Origin: Undibacterium sp.
GTDB lineage: Bacteria > Pseudomonadota > Gammaproteobacteria > Burkholderiales > Burkholderiaceae_D
Assembly (NCBI GenBank): GCA_030645915.1
Contig: JAUSNO010000005.1
Coordinates: 1-64,000, forward strand
Length of the DNA stretch: 64,000 bases
Reading direction: 5' to 3'
Below the pieces are notes generated by a model. That model worked only from the letters and a program-made list of their open reading frames with translations, searched no databases and had not been told where the DNA came from. Positions within the stretch are counted from its first letter, which is position 1; each line of letters starts with the position of its first letter. The position numbers were made by a program, and so were the translations under genes. Shown piece after piece: positions 1 through 64,000 of the stretch.

Positions 1-17
1 GGAATGTCTGAATAAGT
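1..17 (+). repeat. IS terminal inverted repeat, left
   Basis: Left terminal repeat of the IS5-family element. It pairs with the right-end repeat with two mismatches, at its 6th and 12th bases. Confidence 0.8.
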
Positions 18-153
18 CCCAAACATTCCGTGATTGTTAAAATTTTTTCTTATTACAAAAAATGCGACTTCAAAAAGGCAAATTCAAATGAAATCAGGCG
101 TTTTAATTCCTGCTTTACTGCATCCGTGTGCGATTTCTCGCACGTTGGACGCA

Positions 154-1113
154 CTATGCCCCTTGAAGGCGCATCAACTGCCTGCGTGCCACAAACAAGT
201 TGGCCAGCGCGCAGGTGACAAAGAATCGATTGGCGTTCTTCGCCAGCCCGCGGAAACGCACTTTGGTAAAACCGAAGATGCGTTTAATGACCAAAAACGC
301 ATGTTCAACCTTGGCACGCACACTCGATTTACGTTGATTCGTCATTTGTTCCTCTTCAGTCAACGCATGATTGCGTGTGCCTCGACGATTCGTGAAATCA
401 CGTGCATTCGGCGCGGCCTTTTTGATCGCTGGTTTTTGTCCAATGTATGCGGAATCACCCCAGATGCGGGTCTCTGCACCATGCAACAGATTTGGCAAGG
501 GCTGACTGTCATGCACATTGGCCGGCGTGACGACAGCGGAGTGAATCAACTTCGTTTTGCTGTCAATGCCAATATGGCCTTTCATCCCAAAGTGCCATTG
601 ATTGCCTTTCTTGGTCTGGCGCATTTCCGGATCACGTTCACCGCTGGAATTCTTGGTCGAAGAAGGGGCGGCAATGATGGTCGCATCAACGATAGTGCCG
701 CCAGAAACTTTCATGCCTTTGCCCTGCAAATGACGACCGACTTCTTCAAACACGCGACGACCCAATTCATGCTTTTCCAGCAAATGGCGAAACTTGCATA
801 CGGTCGTTTCATCCGGTGCCGATTCCAACCCCAGGTCAATGCCAACGAACTCCCGCATGGAGATCGATTCATACAGCGCTTCCTCGACTCCCGGATCAGA
901 CAGGTTGAACCACTGCTGCAAAAAATAAATCCGCAACATCCGCTCCAGTCCAATCGGCGGGCGACCGTTACCGGCCTTGGGATAATGAGGTTCGATCAAT
1001 TTGCACAAGGTCGTCCATGGCACGACCTGATTCATTTCATCCAGAAAAACAGCACGGCGTGTTTTCTTGACATATTTATTAAATCCGCTTGTGGCAAAGG
1101 TCGTTTGTTTCAT
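154..1113 (-). CDS. IS5-family transposase
   Basis: DDE transposase of 319 residues that would cut and rejoin the ends of the surrounding insertion sequence. The N-terminal part (about 20-115) resembles the helical DUF772-type region of IS5 transposases, with the run RPPIGLERMLRIYFLQQWF. The catalytic acidic residues appear to be D143 (in IVDATII), D220 (in WGDSAY) and E270 (in VRAKVEHAF). The frame is intact and of family-typical length, so the protein could be active. It is transcribed leftward, away from the downstream chemotaxis gene. A long open frame on the opposite strand is only a shadow of this gene. Confidence 0.93.
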   Translation of the reverse strand: MKQTTFATSGFNKYVKKTRRAVFLDEMNQVVPWTTLCKLIEPHYPKAGNGRPPIGLERMLRIYFLQQWFNLSDPGVEEALYESISMREFVGIDLGLESAPDETTVCKFRHLLEKHELGRRVFEEVGRHLQGKGMKVSGGTIVDATIIAAPSSTKNSSGERDPEMRQTKKGNQWHFGMKGHIGIDSKTKLIHSAVVTPANVHDSQPLPNLLHGAETRIWGDSAYIGQKPAIKKAAPNARDFTNRRGTRNHALTEEEQMTNQRKSSVRAKVEHAFLVIKRIFGFTKVRFRGLAKNANRFFVTCALANLFVARRQLMRLQGA

Positions 1114-1173
1114 AGTCAGTATGTAAAGTTGGCTCGAATAGCATCTTTAACGCATTACACCCGCTATTCGTTT

Positions 1174-1190
1174 ACTTAATCAGAGATTCC
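1174..1190 (-). repeat. IS terminal inverted repeat, right
   Basis: Right terminal repeat of the IS5-family element. Immediately beyond it the sequence runs TGAATATTAAAAA into the TTG start of the chemotaxis receptor. Confidence 0.8.
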
Positions 1191-1204
1191 TGAATATTAA
1201 AAAT

Positions 1205-2914
1205 TTGAAAATCGGTCAAAAATTAGGCCTGAGCTTTAGCGCCGTTATCTCTTTGCTGTTGATCCTCGCCTTCACCGCATTTTATGGCGTCCAACAGCTC
1301 ACCAAAGATCTTGAAATAATGGCCAAGGATAGGTATCCGAAAATAGTGCTCGCCCATACCATCAAGGATGAGCTCAACGAAAATGCACGCAATGTGCGCA
1401 ACATTTTATTAATTAAGGATAGCGAAACGCTGAAAGGCGAATACGCCAACATCGAAGAAAGCACGCGTATCGTCACGCAAGCGCTGGAAAAATTAGACAA
1501 ATCGGTCACATCAGAAAAAGGTCGGGCAGAATTAACGGAACTGGTCAACATCAGAACAAAATATAGCGAATCACGGGGCAAATTTCTGACCATGACCAGA
1601 GCAGGAAAGATGGAGGAAGCGCAAGCCGTTCTGCTAGATGAAACACGACCACTGCAACTGAAGTATTTCGACATACTGGATCGGCTGATCGCCTATCAGG
1701 CAAGTCTGATGGAAGCGTCGGAGATAGCATCTGAAGTCCTGGCAAAAGAAACCAGTTTGATAATTGTTGTTCTTGCCCTTGCATCCGCACTCATTGCTGC
1801 AACACTGGCCTGGCTGACGACCCGCGGCATCACCAGACCCTTGGGCGAAGCGGTAAGCTTTGCCCGCCAGGTTGCAAATGGAGATCTGACACAAACCATT
1901 GCCGTCACATCCAAAGATGAAACGGGACTTCTGATTCAGGCGCTGAACGAAATGAATAGCAGCCTGGTAGGTATTGTCGGCCAAGTGCGTTCCGGTACCG
2001 ATACGATTGCCACAGCATCCAGCCAGATCGCTGCCGGCAACCTTGATCTGTCTTCCCGTACCGAAGAACAGGCCAGCTCGCTGGAAGAAACCGCCTCGTC
2101 GATGGAAGAGTTGACCAGCACTGTGAAGCAAAATGCAGACAATGCACGACAAGCGAATAAATTGGCGGAGTCTGCTTCAGATGTGGCCATACGTGGCGGT
2201 GCCGTGGTGTCTGAGGTAGTCGATACCATGGGCGCGATTAATGCCTCTGCCAAGAAAATTGTCGACATTATCGGCGTGATTGACGGTATCGCTTTCCAGA
2301 CCAATATTCTGGCATTGAATGCGGCAGTAGAAGCGGCCCGTGCCGGTGAACAGGGGCGCGGCTTTGCGGTAGTTGCCACCGAGGTGCGCACCCTGGCGCA
2401 ACGTTCTGCCGCCGCGGCCAAAGAGATCAAGGTCTTGATCGACGATTCAGTCGACAAGGTGAATACAGGAAGTAAACTGGTCGATCAGGCAGGCAGCACC
2501 ATGACTGAAATCGTCGAAAGCGTGAAGCGGGTAACCGACATCATGGGAGAAATCACTGCCGCTAGCCAAGAGCAGACGTCAGGCATTGATCAGATCAACA
2601 CTGCCATCATGCAAATGGATGAGGTCACCCAGCAGAATGCATCACTGGTAGAAGAAGCTGCAGCAGCGGCTGAATCCCTGCAAGACCAGGCAAAACACCT
2701 GACGCAAGTGGTGAGTGTGTTCAAAATGAACGACACCAACATGACATTTACTGAAAGCGCGCCAGCAATGCTGCGCCAAGCTATTCCTTCAAAGGCAAAG
2801 GTCGGTTCCATCAACAGCGCGATCCGCAAGAGCCAGCCCCCGGCAAAACGCGCACCAGCCATAAAACAAGTGGCAAAATCACGCAATACGATAGGAGATT
2901 GGGAAGAATTTTAA
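1205..2914 (+). CDS. Methyl-accepting chemotaxis protein
   Basis: Inner-membrane chemoreceptor of 569 residues that relays a periplasmic stimulus to CheA/CheW. It has a short cytoplasmic start, TM1 at about 8-30, a four-helix-bundle type periplasmic domain (about 31-183), TM2 at 184-205, a HAMP domain to about 258, and a long signalling coiled coil. The hairpin tip is well conserved ([20 protein letters not shown]). The C-terminus DWEEF resembles the tethering pentapeptide that recruits CheR and CheB. The start is a TTG giving MKIGQKLGL, a usual opening for this family, but I see no clear Shine-Dalgarno. An IS element ends 14 bases upstream, so the native promoter and ribosome binding site may have been displaced. 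The ligand is unknown. Confidence 0.92.
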
Positions 2915-2992
2915 AGAGTTTTCATTATTTTTTCAAACTCATCAATCCGATACATTGAGCAATCTTGCGAAAAATTAAACAACATAAAACTT

Positions 2993-3391
2993 ATGCACAT
3001 ACGTGAAAAACTTAGATCCGTTCTCATCATTGATGACGATCAACATACACTCAGCATCAGCAGTGTTGTCTTGAGCAGTATGGCCAACCTGCAGGTCTAT
3101 ACTTGTCGTTCTGGAGCTGAGGCACTGGCAATCGTTGGCGATATCAAGCCAGATCTGCTTTTACTCAAGCTGTCGCCAGATTTAGCCGGCGTTACAACAT
3201 TAACAAAAATTCGCAACCTGCCAGGACTGATAGCGACACGGGCCATATTTCTTGTATCAGGAGATCTGGGCAGTGCACTTGATCACGAAGAATTAGGTGC
3301 CATTGGACTGATCAGAAAACCATTTGAGCTAATGCTGCTATCTGAACAGGTTCTGCAGTTATGGGAGCGGCAGGTATTGACAGTAAAATAA
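2993..3391 (+). CDS. Receiver-only protein lacking the phosphoacceptor Asp
   Basis: Single CheY-like receiver domain of 132 residues with no output domain. The acidic pocket is present (D14, D15, D16 in IIDDD), as are the switch Ser/Thr position (S89 in FLVSGD) and the conserved lysine (K109 in IRKPF). The residue where phosphorylation normally occurs is a lysine: K59 in PDLLLLKLSPD, 44 residues after D15, the same spacing as between D13 and D57 in CheY. The protein is therefore probably not phosphorylated and could act as a constitutive or decoy receiver, which is an inference. It lies between the chemoreceptor and cheY, on the same strand, with gaps of 78 and 144 bases. Confidence 0.8.
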   Translation: MHIREKLRSVLIIDDDQHTLSISSVVLSSMANLQVYTCRSGAEALAIVGDIKPDLLLLKLSPDLAGVTTLTKIRNLPGLIATRAIFLVSGDLGSALDHEELGAIGLIRKPFELMLLSEQVLQLWERQVLTVK

Positions 3392-3535
3392 GCCAGCGAC
3401 CGCGGATTCAGGCATGTTGCGCTAAGATGCTGCCTACCTGTTTTCACTTACACAAAAACTTCGATTTTATCCATATAGAGAAAAAATATTTTTATCTCTT
3501 TGGTCGAAATCAACTAAACAAATTCACATAAAAAA

Positions 3536-3949
3536 ATGTCCTCTCATCTTCATTTCTTAATTGTCGACGACTTCTCGACCATGCGGCGCATTGTTGCCAG
3601 TTTGCTTAAAGAGCTTGGTTATACAAAAATTTCAGAAGCCGAAGATGGCGAAAAAGCCTTGGCATTGCTGAAGGCCGGCGGCTCTGGCAACAGCATCGAC
3701 TTTGTTGTCTCAGATTGGAATATGCCCATTATGGACGGGTTAACGCTGCTTCAAAAAATACGCGCCTCTGCTGATTTAAGCCATCTTCCTTTTTTGATGG
3801 TTACCGCAGAAGCAAAAAAAGAAAACATTATTGCAGCTGCCCAGGCAGGTGCCGATGGCTACATAGTCAAGCCATTTAATTCGGCAACACTCCAAGAAAA
3901 ACTCAACAAAATATTAACAAAAAAAGGAATGACATCATGCACGTTGTAA
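3536..3949 (+). CDS. cheY: Chemotaxis response regulator CheY
   Basis: Single-domain receiver of 137 residues that, when phosphorylated by CheA, binds the flagellar switch to change motor rotation. All key residues are visible: D11 and D12 for metal binding, phosphoacceptor D60 in [11 protein letters not shown]90 in MVTAEA, and K112 in VKPF. The stretch [17 protein letters not shown] is characteristic of CheY rather than other receivers. The last 13 bases overlap the start of cheZ, so the two are probably co-translated. No cheA, cheW, cheR or cheB lies in the window, so the rest of the pathway must be elsewhere. Confidence 0.94.
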
Positions 3950-4569
3950 CTCAGAAAAATCTAGCTGACGCTGCAAAAACTGAGGTATTTGGACGTTTGG
4001 GCAGCATCATCAGGTCACTTCACGATGCACTCCATGAGATAGGCGCAGATCATGTCTTGGCGGAAGCCGCAAGCGAATTCCCGTCCGCACGCGAGCGTTT
4101 GATGCACATTGCCAATCTCACAGAAAATGCTGCCAATAAAGTGCTCAGCAAAGTGGAGGAAACTAGCCCTATCCAGGACCGCCTGGTCAGAGCGGCAAAA
4201 AATTTGTCCGAACAATGGGCCGAGGTGCCACCTATACCTTCACTCACCGTCGACTCAGGAAAACTACAAGTAGCCACTATGCAATTCTTAACTGACGCTC
4301 AGACTGGATGCATGACAACACAAGCGGCTCTTTCGGACATCATGATGGCGCAAGATTTTCAGGATCTGACCGGTCAATTGATAAAAAAAGTCGTCACCCT
4401 GCTTGAGCGAACAGAGAATGATCTCTTGAACCTCTTGGTCGACGCTGCGCCACCAGGCACGATCTCAATCGTTAAAAAAGATGAAATGATGGCGGGACCA
4501 GGCGCACCGGGAAGCACTACATTGGACCAGACAGATGTTGATGATCTTCTCTCCGACCTTGGGTTTTGA
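3937..4569 (+). CDS. cheZ: Protein phosphatase CheZ
   Basis: Removes the phosphate from CheY-P to end the motor-switching signal. The 210-residue length matches the family. The conserved segment [17 protein letters not shown] (about 135-151), part of the long four-helix bundle, carries the glutamine that attacks CheY-P. The extreme C-terminus [13 protein letters not shown] is the amphipathic helix that docks onto CheY, joined by a Gly/Pro-rich linker at about 172-195. The start overlaps the end of cheY. CheZ in this position is usual for beta- and gammaproteobacteria. Confidence 0.94.
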
Positions 4570-4604
4570 GAAAATACTGAAAATGCGATCACAACCGACA
4601 CATT

Positions 4605-4645
4605 GTTGACATGTATTTCTCACTTTTACAAATTTCTAAAAAGTG
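4605..4645 (+). other. Hairpin after cheZ
   Basis: The 7-base arms CACTTTT and AAAAGTG pair across an 11-base loop, with weaker outer pairing that would draw in GTTGAC on the left and GTCGAC further right. It could end the cheYZ transcript, but there is no following U-run. Its possible outer arm overlaps the next, stronger inverted repeat. Confidence 0.4.
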
Positions 4646-4656
4646 AAATTATGTGT

Positions 4657-4688
4657 CGACATGTTTTGAATAAACGCAAAACATGTCG
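4657..4688 (+). promoter_or_regulatory. Perfect 12-bp inverted repeat before the binding-protein gene
   Basis: CGACATGTTTTG and CAAAACATGTCG are perfect inverted copies around an 8-base spacer. The repeat lies 42 bases before the start codon of the periplasmic binding protein gene. It could be a DNA operator or an RNA hairpin in the leader. No regulator is encoded next to it, so its role is unknown. Confidence 0.6.
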
Positions 4689-4730
4689 GATAGCACTACA
4701 CTGACATACAACAATAGAAAAGGAATATCC

Positions 4731-5537
4731 ATGCCAAAGAATAATGTAGCCTTATTTACTTTTTTGGGAGTATTGCTCTCACTACAGTTAAACCAAGCCG
4801 CCCATGCCGAAACTAACCGTTTGCAAAAAATTATTACGGCCAATGAAATCCGCGTCTGTATCTGGCCGGAATATTATGGCGTTACGTTCCGCAACCCAAA
4901 GACGCGGATATTAAACGGGATCGACATCGATCTCTCTGCTGAACTGGCAAAAGATCTAGGTGTCAAACTGAAATATGTAGATAGCTCATTTCCGCAACTG
5001 GTTGATAACCTTCTGACCAATCAATGCGATATCGCGATGCACGCAGTAGGCGTGACGCCCGCGCGTTCCGCCAAAGTGCAATTCACTCAAGCCTATTTAC
5101 GAAGCGATATCTATGCCATTACCACCAAGGCGGGTACCGCAATCAAATCGTGGGAAGACATCGACAAACCAGGTCGGATCATTGCGGTACAAGCCGGAAC
5201 CATCATGGAACCCGTGATGCAGCAATCATTAAAACAAGCCAAATTGGTTTCTATTAAGTTACCGATGACGCGCGAGCAAGAGGTTGAGTCAGGTCGTGCA
5301 GATGCTTTCATGACCGATTACCCGTACAGCCGACGTATGCTGGAAACAACCGACTGGGCGAGATTAGTTACGCCACCACAGACTTTTCACCTGACCGACT
5401 ATGCCTACGCATTGGCGCCAGGAGATAAATCATTACTCGATAAAGTGAATGGTTTTATTCATAGCATGAAGCAAGATGGTCGTTTGCAATCCATCGCGCG
5501 CAAGCACAAACTTGATTTAATTGTAGCAAAAGACTGA
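4731..5537 (+). CDS. Periplasmic amino-acid-type substrate-binding protein
   Basis: Family 3 (SBP_bac_3) solute-binding protein of 268 residues. The chosen ATG follows AAAAGGAA and gives a clean signal peptide, with hydrophobic residues 6-20 and predicted cleavage after AHA at 26; a longer ATG start lacks these features. The fold is recognisable from GIDIDLSAELAKDLG, the TPARSAKVQFTQAY segment whose Arg binds the ligand carboxylate in this family, and ADAFMTDYP. No permease or ATPase gene is nearby. The histidine kinase gene begins 22 bases downstream, so this protein may serve as a ligand sensor for that kinase instead of a transporter. The exact ligand cannot be told from sequence. Confidence 0.85.
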   Translation: MPKNNVALFTFLGVLLSLQLNQAAHAETNRLQKIITANEIRVCIWPEYYGVTFRNPKTRILNGIDIDLSAELAKDLGVKLKYVDSSFPQLVDNLLTNQCDIAMHAVGVTPARSAKVQFTQAYLRSDIYAITTKAGTAIKSWEDIDKPGRIIAVQAGTIMEPVMQQSLKQAKLVSIKLPMTREQEVESGRADAFMTDYPYSRRMLETTDWARLVTPPQTFHLTDYAYALAPGDKSLLDKVNGFIHSMKQDGRLQSIARKHKLDLIVAKD

Positions 5538-5559
5538 TCTGACAAGGTATTAGCACGCC

Positions 5560-8500
5560 ATGCAATCCAAAAGAAAAACCCTCAAACTGATACGCAAGTT
5601 TCATTTATGGGTCGTGCTTGGGATTTTATTTTCCATCGGGATTCTGGCGGGTACAGCGTGGCTGCTGGAGCGAGACAAAGCTCAGGTACTGAAAGAAGAA
5701 AGCGCGCGTGGAAATTTATTGGCTAAAATACTGGAAAGCCATATTACGCGCACCTTGTCAGCGGTTGACAACACCCTCAATCTCATTGCGGGTACGCTAG
5801 AGAACAAAAGCGCTACTTCCAATGCGCAAAGCAGTGATGACAATACACACAGCATGCTGCAAGCAATTACCACAAACTCTACGCATCTGCGTTCCATATC
5901 GGTAGTGAATGCAGATGGTCTTATTCTGGCAAGTTCCACTAAAAATATCGAAGGAAAACATGTAGATTTAGGTTGGATGGGGTTTCCACGCGACCTGACG
6001 ACGTTGCTTGAATCGGGGCGCCCGATTTTCATCCGAGACATCAACGAATTCGATAGTCACGGTAAAGCGGCAGAGAACCACGAAATGGCAATCTACTCAC
6101 TTCCGTTTGCCAAACAGATCAACGTCAACGGTACTCAGCTTGTCCTGCTGGTAATGCTGAACCCGCAATATTTACTCCCTGACTATCGCGATATGCTCGG
6201 AGCGGAAGCCAATTTTGCGACAATATTTGATTATCAAGGCAAGGTTCTCGCCAGTACCAGCACACCGCATTTTTTAGTTGGCAAAACCTATCAAGACTTA
6301 CCGATGTTTGCGGCATTAAATAATGACAAGGAAATAGGGCAATTTCAGTTTACGGCAAAGGATAAGCCTGCTACATCGGACACTTACGTTGTTAATTTTA
6401 GGGCCACACACAACTTCCCGGTCATCGCGTTTATCGGCACCTCTGAAACTTATGCGATAAACCAATGGCAAAATAATTCACGCAACCTGAAATGGGGGGG
6501 TATTGCCATCGCCATTTTCGTTATGTTCTGTGCCGGATTACTAACCTGGTTCATGCGCTTGCGAGACGACTTTGAGACCAAATTGGAAGAGGCAAAAATT
6601 AAGGCCGAACAAGCAAATATTGCTAAAAGTTCCTTTCTATCCACCATGAGCCATGAAATACGCACGCCAATGAATGGGGTAATGGGCATGACCAGTCTGC
6701 TCATGGAGACCAAGCTGGATGCAAGACAGCGAGAATTTACCAAAACAATTGATGACTCTGCAAACTCGCTGATGGCCATCATCAACGACATTCTCGACTT
6801 CTCAAAAATAGAGGCTGGAAAAATGTTGATTGATGTGACCGAATGCGAATTATTGATGGTCGTCGAAGGTAGTCTCGAAATCATTGCAGAAAAAGCCAGT
6901 AAGAAAAACCTCAAGCTGATGAGTTACGTGGATCAACAGCTACCAGGCATTGTCAAAATTGACGCGGGTCGCCTGCGCCAAATTTTGCTTAATTTACTTG
7001 GCAATGCAGTCAAATTCACCAATCAAGGGGAAATTTCGCTGGATGTAAAATCTCTAGGAAAAACCAGAAACTCCTATTTAGTCCGATTTGAAGTCAACGA
7101 CACTGGGATCGGGATTGATCCACGCACCCTAAAAACCTTATTCGTGCCTTTTGTTCAAGCAGATAATTCTGTCACCCGGCGTTATGGTGGAACTGGGCTT
7201 GGCCTCTCAATCACCAAGCGCCTGGTAGAACTGATGGGTGGACGTATTGGTGTAGAGAGTATACCGGACCAGGGTTCCTGCTTCTGGGTAGAATTACCTA
7301 TGTGTGCTGTAGGTGAAAAAGATATCTCCATCAAGCCGTACCCATGTGCCGAAACCAGCGTGCTGATTGTTGAATCCAACCAAAAACAAGCAGGTATTCT
7401 CTCCTACTATTTGGAATCATGGGGTATGGAAGTCACCATCGCCAGCAACGCAGAAGAAGCATTGCAAACGGTACGAGAGAAGCAACGATTTCAGATCGCG
7501 ATAATAGACACGAAACTTAAAGATACCTCATCCGAAGCACTGACCAATTCTTTACGCCTGATTTCACCGAATTTGCGCTTTGTTTTAATCACAGATACCG
7601 AAGATATTCGCTACGCGACTGCAGATCGCACTCTGCATACAACCCTGAGACAGCCAGTCAAACAATCAGCACTATTTGATGCCATTACCTTGGCGTGCGA
7701 GCGTCGCCGAACCAGTACTCCAATCATAAAAGAGCGTCGTGCACGTCCAGCAGAAATAGAAACGCAAGAAATCAATCCCCGTTCTGAGCTAATTCTTCTG
7801 GTCGATGACAATCTGATCAACCAAAAAGTAGCGATCACTTTACTCCAGCAATTGGGCTATCAGGCACATATCGCCAACAATGGACAAGAAGCCATTGATG
7901 CACTTTCAAAAACGTCTTATTCGATCGTATTGATGGATTGCCAGATGCCGGTGATGGACGGTTTTGAGGCGACTCGTCGAATTCGAGAAGATGAAAAGAA
8001 AAGTGGCAAACATATACCTATCGTCGCGGTCACCGCTAACGCCATGCGAAGTGACCGTGACCATTGTATTGAAGTCGGAATGGATGCCTACATCTCCAAA
8101 CCCATCATGCGCTCAACTCTTGAGGAAGTGCTCAATCAACAATTGGCATTGCATACTTCATCGAAAATTTCGTCGGTACAAATGACACACGACGCATTAC
8201 TGATTGAACACCCGGCTATTGAGAGCGAAATAATCAATCTCCGCAGATTACAGGATATGTTCGGTGACGACCATGAAACACAATCTGAAATGCTGGAACT
8301 TTTCGCATTAACAACCGCTCCTTTGCTCGACAGGCTAACTCAGGCAATCAAGCACTTGCACTTTAGCGATGTCACGGCAATCGGCCATCAGATCAAAGGT
8401 TCTTGTGCAAATCTGGGCATCACTGAACTCGCCACACTCGGTGCCAAAATCGAGCAGGCTGGAAAAAGTTCAAATATCGCACTGGCTCAGGAATTACATA

Positions 8501-8565
8501 ACTCCATGCTTGATGCCTTCACGCGCTTGCGTGCGTATATTCAACATCAAAGGACTCAACCGTGA
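5560..8565 (+). CDS. Hybrid sensor histidine kinase with two receivers and HPt domain
   Basis: Inner-membrane phosphorelay kinase of 1001 residues. In order: TM1 (about 17-35), a periplasmic Cache-like sensor region (about 40-308), TM2 (about 312-332), a HisKA domain with phosphoacceptor H365 in [11 protein letters not shown], and an ATPase domain with N482, the DTGIG loop (D514) and GGTGLGLS (543-550). A first receiver (about 598-712) is degenerate: VESN replaces the acidic pair and Q replaces the usual lysine, though D650 remains. The second receiver (about 745-860) is intact with D749, D750, phosphoacceptor D793 and K847. A C-terminal HPt domain carries H943 in IGHQIKGS. The gene overlaps the HD-GYP regulator by four bases, so that protein is the likely partner. 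Confidence 0.93.
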
Positions 8566-9596
8566 AAATCCTCATTATTGACGATGACTTGACCAATTTA
8601 ATGTTTTTTTCTTACTTGCTCAAGGCGATAACGGATGTTGAAACGATTGAATTTTCAGATGCGCGAACAGCATTGACATGGTGCGAAACCAATGAACCAG
8701 ATTTAGTCTTGGTCGACTATATGATGCCCGATATGGATGGACTGCAATTCATTTCAGCTTTCAGGAGCATACGGGGGAAAACAAGCATTCCCATCATCAT
8801 GGCAACTGCGGACACAGACAATGATATCCGCTACAAGGCCCTTGAGATGACGGCCAATGATTTCCTGACGAAACCAATCAATAAGGTGGAATTGCGAGCC
8901 CGAGTCACCAACATGCTGACACTACGCAAGATTCAGCTGCAACTGGCAAATCGCGCCAACTGGCTAGCCGAAGAAGTACGCAAAGCTACCAGCGCGGTGT
9001 TGCTGCGCGAACGGGAAGTGATTTACCGCTTGTCCCGGGCATCCGAATACCGCGACCCTGAAACGGGGGCTCATATTTTGCGTATGGCACATTATTCTAT
9101 GTTAATTGCAAAAAATCTCGGTTTGTCGCAACAAGAACAGGATTTGATTTTAGATGCCGCCCCCATGCACGACGTTGGCAAGATGGGCATTCCCGATCAA
9201 ATATTACTCAAGCCTGGTAAATTAACCGACGAGGAAATGTCTATCATGCGGCAACATAGCGCGATCGGCGCAGAAATTCTTGGCGATAGTGCGTCGACGC
9301 TATTGCAAACAGCCGCAGAGATCGCTCTCAGTCACCATGAAAAATACGACGGCAGCGGTTACCCGAACGGGCTCAAAGCTGAGGCAATTCCCCTTTATGG
9401 CCGTATCGTGGCTGTAGCTGACGTATTCGATGCGCTCACGTCAGCGCGTCCATATAAGCCGGCCTGGGAAATAGATCGTGCCGTACAGCAGATACGCGAA
9501 GGCTCTGGAAGCCATTTCGATCCACGTTGTGTAGAGGCGTTCTTCCAGGACTGGGATGAAGTCCTGAGTATTCGGAGCCGCTACTTCGAGGTCTAA
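8562..9596 (+). CDS. HD-GYP response regulator, c-di-GMP phosphodiesterase type
   Basis: RpfG-like protein of 344 residues. An N-terminal receiver (1-120) has D7-D9 and phosphoacceptor D52 in [12 protein letters not shown] short helical linker leads to an HD-GYP domain (about 150-335) with the metal-binding HD in [11 protein letters not shown], the [11 protein letters not shown] signature and VADVFDAL. Intact HD-GYP domains of this type hydrolyse cyclic di-GMP, so activity is likely. The GTG start overlaps the kinase stop codon (GTGA), which points to translational coupling. With the upstream binding protein and kinase it would convert a periplasmic ligand signal into a change in c-di-GMP. 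Confidence 0.93.
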
Positions 9597-9636
9597 TCCA
9601 TGCAAATTTTTACATCAGACAATTGATTCAACATGT

Positions 9637-9789
9637 TTACTGCCTGGCCCGCCCGGTTCTCCGGTCCTCCGGCCATAGACCGAGGCTTTCGTCTATGATA
9701 AGGTGCGCCCCAACTGCAATTGACTTTGCTTCGTCGGCATCAAAGAACAAAACATTTAGCTTGTATTCTTCAAAGAATGAAAATTTGAT
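9637..9789 (-). other. Possible gene remnant in the gap before mutS
   Basis: The 295-base gap between the HD-GYP gene and mutS holds a stop-to-stop open frame of 50 codons. Its C-terminal part reads like real protein (FFDADEAKSIAVGAHLIIDE) and its local GC is higher than the flanks. It has no ATG start and I do not recognise it. A 7-base perfect hairpin (CATAGAC/GTCTATG, 9674-9697) lies inside. It may be the tail of a decayed gene or a chance frame; the call is weak. Confidence 0.2.
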
Positions 9790-9891
9790 TTATCGTAGCG
9801 GTGCTGCTGATTTCAAAAATAAATGAAGCCATGCCACTTGATGTTTACTGCAGAATTATTCACATATTAAAACGAGTCAGAACAAAGAATT

Positions 9892-12525
9892 ATGTCAGAG
9901 CCAGAAAATAAACACACGCCGATGATGCAGCAGTATCTGCGTATCAAAGCAGATCATCCCAACACCTTGGTGTTTTATCGAATGGGTGATTTTTACGAAC
10001 TATTTTTTGATGATGCAGAAAAAGTCTCCAGACTTCTTGGCATCACTCTGACACAACGCGGTATGTCCAACGGCGCGCCGATTAAAATGGCAGGTATTCC
10101 GTTTCATTCGCTTGAGCCATATCTCGCCAAACTGGTGAAGGTTGGGGAATCCGCTGCGATATGCGAGCAAATAGGTGATCCGGCAACGAGTAAAGGGCCA
10201 GTTGAACGCAAAGTCATGCGCGTGATTACACCAGGGACACTTACTGATACAGATCTGTTGCCCGCCAAATCAGAGCGTCCTCTACTATCGGTTTGCATGC
10301 TGCAACAACGCAAGACAATCACAGTTGGTCTGGCTTGGTTATCGCTCGCCAGTGGCGCGCTCAAACTCATGGAGTTCATCACTGATGAAAAGTCCTTGGG
10401 TAACCGTTTATTGCAAGAATTGGAAAGAATCTCGCCGGCAGAAGTTTTGCTCTCTGCCGGAACCCTTTTGCTTGATCAACATCAAGCAGCACTACCAGGG
10501 AAATTTTCAGAGGTCCCGGACTGGCACTTCGACCTTAAGCAAGGACAAAAGACGCTGCAAGACCAGATGGCGACAACATCGCTAACTGGTTTTGGTGTAG
10601 AAAATTTAAGCTCTGCTTTAGGCGCAGCGGGTGCTTTACTGCGTTATGCCGAGACGACGCAAGGTCGCGGCTTAAAACACGTGAACAGCTTGACGGTTGA
10701 ATCGGAAAATGAGTTCATCGGTCTTGATACTGCAACACGGCGAAATTTAGAACTAACAGAAACCTTGCGCGGACAAGAATCCCCTACGCTCTTTTCTTTA
10801 CTCGACAACTGCCGCACTGCGATGGGTTCGCGCCTGCTGCGCCATTGGCTACATCACGCAAGACGCGATCAGAATATCGCTCGTGCGCGCCACAATGCCA
10901 TTAAAGCGTTGATTCAGGCTGACTCAACCGCTGGGCTATCCACAACCTTGACTGCGGTACCTGACATAGAGCGCATCACGACCCGCATTGCGCTTCAGTC
11001 TGCCCGACCAAGGGACTTGGCTGGTTTGCGCGATGGTTTGCAGCATCTGCCAACCGTGCGTACCTATGTCGCCATGTGCGTAGAAGACAGCCACACCAGC
11101 TTACTTACTCAAATATTAACTGACTTGGCAACGCCTGTGGAATGCCTGGATTTGCTCGATCGCAGTTTGATGCAACAACCTGCGACCATGGTCCGTGATG
11201 GCGGAGTAATCGCGACTGGTTTCGATGCCGAGCTGGACGAACTGCGTGCACTATCAGAAAATGCTGGCCAGTTTTTGATCGATCTGGAAACCTCGGAACG
11301 GGCGCGAACGGGCATTGCCAATCTGCGGGTTGAATACAATAAAGTACATGGTTTTTATATCGAGGTAACCAACGGACAAACGGACAAAGTGCCGGACAAT
11401 TACCGTCGCCGCCAAACCTTGAAAAATGCCGAACGCTATATTACGCCGGAGCTTAAAGCCTTCGAAGATAAGGCATTGTCTGCACAAGAACGCTCACTTG
11501 TACGAGAGAAAGTCCTCTATGAAAAAGTGTTACTCGATTTGCTGCCGCATATCAGCACCTTGCAGGCAATAGCACACGCCATCGCGCAAATCGATACGCT
11601 GGTAAGTCTGGCCAATCACGCCACAAAAAACAATTGGTGCGCGCCACAGTTAATTGAGGAACCGGTGCTCAACATACAGCAAGGCCGCCATCCGGTCGTA
11701 GAGAATCAGATAGAACGTTTTATTGCCAACGATTGCCAGCTAAGCAATGATCGTAAATTATTATTGATTACTGGCCCCAACATGGGTGGTAAATCCACTT
11801 TTATGCGCCAGGTTGCCTTGATTACCCTTCTGGCTTATGTAGGCAGCTATGTCCCTGCAGCGCAAGCCACTATCGGCCCGATTGACCGCATATTTACGCG
11901 CATAGGTGCGGCCGATGATCTGGCTGGCGGCCGCTCTACCTTCATGGTAGAGATGACAGAGTCAGCTGCGATTCTTAATGGCGCAACGGAGCAATCATTG
12001 GTACTGATGGATGAAGTCGGACGCGGCACCTCAACCTTCGACGGCTTGGCGCTGGCATGGGCGATTGCCCGTCATCTGATTCAGTCGTCAAAAAGTTACA
12101 CCCTGTTTGCGACACATTATTTTGAACTGACGCAATTACCAGACCTGCATCCTAGTGCAGAGAATGTACATCTCTCGGCCATTGAACATAAAGAAAAAAT
12201 TGTGTTTTTACACGCGGTACAAGCCGGACCAGCTTCACAAAGCTATGGTTTGCAAGTAGCGCAATTGGCTGGCATACCGCAGGCGGTAATACGCTCAGCC
12301 AGAAAACATCTGGCTGAACTGGAAACACACTCGCTGCAAACAACGCCGCAGTTTGATTTATTTTCAAACAGCATCAGCACTCCGACTTCCGACGAGCAGA
12401 TAACCGAAGTCAATCCAGATACGCCATTGATGGATGCAATGGATGCGCTAGATCCAGATTCGCTCACACCAAGAGAAGCCCTGGAAGCGCTGTATCAGTT
12501 GAAAAAAATCGCAGAGTCCTTATAG
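9892..12525 (+). CDS. mutS: DNA mismatch repair protein MutS
   Basis: Cytoplasmic ATPase of 877 residues that finds mispaired bases and starts mismatch repair with MutL. The N-terminal mismatch-reading domain contains the Phe-X-Glu motif ([11 protein letters not shown], about 27-37). The connector, lever and clamp domains follow. The C-terminal ABC-type ATPase has Walker [10 protein letters not shown], the Walker B region [16 protein letters not shown] and an FATHY segment. The extreme C-terminus ([14 protein letters not shown]) matches the helical tetramerisation element. Length is normal. The gene stands alone; neither mutL nor recA is in the window. A palindromic repeat lies just downstream in place of an obvious terminator. 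Confidence 0.98.
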
Positions 12526-12554
12526 CGCGATCAAATGCAACAATCTTTAAATAA

Positions 12555-12636
12555 GCATGCCCCAGAACGCAATCCCCATGCGCTTCTTCAGCCTATCGGC
12601 TCTGAGAACCGCATGGGGATTGCGCTACTGGCATGC
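12555..12636. repeat. Dispersed palindromic repeat, copy A
   Basis: The core arms GCAATCCCCATGCG and CGCATGGGGATTGC are perfect inverted copies around a loop containing CTTCTTCAGCCTATCGGC. Weaker outer arms (GCATGCC/GGCATGC) extend it. It sits 30 bases after the mutS stop. The same core recurs near 23.9, 35.9 and 56.0 kb, so this is a family of interspersed palindromes. There is no U-run, so a simple terminator role is doubtful. Confidence 0.85.
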
Positions 12637-12696
12637 CACTAATTGAGATTTGCATGCTCAAGAGTCATCAGATTGAATTTTCTTTAGTCGCAACGA

Positions 12697-12727
12697 CAAA
12701 AAAAGCAGCACCGAAGTGCTGCTTTTC
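12697..12727 (-). terminator. Rho-independent terminator of slyD
   Basis: AGCAGCAC and GTGCTGCT form a perfect 8-bp stem with a CGAA/TTCG tetraloop. On the minus strand the stem is followed by a run of T, 14 bases after the slyD stop. Confidence 0.9.
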
Positions 12728-12740
12728 TAATTTGTCACTA

Positions 12741-13280
12741 TTAATGAATCGGATGGCTGCGGTATTCATTCCCCGCATCATCCTCATCATCTTCGTCGTC
12801 ATGGTGGCCATGCGCACCGTGAACGTGACCGTGAGCGATTTCTTCATCGGTAGCTTCACGAACATCAGCAACGTTCAGAGTAAAGCGCAAAGCCATTCCT
12901 GCCAAGGGATGATTGCCATCCAGCACAACTTTATCGTCCGCGATATCGGTCACGGTAAAAATCAACGCGTCGCCATCGCCATCTCCCTCTGGCGTTCCTT
13001 CAAATTGCATGCCGACTTCAAGTGGTGTCGGTAAGTTTTTACGCTCTTCAACCTTGACCAGATCGGCATCGTATTCACCAAATGCATCTTCCGGCTCTAC
13101 CTGTATCGTGGTATCGAAACCAGCCACTTTTCCTTCAAGTGCCTCTTCGATTTTTGGCAAAGTGTTTTCGTATCCACCGTGCAAATACACCATCGGCTCC
13201 TGGCCGTCTTCAATCAGCGTATCCTGTGCATCTGACAGTTTATAATGCACAGTAACAACCGTATTTTTGGCAATCTTCAT
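12741..13280 (-). CDS. slyD: FKBP-type peptidyl-prolyl isomerase, SlyD-like
   Basis: Cytoplasmic prolyl isomerase and chaperone of 179 residues, in its family also a nickel/metal-binding protein that assists hydrogenase and urease maturation. The N-terminal FKBP half (VTVHYKLSDAQDTLIEDG) is interrupted by the insert-in-flap domain (about 70-125, including HPLAGMALRFTLNVADV). The C-terminal tail is rich in His and acidic residues (HGHVHGAHGHHDDEDDEDD), fitting metal binding. AAGGAC precedes the ATG, and a strong terminator follows. It is transcribed divergently from roxA. Confidence 0.94.
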   Translation of the reverse strand: MKIAKNTVVTVHYKLSDAQDTLIEDGQEPMVYLHGGYENTLPKIEEALEGKVAGFDTTIQVEPEDAFGEYDADLVKVEERKNLPTPLEVGMQFEGTPEGDGDGDALIFTVTDIADDKVVLDGNHPLAGMALRFTLNVADVREATDEEIAHGHVHGAHGHHDDEDDEDDAGNEYRSHPIH

Positions 13281-13311
13281 GCTAAGTCCTTAAAATTTAT
13301 TTCGCAGACGA

Positions 13312-13317
13312 ATTATA
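13312..13317 (-). promoter_or_regulatory. Likely -10 box of slyD
   Basis: TATAAT on the minus strand lies 32 bases before the slyD start, in the gap shared with divergent roxA. No good -35 match stands at 17 bases, so the call rests on the -10 hexamer alone. Confidence 0.4.
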
Positions 13318-13353
13318 CCGTTTGTCTCGCATAGCCAACTCGAATATCCGAAT

Positions 13354-14502
13354 ATGAAAAAAAATTCTGCCCAATTACCGCTTTTAGGCGGACTTACGCC
13401 TGACCAGTTTTTCAGTGAATACTGGCATAAGAAGCCTCTGCTCATACGCCAGGCAATTCCAGGGTTCACCCCACTACTCAGCGCCGAAGAATTATTTGAT
13501 CTGGCCAGCAAAGATGATGTCGAATCACGATTGATCAGTTTTTTCAAGCAACATTGGGAAATGAAAAATGGTCCGTTTGAGCAATTGCCGCTCAAAGAAA
13601 AAAAGGATTGGACCTTATTGGTTCAAGGAGTCAACCTGCACAATCGGGAAGCAGATGCATTGTTACGTCAGTTCCGCTTCATCCCAGATGCACGGCTTGA
13701 CGACTTGATGATCAGTTATGCCAAGGATGGTGGTGGCGTTGGTCCGCATTTTGATTCTTATGACGTGTTTTTGTTACAGGCGCATGGCCAACGTCGCTGG
13801 AACATAGGCGCGCAAAAAGATCTATCTTTAATCAAAGGCATGCCTTTAAAAATTTTAAGCAACTTCAAAGCAGAACAAGAATTTGTACTTAATCCTGGAG
13901 ACATGCTGTATCTACCGCCGCACTATGCGCATGACGGCATCGCGATCGGTGATTGCATGACATATTCAATCGGTTTTCGTGCCCCTTCTTTCCAAGAGAT
14001 CGGCGAGAGCTTCTTACAATTCATGTCTGATTCAATCGACTTACCAGGACGATACGCTGATCCAGAATTAAAAGTCAGTGCGCACCCCGCGGAAATCAGT
14101 CAGACAATGCTCAGCGCCATTTCGGAAGAATTAGAAAAAATCAAGTTCACTAAAGATGACATGACGATTTTTTTAGGGGAGCATCTTACCGAGCCAAAAT
14201 CCACTGTTTTTTTTACATCACCTGAAAAAGTACTGACACCTAAAAAGTTTGCATTGTCAGCGCAAAAAAATGGCGTATCACTATCATTAAAAACACAGAT
14301 GCTATACAAAGGAAAAAATGTTTTTATTAATGGCGAATCGTTTTCGGTAGGGAAAGAAGACAAGTTAATTCTAAGTAAGTTAGCCGATCAGCGCTTCCTC
14401 AATGGCACAGACATTAAATCCATTTCAAATGATGTTCTGGAAGCATTTTGCATATGGTATGAAGATGGATGGCTAGAATTGGATACACACGTAAACGAAT
14501 AA
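13354..14502 (+). CDS. roxA: Ribosomal protein uL16 arginine hydroxylase (JmjC/cupin)
   Basis: Fe(II)/2-oxoglutarate-dependent oxygenase of 382 residues, matching the YcfD/RoxA family that hydroxylates an arginine in ribosomal protein uL16. The N-terminus TPDQFFSEYWHKKPLLIRQA is the family signature. The iron ligands are visible as H132 and D134 (GPHFDSYDVF) and H193 (PPHYAHDG). The C-terminal part (about 240-382) corresponds to the dimerisation and winged-helix region. It is divergent from slyD, and no terminator is evident after it. The substrate assignment rests on family membership. Confidence 0.92.
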   Translation: MKKNSAQLPLLGGLTPDQFFSEYWHKKPLLIRQAIPGFTPLLSAEELFDLASKDDVESRLISFFKQHWEMKNGPFEQLPLKEKKDWTLLVQGVNLHNREADALLRQFRFIPDARLDDLMISYAKDGGGVGPHFDSYDVFLLQAHGQRRWNIGAQKDLSLIKGMPLKILSNFKAEQEFVLNPGDMLYLPPHYAHDGIAIGDCMTYSIGFRAPSFQEIGESFLQFMSDSIDLPGRYADPELKVSAHPAEISQTMLSAISEELEKIKFTKDDMTIFLGEHLTEPKSTVFFTSPEKVLTPKKFALSAQKNGVSLSLKTQMLYKGKNVFINGESFSVGKEDKLILSKLADQRFLNGTDIKSISNDVLEAFCIWYEDGWLELDTHVNE

Positions 14503-14736
14503 AAAATTTGTGGTTAAAAATGTATTTTTATAAAGAAAACTCTTATTTCACTAAGTACTTTGCGGTATTTCTTTAAAAAAACTGTCATTTACAAAAAATA
14601 GTGCCTTTATTCAGGTTAAAAAACGAATCTTTCACTATTCGATTACCAAAAATATCATTATAATTCCGGGTTAGGAAAGTTTCGAAGAGACTAAGTATAT
14701 ATTTTGTATTTAATCTACGAATTAGCCTATTGAGCG

Positions 14737-14754
14737 ATAATTACCGGTAATTAT
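14737..14754. promoter_or_regulatory. Perfect 18-bp palindrome, operator candidate
   Basis: ATAATTACCGGTAATTAT is a perfect palindrome centred on ACCGGT. It ends 16 bases before the likely -10 box of the lipoprotein gene, so a bound protein would cover the -35 region. The regulator is unknown. Confidence 0.55.
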
Positions 14755-14770
14755 TCATCGCAAAAGTTTA

Positions 14771-14776
14771 TATAAT
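14771..14776 (+). promoter_or_regulatory. Likely -10 box of the Ala-rich lipoprotein gene
   Basis: A perfect TATAAT sits 28 bases before the ATG, giving a leader of about 20 bases. No consensus -35 is visible because that position falls within the palindrome, as expected if an activator or repressor acts there. Confidence 0.5.
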
Positions 14777-14804
14777 TTTTGACCTATTTTTTGAAAGCAC
14801 AAAC

Positions 14805-15023
14805 ATGAAAAAATCACTCTTGCTCGTTTCCCTGTTAGCAATCGCTTTGACAGCATGCAACAAACCAGCTGAAACTCCAGTTGCACCAGCTCCAACAGTT
14901 GAAGCTACAGCAGCTTCTACAGTTGAAGCAGCAGCTTCTACTGTTTCAGCAGCAGCAGCAACAGTTGATGCAGCAGCAGCTTCAGTTACTGCAGCAGCAG
15001 CTTCAGTTGCAGCTTCTAAGTAA
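14805..15023 (+). CDS. Small Ala-rich repeat lipoprotein
   Basis: A 72-residue protein with a lipoprotein signal peptide: a KK start, a hydrophobic core and lipobox LTAC with C18 as the lipidated cysteine. The mature part is almost only Ala, Thr, Val and Ser with a near-heptad pattern (STVEAAASTVSAAAATVDAA), followed by two ASVTAAAASVAAS-type units. This could form a short coiled coil, broadly like the small Lpp-type outer-membrane lipoproteins, but it lacks the Lpp C-terminal lysine motif and ends in SK. The gene has its own promoter elements and a strong terminator, so it is probably real and well expressed. The function is unknown. Confidence 0.75.
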   Translation: MKKSLLLVSLLAIALTACNKPAETPVAPAPTVEATAASTVEAAASTVSAAAATVDAAAASVTAAAASVAASK

Positions 15024-15035
15024 TTCTTTACTTAG

Positions 15036-15068
15036 AAAAAGCCAGCTTTAGGGCTGGCTTTTTTTTGT
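15036..15068 (+). terminator. Rho-independent terminator of the Ala-rich lipoprotein gene
   Basis: AAGCCAGC and GCTGGCTT form a stem with a 6-base loop, followed by eight T residues, shortly after the stop codon. Confidence 0.93.
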
Positions 15069-15107
15069 CTAAAATTTCTGTATTTCAAAAAAATCATTCA
15101 AAAAAAA

Positions 15108-15133
15108 CGAGTTATTAAATAACTCGTTTTTTA
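15108..15133 (-). terminator. Probable terminator of bamC
   Basis: ACGAGTTATT and AATAACTCGT pair almost without a loop and are flanked by A-runs and T-runs on both sides, so the hairpin could work in either direction. It lies just after the bamC stop. Confidence 0.75.
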
Positions 15134-15154
15134 TTTTTACCAACTTGATTTAAG

Positions 15155-16318
15155 TTATTTTAATTGGTCACTCAACAATTGAAGGATTTTTTCAGCGATA
15201 GGAGATGAGTCCACTTTACCGTCTTCACCATGCACGGTAACGTGACTAACATCACCTGTTTCTTTTACATATACACGATATTTCTGGGTATTTTTGGTGG
15301 CATCAGTTGCCCCCCATGAGAACAATTTTGAAAAGAAACCTTCGCTTGCGCCCTTAGTTTTAGCGTCAACATCTTGATCAATATATCGAACAAAATACAA
15401 ACCTTTCGAGCGATCACGATCTTCAACGGTGAAACCAACACGGTCAAGAGCAAGTCCGACGCGGCGCCAGGAACGATCAAAGCCCTCATCTGTCTCAATG
15501 TAACTCAAATTCTCAGCCTTCAAGAGCTTGGCGCGAGCCTTCACAGGAGATGTAGAGCTCACTGCCGATTTAGCGCTATCTACGTCCGAACCAAGGCGCA
15601 CCATTAAGCGTGACAAAAATTCAGCCTCAAGTCCGCTATCTGAGGGTCTAGGCGACCACACCGTCGATTCTTTTTGCGTTCCAACCAAGACTTCCTGAGC
15701 GCCACGATGGCTGATGTAAATTTCTACGTTACCATTTGCCGTACGTTCGATACGCGTGCGAAATTTATCCCTCTCACCAGTGGAATAAAGCGAATCGAGA
15801 ACCTTGCCCAAAGTACGTCGAATAACATCCTGAGGAATTTTTGCGCGATTTTCTGCCCAATCAGTTTCCATCACACCTGAATCTTGATTTTCGACATTAA
15901 TCAAAAAACCAAGTTCTTGCCAAAAATCTTTCAATTGCGGCCACAAAATTTCCGGTGTCTGATTAACAACCAGCCAGCGCTGCGAGCCATCGCGCTCTAT
16001 CCGCATCTCCTTTAACTGTAAAGGAGCAACTACGCCATTCGCTGAAGCCAGAGTTTTATTATTTTTTTGCAAATTATAACTGGAAGCTGTCGCACTACCT
16101 TGATTCGCCTCTGGAATCCCGAACCGATTATCTCTCCGTATTTGAGTCAAATCTGGAGGAACATCCAATGCAGCCGTAGTCGCCTTACTTGCGCTTTTAT
16201 AATCAATATGGTTTGGCTCAAGGATATTACTGACAGTACTACAAGCACTCAAACTGATCACGCCAGCCAGTGCTAAAGCACTCGTTATCCCATTTTTAGC
16301 AACAAAGCTTTTTGCCAT
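15155..16318 (-). CDS. bamC: Outer membrane assembly lipoprotein BamC
   Basis: Lipoprotein of 387 residues, a partner of the BamA beta-barrel assembly complex. The signal peptide ends in lipobox LSAC (C26). The long unstructured start after it (YKSASKATTAALDVPPDLTQ) is the conserved segment that contacts BamD in this family. Two helix-grip domains follow (about 105-225 and 255-385), the second with EGFDRSWRRVGLALDRVGFTV. Its position directly downstream of dapA on the same strand matches many beta- and gammaproteobacteria (dapA-nlpB). The terminator listed after it ends the unit. Confidence 0.92.
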   Translation of the reverse strand: MAKSFVAKNGITSALALAGVISLSACSTVSNILEPNHIDYKSASKATTAALDVPPDLTQIRRDNRFGIPEANQGSATASSYNLQKNNKTLASANGVVAPLQLKEMRIERDGSQRWLVVNQTPEILWPQLKDFWQELGFLINVENQDSGVMETDWAENRAKIPQDVIRRTLGKVLDSLYSTGERDKFRTRIERTANGNVEIYISHRGAQEVLVGTQKESTVWSPRPSDSGLEAEFLSRLMVRLGSDVDSAKSAVSSTSPVKARAKLLKAENLSYIETDEGFDRSWRRVGLALDRVGFTVEDRDRSKGLYFVRYIDQDVDAKTKGASEGFFSKLFSWGATDATKNTQKYRVYVKETGDVSHVTVHGEDGKVDSSPIAEKILQLLSDQLK

Positions 16319-16401
16319 TTGAAAATCCCTACAAATTGTTATCGATCAAAATCTAAATAAAGGCTAATTAGGCTAAACACTTCAAGCCTGCAAAGACGAC
16401 G

Positions 16402-17280
16402 TTATTGCAATACACCCGATTCGCGCAAAGCGGCACGAACAGTATCATGATACTGTTCAGACAAGGAAACCAAAGGCAAACGTATGCCAGATGGGATTAA
16501 GCCCATCTCCGTCATCGCCCACTTCACAGGCAAGGGATTGGGTTCAATAAATAACTTATTATGCAAAGGGATCATTCGATTATTTATCAAAATTGCTTCT
16601 GCAATATCGCCGCGCATCGCAGCCGAACACATCTCGTGCATTGCACGCGGTGCAACGTTAGCTGTCACTGAGATATTTCCCTTACCACCACAGAACATTA
16701 ATGCCATGGCAGTAGGATCATCGCCCGAATATACGGCAAAAGAGGCTGGTGCCTGGCGAATCAAATCTGTATCTCGCCCAATATTACCACTCGCTTCTTT
16801 AACGCCGATGATTCCTGGAACCTGTGCCAAACGCAACATTGTTTCATTGGACATATCAGCAACAGTGCGTCCCGGCACGTTATACAAAATCATGGGAATA
16901 TCGACAGATTCTGCAATTTTCTTAAAATGCTGATACATCCCCTCTTGTGTCGGCCGATTATAATAAGGCACCACCTGCAGGGAAGCGTCCGCTCCGATAT
17001 TTTTTGCAAAGGTAGTGAGGGCGATTGCTTCTGCAGTCGAATTACCACCAGAACCAGCGATGATAGGAATGCGTTTATTGGCATGCTCGACAGTAACGCG
17101 AATCAATTCACAATGTTCTTCAACAGTAACCGTTGGCGACTCACCAGTAGTACCAACAATCACAATACCGTCGGTACCTTCAGCAATATGCCAATCAATC
17201 AGCTTGCGCAAACAAGGCAAATCGAGGCTACCGTCAGCATGCATGGGGGTCACAATAGCAACCAGACTTCCTTGTATCAT
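16402..17280 (-). CDS. dapA: 4-hydroxy-tetrahydrodipicolinate synthase
   Basis: Condenses pyruvate and aspartate semialdehyde in the lysine and meso-diaminopimelate pathway. The 292-residue TIM-barrel enzyme shows the GTTGESPT pyruvate-binding loop, the catalytic tyrosine in ILYNVPGRT and the Schiff-base lysine in GVKEASGN. I chose the ATG giving [13 protein letters not shown], which aligns with the family start; another ATG lies two codons upstream. It is followed by bamC at 83 bases. A methyltransferase gene on the same strand ends 83 bases upstream. Confidence 0.96.
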
Positions 17281-17363
17281 AGTCATGTCAGTGCAGGAAA
17301 AAAGTAAAACCCTGATTGTATCGGATCACCCACTTGTGTGGGCGAGAATCGTTTGAAAATGAA

Positions 17364-17963
17364 TCAAATACCATCCAGATGATCTCTCGAAGCGTCAATT
17401 GTTGAAGTGACTGAAATGGAGCGCAGACAAATACGCTGGACGATTGCGGGTTTAGGGTTATTTATTTGCCCATGTTCGTAAGCGATGCATTGATTTTTTC
17501 GAGTGGACACTGGTTCAGACAAAAAACAATCGATAAGTTCCCCCGGTTGCAACAAAAAATCTCGACTCCTAGGACGTCCAAAGACTTCATTACCGGCAGC
17601 AAAGGTTTCGTAAATAAGGATTCCTTGTTCTTTCAATGAAAAAGTTAACATTGAAAGTAATGGTCGATAAAGATAATTGGTAACGATAATGGCAGAAAAC
17701 ATATCAGGATCAAATGGCCAATTTACTTTACCTGCATTACCACTGTCAGAATCCTGCGCTTCAAGATCAAACGGAAAACAGCGTGCGCCAAGCAACGCAA
17801 GTGGCGCTAACAAAGACGCATCCTTATCAAGCGCCCAAACATCATACCCAGCGTCTAGCAACAAACGGGAATGTCGCCCGCTTCCGCAGGCAAGATCAAG
17901 TACTGGACCTTGATTTTTTGGTATAAGGGGAAGGAAGCGACACACCCAAGGCGAAGCAATCAT
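17364..17963 (-). CDS. Class I SAM-dependent methyltransferase
   Basis: Small Rossmann-fold methyltransferase of 199 residues; the substrate is unknown. The SAM-binding motif I is clear (VLDLACGSGRHSRLLL), the acidic residue of motif II lies in VWALDKDASLLAP, and a later core strand reads SAIIVTNYLYRPLL. Related proteins are often labelled tellurite-resistance-like methyltransferases, but this is only a fold resemblance. I chose the ATG giving MIASPWVCRFLPLIP because the SPWV start is usual in this group. A TTG 69 bases further upstream in the same frame is also possible. It lies upstream of dapA on the same strand. Confidence 0.8.
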   Translation of the reverse strand: MIASPWVCRFLPLIPKNQGPVLDLACGSGRHSRLLLDAGYDVWALDKDASLLAPLALLGARCFPFDLEAQDSDSGNAGKVNWPFDPDMFSAIIVTNYLYRPLLSMLTFSLKEQGILIYETFAAGNEVFGRPRSRDFLLQPGELIDCFLSEPVSTRKNQCIAYEHGQINNPKPAIVQRICLRSISVTSTIDASRDHLDGI

Positions 17964-18059
17964 GTCGGCATATCCCAGGTACGGCTTTCGATCATCGAAG
18001 GATCTTCGTAGTGCGCGGTAAGTGCATGCCAAAGACTACGCGATCAGGATACATTGACT

Positions 18060-18716
18060 TTAACCCAACAAAAAAGTGAACGGTAAAATCAATAAGCCTA
18101 AGAAAGCATTTGCAATAATCATCATTGGTGCCATCCAGAAATGCAGAGCTTGAAGGTAAGCTAATCCCATGACGATAAAAAAACCATAGGGCTCTATCTG
18201 AGCAAATTTATAAGCCAACTTATTTGGCAACAAACTAAGGACTATCCGCCCTCCGTCAAGCGGTGGGATCGGAAATAAATTAAATGCAAATAACATTAAA
18301 TTAACGGAAACACCCGCTTGTGCCATCTTCAGGAAAAATTCGGCATCAATCCTCAAGGCATGCAAAATAACGACAAATATCATCCATAAAAGTGCCATGA
18401 CCAAATTGGCGGCTGGTCCGGCCAGCGCCACCCATGCCATTTGTTTCTTGGGTTTTCGTAAATTTCCAAAATTTACTGGCACTGGCTTGGCATAGCCAAA
18501 TAGAAATGGACTTCCTATCATGTACAGCACTGCAGGTATGACTATCGTACCCAAGGGATCAATATGCACTATAGGATTGAGGCTGACGCGTCCCTGGCTA
18601 TACGCAGTCATATCACCAAAATACTTGGCGACATAACCATGTGCGGCCTCATGTAAGGTAATCGCGAAGATTAAAGGCAAGGCATAAACCGCGATCGTTT
18701 GTATTATTTCATTCAT
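18060..18716 (-). CDS. Site-2 protease family (M50) membrane protein
   Basis: Polytopic membrane metalloprotease homologue of 218 residues. The zinc-binding HEAAH is at about 22-26 in ITLHEAAHGYVAKYFGD, and the third ligand region NLFPIPPLDGGRI is at about 147-159. Five or six hydrophobic segments are visible. It has no PDZ domain, so it belongs to the short group of rhomboid-like minimal S2P proteins and not to RseP. Its physiological substrate is unknown. It lies 48 bases downstream of the YciO-type gene on the same strand, a pairing often seen in Burkholderiales. Confidence 0.9.
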   Translation of the reverse strand: MNEIIQTIAVYALPLIFAITLHEAAHGYVAKYFGDMTAYSQGRVSLNPIVHIDPLGTIVIPAVLYMIGSPFLFGYAKPVPVNFGNLRKPKKQMAWVALAGPAANLVMALLWMIFVVILHALRIDAEFFLKMAQAGVSVNLMLFAFNLFPIPPLDGGRIVLSLLPNKLAYKFAQIEPYGFFIVMGLAYLQALHFWMAPMMIIANAFLGLLILPFTFLLG

Positions 18717-18764
18717 GACTGGGGCTTTGACAGAGTGGGTTTTACGAATTGAAAAGAGCGAAAT

Positions 18765-19388
18765 TTAAAGACCAAACAGCGTAGCATCTCCCCTCCCCTG
18801 ACGAATTAATTCTGGCACTTCACTGGTCATATCAATGACCGTGGTAGGAACCAGACTGCACGCCCCCCCGTCGATCACCAAATCGATTAGTTTTTCCAGC
18901 CGATCACGAATGATCTCCGGGTCCGTCAAGGGCTCGTCTTCATTTGGAAGAATGAGCGTAGTTCCCAGCATTGGCTGGCCCAACTCGTCTAACAAAGCAT
19001 GCGTAATACGATTTTCTGGTACCCGCAAGCCGATGGTTTTGCGCGAAGGATGGCTCAGTCGACGTGGCACTTCCTTGGTTGCCTCCAGTATCATCGTGTA
19101 AGGACCGGGCGTTGCCGCCTTGAGCAGGCGAAACTGTCGGTTGTCGATCTTTGCATACACTGCAATTTCCGACAAATCCCGACATAGCAAGGTCAAATGA
19201 TGTTTATCATCGACACCACGAATTCGCCGCAGACGAGTAACAGCGTCTTTATCGTCCAGATGACATACCAGGGCATAACAAGAATCTGTAGGCACCGCAA
19301 CGATGCCGCCTTGGTCGATAATCTGCACCGCTTGCTTGATCAAACGTAATTGAGGATTATCTGGATGAATTTGAAAAAATTGGCTCAT
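18765..19388 (-). CDS. YciO/Sua5/YrdC-type threonylcarbamoyladenylate synthase family protein
   Basis: Protein of 207 residues with the YrdC fold that binds nucleotide and dsRNA. The family makes threonylcarbamoyl-AMP for tRNA t6A modification, but this member resembles the YciO branch, whose activity in t6A synthesis is weak or uncertain. Visible features are the GGIVAVPTDSCYAL strand-loop (about 28-41), a KHHLTLLCRDLSE segment where TsaC has a KR-rich loop, the PGPYTMILEA strand, and the C-terminal VIDMTSE/LIRQGRGD. The context, PHP phosphatase upstream and S2P protease downstream, matches the common betaproteobacterial arrangement apart from htpX. Confidence 0.88.
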   Translation of the reverse strand: MSQFFQIHPDNPQLRLIKQAVQIIDQGGIVAVPTDSCYALVCHLDDKDAVTRLRRIRGVDDKHHLTLLCRDLSEIAVYAKIDNRQFRLLKAATPGPYTMILEATKEVPRRLSHPSRKTIGLRVPENRITHALLDELGQPMLGTTLILPNEDEPLTDPEIIRDRLEKLIDLVIDGGACSLVPTTVIDMTSEVPELIRQGRGDATLFGL

Positions 19389-19449
19389 ATAAAAAGAAGA
19401 AAGCGGTAGCTATTGCTACCGCCAGAATGAATTAAATTGTAGATGATAG

Positions 19450-20331
19450 TTATTTCAAATTTTGCAAAGCGGCAATTCGTTGCTCCATTGGTGGATGCGT
19501 CGAAAACAATGCGCCCCAACCAGGTTTATCACTAATACCCGCTGCCGCCATAGATTTTGGCAATTCACCCGGCGCCAAGCCACCCAATCGCGCCAGTGCA
19601 TGAATCATCGGTTGCCGATTACCCAATAACTTTGCCGAACCAGCGTCGGCACGAAACTCACGTTGACGCGAGAACCAGGCGACAATCATCGATGCAGCAA
19701 TGCCGAATAACATTTCGCAAACAAATACCGTGACCATGTAACCAATACCAGGGCGGTCATCGTCATTATTACGAAACACGGCTTTATCAATGGCGTAACC
19801 CACTACACGTGCCAAAAACACGACGAAGGTATTCACAACACCCTGAATCAAAGTCATAGTAACCATATCGCCATTGGCAACGTGAGCAATTTCGTGTCCC
19901 AATACGGCTTCAACTTCTTCCTTGGTCATGCTTTCCAGCAAACCAGTCGACACGGCTACCAAGGCAGAATTTTTAAAAGCGCCGGTGGCAAAAGCATTTG
20001 CCTCGCCTTCATAAACCGCCACTTCCGGCATCGCGATACCTGCACGCTCGGATAAGGCTTTAACCGTGCTAATCAACCACAATTCTGTTGAAGATGAAGG
20101 TGCGTCGATCACACGGGCACCGGTAGACCATTTCGCCATAGGCTTACTGATCAGCAAGGAGAAAAAAGCACCAGTGAAACCCACAACCAAAGAGAAAACC
20201 ATCAGCATGCTTAAATTCAAACCGTTCGCGGTCAGGTAACGATTTACCCCCAGCATGGACAGCACAACCGACATCACCAGCATCACAGCCAGATTAGTTG
20301 CCAGAAATAAAAAAATACGTTTCATGCGCAT
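19450..20331 (-). CDS. htpX: Membrane protease HtpX
   Basis: Inner-membrane zinc metalloprotease (M48) of 293 residues that degrades damaged membrane proteins, acting alongside FtsH. Two hydrophobic helices stand at the N-terminus (about 4-24 and 34-58). The catalytic motif is [10 protein letters not shown], with the third ligand glutamate in [17 protein letters not shown]. Two further hydrophobic segments follow the active site (about 160-180 and 195-220). The C-terminus [13 protein letters not shown] is a family hallmark. It is inserted between the PHP phosphatase and the YciO-type gene, all on one strand. Confidence 0.96.
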
Positions 20332-20401
20332 AGTCCTATAAAGTTAAATGCGATAGATAGATGCTGCTAAAAATAAAAAATTCAAGCCAAATTGATTGAA
20401 A

Positions 20402-21247
20402 TTAAAACCAATCAGCCCAGACTGGCGTAAGGCTTTTAGCCAGTGGCGGCAAACGACCAAGATCGACAGATTTATCATCTGGCGAATGAAAATCGGAGCC
20501 ACGCGAGCCCGCAAATCCATAGCGGTTCGCTATCTTAGTATATTCATAAAACTGGTCATGTGTGTGACTGCCAGTGACGACTTCAATCGCAGTACCACCA
20601 TAGGCTTTAAATTCGCGAAAAAACGCATCAAAAGCCACCGGACTAAGATCATAACGGCCGGGATGCGCCACAACAGCAACGCCACCCGAACGCCGTATCC
20701 ATCCGACGGCTTCAGCAAGAGTCGCCCAGCGATGCGGCACAAATCCGGGCTTACCTTCGGTCAGGTAATGTTTGAAAACGCTATGCACATCCTCGCATAC
20801 GCCGATTTCAACCAAATAACGGGCAAAATGCGAACGTGAAATCAAATCAGGATTACCCACATATTTCAGTGCGCCCTTATACACATTAGGAATACCGGCC
20901 TTGGCCAGATCCGCCGCCATATCTTCTGCGCGAAGCTGACGACCTGAGCGCGTCATCGCTAAACCATTGAGCAATTCTTCATTGGTTTCATCAATATTCA
21001 AACCGACAATATGAATCGTCCGCCCGGCCCAAGTCACAGAGATTTCAAGCCCGGTAACAAAGCGCATGCCGAGATCTAAAGCCGCAGCGCGTGCCTGAGG
21101 AATACCTCTCACCTCGTCGTGATCGGTTAATGCCCAGGCATCGACGCCGTTTGCCTTGGCTCTGGCAGCAACATCAGCGGGCGCGAGCACGCCATCCGAA
21201 ATAGTGGAATGACAATGAAGATCAACATTTAACTCTGGGGATAACAT
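20402..21247 (-). CDS. PHP-domain 3',5'-nucleoside bisphosphate phosphatase (RNase AM type)
   Basis: Metal-dependent phosphoesterase of 281 residues, related to E. coli YciV/RnaAM, which removes phosphate from 3',5'-nucleoside bisphosphates and trims RNA 5' ends. The PHP motifs are visible in order: LHCHSTISDG (motif I), LTDHDEVRG (motif II), GLEISVTW, VAHPGRYDLSP and GSDFHSPDD near the C-terminus. These would hold the trinuclear metal site. It is transcribed toward htpX and is the first gene of the minus-strand group that ends with the S2P gene. The enzyme assignment rests on the family. Confidence 0.88.
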   Translation of the reverse strand: MLSPELNVDLHCHSTISDGVLAPADVAARAKANGVDAWALTDHDEVRGIPQARAAALDLGMRFVTGLEISVTWAGRTIHIVGLNIDETNEELLNGLAMTRSGRQLRAEDMAADLAKAGIPNVYKGALKYVGNPDLISRSHFARYLVEIGVCEDVHSVFKHYLTEGKPGFVPHRWATLAEAVGWIRRSGGVAVVAHPGRYDLSPVAFDAFFREFKAYGGTAIEVVTGSHTHDQFYEYTKIANRYGFAGSRGSDFHSPDDKSVDLGRLPPLAKSLTPVWADWF

Positions 21248-21364
21248 GATTTAGCAAACAAAAATACGGATTTACCATTGTACTCCCCGGCAGACGCCTG
21301 TGCTGCACCGCACTAAGAATGCTCAGCGTATTGTAATGAATCCCAACAAATACACATTGCACAA

Positions 21365-23659
21365 TTACAGCTTCATTTCCAGCTTAAGCGACCAGGTCGT
21401 GTAGGTTTTGGCAATGTTAGTTTGCGCATTATTGATGCCTCCTGTGGTAACCGTGCTGGCACTCCGTGCATCATCTGCCTGTAAATTATTGGCAGACAAA
21501 CGCAGTTGCAAAGCGGGGTTAAATTTCCATAAACCGTAGAGATCAATCTGGCGTTTTATCCCGGCAAAATTGATCTGAGTATCACTTGCTTGCGTCACGT
21601 AGGCGGGAGTCCAATTCACACTCCCGCCCAAGGTCAAAGGCAGTGTCTTTGGACGATAATCCAGCCCGATATTGGCAGTCTGGTCTGGCTGTTGATCCAA
21701 ACGGTTATTTGGCCCTGCAATATCATTCACACGCGACCAGAAATGACTGTAATTACTACGAAAATCGATAGCCGCTGCATCTGTAAAAAACTCTTGAAGC
21801 TGAAATTTCGCTTCCAACTCAATGCCGCGCGTCATCGCATGGCCAATATTGATCGGCGATGACACCCACCGCAGGCCGGTAGAAGTTATCACTTGCTCGG
21901 TACGCCGGCGGATCAAATCGTCAATACTACGGACAAATACATTGACACTCATGATCCCGGCGCGGGTCAGATAATGCTCGAAAGCGAGATCGATCCCTTT
22001 CGCCCTTTCTGGTTTTAAAAAGGGGTTACCGCTACGATCTGGCCTTGTTGGGCCGTTCAGTTGTGAGATCGATGGCAAGGCGATCAAATCGTTCAGCGCT
22101 GGAGCGCGATAGCTGCTGGTCAACCCCATTCTCACCTGATCTTTGCTCCCGTCTGGCAAGCGCCATACTGCATGCAAGATAGGGCTCCAGACCGCACTTG
22201 AATTATCGACAGCGCTGTCTGACGTCGTGCTGTCAGTGCGAATACCTTCCCAGCGCAAGCCGGCATAGGCAGACCATTGCGGATTAATATCAAACTCGTC
22301 TTGCACAAAAACAGCCATGCGACGTGTGCTGGCGTTGAGATTATCGCCAGAATCAGAAAATTGCGGCACGCCATTATCAAGAGAAATGCGGGTCTGGCTA
22401 CGAGATCCCTTTTCAATATCCAGGCCTGCCGCCAAGGTATGCATTTCCCCCAAGGGAACGGTATATTTACTTCCGACATTGACGCTGCTGTCACGCGTAT
22501 TATTGACGTCAGAAATAGTATCCTTAAGATTACCGCCAGCATCAAATTGAGTGCGCAATGACGAACTATCCATGCGCCCAAGACCGCCGCCAAACTTGAT
22601 ATTCAATTTTGCATTATTTGAAAATTTGCTTTGCCAGTTACCGAAGCCGCGGGCAAAATTGCTCTCTGAATTACCCGTTGAATTGGCGCTCGCATAGCGC
22701 GCCGTTGCACCAGGTGTTTGTACCAGCGAACTATTTGTGAGTGAATCGCTGCGTGAATTCATGATGAAGGGTTGCAGCATCAAGGTGTCGCCGTTCTCAA
22801 AACGGAAATTAAAACGCGGCGTGAAATGAATGCCACTGGTTTGGCGATTGGTTTCATCGTGCAGATCCTGCACGAAATTAAGCTGCCCTTGGCCGTCTCC
22901 ATCTTCAATGTGCGCGGCACTTTGATCATGCTGACGGTTGCGAAAAATTGATCCGCTCAAGGCGTAAGAAAGCGAACCGAACTGCCCCGGATAAGTCAAA
23001 GAAATAGTTGGCGCACTTCGGCCCTGCTCAAAGCTCTCGGACAACTTCAATTCAACATCTTTTTGCTTATAATCTTCACGCAAGACAATATTGATCGTTC
23101 CTGCAATCGCCTGGGTACTGTATTCAGCAACTGGCCCGCGCATGACTTCAATGCGCTCGACCTGATCCGGCGACAAAGAATCCATGGAAAAACCGCGTGG
23201 TGCACGCTCGCCATTGATCAAGATTTGTGTATAGCCACTGCCCATGCCGCGCATGCGGATATCGCCACCGCGGCCAGGTCGCCCGCCTATAGTGACACCT
23301 GGCAAACGTTTGAGAACATCGCCGATATTGGAGTCGCCATTTCTATCGAGCTCCTCCCGACCAAAGATCATTCTTGAAGCGGTGGACAGGCGACGCTCAT
23401 CGAGGTCATTTTGGCGACCGCCTTTAATCGTCACTTTTTGCTCTTCACTTTTAGCAGGCGCGTCACTCGCTTTAGTTGCTAAAGGAGTTGCTATTTTTTT
23501 GGGATTTACCTTGTTTAATTCTTCGTTATTCCTAGTCTCATCTGTCGAATTTTTTGTCGCTGGTTCAATCTGGGCGAAAGCGCTGGAACACCTAAAAAAC
23601 GCGCCTGCAAAAATGAGAGGGATGAGAAAAATAGTTTTGTATCGAAGATGATTAGGCAT
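21365..23659 (-). CDS. TonB-dependent outer membrane receptor
   Basis: Beta-barrel receptor of 764 residues for active uptake of a siderophore, cobalamin or other large ligand. A signal peptide ends near SSAFAQ. The linker then contains VTIKGG, a possible TonB box. The plug domain (about 85-195) has GDVLKRLPGVTIGGR, RMRGMGSGYTQILINGE and VERIEVMRGPVAEYSTQAIAG. The rest alternates strands of a 22-strand barrel and ends WSLKLEMKL, without the usual terminal aromatic. I chose the ATG giving MPNHLRYKTIF over a GTG 69 bases upstream. No transport or regulator genes adjoin it, so the ligand cannot be inferred. Confidence 0.9.
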   Translation of the reverse strand: MPNHLRYKTIFLIPLIFAGAFFRCSSAFAQIEPATKNSTDETRNNEELNKVNPKKIATPLATKASDAPAKSEEQKVTIKGGRQNDLDERRLSTASRMIFGREELDRNGDSNIGDVLKRLPGVTIGGRPGRGGDIRMRGMGSGYTQILINGERAPRGFSMDSLSPDQVERIEVMRGPVAEYSTQAIAGTINIVLREDYKQKDVELKLSESFEQGRSAPTISLTYPGQFGSLSYALSGSIFRNRQHDQSAAHIEDGDGQGQLNFVQDLHDETNRQTSGIHFTPRFNFRFENGDTLMLQPFIMNSRSDSLTNSSLVQTPGATARYASANSTGNSESNFARGFGNWQSKFSNNAKLNIKFGGGLGRMDSSSLRTQFDAGGNLKDTISDVNNTRDSSVNVGSKYTVPLGEMHTLAAGLDIEKGSRSQTRISLDNGVPQFSDSGDNLNASTRRMAVFVQDEFDINPQWSAYAGLRWEGIRTDSTTSDSAVDNSSAVWSPILHAVWRLPDGSKDQVRMGLTSSYRAPALNDLIALPSISQLNGPTRPDRSGNPFLKPERAKGIDLAFEHYLTRAGIMSVNVFVRSIDDLIRRRTEQVITSTGLRWVSSPINIGHAMTRGIELEAKFQLQEFFTDAAAIDFRSNYSHFWSRVNDIAGPNNRLDQQPDQTANIGLDYRPKTLPLTLGGSVNWTPAYVTQASDTQINFAGIKRQIDLYGLWKFNPALQLRLSANNLQADDARSASTVTTGGINNAQTNIAKTYTTWSLKLEMKL

Positions 23660-23853
23660 GGCTAGGATGGCAGGTGAAATTATTGGATTGGCATGCGCTG
23701 GTGCAAAGCAGTACAAATCAGTGAACACATTGTATTTTCAAAGCCCATTATTAATCTAGCGAATCGGCCCATAGATTTGTATTGAAATGAAACAAACACC
23801 TGCGCGGTGTTACTTAGCGATACGCCACTCTCATAACCGCGATAATGCCCATG

Positions 23854-23924
23854 CCTACCACGCACTATCCATGCGCTTCTTCAGCCTGTTCGGCCTGCAA
23901 GGCGCATGGATAATGCGTGGTAGG
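23854..23924. repeat. Dispersed palindromic repeat, copy B
   Basis: Two 23-base arms match with one mismatch: CCTACCACGCACTATCCATG plus CGC on the left and its inverse on the right. The loop CTTCTTCAGCCTGTTCGGCCTGCAA is nearly the same as in copy A. Compared with copy A the arms differ (TATCC in place of ATCCC) and both arms changed together, so pairing is kept. Confidence 0.88.
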
Positions 23925-23990
23925 CCTGCCTGTTTTTAATTTCCCAAGATTCCCTTGAACGGCTCTTGTACGATGCATTTGCAGCGCGCA

Positions 23991-24034
23991 AATAAAAAGA
24001 CCTGATGCGACTCAACGCAGCAGGCCTTTATTTT
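23991..24034 (-). terminator. Rho-independent terminator of purF
   Basis: On the minus strand AAAGGCCTG pairs with CAGGTCTTT (one G-U pair) and is followed by TTTATTT, 12 bases or so after the purF stop. Confidence 0.8.
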
Positions 24035-24045
24035 TAATTTGAAAT

Positions 24046-25566
24046 TTAGTAAGCGCTGTCAGCCAAATTCAGATTAAGTTGCGAACGCATCAAATCTTCA
24101 GAATCTGCGCGTGGATTATTTCTTGCCGCTTCAAGTTTATCCAGATAACCGGAGCTCACATCGCCGGTGATGTAATAGCCATCGAAGCACGACGCTTCTA
24201 TGCTCTGCAGAAGCGGATTCACATCCGAGATGGAGCGCTTCATCGCGGCGACATCTTGGTACACCAAGGCATCGGCGGTAATCTCGCGACAGACTTCTTC
24301 TTCACTGCGACCGTAGGCGATCAATTCGCTGCGGGTTGGCATGTCGATGCCGTACACGTTAGGAAATTGCACCGGTGGTGCGGCGGACGCGAAAATCACG
24401 CGGCGGGCGCCGGATTCGCGCGCCATCTGAACGATCTCACGGCTAGTGGTGCCACGCACGATAGAATCATCGACCAGCAATACACTCTTGCCCTTAAATT
24501 CAGAACCTATCGCATTGAGTTTCTGGCGTACCGACTTACGGCGAATCGCTTGACCTGGCATCATGAAGGTACGACCTATGTAACGGTTTTTGATAAAACC
24601 TTCACGGTAATCGAGGTTCAGCATGGACGCCAATTCCATCGCCGATGGCCGGGATGAATCAGGAATAGGCATGACGACATCAATCTCACCATCACGGAAT
24701 TGATTGCGTACTTTTTCTGCCAGATATTGCCCCATCTTGAGGCGCGTCAGATACACCGAGGCGCCATCGATAATGGAATCAGGACGTGCCAGATACACGT
24801 ACTCAAACGCGCATGGATTTAACGTCGGGTTTTCGGCGCACTGCTCGTTGTACATTTTGCCGTCAAGATCAATGAAGATGGCTTCACCTGGCGCCACATC
24901 GCGTTCAAATTTAAATCCTAAACCTTCGAGCGCAACGGACTCGCTGGCGATCATGTATTCCACGCCCTTGTCGGTATGCGAAATACCAAGGCACAAGGGA
25001 CGAATACCGTAAGGATCGCGAAAAGCAAGCAAGCCGTAACCGGCGATCTGCGCCACAACGGCGTAGGAGCCGCGTACACGCCGATGTAGCATCGCTACCG
25101 CGCGGAACATCGCTGCTGGATCAAGCGAGTAACCGCTGATCACTTCCTGAATCTGATGCGCCAGAATATTGAGCAGGACTTCGGAATCTGAATCGGTATT
25201 GAGATGGCGGAAATCGTTTTTAAACAATTCCACTTTCAATTCGGCGGCATTGGTCAGATTGCCGTTATGCGCCAAGGTGATACCGAAAGGTGCATTGACA
25301 TAAAACGGCTGCGCCTCTTCTTCACTGGTAGAGCCTGCGGTGGGATAACGGACCTGACCGATACCGATATTGCCTGGCAAAGAACGCATATTACGGGTGC
25401 GGAACACGTCGCGCACCAGACCATTTGCCTTGTGCATGGCAAATTTATTGCCGTGACTGGTTGCGATACCGGCAGCATCCTGACCACGATGCTGCAACAG
25501 CAGCAAAGCATCATAGAGCAACTGGTTTACGGGACTATTTGAAACTACGCCAACGATGCCACACAT
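24046..25566 (-). CDS. purF: Amidophosphoribosyltransferase
   Basis: First committed enzyme of purine synthesis, transferring the glutamine amide to PRPP. The 506-residue protein begins MCGIVGVVS, so removal of Met exposes the catalytic N-terminal Cys of the glutaminase domain (1-230). The C-terminal phosphoribosyltransferase domain carries the PRPP loop VLLVDDSIVRGTTSREI. No propeptide or iron-sulphur cysteine cluster of the Bacillus type is evident, matching the E. coli-like class. It lies 33 bases downstream of cvpA, as in E. coli (cvpA-purF), and a hairpin terminator follows. Confidence 0.98.
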   Translation of the reverse strand: MCGIVGVVSNSPVNQLLYDALLLLQHRGQDAAGIATSHGNKFAMHKANGLVRDVFRTRNMRSLPGNIGIGQVRYPTAGSTSEEEAQPFYVNAPFGITLAHNGNLTNAAELKVELFKNDFRHLNTDSDSEVLLNILAHQIQEVISGYSLDPAAMFRAVAMLHRRVRGSYAVVAQIAGYGLLAFRDPYGIRPLCLGISHTDKGVEYMIASESVALEGLGFKFERDVAPGEAIFIDLDGKMYNEQCAENPTLNPCAFEYVYLARPDSIIDGASVYLTRLKMGQYLAEKVRNQFRDGEIDVVMPIPDSSRPSAMELASMLNLDYREGFIKNRYIGRTFMMPGQAIRRKSVRQKLNAIGSEFKGKSVLLVDDSIVRGTTSREIVQMARESGARRVIFASAAPPVQFPNVYGIDMPTRSELIAYGRSEEEVCREITADALVYQDVAAMKRSISDVNPLLQSIEASCFDGYYITGDVSSGYLDKLEAARNNPRADSEDLMRSQLNLNLADSAY

Positions 25567-25599
25567 GGTGGACTCCTCTAAAACAAAATCAAAATCGAA

Positions 25600-26088
25600 T
25601 CAAAATCTGACATGCTGCGTCACCGAACCAGGCAGGAACGGCATGATAGTGTGGGCGGCAGTCTCGGCCAAAGGGCTAAACAGGGCATCCTTCCAGAAGG
25701 CCTGCTGCGGAATCGAAGTCATTCCACAGAGCAGCACTGCTGCCATCACAATCACACCGCCGCGCGCCAAGCCAAATAAACCACCCAGACCACGATCTGC
25801 CAGGCTGAGTCCGCTGGCCTTGATCAGCGCGTCCACGGCTCGCATCAACAATGCCATCAACAAGCGCACGCCAATAAACAAGACTAGAAAAGCAACGATC
25901 AACCGCAACAATTGCCCTGGCACCAAGTCCGGCAACCAGCCTGCCACAACTGCGCCATACGCATTCGCGACAACAAAAGAAACCACCCAGCTCACCAATG
26001 ACAACACTTCTTTAACCAGCCCGCGCATGGTACTGATGATAATGGAGCAGGCCAGCACAAATAAAATCAGGTAATCAAATAAGGTCAC
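25600..26088 (-). CDS. cvpA: CvpA family inner membrane protein
   Basis: Membrane protein of 162 residues with four hydrophobic helices (about 4-24, 28-52, 60-85 and 98-122). The family was named for a colicin V production requirement and is linked to envelope stress tolerance; its molecular role is unknown. The motif LSLADRGLGGLFGLARGGVIV between helices 3 and 4 is family-typical. The start is GTG. It lies 12 bases after the SPOR gene and 33 before purF, so all three are probably one transcript. Confidence 0.93.
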   Translation of the reverse strand: MTLFDYLILFVLACSIIISTMRGLVKEVLSLVSWVVSFVVANAYGAVVAGWLPDLVPGQLLRLIVAFLVLFIGVRLLMALLMRAVDALIKASGLSLADRGLGGLFGLARGGVIVMAAVLLCGMTSIPQQAFWKDALFSPLAETAAHTIMPFLPGSVTQHVRF

Positions 26089-26100
26089 TGCAATATCCGC

Positions 26101-27027
26101 TTAATTAGGAACCAATGTCCCGCTCAAGCCCATCTTGAGCAATTTTGCGCGCATTTTATCCGCTTCGTCTTTTGACTCAAACGGACCTACACGAATGCGA
26201 ATTTTTTCGCCGGAGGTGGTCGCCACTTTCTGCGTATACGATTTGATATTTGCGGCCTTTAACGTCTTTTGCAACTCGTTGACTTTTTCCTGACTTGCCA
26301 ATGCCGCCACTTGCACCACAAAACCGGAAGCGACTTTGTCATTTTTATCGGTTTTATCAGCTTTAGCAGATGGCGTCTTTGAGGAAGATTTTCCCTCCAG
26401 AATCGCCAAGGCCCTGGAGGCTTCATCTACGGTCTCAATTTTGCTTTGCATTTTTGGTACTGGCTCGATCCGGGTCACAAGCATTTTTTGCTCGGGTTTA
26501 GTTTCCGCTTTAGCCTCGACTTTTGATTCTGTTTTAGCTTCGGACTTAGGCTCTGACTTAATACCGGACTGAACCTGCTTTTCAGGCACGACAGGCAACG
26601 CTTTGATGACAGGACTAATGATTTCTTCCAAAGGATCTGGAACAACGGGCTTGTTTTTACCTGCCACGCCAGAAGTTATCGCCATTGGATTACCATCAGG
26701 GGGCAAGGCCAATGACTTTTCTTTTGATGGTATTTGTATGCTGATATCGTCTGCAATAGGCTTAGGCTCCGAATCAAGCAACATTGGCAAACCGATTACC
26801 GCCGCCAGCACCAAGGCTACGGCACCAATCAAGCGCCGTCTGGCGCGTTTTTTTTCGGGCAAGACTGGATCGACGACTTTAGCCTTGCGATTTGGCGTGG
26901 ATCGTTTTCCATTGCTGCGGGATGTTTTACTTTCCGACTCTGCGCTAGAGCGAAATTCGCCACTATCCGCATTCTCAGGTATTTCTTGCTTTTGCATATC
27001 ATTCTTAAACAACGAGAGTAGGCCCAT
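26101..27027 (-). CDS. SPOR-domain membrane protein (DedD-like)
   Basis: Bitopic inner-membrane protein of 308 residues. A basic cytoplasmic N-terminus (about 35-65) is followed by one transmembrane helix (LIGAVALVLAAVIGLPMLL, about 66-84). A long Lys/Glu/Pro-rich periplasmic linker has an imperfect repeat (KSEPKSEAKTESKVEAKAE). A C-terminal SPOR domain (about 230-305) would bind denuded peptidoglycan glycan strands at the division septum. Its place between folC and cvpA is that of dedD in proteobacteria. I chose the ATG giving MGLLSLFKND; a TTG lies two codons upstream. Confidence 0.88.
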   Translation of the reverse strand: MGLLSLFKNDMQKQEIPENADSGEFRSSAESESKTSRSNGKRSTPNRKAKVVDPVLPEKKRARRRLIGAVALVLAAVIGLPMLLDSEPKPIADDISIQIPSKEKSLALPPDGNPMAITSGVAGKNKPVVPDPLEEIISPVIKALPVVPEKQVQSGIKSEPKSEAKTESKVEAKAETKPEQKMLVTRIEPVPKMQSKIETVDEASRALAILEGKSSSKTPSAKADKTDKNDKVASGFVVQVAALASQEKVNELQKTLKAANIKSYTQKVATTSGEKIRIRVGPFESKDEADKMRAKLLKMGLSGTLVPN

Positions 27028-27082
27028 GTGCAAATGTCTGATTCGTTATCGAGCTGTCAGCACTATTGAAAGCGCCTTTTTC

Positions 27083-28387
27083 TCAGTGGTGTCGGAGTTC
27101 TGCGGCGATGGCTTTTCTTGCCTTCATCGCCCCCGCAACCGTGAGGAAAGAACCAAAGACCGCTATTCTATCATTTTCGCCCGCTCTTTTAAGCGCATAG
27201 GCGTAAGCAGCTTCAGGAGAGTCGAAATTTTGTATACTGTGTTCGGCATCTTGCATAACGCCAGCGGCTAATAATTTATCGTGAATCTGTGCGGCAGTAG
27301 CGGCACGCGGCAGAGGTAGATCAGCCAGGCACCAATGATCAATTTTTCCCTTGATTTGGGTAATGACGCCATCGATATCCTTATCCAGCATTGAACCGAA
27401 TACGGCGTAAGTGTAGGCATGAAAACCCATGTTATCAAGATTTTGCGACAGCGTTGCAGCAGCATGGGGATTATGCGCAACGTCTAAAACCACAGCAGGA
27501 CGGCCCGGCATGACCTGGAAACGGCCTGGCAAATCGACCATGGCTAAGCCATTGCGTATTTCTTGAGCGCCAACAGGTAATTCTTGCTTTAATACTTCCA
27601 GCGCCGCCAGCACGGCGGAGGCATTCAATAACTGATTCGCTCCGCGCAAGCTTGGGTAGCCCAGCGAATTGCGACGCTGGGCGCGACCTGCGAAGTTCCA
27701 TTGCTGCTTGTCGCCGTTATAGTTAAAATCACGGCCAAACAGGCGAAGGTCGGCACCGATATGTTCAGCATGCGCGATCAGCGATTGTGGCGGTATCGGG
27801 TCACTGCAAATGGCTGCTTTACCAGCACGAAAAATACCGGCTTTTTCAAAACCAATTTTCTCGCGCGTATCCCCCAGATAATCAACATGATCGATATCGA
27901 CGCTGGTGACGATGGCGACATCACCATCAAAGACGTTGACCGCATCAAGACGCCCGCCAAGGCCAACTTCCAGAATGACGACATCAAGCTTGGCCTCTGC
28001 CAGCAACTTACAAATAGCCAATGTCGTGAACTCAAAATACGTTAGCGATACATCGGCGCGCTGCTGCTCGACTTCAGCAAAAGCCTTGATGAACACATCA
28101 TCAGCAACAGACTCGCCATTGATGCGGGCGCGCTCATTGAAATCCAAAAAGTGTGGCTTGCTGTATAAGCCGACTTTATATCCGGCTTGCAGCAATATCG
28201 ACTCCAGCATGGCGCAAGTAGATCCTTTGCCATTGGTACCGCCAACCACAATCAGTGGGCATTCATATTGAATATTTAAGCGATTTTTGACCGCAGCAAC
28301 ACGCTCCAGACCCATGTCAATTTCTTTGGAATGACGTGTTTCAAGCAGCGATAGCCAGTCTTGCAGAGTAGTTGGAGAGTTGTGCAT
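27083..28387 (-). CDS. folC: Bifunctional dihydrofolate synthase/folylpolyglutamate synthase
   Basis: Adds glutamate to dihydropteroate and to tetrahydrofolates. The Mur-ligase-type protein has 434 residues with the ATP loop VGGTNGKGSTCAMLE near residue 50, the folate-binding SKPHFLDFNERARING, ILEVGLGGRLDAVNVF, and a C-terminal ligase domain with VLDVAHNPHAAA. The ATG giving MHNSPTTLQDWL fits the family start; an ATG seven codons upstream is in frame. The accD-folC-SPOR-cvpA-purF order is classical, with a 55-base gap to the SPOR gene. Confidence 0.96.
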   Translation of the reverse strand: MHNSPTTLQDWLSLLETRHSKEIDMGLERVAAVKNRLNIQYECPLIVVGGTNGKGSTCAMLESILLQAGYKVGLYSKPHFLDFNERARINGESVADDVFIKAFAEVEQQRADVSLTYFEFTTLAICKLLAEAKLDVVILEVGLGGRLDAVNVFDGDVAIVTSVDIDHVDYLGDTREKIGFEKAGIFRAGKAAICSDPIPPQSLIAHAEHIGADLRLFGRDFNYNGDKQQWNFAGRAQRRNSLGYPSLRGANQLLNASAVLAALEVLKQELPVGAQEIRNGLAMVDLPGRFQVMPGRPAVVLDVAHNPHAAATLSQNLDNMGFHAYTYAVFGSMLDKDIDGVITQIKGKIDHWCLADLPLPRAATAAQIHDKLLAAGVMQDAEHSIQNFDSPEAAYAYALKRAGENDRIAVFGSFLTVAGAMKARKAIAAELRHH

Positions 28388-28487
28388 AAATTGAAAAAGC
28401 CCGATCATCGTATCGTTAAGACTAATTTAGACAAACTTAGACTTAACAAACAGACGCATTCGGGCTAATTTAAGAAACTAAAAATAA

Positions 28488-29360
28488 TCAGGAAACTGCT
28501 TCGGCAGGCTGCTTTTGCAAAAGTGCCATCAGACGGGCAATCTCTTCACGCATTTTACGTCGATCAACGATCATGTCTACGGCCCCTTTTTGTACTAAAA
28601 ATTCAGCCCGCTGAAATCCTTCAGGCAGTTTTTCACGCACAGTATTTTCGATCACTCGCGGACCGGCAAAACCAATCAGGGCTTTCGGTTCTGCAATGAC
28701 GATGTCACCCAGAAAGGCGAAAGAAGCAGAAACACCACCCATCGTAGGATCGGTAAGAACAGAAATAAAAGGAAGTTTTTTCTCCGTCAATTTGGTCAGC
28801 ATGGCAGTAGTCTTTGCCATCTGCATCAGCGACAACAAACCTTCTTGCATACGTGCACCACCAGTCGCGGTGAAGCAGATAAACGGTACTTTTTGCTCCA
28901 GCGCTGCCTGCACGCCACGAACAAAACGTTCACCGACGACTGAGCCCATCGAGCCGCCCATGAATTCAAATTCAAAGCAGGCAACCACGACAGGCACAGC
29001 CATGATTGAGCCGCCCATGACAACCATTGCATCGGTTTCGCGGGTATTTTCCAGCGCATCTTTGAGGCGCTCAGTGTATTTTTTACTATCTTTAAACTTC
29101 AAGGTGTCGACAGGCAACACTTCCTGACCGATTTCGTAGCGTCCACCTGTATCAAGCAAGGCATCCAGGCGCTCGCGCGCGCCGATACGCAAGTGATGAC
29201 TACATTTGGGACAAACATGAATATTGGCTTCGAGATCTGAACGGTAGAGCACCGCTTCGCAGGAAGGGCATTTCACCCACAGACCTTCCGGCATGGATTT
29301 ACGATTTGCGGATTCTGAGCGCTGTATGCGCGGGGGAAGCAATTTTTCTAACCAACTCAT
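28488..29360 (-). CDS. accD: Acetyl-CoA carboxylase carboxyltransferase subunit beta
   Basis: Part of the carboxyltransferase that makes malonyl-CoA for fatty-acid synthesis, acting with AccA. The 290-residue protein opens with [10 protein letters not shown]. It has a four-cysteine zinc ribbon (C31, C34, C50, C53 in CPSC and CPKC), then a crotonase-fold carboxyltransferase domain with [39 protein letters not shown] and [10 protein letters not shown]. It lies between trpA and folC on the same strand, as in most proteobacteria of this order. Confidence 0.97.
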
Positions 29361-29447
29361 TTATTTCTCCTGATGTCGACTTGCGCGCGCATTTGGCTTG
29401 CAAGCATCTTGTTCATTTTTGATGAACACGCGGTTTCGGTGCGTATT

Positions 29448-30245
29448 TTACTCGTCCAAAGCCTGTCTGACACCAGAAATAAACAGTTTCACTGCCGAAA
29501 CTGCGTTTTCTTGTGGTGTATTTTCCAACTCTTGAATGATCCTTGAGCCAATGACAACCGCATCAGAGACGGTAGAAATGGCTTTTGCGGTAGCGCCGTC
29601 GCGAATGCCGAATCCCACGCCCACTGGCACTTTGACATGTTTTTTGATCCTAGGCATCATCTCGGCGACAGCCCCCAAATCCAGACTGCCAGATCCGGTG
29701 ACGCCTTTGAGCGAGACGTAATACACATAACCACTGGCAATTTTACCTACCTGAGCGATGCGCTCGTCGGTCGACGTTGGCGCCAACAGGAAAATAGTAT
29801 CCATGCCGCGCAGCTGCATCTTGCTGACGAACTCCTCACACTCTTCGGGCGGATAATCCACCACCAGCACGCCATCGACTCCCGCCTCTGCCGCTTGGTC
29901 GATAAATGTCTCTTGGCCCATGCGCTCAATCGGATTGGCATATCCCATCAAGACGACGGGCGTTACCTGGTTGCCTGTACGAAATTCACGCACAAATTGC
30001 AGCACATCGCGCAAACTCACGCCTTTTAACAAGGCGCGTTCAGAAGCGCGTTGTATCACAGGGCCATCGGCCATGGGATCAGAAAATGGCACACCCAATT
30101 CGATGATATCCGCGCCGCCGTCCACCATTGCATGCATCAGGGGCACCGTTAATTCAGGTGCAGGGTCACCTGCGGTAATGAATGGAATCAGACCTTTTTT
30201 ATTGTTGGCTGCAAGAGCGGCCAGACATGCTTGTATTCTTGACAT
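29448..30245 (-). CDS. trpA: Tryptophan synthase alpha chain
   Basis: Cleaves indole-3-glycerol phosphate and passes indole through a tunnel to TrpB. The 265-residue TIM barrel has the catalytic glutamate in [17 protein letters not shown], the second catalytic aspartate in [10 protein letters not shown], and the phosphate-binding loop VGFGIRDG. Residues [11 protein letters not shown] and [12 protein letters not shown] are family-typical. Unlike the usual tight trpBA pair, it starts 185 bases after the trpB stop, and that spacer contains inverted repeats. Confidence 0.97.
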
Positions 30246-30430
30246 AGTGTTTTAACCTAATGCGGGCCCAATTTACATTGGGCACAGGGATCATACAAAT
30301 AAATACTCCCCTTTAGTATTTTTCAATGACGCAATAAAGACGTGCGCAAATGACGATTTTTTTACTATTTTCAGGGGAGTATATTCAACAACATCTCATT
30401 AGTGAATAAATTCAGCTAATGCGATGACCG
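30246..30430 (-). other. 185-base spacer between trpB and trpA with inverted repeats
   Basis: The spacer contains two inverted repeats. One is a 6-bp hairpin, GCCCAA/TTGGGC, at 30266-30283. The other is a perfect 10-bp pair, ATACTCCCCT at 30303-30312 and AGGGGAGTAT at 30373-30382. The pair could form a stem enclosing 60 bases. There is no open frame of note. It may host processing, termination or a separate trpA promoter. Confidence 0.6.
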
Positions 30431-31702
30431 TTAATAGAACTTCAAACCGGCACGTTCGGCGACGGTATGCATATCCTTATCACCACGGCCAGACAGATTG
30501 GCCAGAATGATTTTGTCTTTTGGCCATGTAGCCGCTAGTTTGGCCGCATACGCCAAGGCATGGCTCGATTCCAGCGCCGGAATGATGCCCTCGATACGGC
30601 AGCAATCATGGAACGCCTTGAGTGCCTCTTCATCGGTAATGGTAACGTACTGGGCACGCCCGGAATCCTTCAGCCATGCATGTTCAGGACCGACGCCGGG
30701 ATAATCCAGGCCGGCCGAGACGGAATGGGTTTCGATGACCTGGCCGTTTTCATCCTGCAACAGATACGTGCGGTTGCCATGCAAGACGCCCGGCGAACCT
30801 GCCGTTAATGATGCAGAATGTTTACCGGATTCCATGCCTTCGCCGGCAGCCTCGACGCCGATCAGTTGTACATTTTTCTCGTCGATGTAAGGATAAAAAA
30901 TCCCCATCGCGTTCGAGCCGCCACCGACACAGGCAATCACTGCATCCGGTTGGCGTCCTGTCATTTCCGGCATCTGCCACAGACATTCCTCGCCGATCAC
31001 GGACTGAAAATCGCGCACCATCATCGGATAAGGGTGTGGTCCGGCAACGGTACCGATGATGTAAAAAGTATTATCGACATTCGCCACCCAATCGCGCATC
31101 GCCTCATTCAACGCGTCTTTCAGGGTTTTGGAACCGGATTCTACCGGCACGACGGTCGCGCCCAAAAGCTTCATGCGATACACGTTTTGCGCCTGACGCT
31201 TGACGTCTTCCGAGCCCATGTACACAACGCATTCCAACCCAAATCGCGCGCAGATAGTGGCTGTCGCCACGCCATGCTGACCGGCACCCGTCTCGGCAAT
31301 CACGCGGGGCTTACCCATGCGCTTTGCCAACAACGCCTGACCAATCACGTTATTGATCTTGTGCGCACCGGTGTGATTCAAATCTTCGCGCTTGAAGTAA
31401 ATTTGTGCGCCGCCCATGATCTCCGACCAGCGTTTGGCGTGATATACAGGCGATGGACGACCCACAAAGTGCTTTAACTCGCTGCGAAATTCCGCCAGGA
31501 AATCAGGATCATTTTGGTATTTGGCATAAGCCTCCTTTAGCTCCGTCAGCGCATGCGTCAGCGTTTCCGAAACGAAGGTGCCGCCATAAGCGCCGAAATG
31601 GCCTTTGGAATCTGGGAAATTGTATGTCGCGGAATGATAAATCGCCTGTGGAGCGATGGATTGACGCTCAAACTGCGCGTCGAGTGGATTCAATTCTTTC
31701 AT
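30431..31702 (-). CDS. trpB: Tryptophan synthase beta chain
   Basis: PLP enzyme of 423 residues that joins indole and serine to make tryptophan, in an alpha2-beta2 complex with TrpA. The PLP lysine lies in [16 protein letters not shown]. Also visible are [13 protein letters not shown], the phosphate-binding [11 protein letters not shown] and the C-terminal [12 protein letters not shown] chose the ATG giving [10 protein letters not shown] because GAGGA stands just upstream; the frame stays open further upstream but that part looks non-coding. It follows trpF by 55 bases. Confidence 0.97.
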
Positions 31703-31757
31703 GATGTTCCTCGTGGTATGACAATTTTGATGCGCTATTGTCGCGATCAAATTTCGT

Positions 31758-32429
31758 TCAGTCTTGATAATCTGCCAAGCGCACGGCGTCAATAAAAGCA
31801 CGCACTTTGACAATATCCTTAATGCCTTTTGTCAGTTCGACACCACTACTGATATCGACAGCAAAAGGCCGCACACGCCTGACCGCGTCAGTCGCGTTTT
31901 GTACGTTCAAGCCACCACTTAAAACGACCAGAGGCGCGAGTTCTTTTGGGATTAGAGACCAATCAAAAACCTTTCCACTACCACCGAAACTATCTACAAA
32001 GGTATCAAGCAGCAATCCGGCAAACAAAGGACTGGCTGCTCGATACTCGTTTTCGCATTCTAACAAATCTACGGCTGAAGTGCCCGGCTTTACCCTAAAA
32101 GCACGGATAAACGGCCGATTCACCGAACTGGCAAGCTGATGACATTGACCGGCAGTTTCATCACCGTGAAATTGCAATAACTGTATCGGTGCTTTTGCGA
32201 CGGTCGCACGCAACTCCTCTTCGCTTGCATTGACGAACAAGCCCACCGACATGACAAACGGCGGCAACTCTTGCAGCAACAAGGCAGCCGCTTCCGGCGT
32301 GACAAAGCGTGGACTTGGCGGATAAAACACAAAACCTACCGCATCTGCGCCAGCGCCAGCCACGACCCTGACATCTTCGGCGCTTGTCAAACCACAAATT
32401 TTTATTCGTGTTCTTCTATTCATATTCAT
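31758..32429 (-). CDS. trpF: Phosphoribosylanthranilate isomerase
   Basis: Amadori isomerase of tryptophan synthesis, 223 residues. The catalytic cysteine lies in [13 protein letters not shown]. The barrel shows [29 protein letters not shown] (carrying the catalytic Asp), [12 protein letters not shown] and the phosphate-binding VDISSGVE. It heads the minus-strand run trpF-trpB-trpA-accD-folC. In many relatives truA and asd/leu genes lie upstream; here the upstream neighbour is aceA with its own terminator between. Two ATGs lie at the start (MNMN); I kept the first. Confidence 0.95.
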
Positions 32430-32437
32430 ATTTTTTG

Positions 32438-32458
32438 AAAACTGAAATTTTCAGTTTT
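32438..32458. promoter_or_regulatory. 21-base perfect palindrome upstream of trpF
   Basis: AAAACTGAAA and TTTCAGTTTT are inverted copies around a single T. The repeat lies 9 bases before the trpF ATG, where it could be an operator or sequester the ribosome binding region. Confidence 0.5.
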
Positions 32459-32581
32459 TACATCGAAGGAGCTTATTCTCAAGCCTGGACAACAGGCTAG
32501 GATATTAACCCATCAATAAATATTCAACTTCGTCATCCCATTCACCTAAGACAAATTTCTTTGTTTAATAACGGAATAGAC

Positions 32582-32616
32582 AAAAAAAAGCCGCGCGATA
32601 CATACCGCGCGGCTTT
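32582..32616 (-). terminator. Rho-independent terminator of aceA
   Basis: AAAGCCGCGCG and CGCGCGGCTTT form a perfect 11-bp stem. On the minus strand it runs into a stretch of T. Confidence 0.95.
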
Positions 32617-32663
32617 CCCTTTCATTCGCAAGACAGGAGGCCTTCCGCCTTACGAAATACTCA

Positions 32664-33962
32664 TTAAGCAACTTTCCTGGCTTCAAAGAACTGTTCGTCC
32701 TCTGTAGAACCATGTAAAGCTGTCGTTGAAGACTGACCTTGCTGGATGACTTGAGTAACCGCATCGAAGTAGCCTGTACCGACTTCACGTTGATGCTTCA
32801 CTGCTGTAAAGCCTTTTTCAGCCGCTGCGAATTCAGCTTCCTGCAATTCAACGAAAGCAGACATCTGACGACGTGCATAGCCATGTGCCAGGTTGAACAT
32901 GCCGTAGTTCAATGCATGAAAACCAGCCAATGTAATGAATTGAAATTTATAACCCATCACACCCAATTCCTTCTGGAACTTAGCAATGGTGGAATCATCC
33001 AGATTTTTCTTCCAGTTAAAAGAGGGGGAGCAGTTATAAGACAATAATTTACCCGGGAACTTAGCGTGAATCGCATCAGCAAATGCTCTGGCGAATTCCA
33101 GATCAGGCTTACCCGTTTCACACCAGATCATGTCGGCGTATTGGGCATAAGCCAAACCACGGGAAATCGCCTGCTGCAAACCTGGTTTGGTTTTGTAGAA
33201 ACCTTCAACAGTACGCTCACCAGTAAGGAATGGCTTGTCGTTATCATCCACATCAGACGTAATCAGATCAGCGGCTTCTGCATCGGTACGGGCCAGCAGC
33301 ACTGTTGGCGTGCCCATTACATCAGCGGCCAAGCGGGCGGCATTGAGTTTTTCAACAGCTTCACGCGTAGGAACCAGTACTTTACCGCCCATGTGACCGC
33401 ATTTCTTAACGGAAGCCAATTGATCTTCAAAGTGCACGCCTGACGCGCCAGCTTCGATCATGGCTTTCATCAATTCAAATGCATTCAACACACCGCCGAA
33501 ACCAGCTTCAGCATCAGCAACGATAGGTGCGAAGAAATCGGTATCGCCCTTGCCTTCAGACCATTGAATCTGGTCAGCGCGAGTCAAGCAATTATTGATA
33601 CGCTTAACGACCAAAGGCACTGAGTTAGCTGGATACAGCGATTGATCCGGGTACATTTCGCCAGCGACGTTAGCATCGCCAGCAACTTGCCAGCCAGAAA
33701 GGTAAATAGCTTTGAGGCCGGCTTTAACCTGTTGCATCGCCTGATTGCCAGTCAATGCACCGAGTGCATTGACGAAAGGCTCATTGTTAACCAGATCCCA
33801 CAATTTGATGGAGCCGTTTTTCGCCAGGGTGTGCTCAACCTTGATAGAACCACGCAGATTAACGACATCGGCTGCGGTGTAATTGCGCTTGATGCCAATC
33901 CAGCGTGGGTTGGTATCCCAGTCTTTTTGAATTTCAGCAATTTGCTGTTCGCGTGATGTCAT
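32664..33962 (-). CDS. aceA: Isocitrate lyase
   Basis: Splits isocitrate to glyoxylate and succinate in the glyoxylate bypass, needed for growth on acetate or fatty acids. The 432-residue protein begins [15 protein letters not shown] after an AGGAGAG ribosome site; an upstream in-frame ATG overlaps an operator-like palindrome and is unlikely to be the start. The active-site loop [14 protein letters not shown] holds the catalytic cysteine. GWQVAGDAN and [11 protein letters not shown] are also typical. A strong hairpin terminator follows. No malate synthase gene is in the window. Confidence 0.97.
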
Positions 33963-34318
33963 GGCTTCTCTCCTGTGGGCAAAAATAAATTTGTGTTCCG
34001 TTGAGAGAAATAATAGGACATTTTCCGCATAGCAGCAATGTCTTATATAAGACACATAACAAATAATTTACTATTTAAAATCAATAACTTAAATATTAAA
34101 TATTACGATATGAAATAACATACCTCAAAATGAGAAAAATAATTTGTGCAACGTCAGGAATAATTTTACATTATGAAAAATTATTTCCACATTATAAAAT
34201 TTGGCGAATGAAAAAATTATGGAAAGAAAATTTTGTTTCAGACGATATATATTTTCAAATCAAATGCGATACAGACTGATTATCTTCGCCACAATAATCT
34301 GGCATAAAACAGACGGCA
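33963..34318. other. AT-rich regulatory gap upstream of aceA
   Basis: A 356-base gap between aceA and the YihY gene, both on the minus strand. Apart from one 16-base palindrome, listed separately, it is very AT-rich with no credible gene. It presumably holds the aceA promoter. Confidence 0.5.
34039..34054. promoter_or_regulatory. 16-bp perfect palindrome upstream of aceA
   Basis: TGTCTTATATAAGACA is a perfect palindrome 77 bases before the aceA start. The form and position suit an operator for a dimeric regulator of carbon metabolism. I cannot name the regulator. Confidence 0.65.
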
Positions 34319-35578
34319 CTACTTCGGCAAAAAGAAATCATGTAAATTTTCGGTTAAGCCATCGGTGATGACGCGATTCACCATATTTGCCAAACCACTT
34401 TCTTTGACCGCATCAAAAACAAATAGCCGATAGACATCAGATAAGGTAAGAGCGGCGGGATTCATTACCAAAATCCAGCGCTCTGAACCGGAGTCATGCT
34501 TCTTCCACCATTGTTTTTTTGATGATTGCAGCTCGTCAGGAACGATACGCGCTACCCAACCAATCTCGAGCATTTTTTCAAGCAAACCTTCAATTTCATC
34601 CAGACCGAATCGCGTCTGTATTCGGATACTGGCAACATCCACTGCCGCATCAGCCTTCGCCACTCTGGCATTCACCAATACCTTCAGAACGGCAACAGCA
34701 TCCTCGAAGGCACTTCCGGGCGACGGCACATGCCACCATCGCTCAAACTTAACGACCGGCAAGGCAGCAGCAATCACTGCGCCAAAAAGAATAATTAACC
34801 AGGATAAATATACCCATATCAGGAAGATAGGGACTGCGGCCAAGGCACCGTAAATCACCGTATAAGTGGGGAATTGCTTAATGAAAATGGCAAAAAGACG
34901 TTTCGCCACTTCGAAAGAAATCGCAGCAAAAAAACCACCCCATGCAGCATCGCGCCAGTCAACCGAACAATTTGGTACCGTCAGATACAGCAAAGTAAAT
35001 GCGCCTGTGGTGAATGCAACTGAAACCAAGGTGTAGACCACCACTCCCAACAAAGGAATGGTGCTGACAACTCCATTGGTGGCCGTAAACAAATATGAGG
35101 TCACACTGATTGATACGCCGATTAACAACGGACCTAAAGTGACGATAGCCCAGTACACCAAGATCCGCTGAAGTACCGGGCGGGTTCGCTGAACATTCCA
35201 GATCTGATTGAAAGTCTTGTCTATCATCGCCATGGTCGTCACTGCTGTGACGATCAGCACCACACCACCCACAGCAGAAAGGCGCGTTGCCTTAGTGGCG
35301 AACTGAGTCAGGTAACCCAGTATCGTATTTGAAATTCCTTTCGGCATCAGGTTTTGGATGAAGTAAGCTTCCAGCGAGGTTCTGAAGCTATTAAACAGCG
35401 GAAAAGCAGTAAATATCGCAAAAGCGATAGTCAAGATGGGAACCAATGCCAACACTGTCGTAAACGTCAGGCTCCCCGCCACTTCAGGCAAACGCACTTC
35501 TTGAAGGCGCTTGTTCGCAAAGCTAAATAGATTACGTAGTTTTGACCAGGTGATTCCGCGCATAAAAATTTCACTCAA
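34319..35578 (-). CDS. YihY/BrkB family inner membrane protein
   Basis: Polytopic membrane protein of 419 residues. About six hydrophobic helices lie between 35 and 290, with the family signatures AGSLTFTTVLALVPI near the start, TTMAMIDKTFNQIWNV, and FLIWVYLSWLIILFGAVIAA. A cytoplasmic C-terminal region (about 290-419) follows. The family was once called ribonuclease BN by mistake, and its function remains unknown. In Burkholderiales it is commonly found upstream of wrbA in divergent orientation, as here. The divergent gap is filled with palindromic repeats. Confidence 0.9.
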   Translation of the reverse strand: MSEIFMRGITWSKLRNLFSFANKRLQEVRLPEVAGSLTFTTVLALVPILTIAFAIFTAFPLFNSFRTSLEAYFIQNLMPKGISNTILGYLTQFATKATRLSAVGGVVLIVTAVTTMAMIDKTFNQIWNVQRTRPVLQRILVYWAIVTLGPLLIGVSISVTSYLFTATNGVVSTIPLLGVVVYTLVSVAFTTGAFTLLYLTVPNCSVDWRDAAWGGFFAAISFEVAKRLFAIFIKQFPTYTVIYGALAAVPIFLIWVYLSWLIILFGAVIAAALPVVKFERWWHVPSPGSAFEDAVAVLKVLVNARVAKADAAVDVASIRIQTRFGLDEIEGLLEKMLEIGWVARIVPDELQSSKKQWWKKHDSGSERWILVMNPAALTLSDVYRLFVFDAVKESGLANMVNRVITDGLTENLHDFFLPK

Positions 35579-35658
35579 TTCCTGAATAAGGCATTATTTA
35601 CAAAAGCTTAGTATTTTACCTAGATATAGACTGAATCCTTGATTCAATTTCCCATTTC

Positions 35659-35834
35659 AACCGAGAATTTCCATTAGGATTTGAGATGATGACGGATGCA
35701 CTTTTCAAGGCAGTTTTGGCGTGAATGAGGCGCCCATGGCTAGCCATGGGCAACGAAGAACGTCAAAAATGACTGAAAATGCGCCGTCAGCGCTCAAATA
35801 GCAGCTTTGCTGCGCCCAATGGAAAATCTCGGTT
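35659..35834. repeat. Nested long palindrome, MITE-like
   Basis: The outer arms AACCGAGAATTTCCATT and AATGGAAAATCTCGGTT match at 16 of 17 positions. The exact centre is a 20-base perfect palindrome, GCCCATGGCTAGCCATGGGC. Between centre and ends the halves remain recognisably inverted copies, with TTTGAG, TGACGG and CATTTTC/CACTTTTC in matching order. The right half has an extra small palindrome (GCAGCTTTGCTGC). The whole element resembles a small non-autonomous inverted-repeat element. Confidence 0.75.
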
Positions 35835-35858
35835 CAATGCAAGGATCAGGACTATCAG

Positions 35859-36672
<814 letters not shown>

Positions 36673-36673
<1 letters not shown>

Positions 36674-37077
36674 TGAACAACACCAAACAAAATCCTTTTC
36701 ATCTTATTGCCTGCGCCAGTCTAATCGCTCTCATTGTGTTGCTGGTTTTGTGGGAAATGTTGTTAGCTCCTTTGCGCCCCGGCGGCTCATGGATGGTGCT
36801 CAAAGTGATCCCGCTGTTATATCCTCTGCGTGGCATTCTTAAGCGCCAGAACTACACCATGCAATGGTCATCCATGCTGATCTTTCTGTATTTTACCGAA
36901 GGCGTGGTCAGAGCTGGCAGCGACACCCTTGCTTTATCACGCGCACTCGCCGGGCTGGAAATTATCTTATCTGTTGCTTTCTTCTTCGGCGCCATCTTAT
37001 ATCTTCGCCCATACAAGAAGGCAGCAAAAAAAGCGAAGAAAGAAGCTGCAAATAATTTACCAAGCGAACCCATTTAA
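36673..37077 (+). CDS. DUF2069 family inner membrane protein
   Basis: Small membrane protein of 134 residues with four hydrophobic segments (about 11-33, 40-57, 62-80 and 92-113) and a highly basic, Lys/Ala-rich C-terminus (KKAAKKAKKEAAN). The function is unknown. The gene starts one base within the stop of the WrbA-like gene (TAATG), so the two are translationally coupled, a pairing that recurs in betaproteobacteria. This suggests a shared membrane or quinone-related role, which is an inference. Confidence 0.88.
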
Positions 37078-37088
37078 GAAATCGGAAC

Positions 37089-38495
37089 ATGGAACAATTT
37101 CTGATTCTTTGTCGGCAAGTTATTGGTGCAGAACATGTCATCACAAATGAATTTGACATGCTGCCATTTGTGACCGACTGGCGTCAACGCGCCACGGGCA
37201 AAGCATTGGCAGTATTAAAACCCGGCTCGACAAACGAGGTGGCAGAGCTCGTCAATTTATGCGGGCAGTTTTCCATTAGCATCGTACCTCAAGGAGGCAA
37301 TACCGGACTGGTTCTCGGAAGCATTCCAGACCAAAGCGGCAAGGCCGTCATACTCTCGTTAAGAAGATTAAATCGCATCAGAGAAATTGATATTGCCAAC
37401 AATACGATGACAGTGGAGGCAGGTTGTCTTCTCGCACAAGTACAAGAGGAGGCTCAGCATGCGGAGCGGCTTTACCCTCTTTCACTGGCATCAGAAGGCA
37501 GTTGCACCATCGGAGGCAATCTCTCAACCAATGCAGGCGGCACAGCCGTGCTGCGTTATGGCAACGCGCGAGAACTTTGCCTTGGGGTAGAAGTCGTTAC
37601 CGCCAGCGGTGACATCTGGGATGGATTACGCGGACTCAGGAAAGACAATACCGGTTACGACTTGCGTGATCTGTTCATTGGCGCGGAAGGAACGCTCGGC
37701 ATCATCACTGCCGCCGTTATCAAGTTATTCCCACTACCAAAATCACAATTAACGGCGTTTGCCGCACTTGCCAATCCAGAGGCAGCGATCAGTTTACTCG
37801 CTCTGGCGCAGGAATATTGCGGTGCGACGCTGACCGGATTCGAGCTCATGTCCGACTTTTGCATGCAGCTGGTAAGGAAACACTTCCCTCAATTGCCACA
37901 GGTTTTCTCCAATGCTTATCCGCAATACGTATTAATCGAATTGTCCAGTCACGACACGGCTGAGCGCGGCAGCGAGCAAATGGAAAAACTATTTGCAATC
38001 GCCATGGACCGCGACATCGTTCTCGATATGGTAGTAGCGAATTCGTTAGCGCAATCTCAGTCATTGTGGCAACTACGCGAAAATATTTCGAGCGCCCAAG
38101 CAGCTGAAGGAAAAAATATCAAACACGATATTTCTATCCCCACTTCACATATTGCTGTTTTCATATCCGAAACAGATGCGCTGCTAAAACAAGCCTACCC
38201 AGACTGTCGCATGGTCACATTTGGCCATTTGGGAGACGGGAATTTGCACTACAACGTTTCCCCGCCAGCAAACATAAAAGACACCGACTTTATTTTAAAC
38301 CAGAAGGAAATAAATGCAATTGTGCACGACAGCGTTCACCACTTCAACGGTTCAATTTCTGCCGAGCATGGATTGGGTGCGCTAAAAAAAGAAGAAATTC
38401 TTCGATATAAATCTCCGATTGAAATCCAATTGATGCGTTCGATAAAAAACGCACTGGATCCAAATCAATTAATGAATCCGGGTAAAGTTATATAA
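37089..38495 (+). CDS. FAD-binding oxidase, GlcD/D-2-hydroxyacid dehydrogenase type
   Basis: Flavoprotein of 468 residues. The FAD_binding_4 (PCMH-type) domain (about 35-215) has IVPQGGNTGLVLGSIP, EAGCLLAQVQ, SEGSCTIGGNLSTNAGG and IGAEGTLGIITA. A C-terminal FAD-oxidase domain has MVTFGHLGDGNLHYNVS and SAEHGLGALKK, whose His residues lie at the active site in this family. It may oxidise D-2-hydroxyglutarate, D-lactate or glycolate; no glcE/glcF partner is present, so a stand-alone D-2-hydroxyglutarate or D-lactate dehydrogenase is more likely. It follows the DUF2069 gene by 11 bases. Confidence 0.9.
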   Translation: MEQFLILCRQVIGAEHVITNEFDMLPFVTDWRQRATGKALAVLKPGSTNEVAELVNLCGQFSISIVPQGGNTGLVLGSIPDQSGKAVILSLRRLNRIREIDIANNTMTVEAGCLLAQVQEEAQHAERLYPLSLASEGSCTIGGNLSTNAGGTAVLRYGNARELCLGVEVVTASGDIWDGLRGLRKDNTGYDLRDLFIGAEGTLGIITAAVIKLFPLPKSQLTAFAALANPEAAISLLALAQEYCGATLTGFELMSDFCMQLVRKHFPQLPQVFSNAYPQYVLIELSSHDTAERGSEQMEKLFAIAMDRDIVLDMVVANSLAQSQSLWQLRENISSAQAAEGKNIKHDISIPTSHIAVFISETDALLKQAYPDCRMVTFGHLGDGNLHYNVSPPANIKDTDFILNQKEINAIVHDSVHHFNGSISAEHGLGALKKEEILRYKSPIEIQLMRSIKNALDPNQLMNPGKVI

Positions 38496-38502
38496 AATCC
38501 AT

Positions 38503-38979
38503 ATGAAAATCTCACTCATTCCATCTTCATTTACGCTGACTATCGCTATTTTTTTGAGCTTTTGCGCGCCAATTTCAATCGCATTTGCACAAACTTACAA
38601 ATGCACAAAAAATGGCTCAACAACTTATAGTCAATTACCCTGCTCTGATGGCGCATCAATTCCAGCAAATACGCCGTCTGGCAGTATCCCGAATGCAGAT
38701 TACCAAGAAGGCTTAAAAAGAAATAAGAAGGATGCACTTGCCCTGAAAAAACTGGAAGGTATGCGTCAAAAAGACGAGGCCAAGCAAGAAAAGGAAATGA
38801 AAGCGGTCGCTAGCAAAAATGAGAAGGCAGCTCAAAAATGCTTAGGTCTAAAAACGAATGAAAAATGGGCAAAAGAGGATATAGCAAACGCAGCGCCGAA
38901 AGCAGAAAAAAAAGCGCGCCTAAAATATAAAAGAGCCGCCGAAAAGACTGCTCTTTATTGCAAAACTTTGATCCAATAG
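38503..38979 (+). CDS. DUF4124 domain secreted protein
   Basis: Protein of 158 residues with a signal peptide (about 1-29, ending SIAFAQ). A short DUF4124 domain follows (TYKCTKNGSTTYSQLPCSDG, about 31-50), with two cysteines that probably form a disulphide. The rest is a highly charged Lys/Glu/Ala helix (about 70-150), likely coiled coil, with two more cysteines. DUF4124 proteins are exported and of unknown function, common in beta- and gammaproteobacteria. The gene follows the oxidase stop by seven bases, so it may ride on the same transcript. Confidence 0.88.
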   Translation: MKISLIPSSFTLTIAIFLSFCAPISIAFAQTYKCTKNGSTTYSQLPCSDGASIPANTPSGSIPNADYQEGLKRNKKDALALKKLEGMRQKDEAKQEKEMKAVASKNEKAAQKCLGLKTNEKWAKEDIANAAPKAEKKARLKYKRAAEKTALYCKTLIQ

Positions 38980-39020
38980 ATCTACATTGCGATATCGAAG
39001 GACGAATATTACGATGCTAT

Positions 39021-39057
39021 AAAACAAAAGAGTTGCAAGCCAAAGCATGCAACTCTC
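39021..39057 (-). terminator. Terminator of tRNA-Arg, possibly bidirectional
   Basis: GAGTTGCA and TGCAACTC form a perfect 8-bp stem with a 10-base loop. On the minus strand TTTTGTTTT follows. On the plus strand it could end the DUF4124 transcript, though the T-run there is weak. Confidence 0.8.
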
Positions 39058-39068
39058 TAATTTAAATC

Positions 39069-39145
<77 letters not shown>

Positions 39146-39250
39146 ATAAATATGTTTTTCTTGTCGCGTAGCACAACAACAAGGCATTGTTACTCAACCC
39201 AAATGTATGAGTTTTTGTTACAAAAAACAGAAGGCTGAATAGTACATGGT

Positions 39251-39286
39251 ATCTCGGGCATATTCAAGAATGAATGTGCCCGAGAT
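39251..39286 (-). terminator. Hairpin after glmM, probable terminator
   Basis: ATCTCGGGCA and TGCCCGAGAT form a perfect 10-bp stem eight bases after the glmM stop. No T-run follows on the minus strand, so termination may depend on Rho, or the hairpin may protect the 3' end. Confidence 0.55.
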
Positions 39287-39293
39287 CGTCAAT

Positions 39294-40643
39294 TCAGGCA
39301 GATTTAGGTGTAATACAATCAGCCAGTCGCCGTGCAAGTGTGTTTGCTACTTCTGCATCAAAAGCTTCGACCATGACGCGAATGAGCGGCTCAGTACCGG
39401 AGGCACGTATCAACACTCTACCTTTATTTCCAAGTTCAGCATCAACTCTACTTTTTTCCAGCATCAGCATCTCATTATTTTGCCATTCAAAACCAGGGGA
39501 AACTTTTACGTTGATCAGTACTTGAGGAAACAACTCCAAATTCTCAAAACACTCATCCAGACTCTTTCCGTTGCGACGCAAGGCCGATAGTACTTGAAGT
39601 GCTGACACTATGCCGTCTCCTGTTGTGTGCTTATCCAGGCACAACAAATGACCTGAACCCTCCCCGCCTAACAGCCAACCTCTTTCACGCATTTGTTCAA
39701 GTACATAACGATCTCCAACCTTTGCTCTGGCAAAATCTACGTCTAGTTCTTTAAGCGCCAATTCCACCGCCATATTGGTCATCAATGTCCCGACTACGCC
39801 TGGTACGGTCCCAATGGCAAGTCGGTCAATCACCATTAGATAAAGTAATTGATCCCCATCATAGACTTTGCCATTTTTATCGACCATCATCAGCCGATCG
39901 GCATCTCCATCTAATGCAATTCCCAGATCCGCATGATTTGCCCGCACAGCGAGCGATAGCGCATCAGGAGCGGTTGCACCGACTTTGTCATTGATGTTGA
40001 AACCGTTTGGATGATTACCAATCGGAATAACCTCTGCGCCCAACTCATGAAAAACGTGCGGGGCAATGTCGTAAGCTGCACCATTTGCGCAATCCACCAC
40101 AATTTTCAATCCACGCAAATCTAATTCAGCCGGAAAAGTACTTTTGCAAAATTCAATATACCGACCATTTGCATCACGCAAGCGATGCGCTTTACCCAGA
40201 TGATCTGAACTGACACATTGCATTTCACGTTCCAGTTCAGCCTCAATCGCTAACTCAACCTCGTCGGGCAACTTGGTACCTTGCGCTGAAAAAAACTTAA
40301 TCCCATTGTCTTCATACGGATTATGCGATGCAGAAATAACGACGCCTGCGGATAAGCGCAAGGCTCTCGTCAGGTAAGCAACAGCGGGGGTTGGCATAGG
40401 GCCAGAAAGCATGACATCGACACCCGCCGCCGCAAAACCAGCCTCTAATGAGGCCTCTAGCATATATCCAGAAACTCGGGTGTCTTTCCCTATCAATACC
40501 GTTGGCTTGCTGCCGCCTAGAACATCAGTTTGCGTTAATACTTTCCCTGCTGCGTAACCCAGACGCATTACAAAATCAGGAGTGATCGGACTGACACCGA
40601 CTTTGCCACGGATGCCATCTGTTCCAAAATATTTTCTTGTCAT
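39294..40643 (-). CDS. glmM: Phosphoglucosamine mutase
   Basis: Converts glucosamine-6-phosphate to glucosamine-1-phosphate for peptidoglycan and LPS precursors. The 449-residue protein opens with [11 protein letters not shown]. The phosphoserine is S106 in [13 protein letters not shown], the metal loop is ALDGDADR, the sugar-binding loop is GGEGSGHLL, and the phosphate-binding loop is [12 protein letters not shown]. It is the last gene of the rlmE-ftsH-folP-glmM run, starting 18 bases after folP. Confidence 0.97.
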
Positions 40644-40661
40644 TTATTATTCCTGTATCAA

Positions 40662-41504
40662 TTAATTCGATACCGCTTGCCATACCTTGATGGCATCAAC
40701 GGTTTCGGCCACATCATGAACGCGTACTATTTTAGCGCCTTGGGCTATCGCAGCAAGAGCTGCAGCCAGACTACCCGCCAAGCGTTGCTCAACTGGTTTA
40801 CCTGTTATTTCACCAATCATGGATTTGCGGGACACTCCAGTCAACAATGGCAAACCAAATTCAAGCTGATACTCGCGAATATATCGCATCATCGAAATAT
40901 TGTGCTTCAAAGTCTTACCGAATCCAAAACCGGGGTCAATGCAAATTCTATCTCTATGAATTCCCGCAAGTTCAAACTCTGCAATTCGTTGACGCAAAAA
41001 ATCTACAACTTCAGCATTCACGTTTGCATAATGCGGTTTCATTTGCATGGTGGATGGTGAGCTTTGCATATGCATGACACATAATCCAAGGTTTCCATCC
41101 ACAACTGCATTTTTAGATTCTTGCGAAACAAATCCTCGAATATCATTAATCATATCAACGCCGGCCAAAATAGCTTCTCGCATGACTTCTGGCTTATACG
41201 TATCAATTGACAAGGGTTTTCCGCAGTCGCGCAAAGCATAAATGACTGGCATGATACGCCGCAACTCTTCAGCCAACGGCAATGCCTGCGCTCCCGGTCG
41301 GCTTGATTCTGCACCGATATCAATGATATCGACTCCATCAAGGATCATTTGCTCAGCGTGGGAAATAGCTCCATCCAGAGACGTAAATTTTCCACCATCG
41401 GAAAATGAATCCGGCGTGATGTTAAGTATTCCCATCACTAATGGTTTAAATTGTTCACCACTTAATAGAAAGCGATATCGACCACATTCAAAATATTTAT
41501 TCAT
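40662..41504 (-). CDS. folP: Dihydropteroate synthase
   Basis: Joins p-aminobenzoate to the pterin pyrophosphate in folate synthesis; the sulfonamide target. The 280-residue TIM barrel shows VMGILNITPDSFSDGG, DIGAESSRPGA, ISIDT-type LSIDTYKPEV, VDMINDIRGF and GFGFGKTLKHN, with SRKSMIG near the end. I chose the ATG giving MNKYFECGRYRF; an in-frame GTG 33 bases upstream is possible. It lies between ftsH and glmM, the usual arrangement, with 18 bases to glmM. Confidence 0.95.
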   Translation of the reverse strand: MNKYFECGRYRFLLSGEQFKPLVMGILNITPDSFSDGGKFTSLDGAISHAEQMILDGVDIIDIGAESSRPGAQALPLAEELRRIMPVIYALRDCGKPLSIDTYKPEVMREAILAGVDMINDIRGFVSQESKNAVVDGNLGLCVMHMQSSPSTMQMKPHYANVNAEVVDFLRQRIAEFELAGIHRDRICIDPGFGFGKTLKHNISMMRYIREYQLEFGLPLLTGVSRKSMIGEITGKPVEQRLAGSLAAALAAIAQGAKIVRVHDVAETVDAIKVWQAVSN

Positions 41505-41576
41505 GAATAAAAAATAAGGGCGAGGATCGCTCCTCACCCTATTTAACAGATCAAAAAAATCAACGAACCAAACTAT

Positions 41577-43466
41577 CTAGGCAGGCGCGGTTGCATTCGG
41601 TGAGACGCCGCCTGGTGGGCTATCTGAAGAAGACTTGCGCGATGTATGCCCCTGTTTTGGTGGGTTCGGCTCCAGACCATTCATGATGTCATTAATCTGA
41701 TCAGCATCGATCGTTTCCCATTCTAACAAAGCTTTAGTCATCGCCTCGACCTTGTCGCGGTTTTGCTCCAGCAGTTGACGTGAAATCGCGTATTGTGCAT
41801 CCAAAATAAAACGAATTTCAGCGTCTACTTTTTGTTGTGTCGCTTCAGATATTGTTTTGGAAGAGCCACCGAAATACCCCTCTTGCTGACTATCTTCGTA
41901 AACCATCACGCCTAAACTATCTGACATTCCAAAACGCGTCACCATCGCACGCGCTAGTTTCGTCGCACGTGAAAAATCATTCGAAGCACCAGTAGACATT
42001 TGTCCAACAAACAACTCTTCTGCAATACGACCACCGAACAAAATAGCAATCTCTTCCAGCATTTTATCTTTATAACCGCTGATTTGATCATGCTCAGGCA
42101 ATTGCCAAGTCAACCCTAAAGCATTACCACGCGGCATAATCGTCACTTTGTGAACAGGATCAGCCTTAGGCAATAATTTTGCGACTACCGCATGACCGGA
42201 TTCGTGATACGCCGTATTACGTCGTTCGTCTTCGCGCATGACCATCGATTTACGCTCAGGTCCCATGTATATCTTATCTTTGGCATCTTCAAAATCTTGC
42301 ATCTCAACCAAACGCTTATTACGACGAGCTGCAAAAAGCGCAGATTCATTAACCAAATTTGCCAAATCAGCGCCAGAGAAGCCCGGTGTACCGCGAGCAA
42401 TAATATCTGCCCGTACATCAGGCGCGATAGGTACCTTACGCATGTGAACATTCAAAATTTGCTCACGGCCACGAATATCTGGCAAACTCACCGTCACTTG
42501 TCGATCAAAGCGACCTGGACGCAGTAACGCTTTATCTAGAACATCGGCACGGTTAGTTGCTGCAACTACGATCACGCCAGAGTTTGGTTCAAAACCATCC
42601 ATTTCAACCAACATCTGATTGAGTGTCTGTTCACGCTCATCATTGCCGCCGCCCATTCCTGCACCACGATGACGACCAACAGCATCAATTTCATCGATAA
42701 AGATAATGCATGGAGAATGTTTCTTGGCGTTCTCAAACATATCACGTACGCGAGACGCACCTACACCGACAAACATTTCAACGAAATCAGAACCCGAAAT
42801 AGTAAAAAATGGAACCTTAGCTTCACCCGCAATCGCACGAGCCAATAAAGTTTTACCTGTACCTGGAGGGCCGACCATTAGTACACCGCGTGGAATACGG
42901 CCACCAAGTTTTTGAAATTTCGTTGGATCGCGAAGAAAATCTACAATTTCACTTACTTCCTCTTTGGCTTCATCACATCCAGCCACGTCAGCAAATGTCA
43001 CGTTATTGTTTGTATCATCAAGCATGCGCGCTTTTGATTTACCAAAAGAAAAAGCACCACCCTTGCCGCCACCCTGCATTTGACGCATGAAAAATACCCA
43101 AACGCCAATCAACAATAACATTGGGAACCAAGAGATAAACACTTGCGAAAGAAAAGATTGTTCTTCAGGTGGTTTATTATCAAATTTAATACCATTATTG
43201 ACTAGGTCACCTACCAAGCCACGATCAAATATAGTTAATTGTGACTTTATTTTTTTGCCGTCAAGTGTGGTCGCAACGACTGTACGATTGACATCATCAA
43301 TAGTCGCATCTTTGATATGTTTGGCTCTTACTTCATCCAAGAACTCTGAATAAGGCATGGAAGTAGCACCAGAGCCTATCCCTTTGCCATCGAATTGCTT
43401 AAAAACCATAAAGAGCACCAGGGCAATAACGACCCAAATGGCTGCTTTAGAAAACGTATTGTTCAC
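41577..43466 (-). CDS. ftsH: ATP-dependent zinc metalloprotease FtsH
   Basis: Membrane-anchored hexameric AAA+ protease that degrades misfolded membrane proteins and short-lived regulators such as sigma-32 and LpxC in E. coli. The 629-residue protein has two transmembrane helices (about 7-24 and 98-118) enclosing a small periplasmic domain. The AAA module has Walker A GPPGTGKT and the [13 protein letters not shown] pore loop. The protease domain has HESGH. The start is GTG, decided by AAGGAG six bases upstream, so the product begins [12 protein letters not shown]. The C-terminal tail is Ser/Pro-rich and variable. It follows rlmE. Confidence 0.97.
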
Positions 43467-43603
43467 GAGAACTCCTTGGACGTACATTAAACGTACGAAA
43501 TGCCTTACATGTGTAAGTACTTATTCTACCCGCATTGGATAGAGCTTGCTAGAGAGGATATATTGACGACATTGATGAATATCAAGAGCAAAAAAACATA
43601 TTT

Positions 43604-44242
43604 TTAATTTTTCAGGCCTTTTCCAAGCAAAAAAATCTCCGATGATTTATCTTTACTTGCTTTGGGTTTCTTATTTGCCACTGTTTTAAATTCAGTTTTA
43701 AATAGATCTACAATAGTATTGTATGCTGGGCCATGGAAGCACTTCACCAACAATGCGCCATTCGGTTTCAGATGTGCTTTAGCAAATTCTACCGCCAACT
43801 CAATGATATATTCAATTCTTGCTGCATCAACCGTCGGAATACCAGAAAGGTTAGGGGCCATGTCTGACAATACAAGATCTACCTTCCGCCCACGCAACTG
43901 CTCCTCCAGCAACTGAAGTACATCTTCCTCTTGGAAATCTCCTTGAATAAAATGCACATCTGCTATCGGCTCCATCATCAATAAATCCAATGCGAATATT
44001 TCACCTAGAATGCCGCCACCATCCTTTCCCGCCAGTTTATTTCTTACATATTGCGACCAACTGCCAGGCGTTGCACCAAGATCAACAATAATTTGTCCCG
44101 GTTTGATCAATTTTTCGGTTTCGTCTATTTCTTTTAGTTTATAAACAGCTCTGGCACGATAGCCTTCTTTTTGTGCCAATTTCACATATGGATCATTTAT
44201 GTGATCATGGACCCAATTTTGATTGAATTTATTCTTTGCCAT
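43604..44242 (-). CDS. rlmE: 23S rRNA (uridine2552-2'-O)-methyltransferase
   Basis: FtsJ/RrmJ-type enzyme of 212 residues that methylates U2552 in the A-loop during late 50S assembly. The N-terminus has [27 protein letters not shown]. The SAM loop [16 protein letters not shown], the catalytic Asp in [12 protein letters not shown] and the Lys in LLVKCFHGP outline the K-D-K-E active site, with the first Lys in AVYKL. The gene is divergent from yhbY, with 32 bases between the start codons, and precedes ftsH as in E. coli. Confidence 0.97.
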
Positions 44243-44274
44243 TAGCGTAAAATACTGCCTTTAAAGGAATTTAT

Positions 44275-44751
44275 ATGTTAAAACTTACGCCCGCCGAAAG
44301 AAGCGAATTACGCGCCGAAGCGCATGCGCTCAAACCCATCGTACTTATTGGTGAAGCTGGTCTATCTCCAGCAGTTCTAAAAGAAATTGATGCTGGACTC
44401 AATTCGCATGGCTTAATCAAAGTACGCGTCTTTGGTGATGATCGTGAAGCGCGCGTCGCCATGTACGATACCATTTGTAGCTCATTAGAAGCGGCTCCTG
44501 TTCAGCACATCGGCAAATTATTTGTCATCTACCGTCCAAAACTGGATGGAACCAAAGAAATCAAATTAGTAAAAAGAGGCAAAGGTTTACGCGAAGTGAC
44601 TATTGTCAAACCAAGTGCAAGTGGGACCAAAAAACCTTCAGTATCAAAAGTAATGGTAAAAGGCAATGAACGTGTCACTCAAGGTGGCAATATCAAGCGA
44701 GCAAAACCACGTCAGAGCAGTGCAAAAAAGTCTGCTTTAGGAAATTCCTAG
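44275..44751 (+). CDS. yhbY: YhbY-type CRM-domain RNA-binding protein
   Basis: Ribosome-assembly RNA-binding protein of 158 residues. The CRM domain (1-97) shows LTPAERSELRAEAHALKP, the GxxG-type loop IGEAGLSPAVLKEID, and GLIKVRVFGDDREAR. A basic Lys/Ser-rich extension (about 98-158) is absent from the 97-residue E. coli protein but common in betaproteobacteria. The family binds pre-50S particles. Divergent from rlmE, the 23S methyltransferase, it forms a ribosome-maturation pair. A terminator follows. Confidence 0.93.
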   Translation: MLKLTPAERSELRAEAHALKPIVLIGEAGLSPAVLKEIDAGLNSHGLIKVRVFGDDREARVAMYDTICSSLEAAPVQHIGKLFVIYRPKLDGTKEIKLVKRGKGLREVTIVKPSASGTKKPSVSKVMVKGNERVTQGGNIKRAKPRQSSAKKSALGNS

Positions 44752-44773
44752 TCGGTCTAATGCATACTTGACT

Positions 44774-44805
44774 GGGGTGCATTTTCTGTGCACCCCGATT
44801 ATTTA
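44774..44805 (+). terminator. Terminator between yhbY and greA
   Basis: GGGGTGCA and TGCACCCC form a perfect 8-bp stem followed by GATTATTTATTTT, suited to ending yhbY. Read on the other strand it lies right after the greA stop but with a poor T-run. Confidence 0.85.
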
Positions 44806-44807
44806 TT

Positions 44808-45284
44808 TTAGATGTATAAAACATCAAGCACTTCATACTCGCGTACGCCTGCTGGCGCTTGCACACCAACTACATCGCCGGCATATTTTCCGATTAATGC
44901 ACGCGCGATCGGTGAGGTAATAGACACCTTACGCTCCTTGATATCGGCTTCGTCTTCGCCCACTATCTGATAAGTGACTTTCTGACCTGTTTCAAGATCT
45001 TCCAGGTGAACTGTCGAAGCAAATACCACACGCCCTTCCGCATCGAGGGTGGTTGGATCAATAATTTGTGCAGCGCTTAGCTTGCCATCAATATCGGCAA
45101 TGCGCCCTTCGATAAAACTCTGACGCTCTTTCGCTGCATCATAATCAGCATTCTCAGACAAATCTCCATGAGCTCTTGCTTCTGCAATAGCGCTGATCAC
45201 TGCTGGACGCTCTTTTGTTTTAAGTTTGTGCAATTCTTGCTTGAGCAATTCTGCGCCGAACTTGGTTAAAGGTACTGAACTCAT
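44808..45284 (-). CDS. greA: Transcription elongation factor GreA
   Basis: Rescues backtracked RNA polymerase by stimulating cleavage of the nascent RNA. The 158-residue protein has an N-terminal coiled coil (about 1-75) whose tip carries the acidic residues in [14 protein letters not shown] (D and E near 41-44), which enter the secondary channel. The C-terminal FKBP-like domain ends with [21 protein letters not shown]. It lies downstream of carB as in most Burkholderiales, separated by a strong terminator, so it probably has its own promoter. Confidence 0.97.
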
Positions 45285-45393
45285 ATCATTAACTTAAAAA
45301 ATGGGGTTAACTAAAATCTCAAAGGCACAAATAGAAATTTTCGAGACAAAAATCGCCAATCACTGCCATGCCGTTTATATGATGTAACACATG

Positions 45394-45417
45394 CAAAGTT
45401 TTGCCATTTAAACTTTG
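45394..45417. promoter_or_regulatory. Inverted repeat upstream of greA
   Basis: CAAAGTTT and AAACTTTG are perfect 8-base inverted copies around an 8-base spacer, in the gap between the carB terminator and greA. It could be an operator or leader hairpin of greA. Confidence 0.4.
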
Positions 45418-45430
45418 TACATCGACGAAA

Positions 45431-45490
45431 TTAAATAAAAATACAGAGGCCACATGAACATCAGCTGAGCTGCTGTTATCTGTGGCCTCT
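45431..45490 (-). terminator. Terminator of carB, long two-part hairpin
   Basis: AGAGGCCACA and TGTGGCCTCT form a perfect 10-bp outer stem. Inside it AACA-CAGC and GCTG-TGTT form a second stem around TGA, so most of the 46-base hairpin can pair. On the minus strand GTATTTTTATTT follows. Confidence 0.9.
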
Positions 45491-45514
45491 TCCTTAAAGC
45501 TTGTTTATATCTAT

Positions 45515-48500
45515 TCAGTGTAAGGTTTTATGCAGACCTTGTAAATCATAGACATTCAATTCATTAAGGTGACGCATTCCTTCTACCGCAGCTTCTGCGC
45601 CAGCGATAGTAGTATATGTTACGGCTCCAGCTGCCAAAGAAGAGACACGGATCGCCCTAGAGTCATTGATCGCATTGCGCTTTTCTTCCACAGTATTGAT
45701 AACCATCGCAATATCGCGATTTTTAATGATATCAACAACGTGCGGTCTGCCTTCTGCAACTTTATTAATCGTAGCGCAAGGAATACCGGCGGCAACAATT
45801 GCAGCCGAAGTTCCCTTCGTTGCGACCAGAGCAAAACCCATTCCCAATAAATCTTGTGCAATCTTAACGGCACGTGGTTTGTCCGCTGTTTTTACACTTA
45901 GGAAAACTTTGCCAGATTTCGGCAATTTTATACCTGCGCCGAGCTGTGATTTAACAAAAGCTTCACCAAAAGTCTTTCCAACTCCCATTACCTCACCAGT
46001 TGATTTCATTTCTGGTCCAAGGATAGTATCAACACCTGGAAATTTCACGAATGGAAAAACCGCTTCCTTAACGCTGAAGTAGGATGGAACAACTTCATTG
46101 AATACTCCTTGCGAATCCAATGATTGCCCGACCATGCAACGAGCAGCAATCTTCGCCAGTTGCAAACCAGTCACTTTAGAAACAAACGGAACAGTGCGAG
46201 ATGCCCGTGGATTAACCTCAAGAACAAAAACAATATCTTTGCCATCTTGCTGCTGTATCGCGAACTGGACATTCATCAATCCAACTACGTTCAACCCCTT
46301 TGCCATTAAAGAAGTTTGGCGTTTTAACTCGTCAATGGTTTCCGACTTGAGTGAATATGGAGGCAATGAGCAGGCAGAATCACCGGAATGGACGCCTGCT
46401 TGCTCAATATGTTCCATTACACCACCGATGAAAGTACGTTGACCATCCGATAAACAATCCACATCCACTTCAATCGCATCATTCAAAAAACGATCAAGCA
46501 ACACCGGAGAATCATGTGAAACTTTAACGGCCTCGCGCATGTATCGCTCAAGATCACGCTGTTCATGAACGATTTCCATCGCGCGACCGCCTAATACATA
46601 GGATGGACGTACAACCAGCGGGTAACCGATTTCCTGAGCCAACTCAAGGGCATCCGCTTCAGTGCGTGCCGTACGGTTTGGCGGTTGACGCAAGCCTAGC
46701 TCATGCAACATTTTCTGGAAACGCTCGCGGTCCTCAGCAGCATCAATCATGTCTGGTGAAGTACCTATGATAGGCACGCCATTGGCTTCTAACTCAAGAG
46801 CCAGTTTCAGCGGAGTTTGCCCGCCATATTGCACAATCACGCCAACTGGTTTTTCCAAGTCGACAATCTCAAGTACATCTTCCAGTGTCAACGGCTCAAA
46901 ATACAAGCGGTCGGACGTATCATAGTCGGTCGATACTGTTTCAGGATTGCAGTTGACCATGATGGTTTCGTAGCCATCTTCGCGCATCGCGAAAGCGGCA
47001 TGCACACAACAATAGTCAAACTCAATTCCCTGCCCGATACGATTTGGCCCGCCGCCCAAGACCATGATTTTTTTCTTGTCGGTAGGTGCTGATTCGCATT
47101 CTTCCTCGTACGTGGAGTACATGTAGGCGGTCTTGGTAGCAAACTCGCCAGCACAAGTATCAACGCGTTTATAGACTGGTCGAACATTCATCGCACGGCG
47201 CTGATTGCGTACCGCAGTATCGGTTGTTTTCAGTAGTTTTGCCAGGCGACGATCTGCGAATCCTTTTTGCTTCAACTTCAGCAAAACATCTTTATCTATC
47301 GTATCAAGCGTCTGCGTGTCCAACCAGAGTTCGATATCGATAAGGTCCTTAATCTGCGCGAGGAACCACGGATCAATATGCGTTAGTTGATGAACCTCTT
47401 CCAAGGTAAAACCATGTGCAAAAGCATCGCCGACATACCAGATACGATCAGGGCCAGGTTCGCCCAATTCTTTTTCCAAGATCTCGCGATCCTGAGTTTT
47501 TTCATTCATTCCATCAACGCCAACCTCCAAACCGCGCAACGCTTTTTGAAACGATTCCTGAAAGGTGCGACCAATCGCCATGACTTCACCAACAGACTTC
47601 ATTTGCGTTGTCAGACGATTATCGGCTTGTGGAAATTTTTCAAAAGTAAACCGAGGAATTTTAGTCACAACATAATCGATCGACGGTTCAAATGATGCGG
47701 GTGTAGCACCACCGGTAATATCATTGCGCAATTCATCAAGAGTAAAACCGACTGCCAGTTTCGCCGCAATTTTTGCGATCGGAAAACCAGTCGCTTTGGA
47801 TGCCAAGGCCGAAGAGCGAGACACGCGCGGATTCATCTCAATCACAATCATGCGACCATCGACTGGATTGATTGAAAACTGCACATTAGAACCACCGGTA
47901 TCGACACCAATTTCACGCAATACTGCCAACGAGGCATTACGCATGATTTGATATTCTTTATCTGTCAATGTTTGTGCCGGCGCCACAGTGATCGAATCAC
48001 CGGTATGCACACCCATAGGATCCAGGTTTTCGATAGAACAAACGATGATGCAGTTATCCGCTTTATCGCGCACCACTTCCATTTCGTACTCTTTCCAGCC
48101 GATCAATGATTCTTCAATCAGTAATTCACTGGTCGGTGATGCTTCTAATCCTCGCTTGCAAATCGTCTCAAACTCTTCTTCATTGTAGGCAATGCCGCCG
48201 CCGGTTCCACCCATGGTAAATGATGGACGGATGATAGTAGGAAACCCCAGTGTTTTTTGCACTGCCCAAGATTCGTCCATCGTGTGCGCCACGCCAGATC
48301 GAGCAGAACCGAGCCCTATCTTGGTCATCGCATCTTTAAATTTCGAACGATCTTCTGCCTTATCAATCGCCTCTGGAGACGCGCCGATCAATTCACAATT
48401 GTATTTTTCCAATACACCATGTTTATGCAAATCCAAAGCACAATTGAGCGCAGTTTGCCCACCCATGGTCGGCAAAATGGCATCAGGCCGCTCTTTGTCA

Positions 48501-48733
48501 ATAATGCGTTCAACCACCTGCCAGGTAATAGGCTCGATGTATGTCACATCGGCCATCTCCGGATCAGTCATGATCGTGGCCGGATTACTATTCACCAAGA
48601 TGACTTTATAGCCCTCTTCACGCAGTGCCTTACATGCCTGCGCGCCAGAATAATCAAATTCACATGCTTGGCCGATGATGATAGGACCAGCACCAATAAT
48701 CAAAATACTTTTTATATCAATACGTTTAGGCAT
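45515..48733 (-). CDS. carB: Carbamoyl-phosphate synthase large subunit
   Basis: Makes carbamoyl phosphate from bicarbonate, ATP and ammonia supplied by CarA, feeding arginine and pyrimidine synthesis. The 1072-residue protein has the expected internal duplication: two ATP-grasp halves (each opening with a nucleotide-binding segment, [20 protein letters not shown] and [18 protein letters not shown]), then a C-terminal MGS-like allosteric domain (about 935-1072) that in E. coli binds UMP and ornithine. A GGAGA ribosome site precedes the ATG. The start lies two bases after the carA stop. Confidence 0.98.
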
Positions 48734-48735
48734 TT

Positions 48736-49902
48736 TTAATTTTTCTCCATCTTTGCCTGAGCCATCAATGTGGTAAAGCGATCAAATAGGTAGGCAATAT
48801 CATGTGGTCCAGGCGAAGCTTCCGGATGCCCTTGAAAGCAAAACGCAGGTTTATCGATGCGGGCAAAACCTTGCAGTGAGCCGTCAAATAATGAAACATG
48901 CGTCACACGGCAATTGGCTGGCAACGATGCCGCGTCAACAGCAAACCCGTGGTTCTGAGAAGTGATTAACACTTGTTTGCTATCGAGATCTTGCACAGGA
49001 TGGTTTGCACCGTGGTGGCCGAATTTCATTTTTAATGTTTTGGCACCAGAGGCTAAAGCCATGATTTGATGACCAAGACAAATACCAAATGTAGGGAGAC
49101 CTTTTTCGATTAACTCTCTGGCTGCAGCGATCGCATAGTCACAAGGCTCAGGGTCGCCAGGACCGTTCGACAAAAATACACCATCAGGATTGAGAGCCAA
49201 CACATCTGCTGCGCTAGATTGGGCAGGCAAAACAGTGACCTTGCAATCCCGTTGCGCCAGCATCCGCAAAATATTACGTTTGACGCCAAAATCAAATGCC
49301 ACCACATGAAATTTTGGATCGGACAAAACGCCATACCCCTTACCCAAAGTCCACTCAGCTTCAGTCCAATCGTATGGCTTGCTTGCCGACACAACCTTTG
49401 CCAAGTCCATGCCAGACAAACCCGGAAATGATTTAGCCAGTTCGATTGCCTTTGCAGCATCAGCACCAACCAGAATAGCACCGCCTTGCGCACCTTTTTC
49501 GCGCAGGATACGCGTCAATTTTCGGGTATCAATTCCTGCGATCGCAACAATATTTTGCGACTTCAGATAATCAGACAAAGATTGTTCGGAGCGAAAATTG
49601 GACAACAGAAGAGGTAAATCTTTAATGATCAAACCAGCTGCATGAATTTTGTCCGACTCGACATCCTCGGCATTGACGCCCGTATTACCAATATGAGGAT
49701 ACGTTAAGGTAACGATTTGAGAACTATAACTTGGATCAGTAAGAATTTCCTGATATCCGGTCATTGAAGTATTGAACACGACCTCACCTATGGTGTGGCC
49801 AGCAGAACCAATAGAAATACCCGTAAATATTGTGCCATCAGCGAGGGCAAGAATAGCGGTGGTATCTTGATTGGAACGTAAAGACTGCGGAATGGGCAGC
49901 AA
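48736..49902 (-). CDS. carA: Carbamoyl-phosphate synthase small subunit
   Basis: Glutaminase subunit of 388 residues that supplies ammonia to CarB. The N-terminal domain begins at [14 protein letters not shown]. The class I amidotransferase domain has the nucleophile Cys in [15 protein letters not shown] and the His-Glu pair in [11 protein letters not shown]. The start is the TTG giving [15 protein letters not shown] lies six bases upstream of it, whereas a TTG two codons earlier directly abuts AGGAG and cannot be used well. A near-consensus promoter lies about 150 bases upstream. Confidence 0.95.
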
Positions 49903-50052
49903 GGGCAACTCCTATAATGTTACCGTCGCTGCGCCGCACCAAAATGATCGTAGCAAAGTGCCACGCTAAGCAATCCAGGTGGCAAGAACGATCAAAGGAG
50001 AGTGAGAATTAGGTATGCGCTACGACGAGATTTGAATTAGCTAAACCCGCGA

Positions 50053-50081
50053 ATTATAGCGCAAAACTGCCCTTCAAGCAA
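50053..50081 (-). promoter_or_regulatory. carAB promoter
   Basis: On the minus strand TTGCTT and a perfect TATAAT stand exactly 17 bases apart. Transcription would start near 50046, giving a leader of roughly 140 bases before the carA start. I saw no clear attenuator in that leader. Confidence 0.75.
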
Positions 50082-50137
50082 ACGCGCTTGCGAATAAGGG
50101 CAACCCCGAAAAATTATTTACCTAACAAAATACCCCC

Positions 50138-50545
50138 TCAAGCAAGCAACGCGGCAATGCCTGCCTTTGCGACCTGAGCATCTTCCGACGACTTGACACC
50201 AGAAACACCCACCGCCCCTACACATTGCCCATGAACAATAATTGGCACTCCGCCTTCCAACATTCCCTCTAAAATAGGCGCGCTTAAAAAAGAATAACGC
50301 CCCGCATTAATAATATCTTCATATATTTTTGATTCGCGCCGACCTAACGCTGCAGTAACGGCCTTAGCAGGAGCAATATGCGCAGAGATCGGAGCAACAC
50401 CATCAAGGCGCTGCAGCCACATCAGATGCCCACCGTCATCCACAATAGCAATTACTACCGCCCAACCATTGGCCAATGCCTCAGATTCTGCTGCAGCAGC
50501 AATGATTTTTACGTCGTCCAAAGTTAAAACAGATTTTGTTTGCAT
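50138..50545 (-). CDS. GlcG/HbpS family protein
   Basis: Small soluble protein of 135 residues of the Haem_degrading (DUF336) family, which includes GlcG and the haem-binding HbpS. Family features seen are LTLDDVKIIAAAAESEA at the start, GWAVVIAIVDDGGHLMWLQRLDG, a central SFLSAPILEGMLEGGVPIIV and the Gly-rich CVGAVGVSGVKSSED. No signal peptide is evident, so it should be cytoplasmic. Its function is not established; some relatives bind haem or act in corrinoid or glycolate pathways. It stands alone upstream of carA on the same strand. Confidence 0.85.
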   Translation of the reverse strand: MQTKSVLTLDDVKIIAAAAESEALANGWAVVIAIVDDGGHLMWLQRLDGVAPISAHIAPAKAVTAALGRRESKIYEDIINAGRYSFLSAPILEGMLEGGVPIIVHGQCVGAVGVSGVKSSEDAQVAKAGIAALLA

Positions 50546-50714
50546 GTCAACTCCTCCTTAAGAGGGATGAATTGTACGGGACACACAACTTCCTTTGTAT
50601 ACAAAGTGTTTTGATCATTAATAAATAAAATTAATTATTTGCAACTTATCAAGCAAAGTTTACATTCTCAAATAGATCGCTTACATTAGGTCGGTTTTCA
50701 AATCAGACATCCCG

Positions 50715-51254
50715 ATGCAAATAAAGGCTTCCAAGCTATCTAGAAATATCAAATTTGTCCTGACGCTGACATTGCTTCAGTGCGCCATTTCCAACCAATG
50801 CTTAGCCACAGAGAACCCATTTCCTGAATCATCAACAGCATTTATCAAACTACAAGAGTTGCGTGACCGAGCCTCTGATTTGACGGTTAAGGCAATGGAC
50901 ATGCTAGGAATCCGCTATAAACGCGGGGGTAACACTCCAGAAAATGGCTTAGATTGCAGCGGTTTTGTACGTTACGTGTTTAAAGATGCTGTAGGCGCTG
51001 AATTACCAAGAACGTCCCAGGAGATTAGCAAAGTAGGAGAGCAAATAGAGGCGAAGGACTTACAACCTGGAGATCTGGTTTTTTACAATACGCTGCGCCG
51101 AGGCTTTTCTCATGTTGGTATATATTTGGGCGACAACAAATTCATTCACTCCCCTTCTGCAGGAGGGCAGGTTCGAATTGAAAGCATGGACATCAGCTAC
51201 TGGAAAAAACGCTTTAACGGCGCAAGAAGAATTAACGAAGAACCCAAAAAATAA
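50715..51254 (+). CDS. NlpC/P60 family cell-wall hydrolase
   Basis: Exported peptidase of 179 residues (C40). A signal sequence covers about 1-31. The catalytic domain shows the nucleophile C81 in NGLDCSGFVRYVF, H133 in SHVGIYLGD and H145 in FIHSPSAGGQV, the expected Cys-His-His triad. The family cuts peptidoglycan stem peptides, typically between D-Glu and mesoDAP. The N-terminal signal region contains a Cys (C23) but no proper lipobox, so it is probably periplasmic and soluble. It is transcribed alone, converging on the patatin gene. Confidence 0.92.
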   Translation: MQIKASKLSRNIKFVLTLTLLQCAISNQCLATENPFPESSTAFIKLQELRDRASDLTVKAMDMLGIRYKRGGNTPENGLDCSGFVRYVFKDAVGAELPRTSQEISKVGEQIEAKDLQPGDLVFYNTLRRGFSHVGIYLGDNKFIHSPSAGGQVRIESMDISYWKKRFNGARRINEEPKK

Positions 51255-51296
51255 AGCGGTCAATTCAGCATTAAAACAATCGGATTGACACTCTTT

Positions 51297-52241
51297 TTAG
51301 CGCTCTTGCAAAGTGCGAATTTTCTGTTTAATGTCCGGCATTATCGCCATCGCGGCTCGCTCACCAGCAAGAATCGCAAGATTACGGCCCGCAAAGTCAC
51401 TCCCCTTCATTCCTGGCAACTCTGGCTTAATGACGATATCGGCGGTTTTCAATTCAAAATAATTTAAACTTTGCCCCATAATGGTAAAAGTTTGCATTAA
51501 TACCTCAAGGGAACTGGTTGCCGCCTGCACATCTGGCTGAGTTGAAATATTCACCGCAATCACCAAATCCGCGCCCATTTCACGCACAAACCTTACAGGC
51601 ACAGGAGAAACCAAGCCGCCATCAACATACTGATGATCATTAATTCTGACTGGTTGAAATACACCAGGGACAGCAGATGATGCCCTGACTGCGAGGCCGG
51701 TATTCCCACGTTGAAATAGAATTGGCAATCCTGTATTTAAATCAGTTGCAACTGCGCCAAATGGTTTTTTTAGCTTCTCAATAGGAACTTGCATCACCAT
51801 CTTATTCACATAGGCTTGCAGCGCTTCACCTTTCAATACACCACTAGATTTAGCAAAAAAAGGTAATGACCAATCAGAAATGGTTGCCTCATCCATATCA
51901 AGCGCCATTTTCTGCAAAGCAAATCCATTATTGCCTGCTGCGTACATTGCCCCTACTACGCTCCCAGCACTTGTACCAACAACCATATCAACAACAATTC
52001 CCTGTGATTCCAATGCCTTAATCACACCGATATGCGCAAAACCACGTGCAGCGCCGCCACCCAAAGCAAGGCCAATTCGAACTGGCTTTAAAACTCTGGC
52101 AACCGGAAGAACACTTGCCTGCGCTGGCAAACTGGGCGATAAAACCGGCGGTGAAATACTCGAACATGCTGTCAGCAAAAAAATGCTGGGAAGTGCGAAT
52201 TTCAAGGTATTTATCAACCTTGCTGCAAACAATTCAGGCAT
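51297..52241 (-). CDS. Patatin-like phospholipase lipoprotein (RssA-like)
   Basis: Predicted lipoprotein of 314 residues. A signal peptide ends at lipobox LLTAC (cysteine at about 26). The patatin domain follows with the oxyanion loop LALGGGAARGFAHIGV, the nucleophile elbow VVGTSAGSVVGA and the catalytic aspartate in QYVDGGLVSPVPV, so the Ser-Asp dyad is intact. The substrate is probably a phospholipid or lysophospholipid, which is an inference. I chose the ATG giving MPELFAARLIN; an in-frame GTG 30 bases upstream would lengthen the signal peptide. It converges with the NlpC/P60 gene. Confidence 0.9.
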   Translation of the reverse strand: MPELFAARLINTLKFALPSIFLLTACSSISPPVLSPSLPAQASVLPVARVLKPVRIGLALGGGAARGFAHIGVIKALESQGIVVDMVVGTSAGSVVGAMYAAGNNGFALQKMALDMDEATISDWSLPFFAKSSGVLKGEALQAYVNKMVMQVPIEKLKKPFGAVATDLNTGLPILFQRGNTGLAVRASSAVPGVFQPVRINDHQYVDGGLVSPVPVRFVREMGADLVIAVNISTQPDVQAATSSLEVLMQTFTIMGQSLNYFELKTADIVIKPELPGMKGSDFAGRNLAILAGERAAMAIMPDIKQKIRTLQER

Positions 52242-52374
52242 AAAGAACGCTTTGAAGAAAAAATAATGCACCGACTAACTCTTTTGCAGTTTTGCAAATA
52301 AGAAAGAACTTAGAGAAATAATGGGATTAATTGCAGAATTACTGATGACAGCCATTGTTGAGCAAGGGCAAATT

Positions 52375-52464
52375 TGGCGGAAGCGGTGAGATTCGAACTC
52401 ACGAAGGACTCTCATCCTCGCTAGTTTTCAAGACTAGTGCCTTCAACCACTCGGCCACACTTCC
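52375..52464 (-). tRNA. tRNA-Ser (anticodon TGA)
   Basis: A complete 90-base class II tRNA on the minus strand. The acceptor stem GGAAGTG pairs with CGCTTCC (G-T and similar pairs included), followed by the discriminator G and encoded CCA. The anticodon stem-loop CTAGT-CTTGAAA-ACTAG and a long variable arm (CGAGGATGAGAGTCCTTCG) identify tRNA-Ser, reading UCA and UCG-type codons. The T-arm has GTTCGAATC. Confidence 0.96.
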
Positions 52465-52597
52465 GTTCAAGAAAAAACATATGATGGTTGGAAAAATCCA
52501 AATTACCGCCAACCTTTCAAGCCCGCAATTATACCCATAAATTTCACAAATAAAATGTTTTTATATGAAATTTTTTATAAAATAATTAAACTTACTT

Positions 52598-54649
52598 TCA
52601 TGAAAGCGTAAAGTGAAAATCTTTTTTTAGCATCTCAGAAAATTTATCTGCGTCGATCGGCCTTGAGAAAAGATAGCCCTGCACTTCGTCGCAACCGGCC
52701 TGTTTTAAAAAATCAAATTGCTCGCGGCTCTCTACACCCTCAGCGATCACCTTATGCCTGAGCTGTTTTGCCATACTGATTATCGCGCTGGCGATTGCAC
52801 AATCATTGGTATCTTGAGGAATACCTTGAATGAACGAACGATCAATTTTCAGAGTGGCAATTGGAAATCGCTTTAAATAGGAAAGGCTTGAATAGCCAGT
52901 ACCAAAATCATCCAGCGCAAGCGTTACGCCAAATCCCGTAATTTCATCCATGATACCTATGACACCCTCCGCACTGTGCATGAGCATACTTTCAGTTATT
53001 TCTAACTCTAGCCAACAAGCGGGAATCTGATGAAAAGCCAGCGCTCGACGAATGCGCTCTGGCAGCGCGGAAGTAAATTCTTTAGCGGAGATATTTACGG
53101 CAATACGAAAAGCGGGAACGCCACTCTCTTGCCACATTCTAGCTTGCGCACAAGTCGTTTCCAACACCCAGTCATCGATATGCAAAATAAGGCCAGTCTC
53201 TTCAGCAACCGGAATAAATTCAGTGGGTGAAATAGTGCCTTTTTTCGGATGAGTCCATCGGATCAACGCTTCAGCACCAATTATCTTGCCAGATTTCATA
53301 TCAATTTTGGGTTGATACTGCAGGAAAAATTCTTCGTGATGTAAGGCGCGACGTAAGCCAGACTCAAGATACAAGCGACCCGCAATCGTCCGATTCATTT
53401 CCTGATTGTAGAAGGCGTAGCTGCCGCTTGATCGCTCTACTTCGCGCTTGGCTTTGCACATGGCGATATCAGCTTTTTGCAGCAGTTGATCGGCGTCTAT
53501 GCCATCTTGAGGATAGACACTGACGCCAATGCTTGCACCAATGCGCAATTCATGGCCGTCAATTGAAAAAGCGAGATCCAAGGTAGAAAGTAACTTTTGA
53601 GCCACTAATCCGGCATGAAAATCTTGATTGATTCCCAGTAAACCGATGGCAAACTCATCACTGCCCAGCCTGGCGATGACATCGTTATCTCTCAACGCAA
53701 GTCTAAATCGCTCTGCAACCTGCTTTAAGAGCTTGTCTCCGATCTGGTGGCCGAGTGTATCGTTGATGGGTTTGAAACGATTCAAATCGATAAATAATAA
53801 AGAACAAATCGTATTATCTCTTTGTGACTGCAGCAGCGCTTTATCGATCAATTTCTTAAATAAGGTCCGGTTTGGCAAGTCAGTCAATGGATCATAATAA
53901 GCTAGATGATTAATTCGCTCTTCGGCCAGCTTCCTATCGGTGATATCGCTTAAATAGCCGATCATGCCAATTTCTTGTGAACTTGCATCGCACAAAGGTG
54001 ACAGGCTCAAACTTGCCCAAAATATCTCGCCCGATTTTTTCCGGCGACGCACTTCCATTTCACGCCCACCCTGCTCAAGGAAAAGATCAAATTGACGTAA
54101 CTCGTCTACCGCATCGTTCTCATAAAGGAAAAGAATGTTTTGACCGATTGCCTCATTTGCAGTGTAACCAAACAAACTTTCAGCGCCTGCATTCCAACTC
54201 AGGATAAAACCTGCAAGATCCATGGTGATAACAGACTCGTGAATTTGATCCAGCACTTGCGATTGCAGTAGTTGCGCTTGTAGCGACTCATGCAGGCGAT
54301 GATCAAGCTTAGCCCGGGAAGAAAATAATTTCTCGGTCATCTCGGCAAGAAAAGCCAATTTTGTCAAATCTTCATCTGTGTAAGCATTTTTCTTACCCGA
54401 CAACATATAAAAGGTTTCAGGTGAAACAAACTGACGAACGGTATCGTGCTTTTCAGGCATGGATGCGTGTGCGAGAACGAAGGCGGCGTCTCCGGTACCC
54501 AAGACTGCTTTAGCGATACGGTTGAGTTCAGACTCCAAGGCGTCACCTTGCAAACGCAACACGGCGTCACCTAACTCGGCGCCCAATGCCAGATGATGCA
54601 CATCCTTTTTCACGCCATTAATCATATCCGTTAGTTGCATTGTATTCAC
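52598..54649 (-). CDS. PAS-GGDEF-EAL c-di-GMP signalling protein
   Basis: Cytoplasmic multidomain protein of 683 residues. A helical N-terminus of unknown type (about 1-115) leads to a PAS domain (about 130-240), a GGDEF domain (about 245-410) and an EAL domain (about 425-680). The GGDEF active-site motif reads GSDEF (329-333), so cyclase activity is uncertain. The EAL domain looks complete: EALIRW (460-465), [29 protein letters not shown] and KIDRSFIQ, so phosphodiesterase activity is likely. It overlaps the EAL-like/HDOD gene by four bases, and the two probably act together. Confidence 0.92.
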
Positions 54650-55851
54650 ATTTCCTGACAGATCTGATTGACCCAGCTATACGCTTTTATCTGGCACCGG
54701 TAATAAATATCAGTTTCGATATTAAACGTGCATAGGCTTGCCTTTAGTTCGCCATTGTCTTTCCGGTCTGCAAGCTCTACGATGTGCAATTGTTTACCCA
54801 GTTGCCCATTCTTTCGCACCAAGGCATCGAGCACGTCGTCCATCAAATTTAAAGGAAGTAAAATTTCCTCCAAGGGACTGCCGAACAATTTATCCAATAG
54901 AGAAAACATGCCGACCATGAATGCGCAGTCCTGCTGATCTTTATTACCTCCTTGTTCTTTACAAATTGCCTCCATGAAGCTGGCACGAAAAGCGGCTCTC
55001 AACATCAATGGGTTAAGTGCGGGTCCGTTTTCTCGCTGCCTCGCATAAAGCAACAATTGCAACCAGCGCTGCAACTGCCGTCTCCCAAGTAGGTTAATTG
55101 CCTGTCCAAAACTGGAGACCTTGACGGTCTGGGCAAAGGCAGCGGAACTCACCAGCTTAAACAACATGAAAGTTAAAGTCGTGTCCTGCTTAAACAACTC
55201 TTCCAACTCACGTGATTCAGCATCGTGCGAGACCAGCGCTAATAATTTCAACAGTCGTGTGCGTATGGTGGCATCGCTGGTTCTGTTGCTTTCTACAGGA
55301 GAAAAGGGATAGTCGCCCGAAAATAGTGTAAACCCAGCATCAGCAGCCTGACCCAACTGAACCCGAGTAGATATGTTTTTAGCCAGGTGCATCCCACCCG
55401 CGTAATTCGCTAGGCAAGATTGAGCAAATGACGGAATACCGGTGCCGCAGTCAAGCGAAACTGACTCAGCCTGTCCCGACAATGACGACATTTCTGAAGA
55501 AATATCATCGATCAAGATACGGAATCCTTGCGAGGCAAAGCGCTTCAATATGATCTTCGCGGCATCGTCGACACAGCCGGCATGATTCACGCAAAGAACC
55601 ACTTTTGAAGCATCGACTTTGACTTCAAGATCATCGGGCAACAAGTGAAGGTCAGGGATTTGAAGAAAAAAATCAACGGATGTCAGTTGATTAGCAAGTA
55701 TATTTTCGTGAATGCATTGCAATAAGAGCGATGTTTCTTGAGGTGAAGCATGCTCTAGACTAAACATTAACCCAGCGAGGTGCTGCATATCATTGGCTAC
55801 GGGCAGTAACGAACAAACTGGAATCATGTTCTCTCGGGAATTGGTCATCAT
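54646..55851 (-). CDS. HDOD-domain signalling protein with degenerate EAL-like region
   Basis: Protein of 401 residues in the YuxH style. The N-terminal half (about 20-190) resembles an EAL fold but has no EAL motif or metal ligands, so it is probably non-catalytic. The C-terminal HDOD domain (about 195-395) shows [46 protein letters not shown] and [18 protein letters not shown] proteins act as regulatory platforms in c-di-GMP and stress signalling. Its stop overlaps the start of the GGDEF/EAL gene by four bases, pointing to coupled translation. It is the first gene of the pair. Confidence 0.85.
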
Positions 55852-56179
55852 CGTTTGTTGTTAATTCATGCTCAATAGTAATTTTCACAAGGATACTAAA
55901 ATTAAAGTTTATCAATTGCAATCATATTTATTCAATTTCTTCAATTAAATTTTCTACTTTCTACTTATTGGCAAGATGAGGAACAAAATCTAAAAACCGA
56001 TGCGCCTAACACGCAGTCCCCATGCGGCTTTCAAGCACATCATGCCTGCAAGGCGCATGGGGATTGCGTCTTGAGCCACCCATATAAAAATTTTCAATTC
56101 GAAATGACACCTTGGCAGTTACAGCAAAATAATTCGCTTAAATCAGATAGTAAAAATATTATTTACATCGTCTCGGCGA
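55852..56179. other. Gap with a dispersed palindromic repeat
   Basis: A 328-base gap between the HDOD gene and hemW. It holds copy C of the dispersed palindrome; the rest is AT-rich and presumably carries the HDOD gene promoter on its left side. I see no gene or other element I could support. Confidence 0.5.
56011..56069. repeat. Dispersed palindromic repeat, copy C
   Basis: The arms ACGCAGTCCCCATGCG and CGCATGGGGATTGCGT match at 15 of 16 positions, the exception being a G-T pair that would be a G-U wobble in RNA. The loop ends in CATGCCTGCAAGG, as in copies B and D. It lies about 110 bases after the hemW stop on that gene's downstream side. Confidence 0.85.
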
Positions 56180-57439
56180 TTACTCATGATCGAGAAATAA
56201 CTGCTGCAAGTCATTTAAAAAGCGTCTCCCCAACAACGTCGGACGTATCATTTTATGATCTCTCTCAATCAATCCTTTTTGCTCTGCGATGAGCAGTGGT
56301 TTTTCTAAAGAATGAAGCAACAGACCGGTGCGGTCATGAAAAAGGTTCGTCTCAAAGCCATGAGTAAGCCGCAGGGTATTGAGCATGAATTCGAAACCAA
56401 TCTCATTGCGTGGAATCTCGTTAGACTCTTGAACTGCAGCACCGCGCAAACTTTCCTCCATGTAGGTCTTGGGTTGCTTGTAACGCGCCTGGCGTACGAT
56501 GCGGTGAGGAAAAGTGAGTTTTGAATGCGCTCCGGCACCGATACCTAAATAATCCCCGAAATTCCAGTAATTCAAATTATGCCTGGCCTCGCGACCCGGT
56601 TTGGCATACGCCGACACTTCATAGTTGACATATCCCGCTTGCAACATACGCGATTGAATCTCGTCCTGCATTTCTGCGCTCAGATCATCGTCGGGAATTA
56701 CTGGTGGGTATTTCGCAAAATAGGTATTGGGTTCCAGCGTCAAATGATACAAAGACAGATGCTGCGGCGCTAGCTGTATCGCAGTATCGACGTCTGACTG
56801 AGCCTGGGCCAAAGTTTGCCCCGGCAAGGCAAACATCAAATCAAGATTAATATTGTCAAAATATTTCTGCGCAATATCAACCGCCCTCCGCGCCTCATCG
56901 CCATCATGAATTCGCCCCAGCGCTTGCAGATGGTGCGAATTGAAACTTTGAATACCGATGGATAGGCGATTGATACCGCTGGCACGATAAGAACGAAACT
57001 TCTCCGTTTCGAACGTGCCAGGATTAGCCTCCATGGTGATTTCGGCAGCACCGTCAATAGGCAACAAGGTTCTAACATCGGACATCAAACGATCAAGCCC
57101 CGCTGCCGACATCAAACTCGGTGTGCCACCGCCGATGAAAATAGTGTAAATTTTGCGCCCCCATACCATCGGCAGCGCCGCCTCAAGATCCGCGCGCAAG
57201 GCCGCCAGATAAAGGTCTTCATCAAAACTTGTCTTTACCTCATGCGAATTAAAATCGCAATACGGGCACTTCCTGACACACCATGGAAAATGAATATATA
57301 AAGATAAAGGTGGCAATACAGAAAAGTTCAGACTTCCCGGTCTCAGAAATTGCTCGGCAACTTGCTGCGGGATGGATGACAGCGATGACTTATCGCTGCG
57401 CTCATCAGAAGAAGTCACCGGCTTAATCGGAATGATCAT
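56180..57439 (-). CDS. hemW: Radical SAM protein HemW
   Basis: Radical SAM protein of 419 residues, long annotated as oxygen-independent coproporphyrinogen oxidase but shown in relatives to be a haem chaperone. The iron-sulphur motif is CVRKCPYCDF (C54, C58, C61 followed by D62-F63), the HemW pattern that lacks the fourth Cys of HemN. GGGTPSLMS, MEANPGTFE, GINRLSIGIQSFN and a C-terminal HemN_C region (LLGRRFLNDLQQLF) follow. A basic, low-complexity start (about 1-40) is longer than usual. Its stop-side neighbour is the dispersed repeat; upstream it overlaps rdgB by four bases. Confidence 0.93.
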   Translation of the reverse strand: MIIPIKPVTSSDERSDKSSLSSIPQQVAEQFLRPGSLNFSVLPPLSLYIHFPWCVRKCPYCDFNSHEVKTSFDEDLYLAALRADLEAALPMVWGRKIYTIFIGGGTPSLMSAAGLDRLMSDVRTLLPIDGAAEITMEANPGTFETEKFRSYRASGINRLSIGIQSFNSHHLQALGRIHDGDEARRAVDIAQKYFDNINLDLMFALPGQTLAQAQSDVDTAIQLAPQHLSLYHLTLEPNTYFAKYPPVIPDDDLSAEMQDEIQSRMLQAGYVNYEVSAYAKPGREARHNLNYWNFGDYLGIGAGAHSKLTFPHRIVRQARYKQPKTYMEESLRGAAVQESNEIPRNEIGFEFMLNTLRLTHGFETNLFHDRTGLLLHSLEKPLLIAEQKGLIERDHKMIRPTLLGRRFLNDLQQLFLDHE

Positions 57440-58017
57440 AATTTTTCAAGCAAGGAACGCAAGGCCTGACCGCGGTGTGACAAACTGTTTTTCTGCTCGG
57501 GTGACAATTCTGCCACTGTCTTTTCGAGAGAAGGTATCCAGAAATGCGGGTCATATCCAAAGCCATGCTCACCGCGTGGGCTTGAGATAATCTCACCCGA
57601 CCAGCGGCCATCTGCAATGATGGGCTGCGGGTCAAACTCCGAACGCACATACACCAGGACACAGTAATAATAGGCAGAACGATCCTGATACGCAGCCAGA
57701 TTGGCAACTAATTCCTGATTGTTTCTGGCGTCCGATTTCGGTTCGCCCGCGTACCTGGCAGAAAGCACGCCAGGGGCGCCATTTAAGGCATTCACACACA
57801 ATCCGGAATCGTCCGCCAGTGCGGGCAAACCCGTCAACCGCGCTGCATGACGCGCTTTGGTCAGTGCATTCTCGACAAATGTAAAATAAGGTTCCTCTGC
57901 CTCGGGAACATCGAATTCAGATTGCGCGTGCAAACTGATATTTAACGATGCCAATATCTGGCCAAACTCTTTAAGCTTCCCCTGATTATTGGATGCCAGT
58001 ACGATCTTTTGCATCAT
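57436..58017 (-). CDS. rdgB: dITP/XTP pyrophosphatase
   Basis: HAM1-family house-cleaning enzyme of 193 residues that hydrolyses XTP, dITP and ITP to prevent their incorporation into nucleic acid. Features are [14 protein letters not shown] near the start, the catalytic [39 protein letters not shown] (the base-specificity loop) and the C-terminal [11 protein letters not shown]. It overlaps both rph upstream and hemW downstream by four bases, so the three are probably translated in sequence from one message. Confidence 0.96.
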
Positions 58018-58751
58018 GCTGTTGCCAAGCCTAGCACTTGTTTTTGTAAAGTAATAAGATCAGCGATGCCGGCTGAGGCCAGATCAAGCAAAGCGTTGAG
58101 CGTCACGCGATCGAAAGCAACACCCTCAGCAGTTCCCTGCACTTCGACGAAATGTCCCGCTTCAGTCATGACGACATTCATGTCGGTATCGCAGTTGGAA
58201 TCTTCCAGATAATCCAAATCAAGCACCGGGACACCTTGATAGACACCAACGGAAATGGCGGCCACAAAATGCTTTACCGGAATCCGTGTAATGACACCTT
58301 GCTCCAGCAATTTTGAAAAAGCATCGTAGGCAGCGACCATCGCGCCCGTGATGGCGGCGGTACGGGTGCCGCCGTCTGCCTGAATCACGTCACAATCGAT
58401 ATGCAAAGTACGTTCGCCAAATGCGTCCAAATCAAAAGCGGCGCGCAGCGAACGACCAATCAGGCGCTGGATTTCTTGCGTGCGGCCAGATTGTTTACCC
58501 TTGGCGGCTTCTCTATCCATGCGCGTATGCGTTGAGCGAGGCAGCATGCCATATTCGGCAGTCATCCAGCCCTGCCCTTTACCCTTCAGAAAACCGGGTA
58601 CCTTGTCTTCGATACTAGCGGTGCAGATGACTCGGGTATCGCCAAATTCGATTAACACCGATCCCTCAGCATGTTTGGTGAAATGACGATTGATGATGGT
58701 AGGACGCAAAGCTAGCGCAGCACGCCCGCTTGGACGGAGAAATTGGGACAT
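58014..58751 (-). CDS. rph: Ribonuclease PH
   Basis: Phosphorolytic exoribonuclease of 245 residues that trims tRNA 3' ends. The start [18 protein letters not shown] aligns with the family; a TTG two codons upstream is unlikely. Further signatures are [65 protein letters not shown]-type [20 protein letters not shown], and the C-terminal VEVQGTAEG. The protein appears full length, unlike the frameshifted rph of E. coli K-12. It precedes rdgB and hemW with four-base overlaps and follows the PP2C gene by 18 bases. Confidence 0.96.
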
Positions 58752-58769
58752 AGTCAATTAGCTTCTAAA

Positions 58770-59705
58770 TTAGTTTTTAGTGGTGATTCGGGATGAATTT
58801 TGGATGGCATTACGAATTTCATCAATGGCTTTTTCAATTTCGGCATCGTTGAAAACATCGTTTTCCAATGCGTCCGTGTCGGCGCAATAAGGCGCTTGTA
58901 TCGTGGTCGTAATGGAACCTATCGGCAAGGTATTGGTAGAAATGATGGATGAATCCTCAAGCCTGTCTTCCCCTTCCCACATCATGGCCAATGCGGTGAC
59001 ATTGTCACTATGCTTACCCGCAATATCAACAGCAGAATGAATTAACTCAGGTATGGCACGCACAATGGTATGTTCGTGCAGGCTTTGCGCCAGCATGTGA
59101 TCGGGCAAGACGCCCCACAAACCATCAGAACAGAGCAGGATCAAATCCCCCGCCTGAAGCGACACCCTGCGAGATAACTCGACAATGGGTGCATTGGGCG
59201 CACCAAGACAATTAAATAGCTTATTGCGATCAGGATGCGTGTGACGCTCTGACGGATCAACTTTGCCTTGCGCAATCAACGTCTCTAAGCGCGAGTGGTC
59301 TTTGGTGCGCAACAATATTTGCCCTTGCCGCATCCAGTACAACCGCGAATCACCGCAATGTGCCCAGTACGCATTACCGTTTTGGATCAGACAAGCGACA
59401 ATGGTAGTGCGGGGAGTTTCCGGCAAATTATTCGTAATGCGATAACGGTGAATTTCGTTATGCGCCGCCAAGAAACTATCTTCCAAAAACCGCTCTGGCC
59501 GTCCTATCAACGGATGCGCTTGTTTTTGGAACAGATTACCGATGGTTTGCATGGCAATCGCTGCAGCCATATCGCCAAGAATATGTCCACCCATACCATC
59601 GGCAAGCAATAGCAAAATCGTGTCACGGGTAAAGCTGTACCCCATGCGATCTTGATTGACCTTGCGGCCGCCAATATGACTTTCTTGATAAACTGAGAAG
59701 CGCAT
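58770..59705 (-). CDS. PP2C-family serine/threonine phosphatase
   Basis: Metal-dependent protein phosphatase of 311 residues. The domain (about 1-240) has the PP2C motifs: RKVNQDRMG, LLADGMGGH (D36), AHCGDSRLYWMRQG, LLCSDGLWGV and KHSDNVTALAM, so all metal-binding Asp residues are present. The C-terminal 60 residues are polar and probably unstructured. It is cytoplasmic with no membrane helix. The kinase gene ends 64 bases upstream on the same strand, so this pair likely forms a reversible phosphorylation switch. The target protein is unknown. Confidence 0.92.
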   Translation of the reverse strand: MRFSVYQESHIGGRKVNQDRMGYSFTRDTILLLLADGMGGHILGDMAAAIAMQTIGNLFQKQAHPLIGRPERFLEDSFLAAHNEIHRYRITNNLPETPRTTIVACLIQNGNAYWAHCGDSRLYWMRQGQILLRTKDHSRLETLIAQGKVDPSERHTHPDRNKLFNCLGAPNAPIVELSRRVSLQAGDLILLCSDGLWGVLPDHMLAQSLHEHTIVRAIPELIHSAVDIAGKHSDNVTALAMMWEGEDRLEDSSIISTNTLPIGSITTTIQAPYCADTDALENDVFNDAEIEKAIDEIRNAIQNSSRITTKN

Positions 59706-59769
59706 TAAGTATAATAATTACAATTAAGTCAGTGGAATGCCGAAAACGGCCAGCTAAAAACCTGCCGCA

Positions 59770-60783
59770 TTACATCAGCGTATTTTCCTGGATGGTTGTG
59801 TGATCTTTATCACCACGTTTCGTCTTGATACGCGCTAGTAAAGTGTTGAACTTAAGTTTCATTTTTTCAACAAAAGTTAATTCTTTTTGTGGCTGAACTT
59901 TTGTTGATAACGCCTTTTGCAAGGCAAACACGCTCTGCGGTCGCTCAAGTGGATCAATCTTTAGACACCATCGCACTACTTCGATCAAATCAGGCGAATA
60001 CAAACCATCAAGTTTCCTATAATGATTTTCCATTTTATCCATGGTTTTACGCTGATCAGATGGCTGCGGCGGCGCGCCGACCATACAGGCAAAAATTGAG
60101 GCGCCAATACTATAAATATCGGTCCAGGGACCAAGGTTACCGTTTTTGGAATACAACTCAGGGGCGGCAAAACCTGGCGTGTACATAGGGTAAAGTTTTG
60201 GCAAATCGGTTTTGAGCGTTTGTCGTGCTGCGCCAAAATCGAGCAAAATCGGCGTTCCGTCCAAGCGCAAATAAATGTTGGCGGGTTTCAAATCAAGATG
60301 CAGCAATTTATTGGTATGCACCTCTCGCAAACCATTCATCACCTGGCTAAACATTCTTCGAATAAATCGCTCTGAAACCAAGGGCTTTTCGCCCTTATCG
60401 CGTCGGCGCAAAATATGTTCTTGCAATGAACGCCCGGACTCGTACGCCATGACCATATACACTGTTTCATTAGCGCGAAAAAAATTAATAACGCTCACGA
60501 CATTAGGATGAGCGATGCGAGCCAACGCTCGTCCTTCTTCAAAGAAACACTTCAACCCGATTCGATAAACTGGAAGATTTTCAGCAGAAATGCTAGGCAC
60601 CAATTCGCCCTGCTGTCGCAAGGCCAGCGAACTTGGCAAATATTCTTTAATGGCGACAGCATTCCCGTCTTCGTCAGACGCCAGATAAACAATACTAAAC
60701 CCGCCGGATGCAATTTTCTTTACAATGCGGTATCCAGAAATTTCTAAGCCATCAGGCAAGGGAGCGTTATTTTGTGCGGCCAT
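59770..60783 (-). CDS. Hanks-type serine/threonine protein kinase
   Basis: Soluble eukaryotic-like kinase of 337 residues. The Gly-rich loop is IASGGFSIVYLA, the ATP lysine is K46 in VAIKEYLP, the catalytic loop is HLDLKPANI (D164, K166, N169; HLD replaces HRD, so it is a non-RD kinase), and the metal Asp is D182 in LDFGAAR. The activation segment ends in GFAAPELY. There is no transmembrane or PASTA domain; the C-terminal 50 residues are basic. It pairs with the PP2C gene downstream. The same pair beside rph and yicC recurs in Burkholderiales. Confidence 0.93.
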   Translation of the reverse strand: MAAQNNAPLPDGLEISGYRIVKKIASGGFSIVYLASDEDGNAVAIKEYLPSSLALRQQGELVPSISAENLPVYRIGLKCFFEEGRALARIAHPNVVSVINFFRANETVYMVMAYESGRSLQEHILRRRDKGEKPLVSERFIRRMFSQVMNGLREVHTNKLLHLDLKPANIYLRLDGTPILLDFGAARQTLKTDLPKLYPMYTPGFAAPELYSKNGNLGPWTDIYSIGASIFACMVGAPPQPSDQRKTMDKMENHYRKLDGLYSPDLIEVVRWCLKIDPLERPQSVFALQKALSTKVQPQKELTFVEKMKLKFNTLLARIKTKRGDKDHTTIQENTLM

Positions 60784-60940
60784 ATCATCCTATATCCATC
60801 TATTTAGATAGATTGTGTTGATTATTTAAAGGTTTGTAAAGACTCGCACGATCGCGGTCAACAGCAGCGCAAGGTTTAGATAATTTTTTATCTTTACCCA
60901 AAACAATTTTACTATCGTAACAGCATACCAAGGAAAACAA

Positions 60941-61858
60941 TTGAGCATTTACAGCATGACTGGTTACGCAACCAGCACAGTTGAAACTGACGCCGGAACA
61001 ATAACGATAGAAATCAAGAGTGTCAATTCTCGTTTTCTGGATCTGCAATTTCGCATCAATGACGATTTTAGATCCATCGAGCCTTTGTTCAGAGATGCCA
61101 TTGCACGCAAGCTAAATCGGGGCAAGGTCGAATGTCGCTTCAGCTTTGGCAAAAAAACCAGCAACGCCAATAGTAAAGCATTAAATTCAGAGGTATTAGG
61201 GCAAATTTTTGAATTCCAACACGCGATCAGCAAGCAATTTCCTTCAGCGTCCATGTTGACCAGCAATGAAATATTGCGCTGGCCAGGCGTCATTGAAGAA
61301 TCCGAAATTAATGCGGACTCACTGCAGTCCACAATCGCCAGCACAATCAATGTGACGCTTGAAGCTTTTATCGTTAGTCGAGAACGGGAAGGCGCTGCAT
61401 TGGAATTAGAATTAACCCGTCGTATAACTGAAATGGAAGCAATCGTTCAACGCATTACTCCCATGATGCCGCTTGTAGTGCAACAATTTCAACAAAAGGC
61501 AACCGCCCGACTGGAGGACGCACTTGGTTTGGCGATGCAAAAGGCCAGCGCGAATACCACACAAACAATCACCCGCGACGAAGCGCTTGATAGGATTAGA
61601 CAAGAAGTCACAATGTACGGGATACGTATTGATGTCACCGAGGAACTTGCGCGCTTGTCAGCGCATCTAACCGAAACCCGCCATATATTAGCGAAAGGCG
61701 GCCAGGTAGGAAAACGACTCGATTTCATGATGCAAGAATTAAATCGTGAAGCAAACACCTTAGGATCGAAAGCTGCCATCAAGGAATTGGCCGATGCATC
61801 AATGGAGTTAAAATTGCTCATTGAACAAATGCGGGAGCAGGTGCAAAATCTTGAATAG
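60941..61858 (+). CDS. yicC: YicC family endoribonuclease-like protein
   Basis: Protein of 305 residues. Its family was of unknown role for long; E. coli YicC has since been reported to have endoribonuclease activity tied to small-RNA turnover. The start SIYSMTGYATSTVETD, the segment KSVNSRFLDLQFRINDDFR and the C-terminal GKRLDFMMQELNREANTLGSK are hallmark sequences. Coiled-coil helices lie between about 150 and 290. The TTG start follows AAGGAA with good spacing. It precedes gmk and rpoZ, an order conserved across proteobacteria, and is divergent from the kinase gene. Confidence 0.95.
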   Translation: MSIYSMTGYATSTVETDAGTITIEIKSVNSRFLDLQFRINDDFRSIEPLFRDAIARKLNRGKVECRFSFGKKTSNANSKALNSEVLGQIFEFQHAISKQFPSASMLTSNEILRWPGVIEESEINADSLQSTIASTINVTLEAFIVSREREGAALELELTRRITEMEAIVQRITPMMPLVVQQFQQKATARLEDALGLAMQKASANTTQTITRDEALDRIRQEVTMYGIRIDVTEELARLSAHLTETRHILAKGGQVGKRLDFMMQELNREANTLGSKAAIKELADASMELKLLIEQMREQVQNLE

Positions 61859-61869
61859 ATACCCGCTTT

Positions 61870-61896
61870 AAAATATACTACCGACAGTATATTTTT
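61870..61896 (+). terminator. Probable terminator of yicC
   Basis: AAAATATACT and AGTATATTTT are perfect 10-base inverted copies around ACCGAC, ending in a short T-run. The stem is A-T rich, so termination may be partial. Confidence 0.55.
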
Positions 61897-61983
61897 CAGC
61901 GCACGGAAACATTAGTTAATTCTGACGAAATTAGTGATACTCCCTTGATTTGATCATATGCATAACCGTTCCCAATAGAGAAA

Positions 61984-62634
61984 ATGATGTCAACAACCAC
62001 AACCACCTCAGGCAGCCTGTTTATGGTTGCGGCGCCTTCAGGCGCTGGCAAATCAACTCTGGTCAACGCACTGCTCCAGCAGGAACCGGCCATCAAATTG
62101 TCAGTTTCATTTACTACGCGAGCGCCACGCCCCGGGGAAGTCAATGGTCGCGAGTATCACTTTACGACCGTCGACGACTTCATGACACGAAAGACGCAAG
62201 GTGAATTTTTGGAATCGGCCGAAGTACATGGTAATTACTATGGAACGTCTCGCATTCTCATAGAACAACAAATGCAAGCTGGCACCGACATTTTGTTAGA
62301 AATTGACTGGCAAGGAACGCAACAAGTCAAAAAACGTTTTCCCAATGCGGTAGGAATATTTATTTTGCCTCCATCAATTCCTGCACTTGAGGATCGCTTA
62401 AAGAAGCGCGGGCAAGATGAGCCGCACGTCATTACCAGACGAATTCTAGCCGCCGGAGGTGAAATGGCGCACGCGCCAGAGTTCGAATATGTTATTATTA
62501 ATCAAGAGTTTGCGATTGCATTATCAGAATTGAACGCTATCGTTAAAGCCACCCGCTGCCGTTTTGCGCAGCAAGCTACGCGCAATGCAGCGCTGTTTGC
62601 CCAATTGGGCATCCATGCTAACCCTACAACCTAA
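61984..62634 (+). CDS. gmk: Guanylate kinase
   Basis: Phosphorylates GMP to GDP; essential for GTP and ppGpp synthesis. The 216-residue protein has the P-loop [15 protein letters not shown], the GMP-binding [32 protein letters not shown] and the LID region [16 protein letters not shown]. Two ATGs open the frame (MMSTTTT). It is followed by rpoZ after nine bases and then by a spoT/relA gene, so guanine nucleotide supply and stringent response genes lie together. Confidence 0.97.
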
Positions 62635-62643
62635 GGAAATAAA

Positions 62644-62847
62644 ATGGCACGTATTACTATTGAAGATGCACTGAAACACATTCCTAACCGCTTTCAACTG
62701 ACTTTGTGCGCCACTTACCGCGCACGCCAGTTATTGCAAGGTCATACCCCAAAGGTTGACGCCAAGGACAAGCCGACAGTTATCGCATTGCGTGAAATAG
62801 CTGAAGGTAAAATCGGCATTGAAATGCTGAAAAAAGTCCCATTTTAA
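62644..62847 (+). CDS. rpoZ: RNA polymerase omega subunit
   Basis: Small subunit of 67 residues that helps beta' fold and forms part of a ppGpp-binding site on the polymerase. It opens [21 protein letters not shown], followed by [20 protein letters not shown] and [14 protein letters not shown], all family-typical. The short C-terminus compared with E. coli (91 residues) is usual for betaproteobacteria. AAGGAAAT before the ATG gives a good ribosome site. It lies between gmk and spoT. Confidence 0.97.
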
Positions 62848-62891
62848 TTCTGCGCAGCGCGACCAAATGAAACCGTTGGGGATCAGACAGA

Positions 62892-64000
62892 GTGAATATT
62901 ACCGACAACCATTCTGCCTTCCCCTCCAACACTGACAAATCAGTTATGCGGTCTTCTTCGCCTCAAATAAAGAAGTCCTCCGCTACGCACTCCCATAAAG
63001 ACACACCATCGCCAGCATCGGTTGCTAGTGTCGCCTCTATCACGGCACTGGCCAATACCCTTTCTGAATACCTCTCGCCACATGATCTGAAATTAGTCAG
63101 GGAAGCGTATCGTTTTTCCGATGAAATGCATCTTGGCCAGATCAGAAAGTCTGGTGAGCCGTATATTTCACATCCGATTGCCGTTGCGGAAATCTGCGCA
63201 GAATGGAAACTCGATGTCCAAGCTATCATGGCGGCACTTTTGCATGATGTGATGGAAGATCAGGATGTCAAGAAAGAAGAACTCATAGAGCGTTTTGGCG
63301 CACCAGTGGCAGCACTGGTCGATGGACTGTCCAAACTAGAAAAAATTGAATTCCAAAGTCACATCGAAGCACAAGCGGAGAACTTCCGCAAAATGCTGCT
63401 GGCAATGGCGCGTGACGTGCGTGTTATTTTGGTCAAACTTGCAGATCGCTTGCACAACATGCGCACTTTGGGCGCAATGTCAGCAGAAAAACAGCGTCGT
63501 ATCGCCCGCGAGACCATGGAAGTTTACGTGCCGATTGCGCACCGGCTTGGATTAAATAATATTTATCGGGAATTGCAAGATCTGGCGTTTGCGCACATCT
63601 ACCCCATGCGCTACAGGACGCTTTCGAAAGCGGTAAAATCAGCCAGAGGTAATCGCCGCGAGGTCGTCAACAAGATCATGCAAAGTGTCACGATCGCACT
63701 CGCAGAAGCAGGACTAAATGCACAGGTCTATGGCAGAGAAAAAACGCTATACGGCATTTATTGCAAAATGCGCGACAAGCAATTAAGTTTTTCGCAAGTG
63801 CTAGATGTCTATGGTTTTCGGATAGTGGTTGATAACTTCCCCAACAGTTACTTCGCACTCGGCACTTTGCATGCACTCTACAAACCGATGCCAGGAAAAT
63901 TCAAAGACTATATCGCCATTCCCAAATCGAACGGTTATCAATCTTTGCATACGACATTAATCGGTCCGTATGGCACACCTGTAGAATTTCAGATACGCAC
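62892..64000 (+). CDS. spoT: Bifunctional (p)ppGpp synthase/hydrolase, cut by the window end
   Basis: The first 369 codons of a RelA/SpoT homologue. The hydrolase HD domain looks active: SHPIAVAEICAEWKLD with H94 and LLHDVMED with H118-D119, then VALVDGLSKLEKIEF-like AALVDGLSKLEKIEF and LVKLADRLHNMRTLGAM. The synthetase domain begins and includes YGREKTLYGIYCKMRDK, VYGFRIVV and KFKDYIAIPKSNGYQSLHTT. The TGS and ACT domains lie beyond the window. The start is probably the GTG giving MNITDNHSAF; an in-frame ATG 54 bases later is possible. The gene follows gmk-rpoZ as in E. coli. Confidence 0.95.
   Translation, partial: MNITDNHSAFPSNTDKSVMRSSSPQIKKSSATHSHKDTPSPASVASVASITALANTLSEYLSPHDLKLVREAYRFSDEMHLGQIRKSGEPYISHPIAVAEICAEWKLDVQAIMAALLHDVMEDQDVKKEELIERFGAPVAALVDGLSKLEKIEFQSHIEAQAENFRKMLLAMARDVRVILVKLADRLHNMRTLGAMSAEKQRRIARETMEVYVPIAHRLGLNNIYRELQDLAFAHIYPMRYRTLSKAVKSARGNRREVVNKIMQSVTIALAEAGLNAQVYGREKTLYGIYCKMRDKQLSFSQVLDVYGFRIVVDNFPNSYFALGTLHALYKPMPGKFKDYIAIPKSNGYQSLHTTLIGPYGTPVEFQIR

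Follow-up and report, generated by a model that had tools for sequence, protein, structure and literature searches.

A dispersed, near-perfect palindromic repeat of Undibacterium genomes compared with REPIN and ERIC elements

Palindromic repeats shape many bacterial genomes, and the best understood among them rely on RAYT enzymes. In the sections of the cited articles available to us, REPINs are described as REP doublets in which two inverted small dyads combine into one hairpin (PMC3116915, PMC8049555). REPs carry a GT(A/G)G head 5' of the palindrome (PMC2817692) and are known targets of insertion sequences (ISs), which enter the palindrome at one fixed point; the ISs named as doing so are members of IS3, IS110, IS4, IS256, and IS5 (PMC1525189). 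ERIC (or IRU), an intergenic repeat of 127 bp, is listed as a nonautonomous mobile repeat whose transcripts form long stem loops; it has 7-bp terminal repeats, a target duplication, and 5'-TA-3' termini (PMC2229807). The Correia or NEMIS element of Neisseria, an inverted-repeat element of 107 to 155 bp, has a target duplication and TA termini as well (PMC2229807).

The repeat family described here resembles REPINs in that it is intergenic, occurs in many copies, forms one hairpin from two inverted dyads, and has the doublet as its unit. In contrast to REPINs, no flanking RAYT was found, no singlets occurred in the Undibacterium loci examined (IS-interrupted copies aside), the loop is conserved rather than highly diverse, each arm contains a variable hexamer, and A/T tracts lie at both ends. 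No conserved tetranucleotide of the GT(A/G)G kind was seen outside the arms (columns of 128 copies, judged by eye). The repeat shares its approximate length and intergenic position with ERIC, but no target duplication was found; relation to ERIC in sequence was judged solely by the absence of Rfam matches. Like NEMIS, it is an inverted-repeat element of a betaproteobacterium and of comparable size, but it differs from NEMIS in its whole-length palindrome, its conserved loop, and again the lack of a detected duplication. ISs enter it at one fixed point, as they do REPs, although those found in this repeat have an IS30-like transposase whose Pfam matches fall under the curated cut-offs. A literature search found nothing naming such a repeat in Undibacterium, and the accessible part of PMC12306157 contains no mention of Undibacterium, Burkholderi-, Oxalobacter-, or RAYT. 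The family is new as far as these searches go; the kind of element is already known.

Four copies in the window and the anatomy of the repeat

A preliminary description of the window (the whole 64-kb stretch of DNA analyzed) had reported four copies of a dispersed palindrome. A covariance model built from these four copies (R1) recovered all of them, at 12555-12639, 23848-23932, 35913-35997, and 55999-56083, with E values of 1.2e-21 or better. A second model, R2, which includes the flanks, scored them at 84 to 105 bits, and with filters off the rest of the window reached at most 18 bits. The features are as follows (fold z, + strand RNA versus shuffles).

12536..12657 (core 12555-12639), + strand: copy A, full element with A/T flanks; R2 83.8 bits, R1 87.2 bits, fold z -9.4; convergent gap between ORF 9892-12525(+) and ORF 12741-13280(-)
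12568..12582, + strand: left inner arm of copy A, CGCAATCCCCATGCG, exact arm pattern
12610..12624, - strand: right inner arm of copy A, CGCAATCCCCATGCG, exact arm pattern
23830..23950 (core 23848-23932), + strand: copy B, full element; R2 105.3 bits, fold z -8.9; between same-strand genes, ORF 21365-23728(-) and ORF 24046-25566(-)
35895..36015 (core 35913-35997), + strand: copy C, full element with several arm mismatches; R2 85.1 bits, fold z -1.4; upstream of listed ORF 35978-36673(+), which has a doubtful TTG start
55981..56101 (core 55999-56083), + strand: copy D, full element; R2 96.0 bits, fold z -5.6; between same-strand genes, ORF 54646-55851(-) and ORF 56180-57439(-)

Copies A, B, and D fold as hairpins; the fold of copy C is poor and is equaled by 12 of 200 shuffles. 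Several details of the preliminary description needed correction. Exact matches to the core GCAATCCCCATGCG, claimed for all four copies, are confined to the two arms of A and the right arm of D; the left arm of D has one change, the right arm of C two, and B three per arm. The arm differences between A and B are indeed matched on both sides, except for one C.A mismatch inside B. Copy C was said to hold a G-U-compatible mismatch, but its inner arms contain one G.U and three true mismatches. The placement of every copy in an intergenic gap is right for A, B, and D; copy C lies upstream of a gene and overlaps the listed ORF by 20 nt, confined to the doubtful TTG start. The gap that holds copy B is also occupied in a relative, G006 (G006:C53:28766). 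Among Rfam models, two tRNAs alone reached gathering scores in the window, and the repeat had no match. Terminator-like hairpins were noticed by eye at 12698-12728 and 23994-24034, near copies A and B.

Across the source Undibacterium genome (G000), R1 gave 150 matches, which became 132 distinct places once strands were merged; these are at least 132, because 150 of 1992 first-look candidates were scored. A rough capture-recapture estimate, in which 36 of 62 exact pattern hits were already among the 132, puts the number of copies at ~227. The arm-plus-loop pattern with up to 3 mismatches gave 336 matches, both arms of a copy being counted where both fit, versus 3 with the reversed pattern. Exact matches outside the 132 places numbered 26, and of the 23 inspected, 19 matched R2 and 4 were interrupted by ISs. 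The analyses below use the 130 copies that were fetched (2 of 132 places were not), minus 2 in column counts and 8 with short flanks in flank and T-run tests.

The repeat unit is a near-perfect palindrome of ~120 bp. Reading inward, it consists of a tract rich in A (in T on the opposite side), GGCA-nGCC, a variable outer arm, CGCA-N6-ATGCG, SSTTTCCAGCC, and a 5-base center, followed by the mirror image. Its central part aligned almost without gaps in 128 of the 130 fetched copies, and a gapless alignment of 121 columns was obtained for 40. In the 128 copies, the C-G-C and G-C-G letters of both arms were 98 to 100% conserved, the fixed letters of the inner arms 90 to 100%, the loop letters AGCC and GGCCTG 77 to 98%, and the hexamer columns 49 to 95%, while columns beyond the A/T tracts were near base frequency. 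Arms were nearly always paired: at the source-genome loci examined, 7 of 211 arm hits had no partner, of which 2 were chance and 5 were records of the 4 IS-interrupted copies (one copy matched from both arms; L042 and L359 are the same copy). The unit of the repeat is the whole palindrome. Of 158 copies defined by regex, 12 (L100, L101, L109, L117, L123, L127, L365, L366, L369, L373, L374, and L377) have one to three additions of a 14-base unit, CGCACTAGGCGGAG, beside an inner arm, and L374 has it on both arms.

Matched arms and the relations among copies

Matched changes between arms exceeded chance, in line with the covariation anticipated in the preliminary description, though most copies are imperfect. 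In the source genome, the two inner hexamers were identical in 39 of 128 copies versus 12 expected, and unequal in the other 89. The covariation score (40 copies) was 0.192, compared to 0.159 for shuffled arms (0 of 500 shuffles reached 0.192) and 0.08 to 0.09 for a slid partner; paired cells showed a small excess (73.5% versus 71.5% shuffled; 40 copies). Exact hexamer matches were also found in 27 of 55 copies in G006, 16 of 34 in G024, and 2 of 13 in G022, with low-scoring copies omitted (5 of 39 in G024; 3 of 16 in G022). In G006 and G024, the left and right arms shared their commonest hexamer, TATCCC in the former and TATTCC in the latter. In G000, counted in a fixed frame that leaves a few copies off by one, the most frequent left hexamer was CTATCC, and among the right hexamers ATCCCC ranked first and CTATCC second. 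Arm consensus sequences thus differ by species, with both arms shifting together.

Sites common to G000 and G006 allowed individual arm changes to be followed (19 pairs, after 3 weak pairs of 22 were dropped; two of the 19 have unusually similar flanks, L312, which lies at the end of a contig and may be a chimeric join in a metagenome-assembled genome [MAG], and L318, which lies in a stretch 91% identical). The changed cells that are paired in G000 number 215; in G006, pairing is lost in 104 of them, present through a one-sided change in 53, and present through changes on both sides in 58. Arm matching is thus a trait of the family, but many individual copies resemble mosaics of arm types. Selection for RNA pairing, as first proposed, is possible but inseparable here from the copying of one arm onto the other, because only 39 of 128 copies have identical hexamers and broken pairs (104) outnumber those kept by two-sided change (58).

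The best pair of copies in the source genome was identical at 78 of 85 positions (nearest-neighbor median, 69), so nothing shows recent movement: no two sampled source-genome copies are recent duplicates, and no pair above 78/85 was available there for defining the ends. Similar pairs tend to lie close together, with 5 of 99 pairs under 30 kb reaching 72/85 versus 15 of 7282 others. In 12 close pairs of copies, the intervening genes, inspected by eye, were ordinary and different, none recurring, and two pairs had no called gene between them.

Between species, 22 of 55 sampled G006 copies projected within 900 bp of a G000 copy, and 33 had no partner; 22 is a minimum, because ~130 of the estimated 227 G000 copies were compared. 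Strong turnover between G000 and G006 was considered and lost weight, as the common sites are a minimum. In the 19 pairs, the core was 65% identical and the flank 29%. Unrelated copies within the source genome are ~66% alike, so that copies at common sites are about as different as unrelated ones. Either copies persist in place and homogenize within species, or the same gaps are refilled. Seven pairs at 85/85 proved to be the same places in G022 and G024, and among seven places aligned between these two genomes, no clean empty site was found. The G022 and G024 stretches (L249-L288) consist of blocks of 98 to 100% identity among blocks of ~65 to 90%, suggesting recent exchange of long tracts between the two species. 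In G024, another compound repeat of ~100 to 170 bp was seen by eye beside two copies (L275 near 9000; L282 near 19100).

Gene context and distribution

The intergenic bias noted in the window extends to the genome. A simple gene caller, for which the window served as training data, placed 123 of the 130 fetched copies in classified gaps, 3 inside gene calls, and 4 at edges. The gaps were convergent for 41 copies, tandem for 64, and divergent for 18, compared to 15, 41, and 24 among 80 other gaps of at least 100 bp at the same loci. Convergent gaps were in excess (P = 0.025 by count, 3e-7 by gap length), and divergent gaps were in deficit (P = 0.012 by count, 1e-8 by gap length). The median distance was 48.5 nt to the stop in convergent gaps versus 168.5 nt to the start in divergent gaps, and in tandem gaps 40 of 64 copies were nearer the upstream stop (P = 0.06). 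Copies sit between genes, with stops nearer than starts.

The preliminary description had set simple terminators aside because no U-run follows the copies. This holds for A but fails for B (TGTTTTTAATTT), C (TTGTTTTGATTTTT), and about half of the family, so the exclusion loses its basis. Runs of at least 4 T stood beside the copy on the right in 54 of 122 and on the left in 58 of 122, versus 4 and 6 in controls further out (P ~ 1e-15). By a criterion of 5 T in 7, 52 of 122 copies qualified on the plus side, 48 on the minus side, and 20 on both, with 16 and 15 in the control. Canonical terminators were found in 8 of 41 convergent gaps with the element versus 9 of 21 without (P = 0.07), and in 11 of 63 tandem gaps with the element versus 13 of 56 without. 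A terminator role is compatible with these context data, which fall short of proof; the terminator-like hairpins near copies A and B weigh against it.

Within the genus, 12 of 43 genomes matched at E 1e-6 and 31 had no match. With 83 places scored per genome, four genomes gave 83, 82, 82, and 78 matches, at or near this ceiling, five gave 3 to 40, and three gave 1. A family-level sample yielded matches in 3 of 116 genomes, confined to 1 of 44 genera. Infernal was run with its stricter filters in the genus and family surveys alike, which could therefore have missed weak relatives. The core pattern matched 11 genome stretches, 10 from Undibacterium and one from a MAG, and a search of plasmid and phage records with one copy as the query gave no match. 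Among the searches made, the repeat was found only in Undibacterium. A 17-base pattern matched 44 stretches of viral contigs, but viral occurrence was rejected, as R2 (E <= 0.01) matched none of the 44 versus all 11 genome loci; in L196, the R2 match lies beside the pattern place, not at it.

A tree based on a single gene and covering 30 of the 39 genomes that have this gene (G026 and G030 are absent from the tree) placed the four high-copy genomes on one side of a split with support of 0.995, together with G011, G049, G023, and five genomes without matches. On the opposite side were G029 (8 matches) and two one-match genomes. Because the tree is unrooted and has its midpoint among the carriers' side of the split, it does not prove that the carriers form one clade. 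We read the distribution as long vertical descent with losses.

Mobility, insertion sequences, and rival readings

The preliminary description had suggested copying by a REP-type mechanism with a linked RAYT transposase. The likeness to a REP-type dispersed palindrome is borne out by the many intergenic copies, the paired arms, and the fixed-point IS insertions; no support was found for the RAYT link. The source genome has three Y1_Tnp genes, and R1 matches flank none of them on both sides (~1.5 kb searched on each side): one, RAYT-like and frameshifted, had a single copy ~0.5 kb away on one side, and the other two had none. Of 12 Y1_Tnp loci of the genus examined, only L004 contained the exact arm pattern, and Y1_Tnp occurred in 29 of 30 genus genomes sampled, carriers or not. 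A search for target duplications (8400 offset and length tests on 122 of the 130 copies; best z, 3.5) gave no signal, although old copies could have lost it. Because no linked transposase, target duplication, or clean empty site was recovered, mobility itself is something we infer. At L004 (G000:C3; ~1170-1900), a different REP of the classic type, TAGGGCGGGTGCAACCCGC, forms an inverted doublet 5' of a frameshifted RAYT-like gene, and a variant of this REP lies 3' of the gene. This REP has 9 genome sites with up to 3 mismatches, versus 1 for a reversed control, including three doublets 107 bp apart.

We favor, at a probability of roughly one-half, a miniature, nonautonomous, REPIN- or ERIC-like palindrome that was spread in part of Undibacterium by a putative enzyme acting in trans and has been inherited mostly vertically. 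Copies would have spread by transposition through this enzyme and then descended vertically. Between transcription units, a long hairpin bordered at each end by an A/T tract may be harmless or useful, perhaps as a two-way terminator or 3'-end barrier, and copies would stay there. Part of the likeness between the arms might be maintained because, within the hairpin, one arm serves as the template for the other. The three findings that could have counted against the original proposal, namely, few copies, no covariation, and no intergenic bias, did not materialize.

Other readings explain parts of these data. A true REPIN family whose RAYT is distant from the copies or lost would account for the two inverted small dyads in one hairpin (PMC8049555, PMC3116915) and for the targeting by ISs (PMC1525189). 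The source genome does contain a 254-aa Y1_Tnp gene, and the RAYT-like relic with its own REP indicates that such systems reach it. Nevertheless, we consider such a family unlikely, given that flanking by copies on each side was found at none of the three Y1_Tnp genes (within ~1.5 kb), that exact arms occur at 1 of 12 Y1_Tnp loci in the genus (a test covering part of the other carriers' Y1_Tnp genes), that Y1_Tnp presence does not track the repeat, that column counts revealed no GT(A/G)G head, and that the loop is conserved, unlike the highly diverse REPIN spacers (PMC8049555, PMC3116915). Similarly doubtful is primarily functional DNA, that is, a selected bidirectional intrinsic terminator or insulator cassette spread by recombination and not by a transposase. 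The A/T tracts on both sides, the convergent-gap excess, and the proximity to stops (48.5 nt) rather than starts (168.5 nt) speak for it, as do the lack of intermediate, decayed copies in the window by R2 and the at least 22 of 55 G006 copies near a G000 copy despite saturated flanks (29% identical; 19 pairs). However, matches at E 1e-6 are absent from 31 of 43 genus genomes, divergent gaps hold 18 of the 123 classified copies, canonical terminators remain in some element-bearing gaps, the placement toward upstream stops in tandem gaps reached only P = 0.06 (40/64), and T-tracts on both sides were found in 20 of 122 copies by the stricter criterion.

A classical MITE derived from a DDE insertion sequence, such as the IS30-like elements at the loop, would fit the long inverted repeats, the ~120-bp length, and the many copies, but we regard this origin as very unlikely: the 8400 tests gave no direct-repeat signal (best z, 3.5), and the ends of the IS30-like elements differ from those of the repeat and lie inside it, at the loop center. 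Four copies are interrupted in the 5-base center by such elements, which have similar ends. One insertion is complete (L370, 1628-2680), encoding a 330-aa transposase with weak HTH_38 and rve matches below the curated Pfam cut-offs, and the other half of the palindrome follows behind it; the other three lie at contig starts (L359, L360, and L361) with one IS end each. The duplicated target can be taken as 3 or as 5 bases, according to the position assigned to the IS end.

We also note a decidedly conjectural possibility, that palindromes of this one-genus kind are long-lived, are homogenized in concert across arms and copies within species, spread with no dedicated transposase, and are retained as two-way transcription barriers at which IS30-like elements can insert safely. 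For paired changes, two old explanations exist, selection on RNA and copying through a DNA hairpin; a large family with matched arms and a species-specific consensus, but without the RAYT link in the tests made here, would help to tell them apart, and the exact-center IS insertions offer a system for studying target selection. At the start of contig C10 (L359) and the end of C13 (L362), a nearly identical left flank of ~60 bp occurs with and without the IS30-like loop insertion, respectively, reflecting either a duplication or a mixed population.
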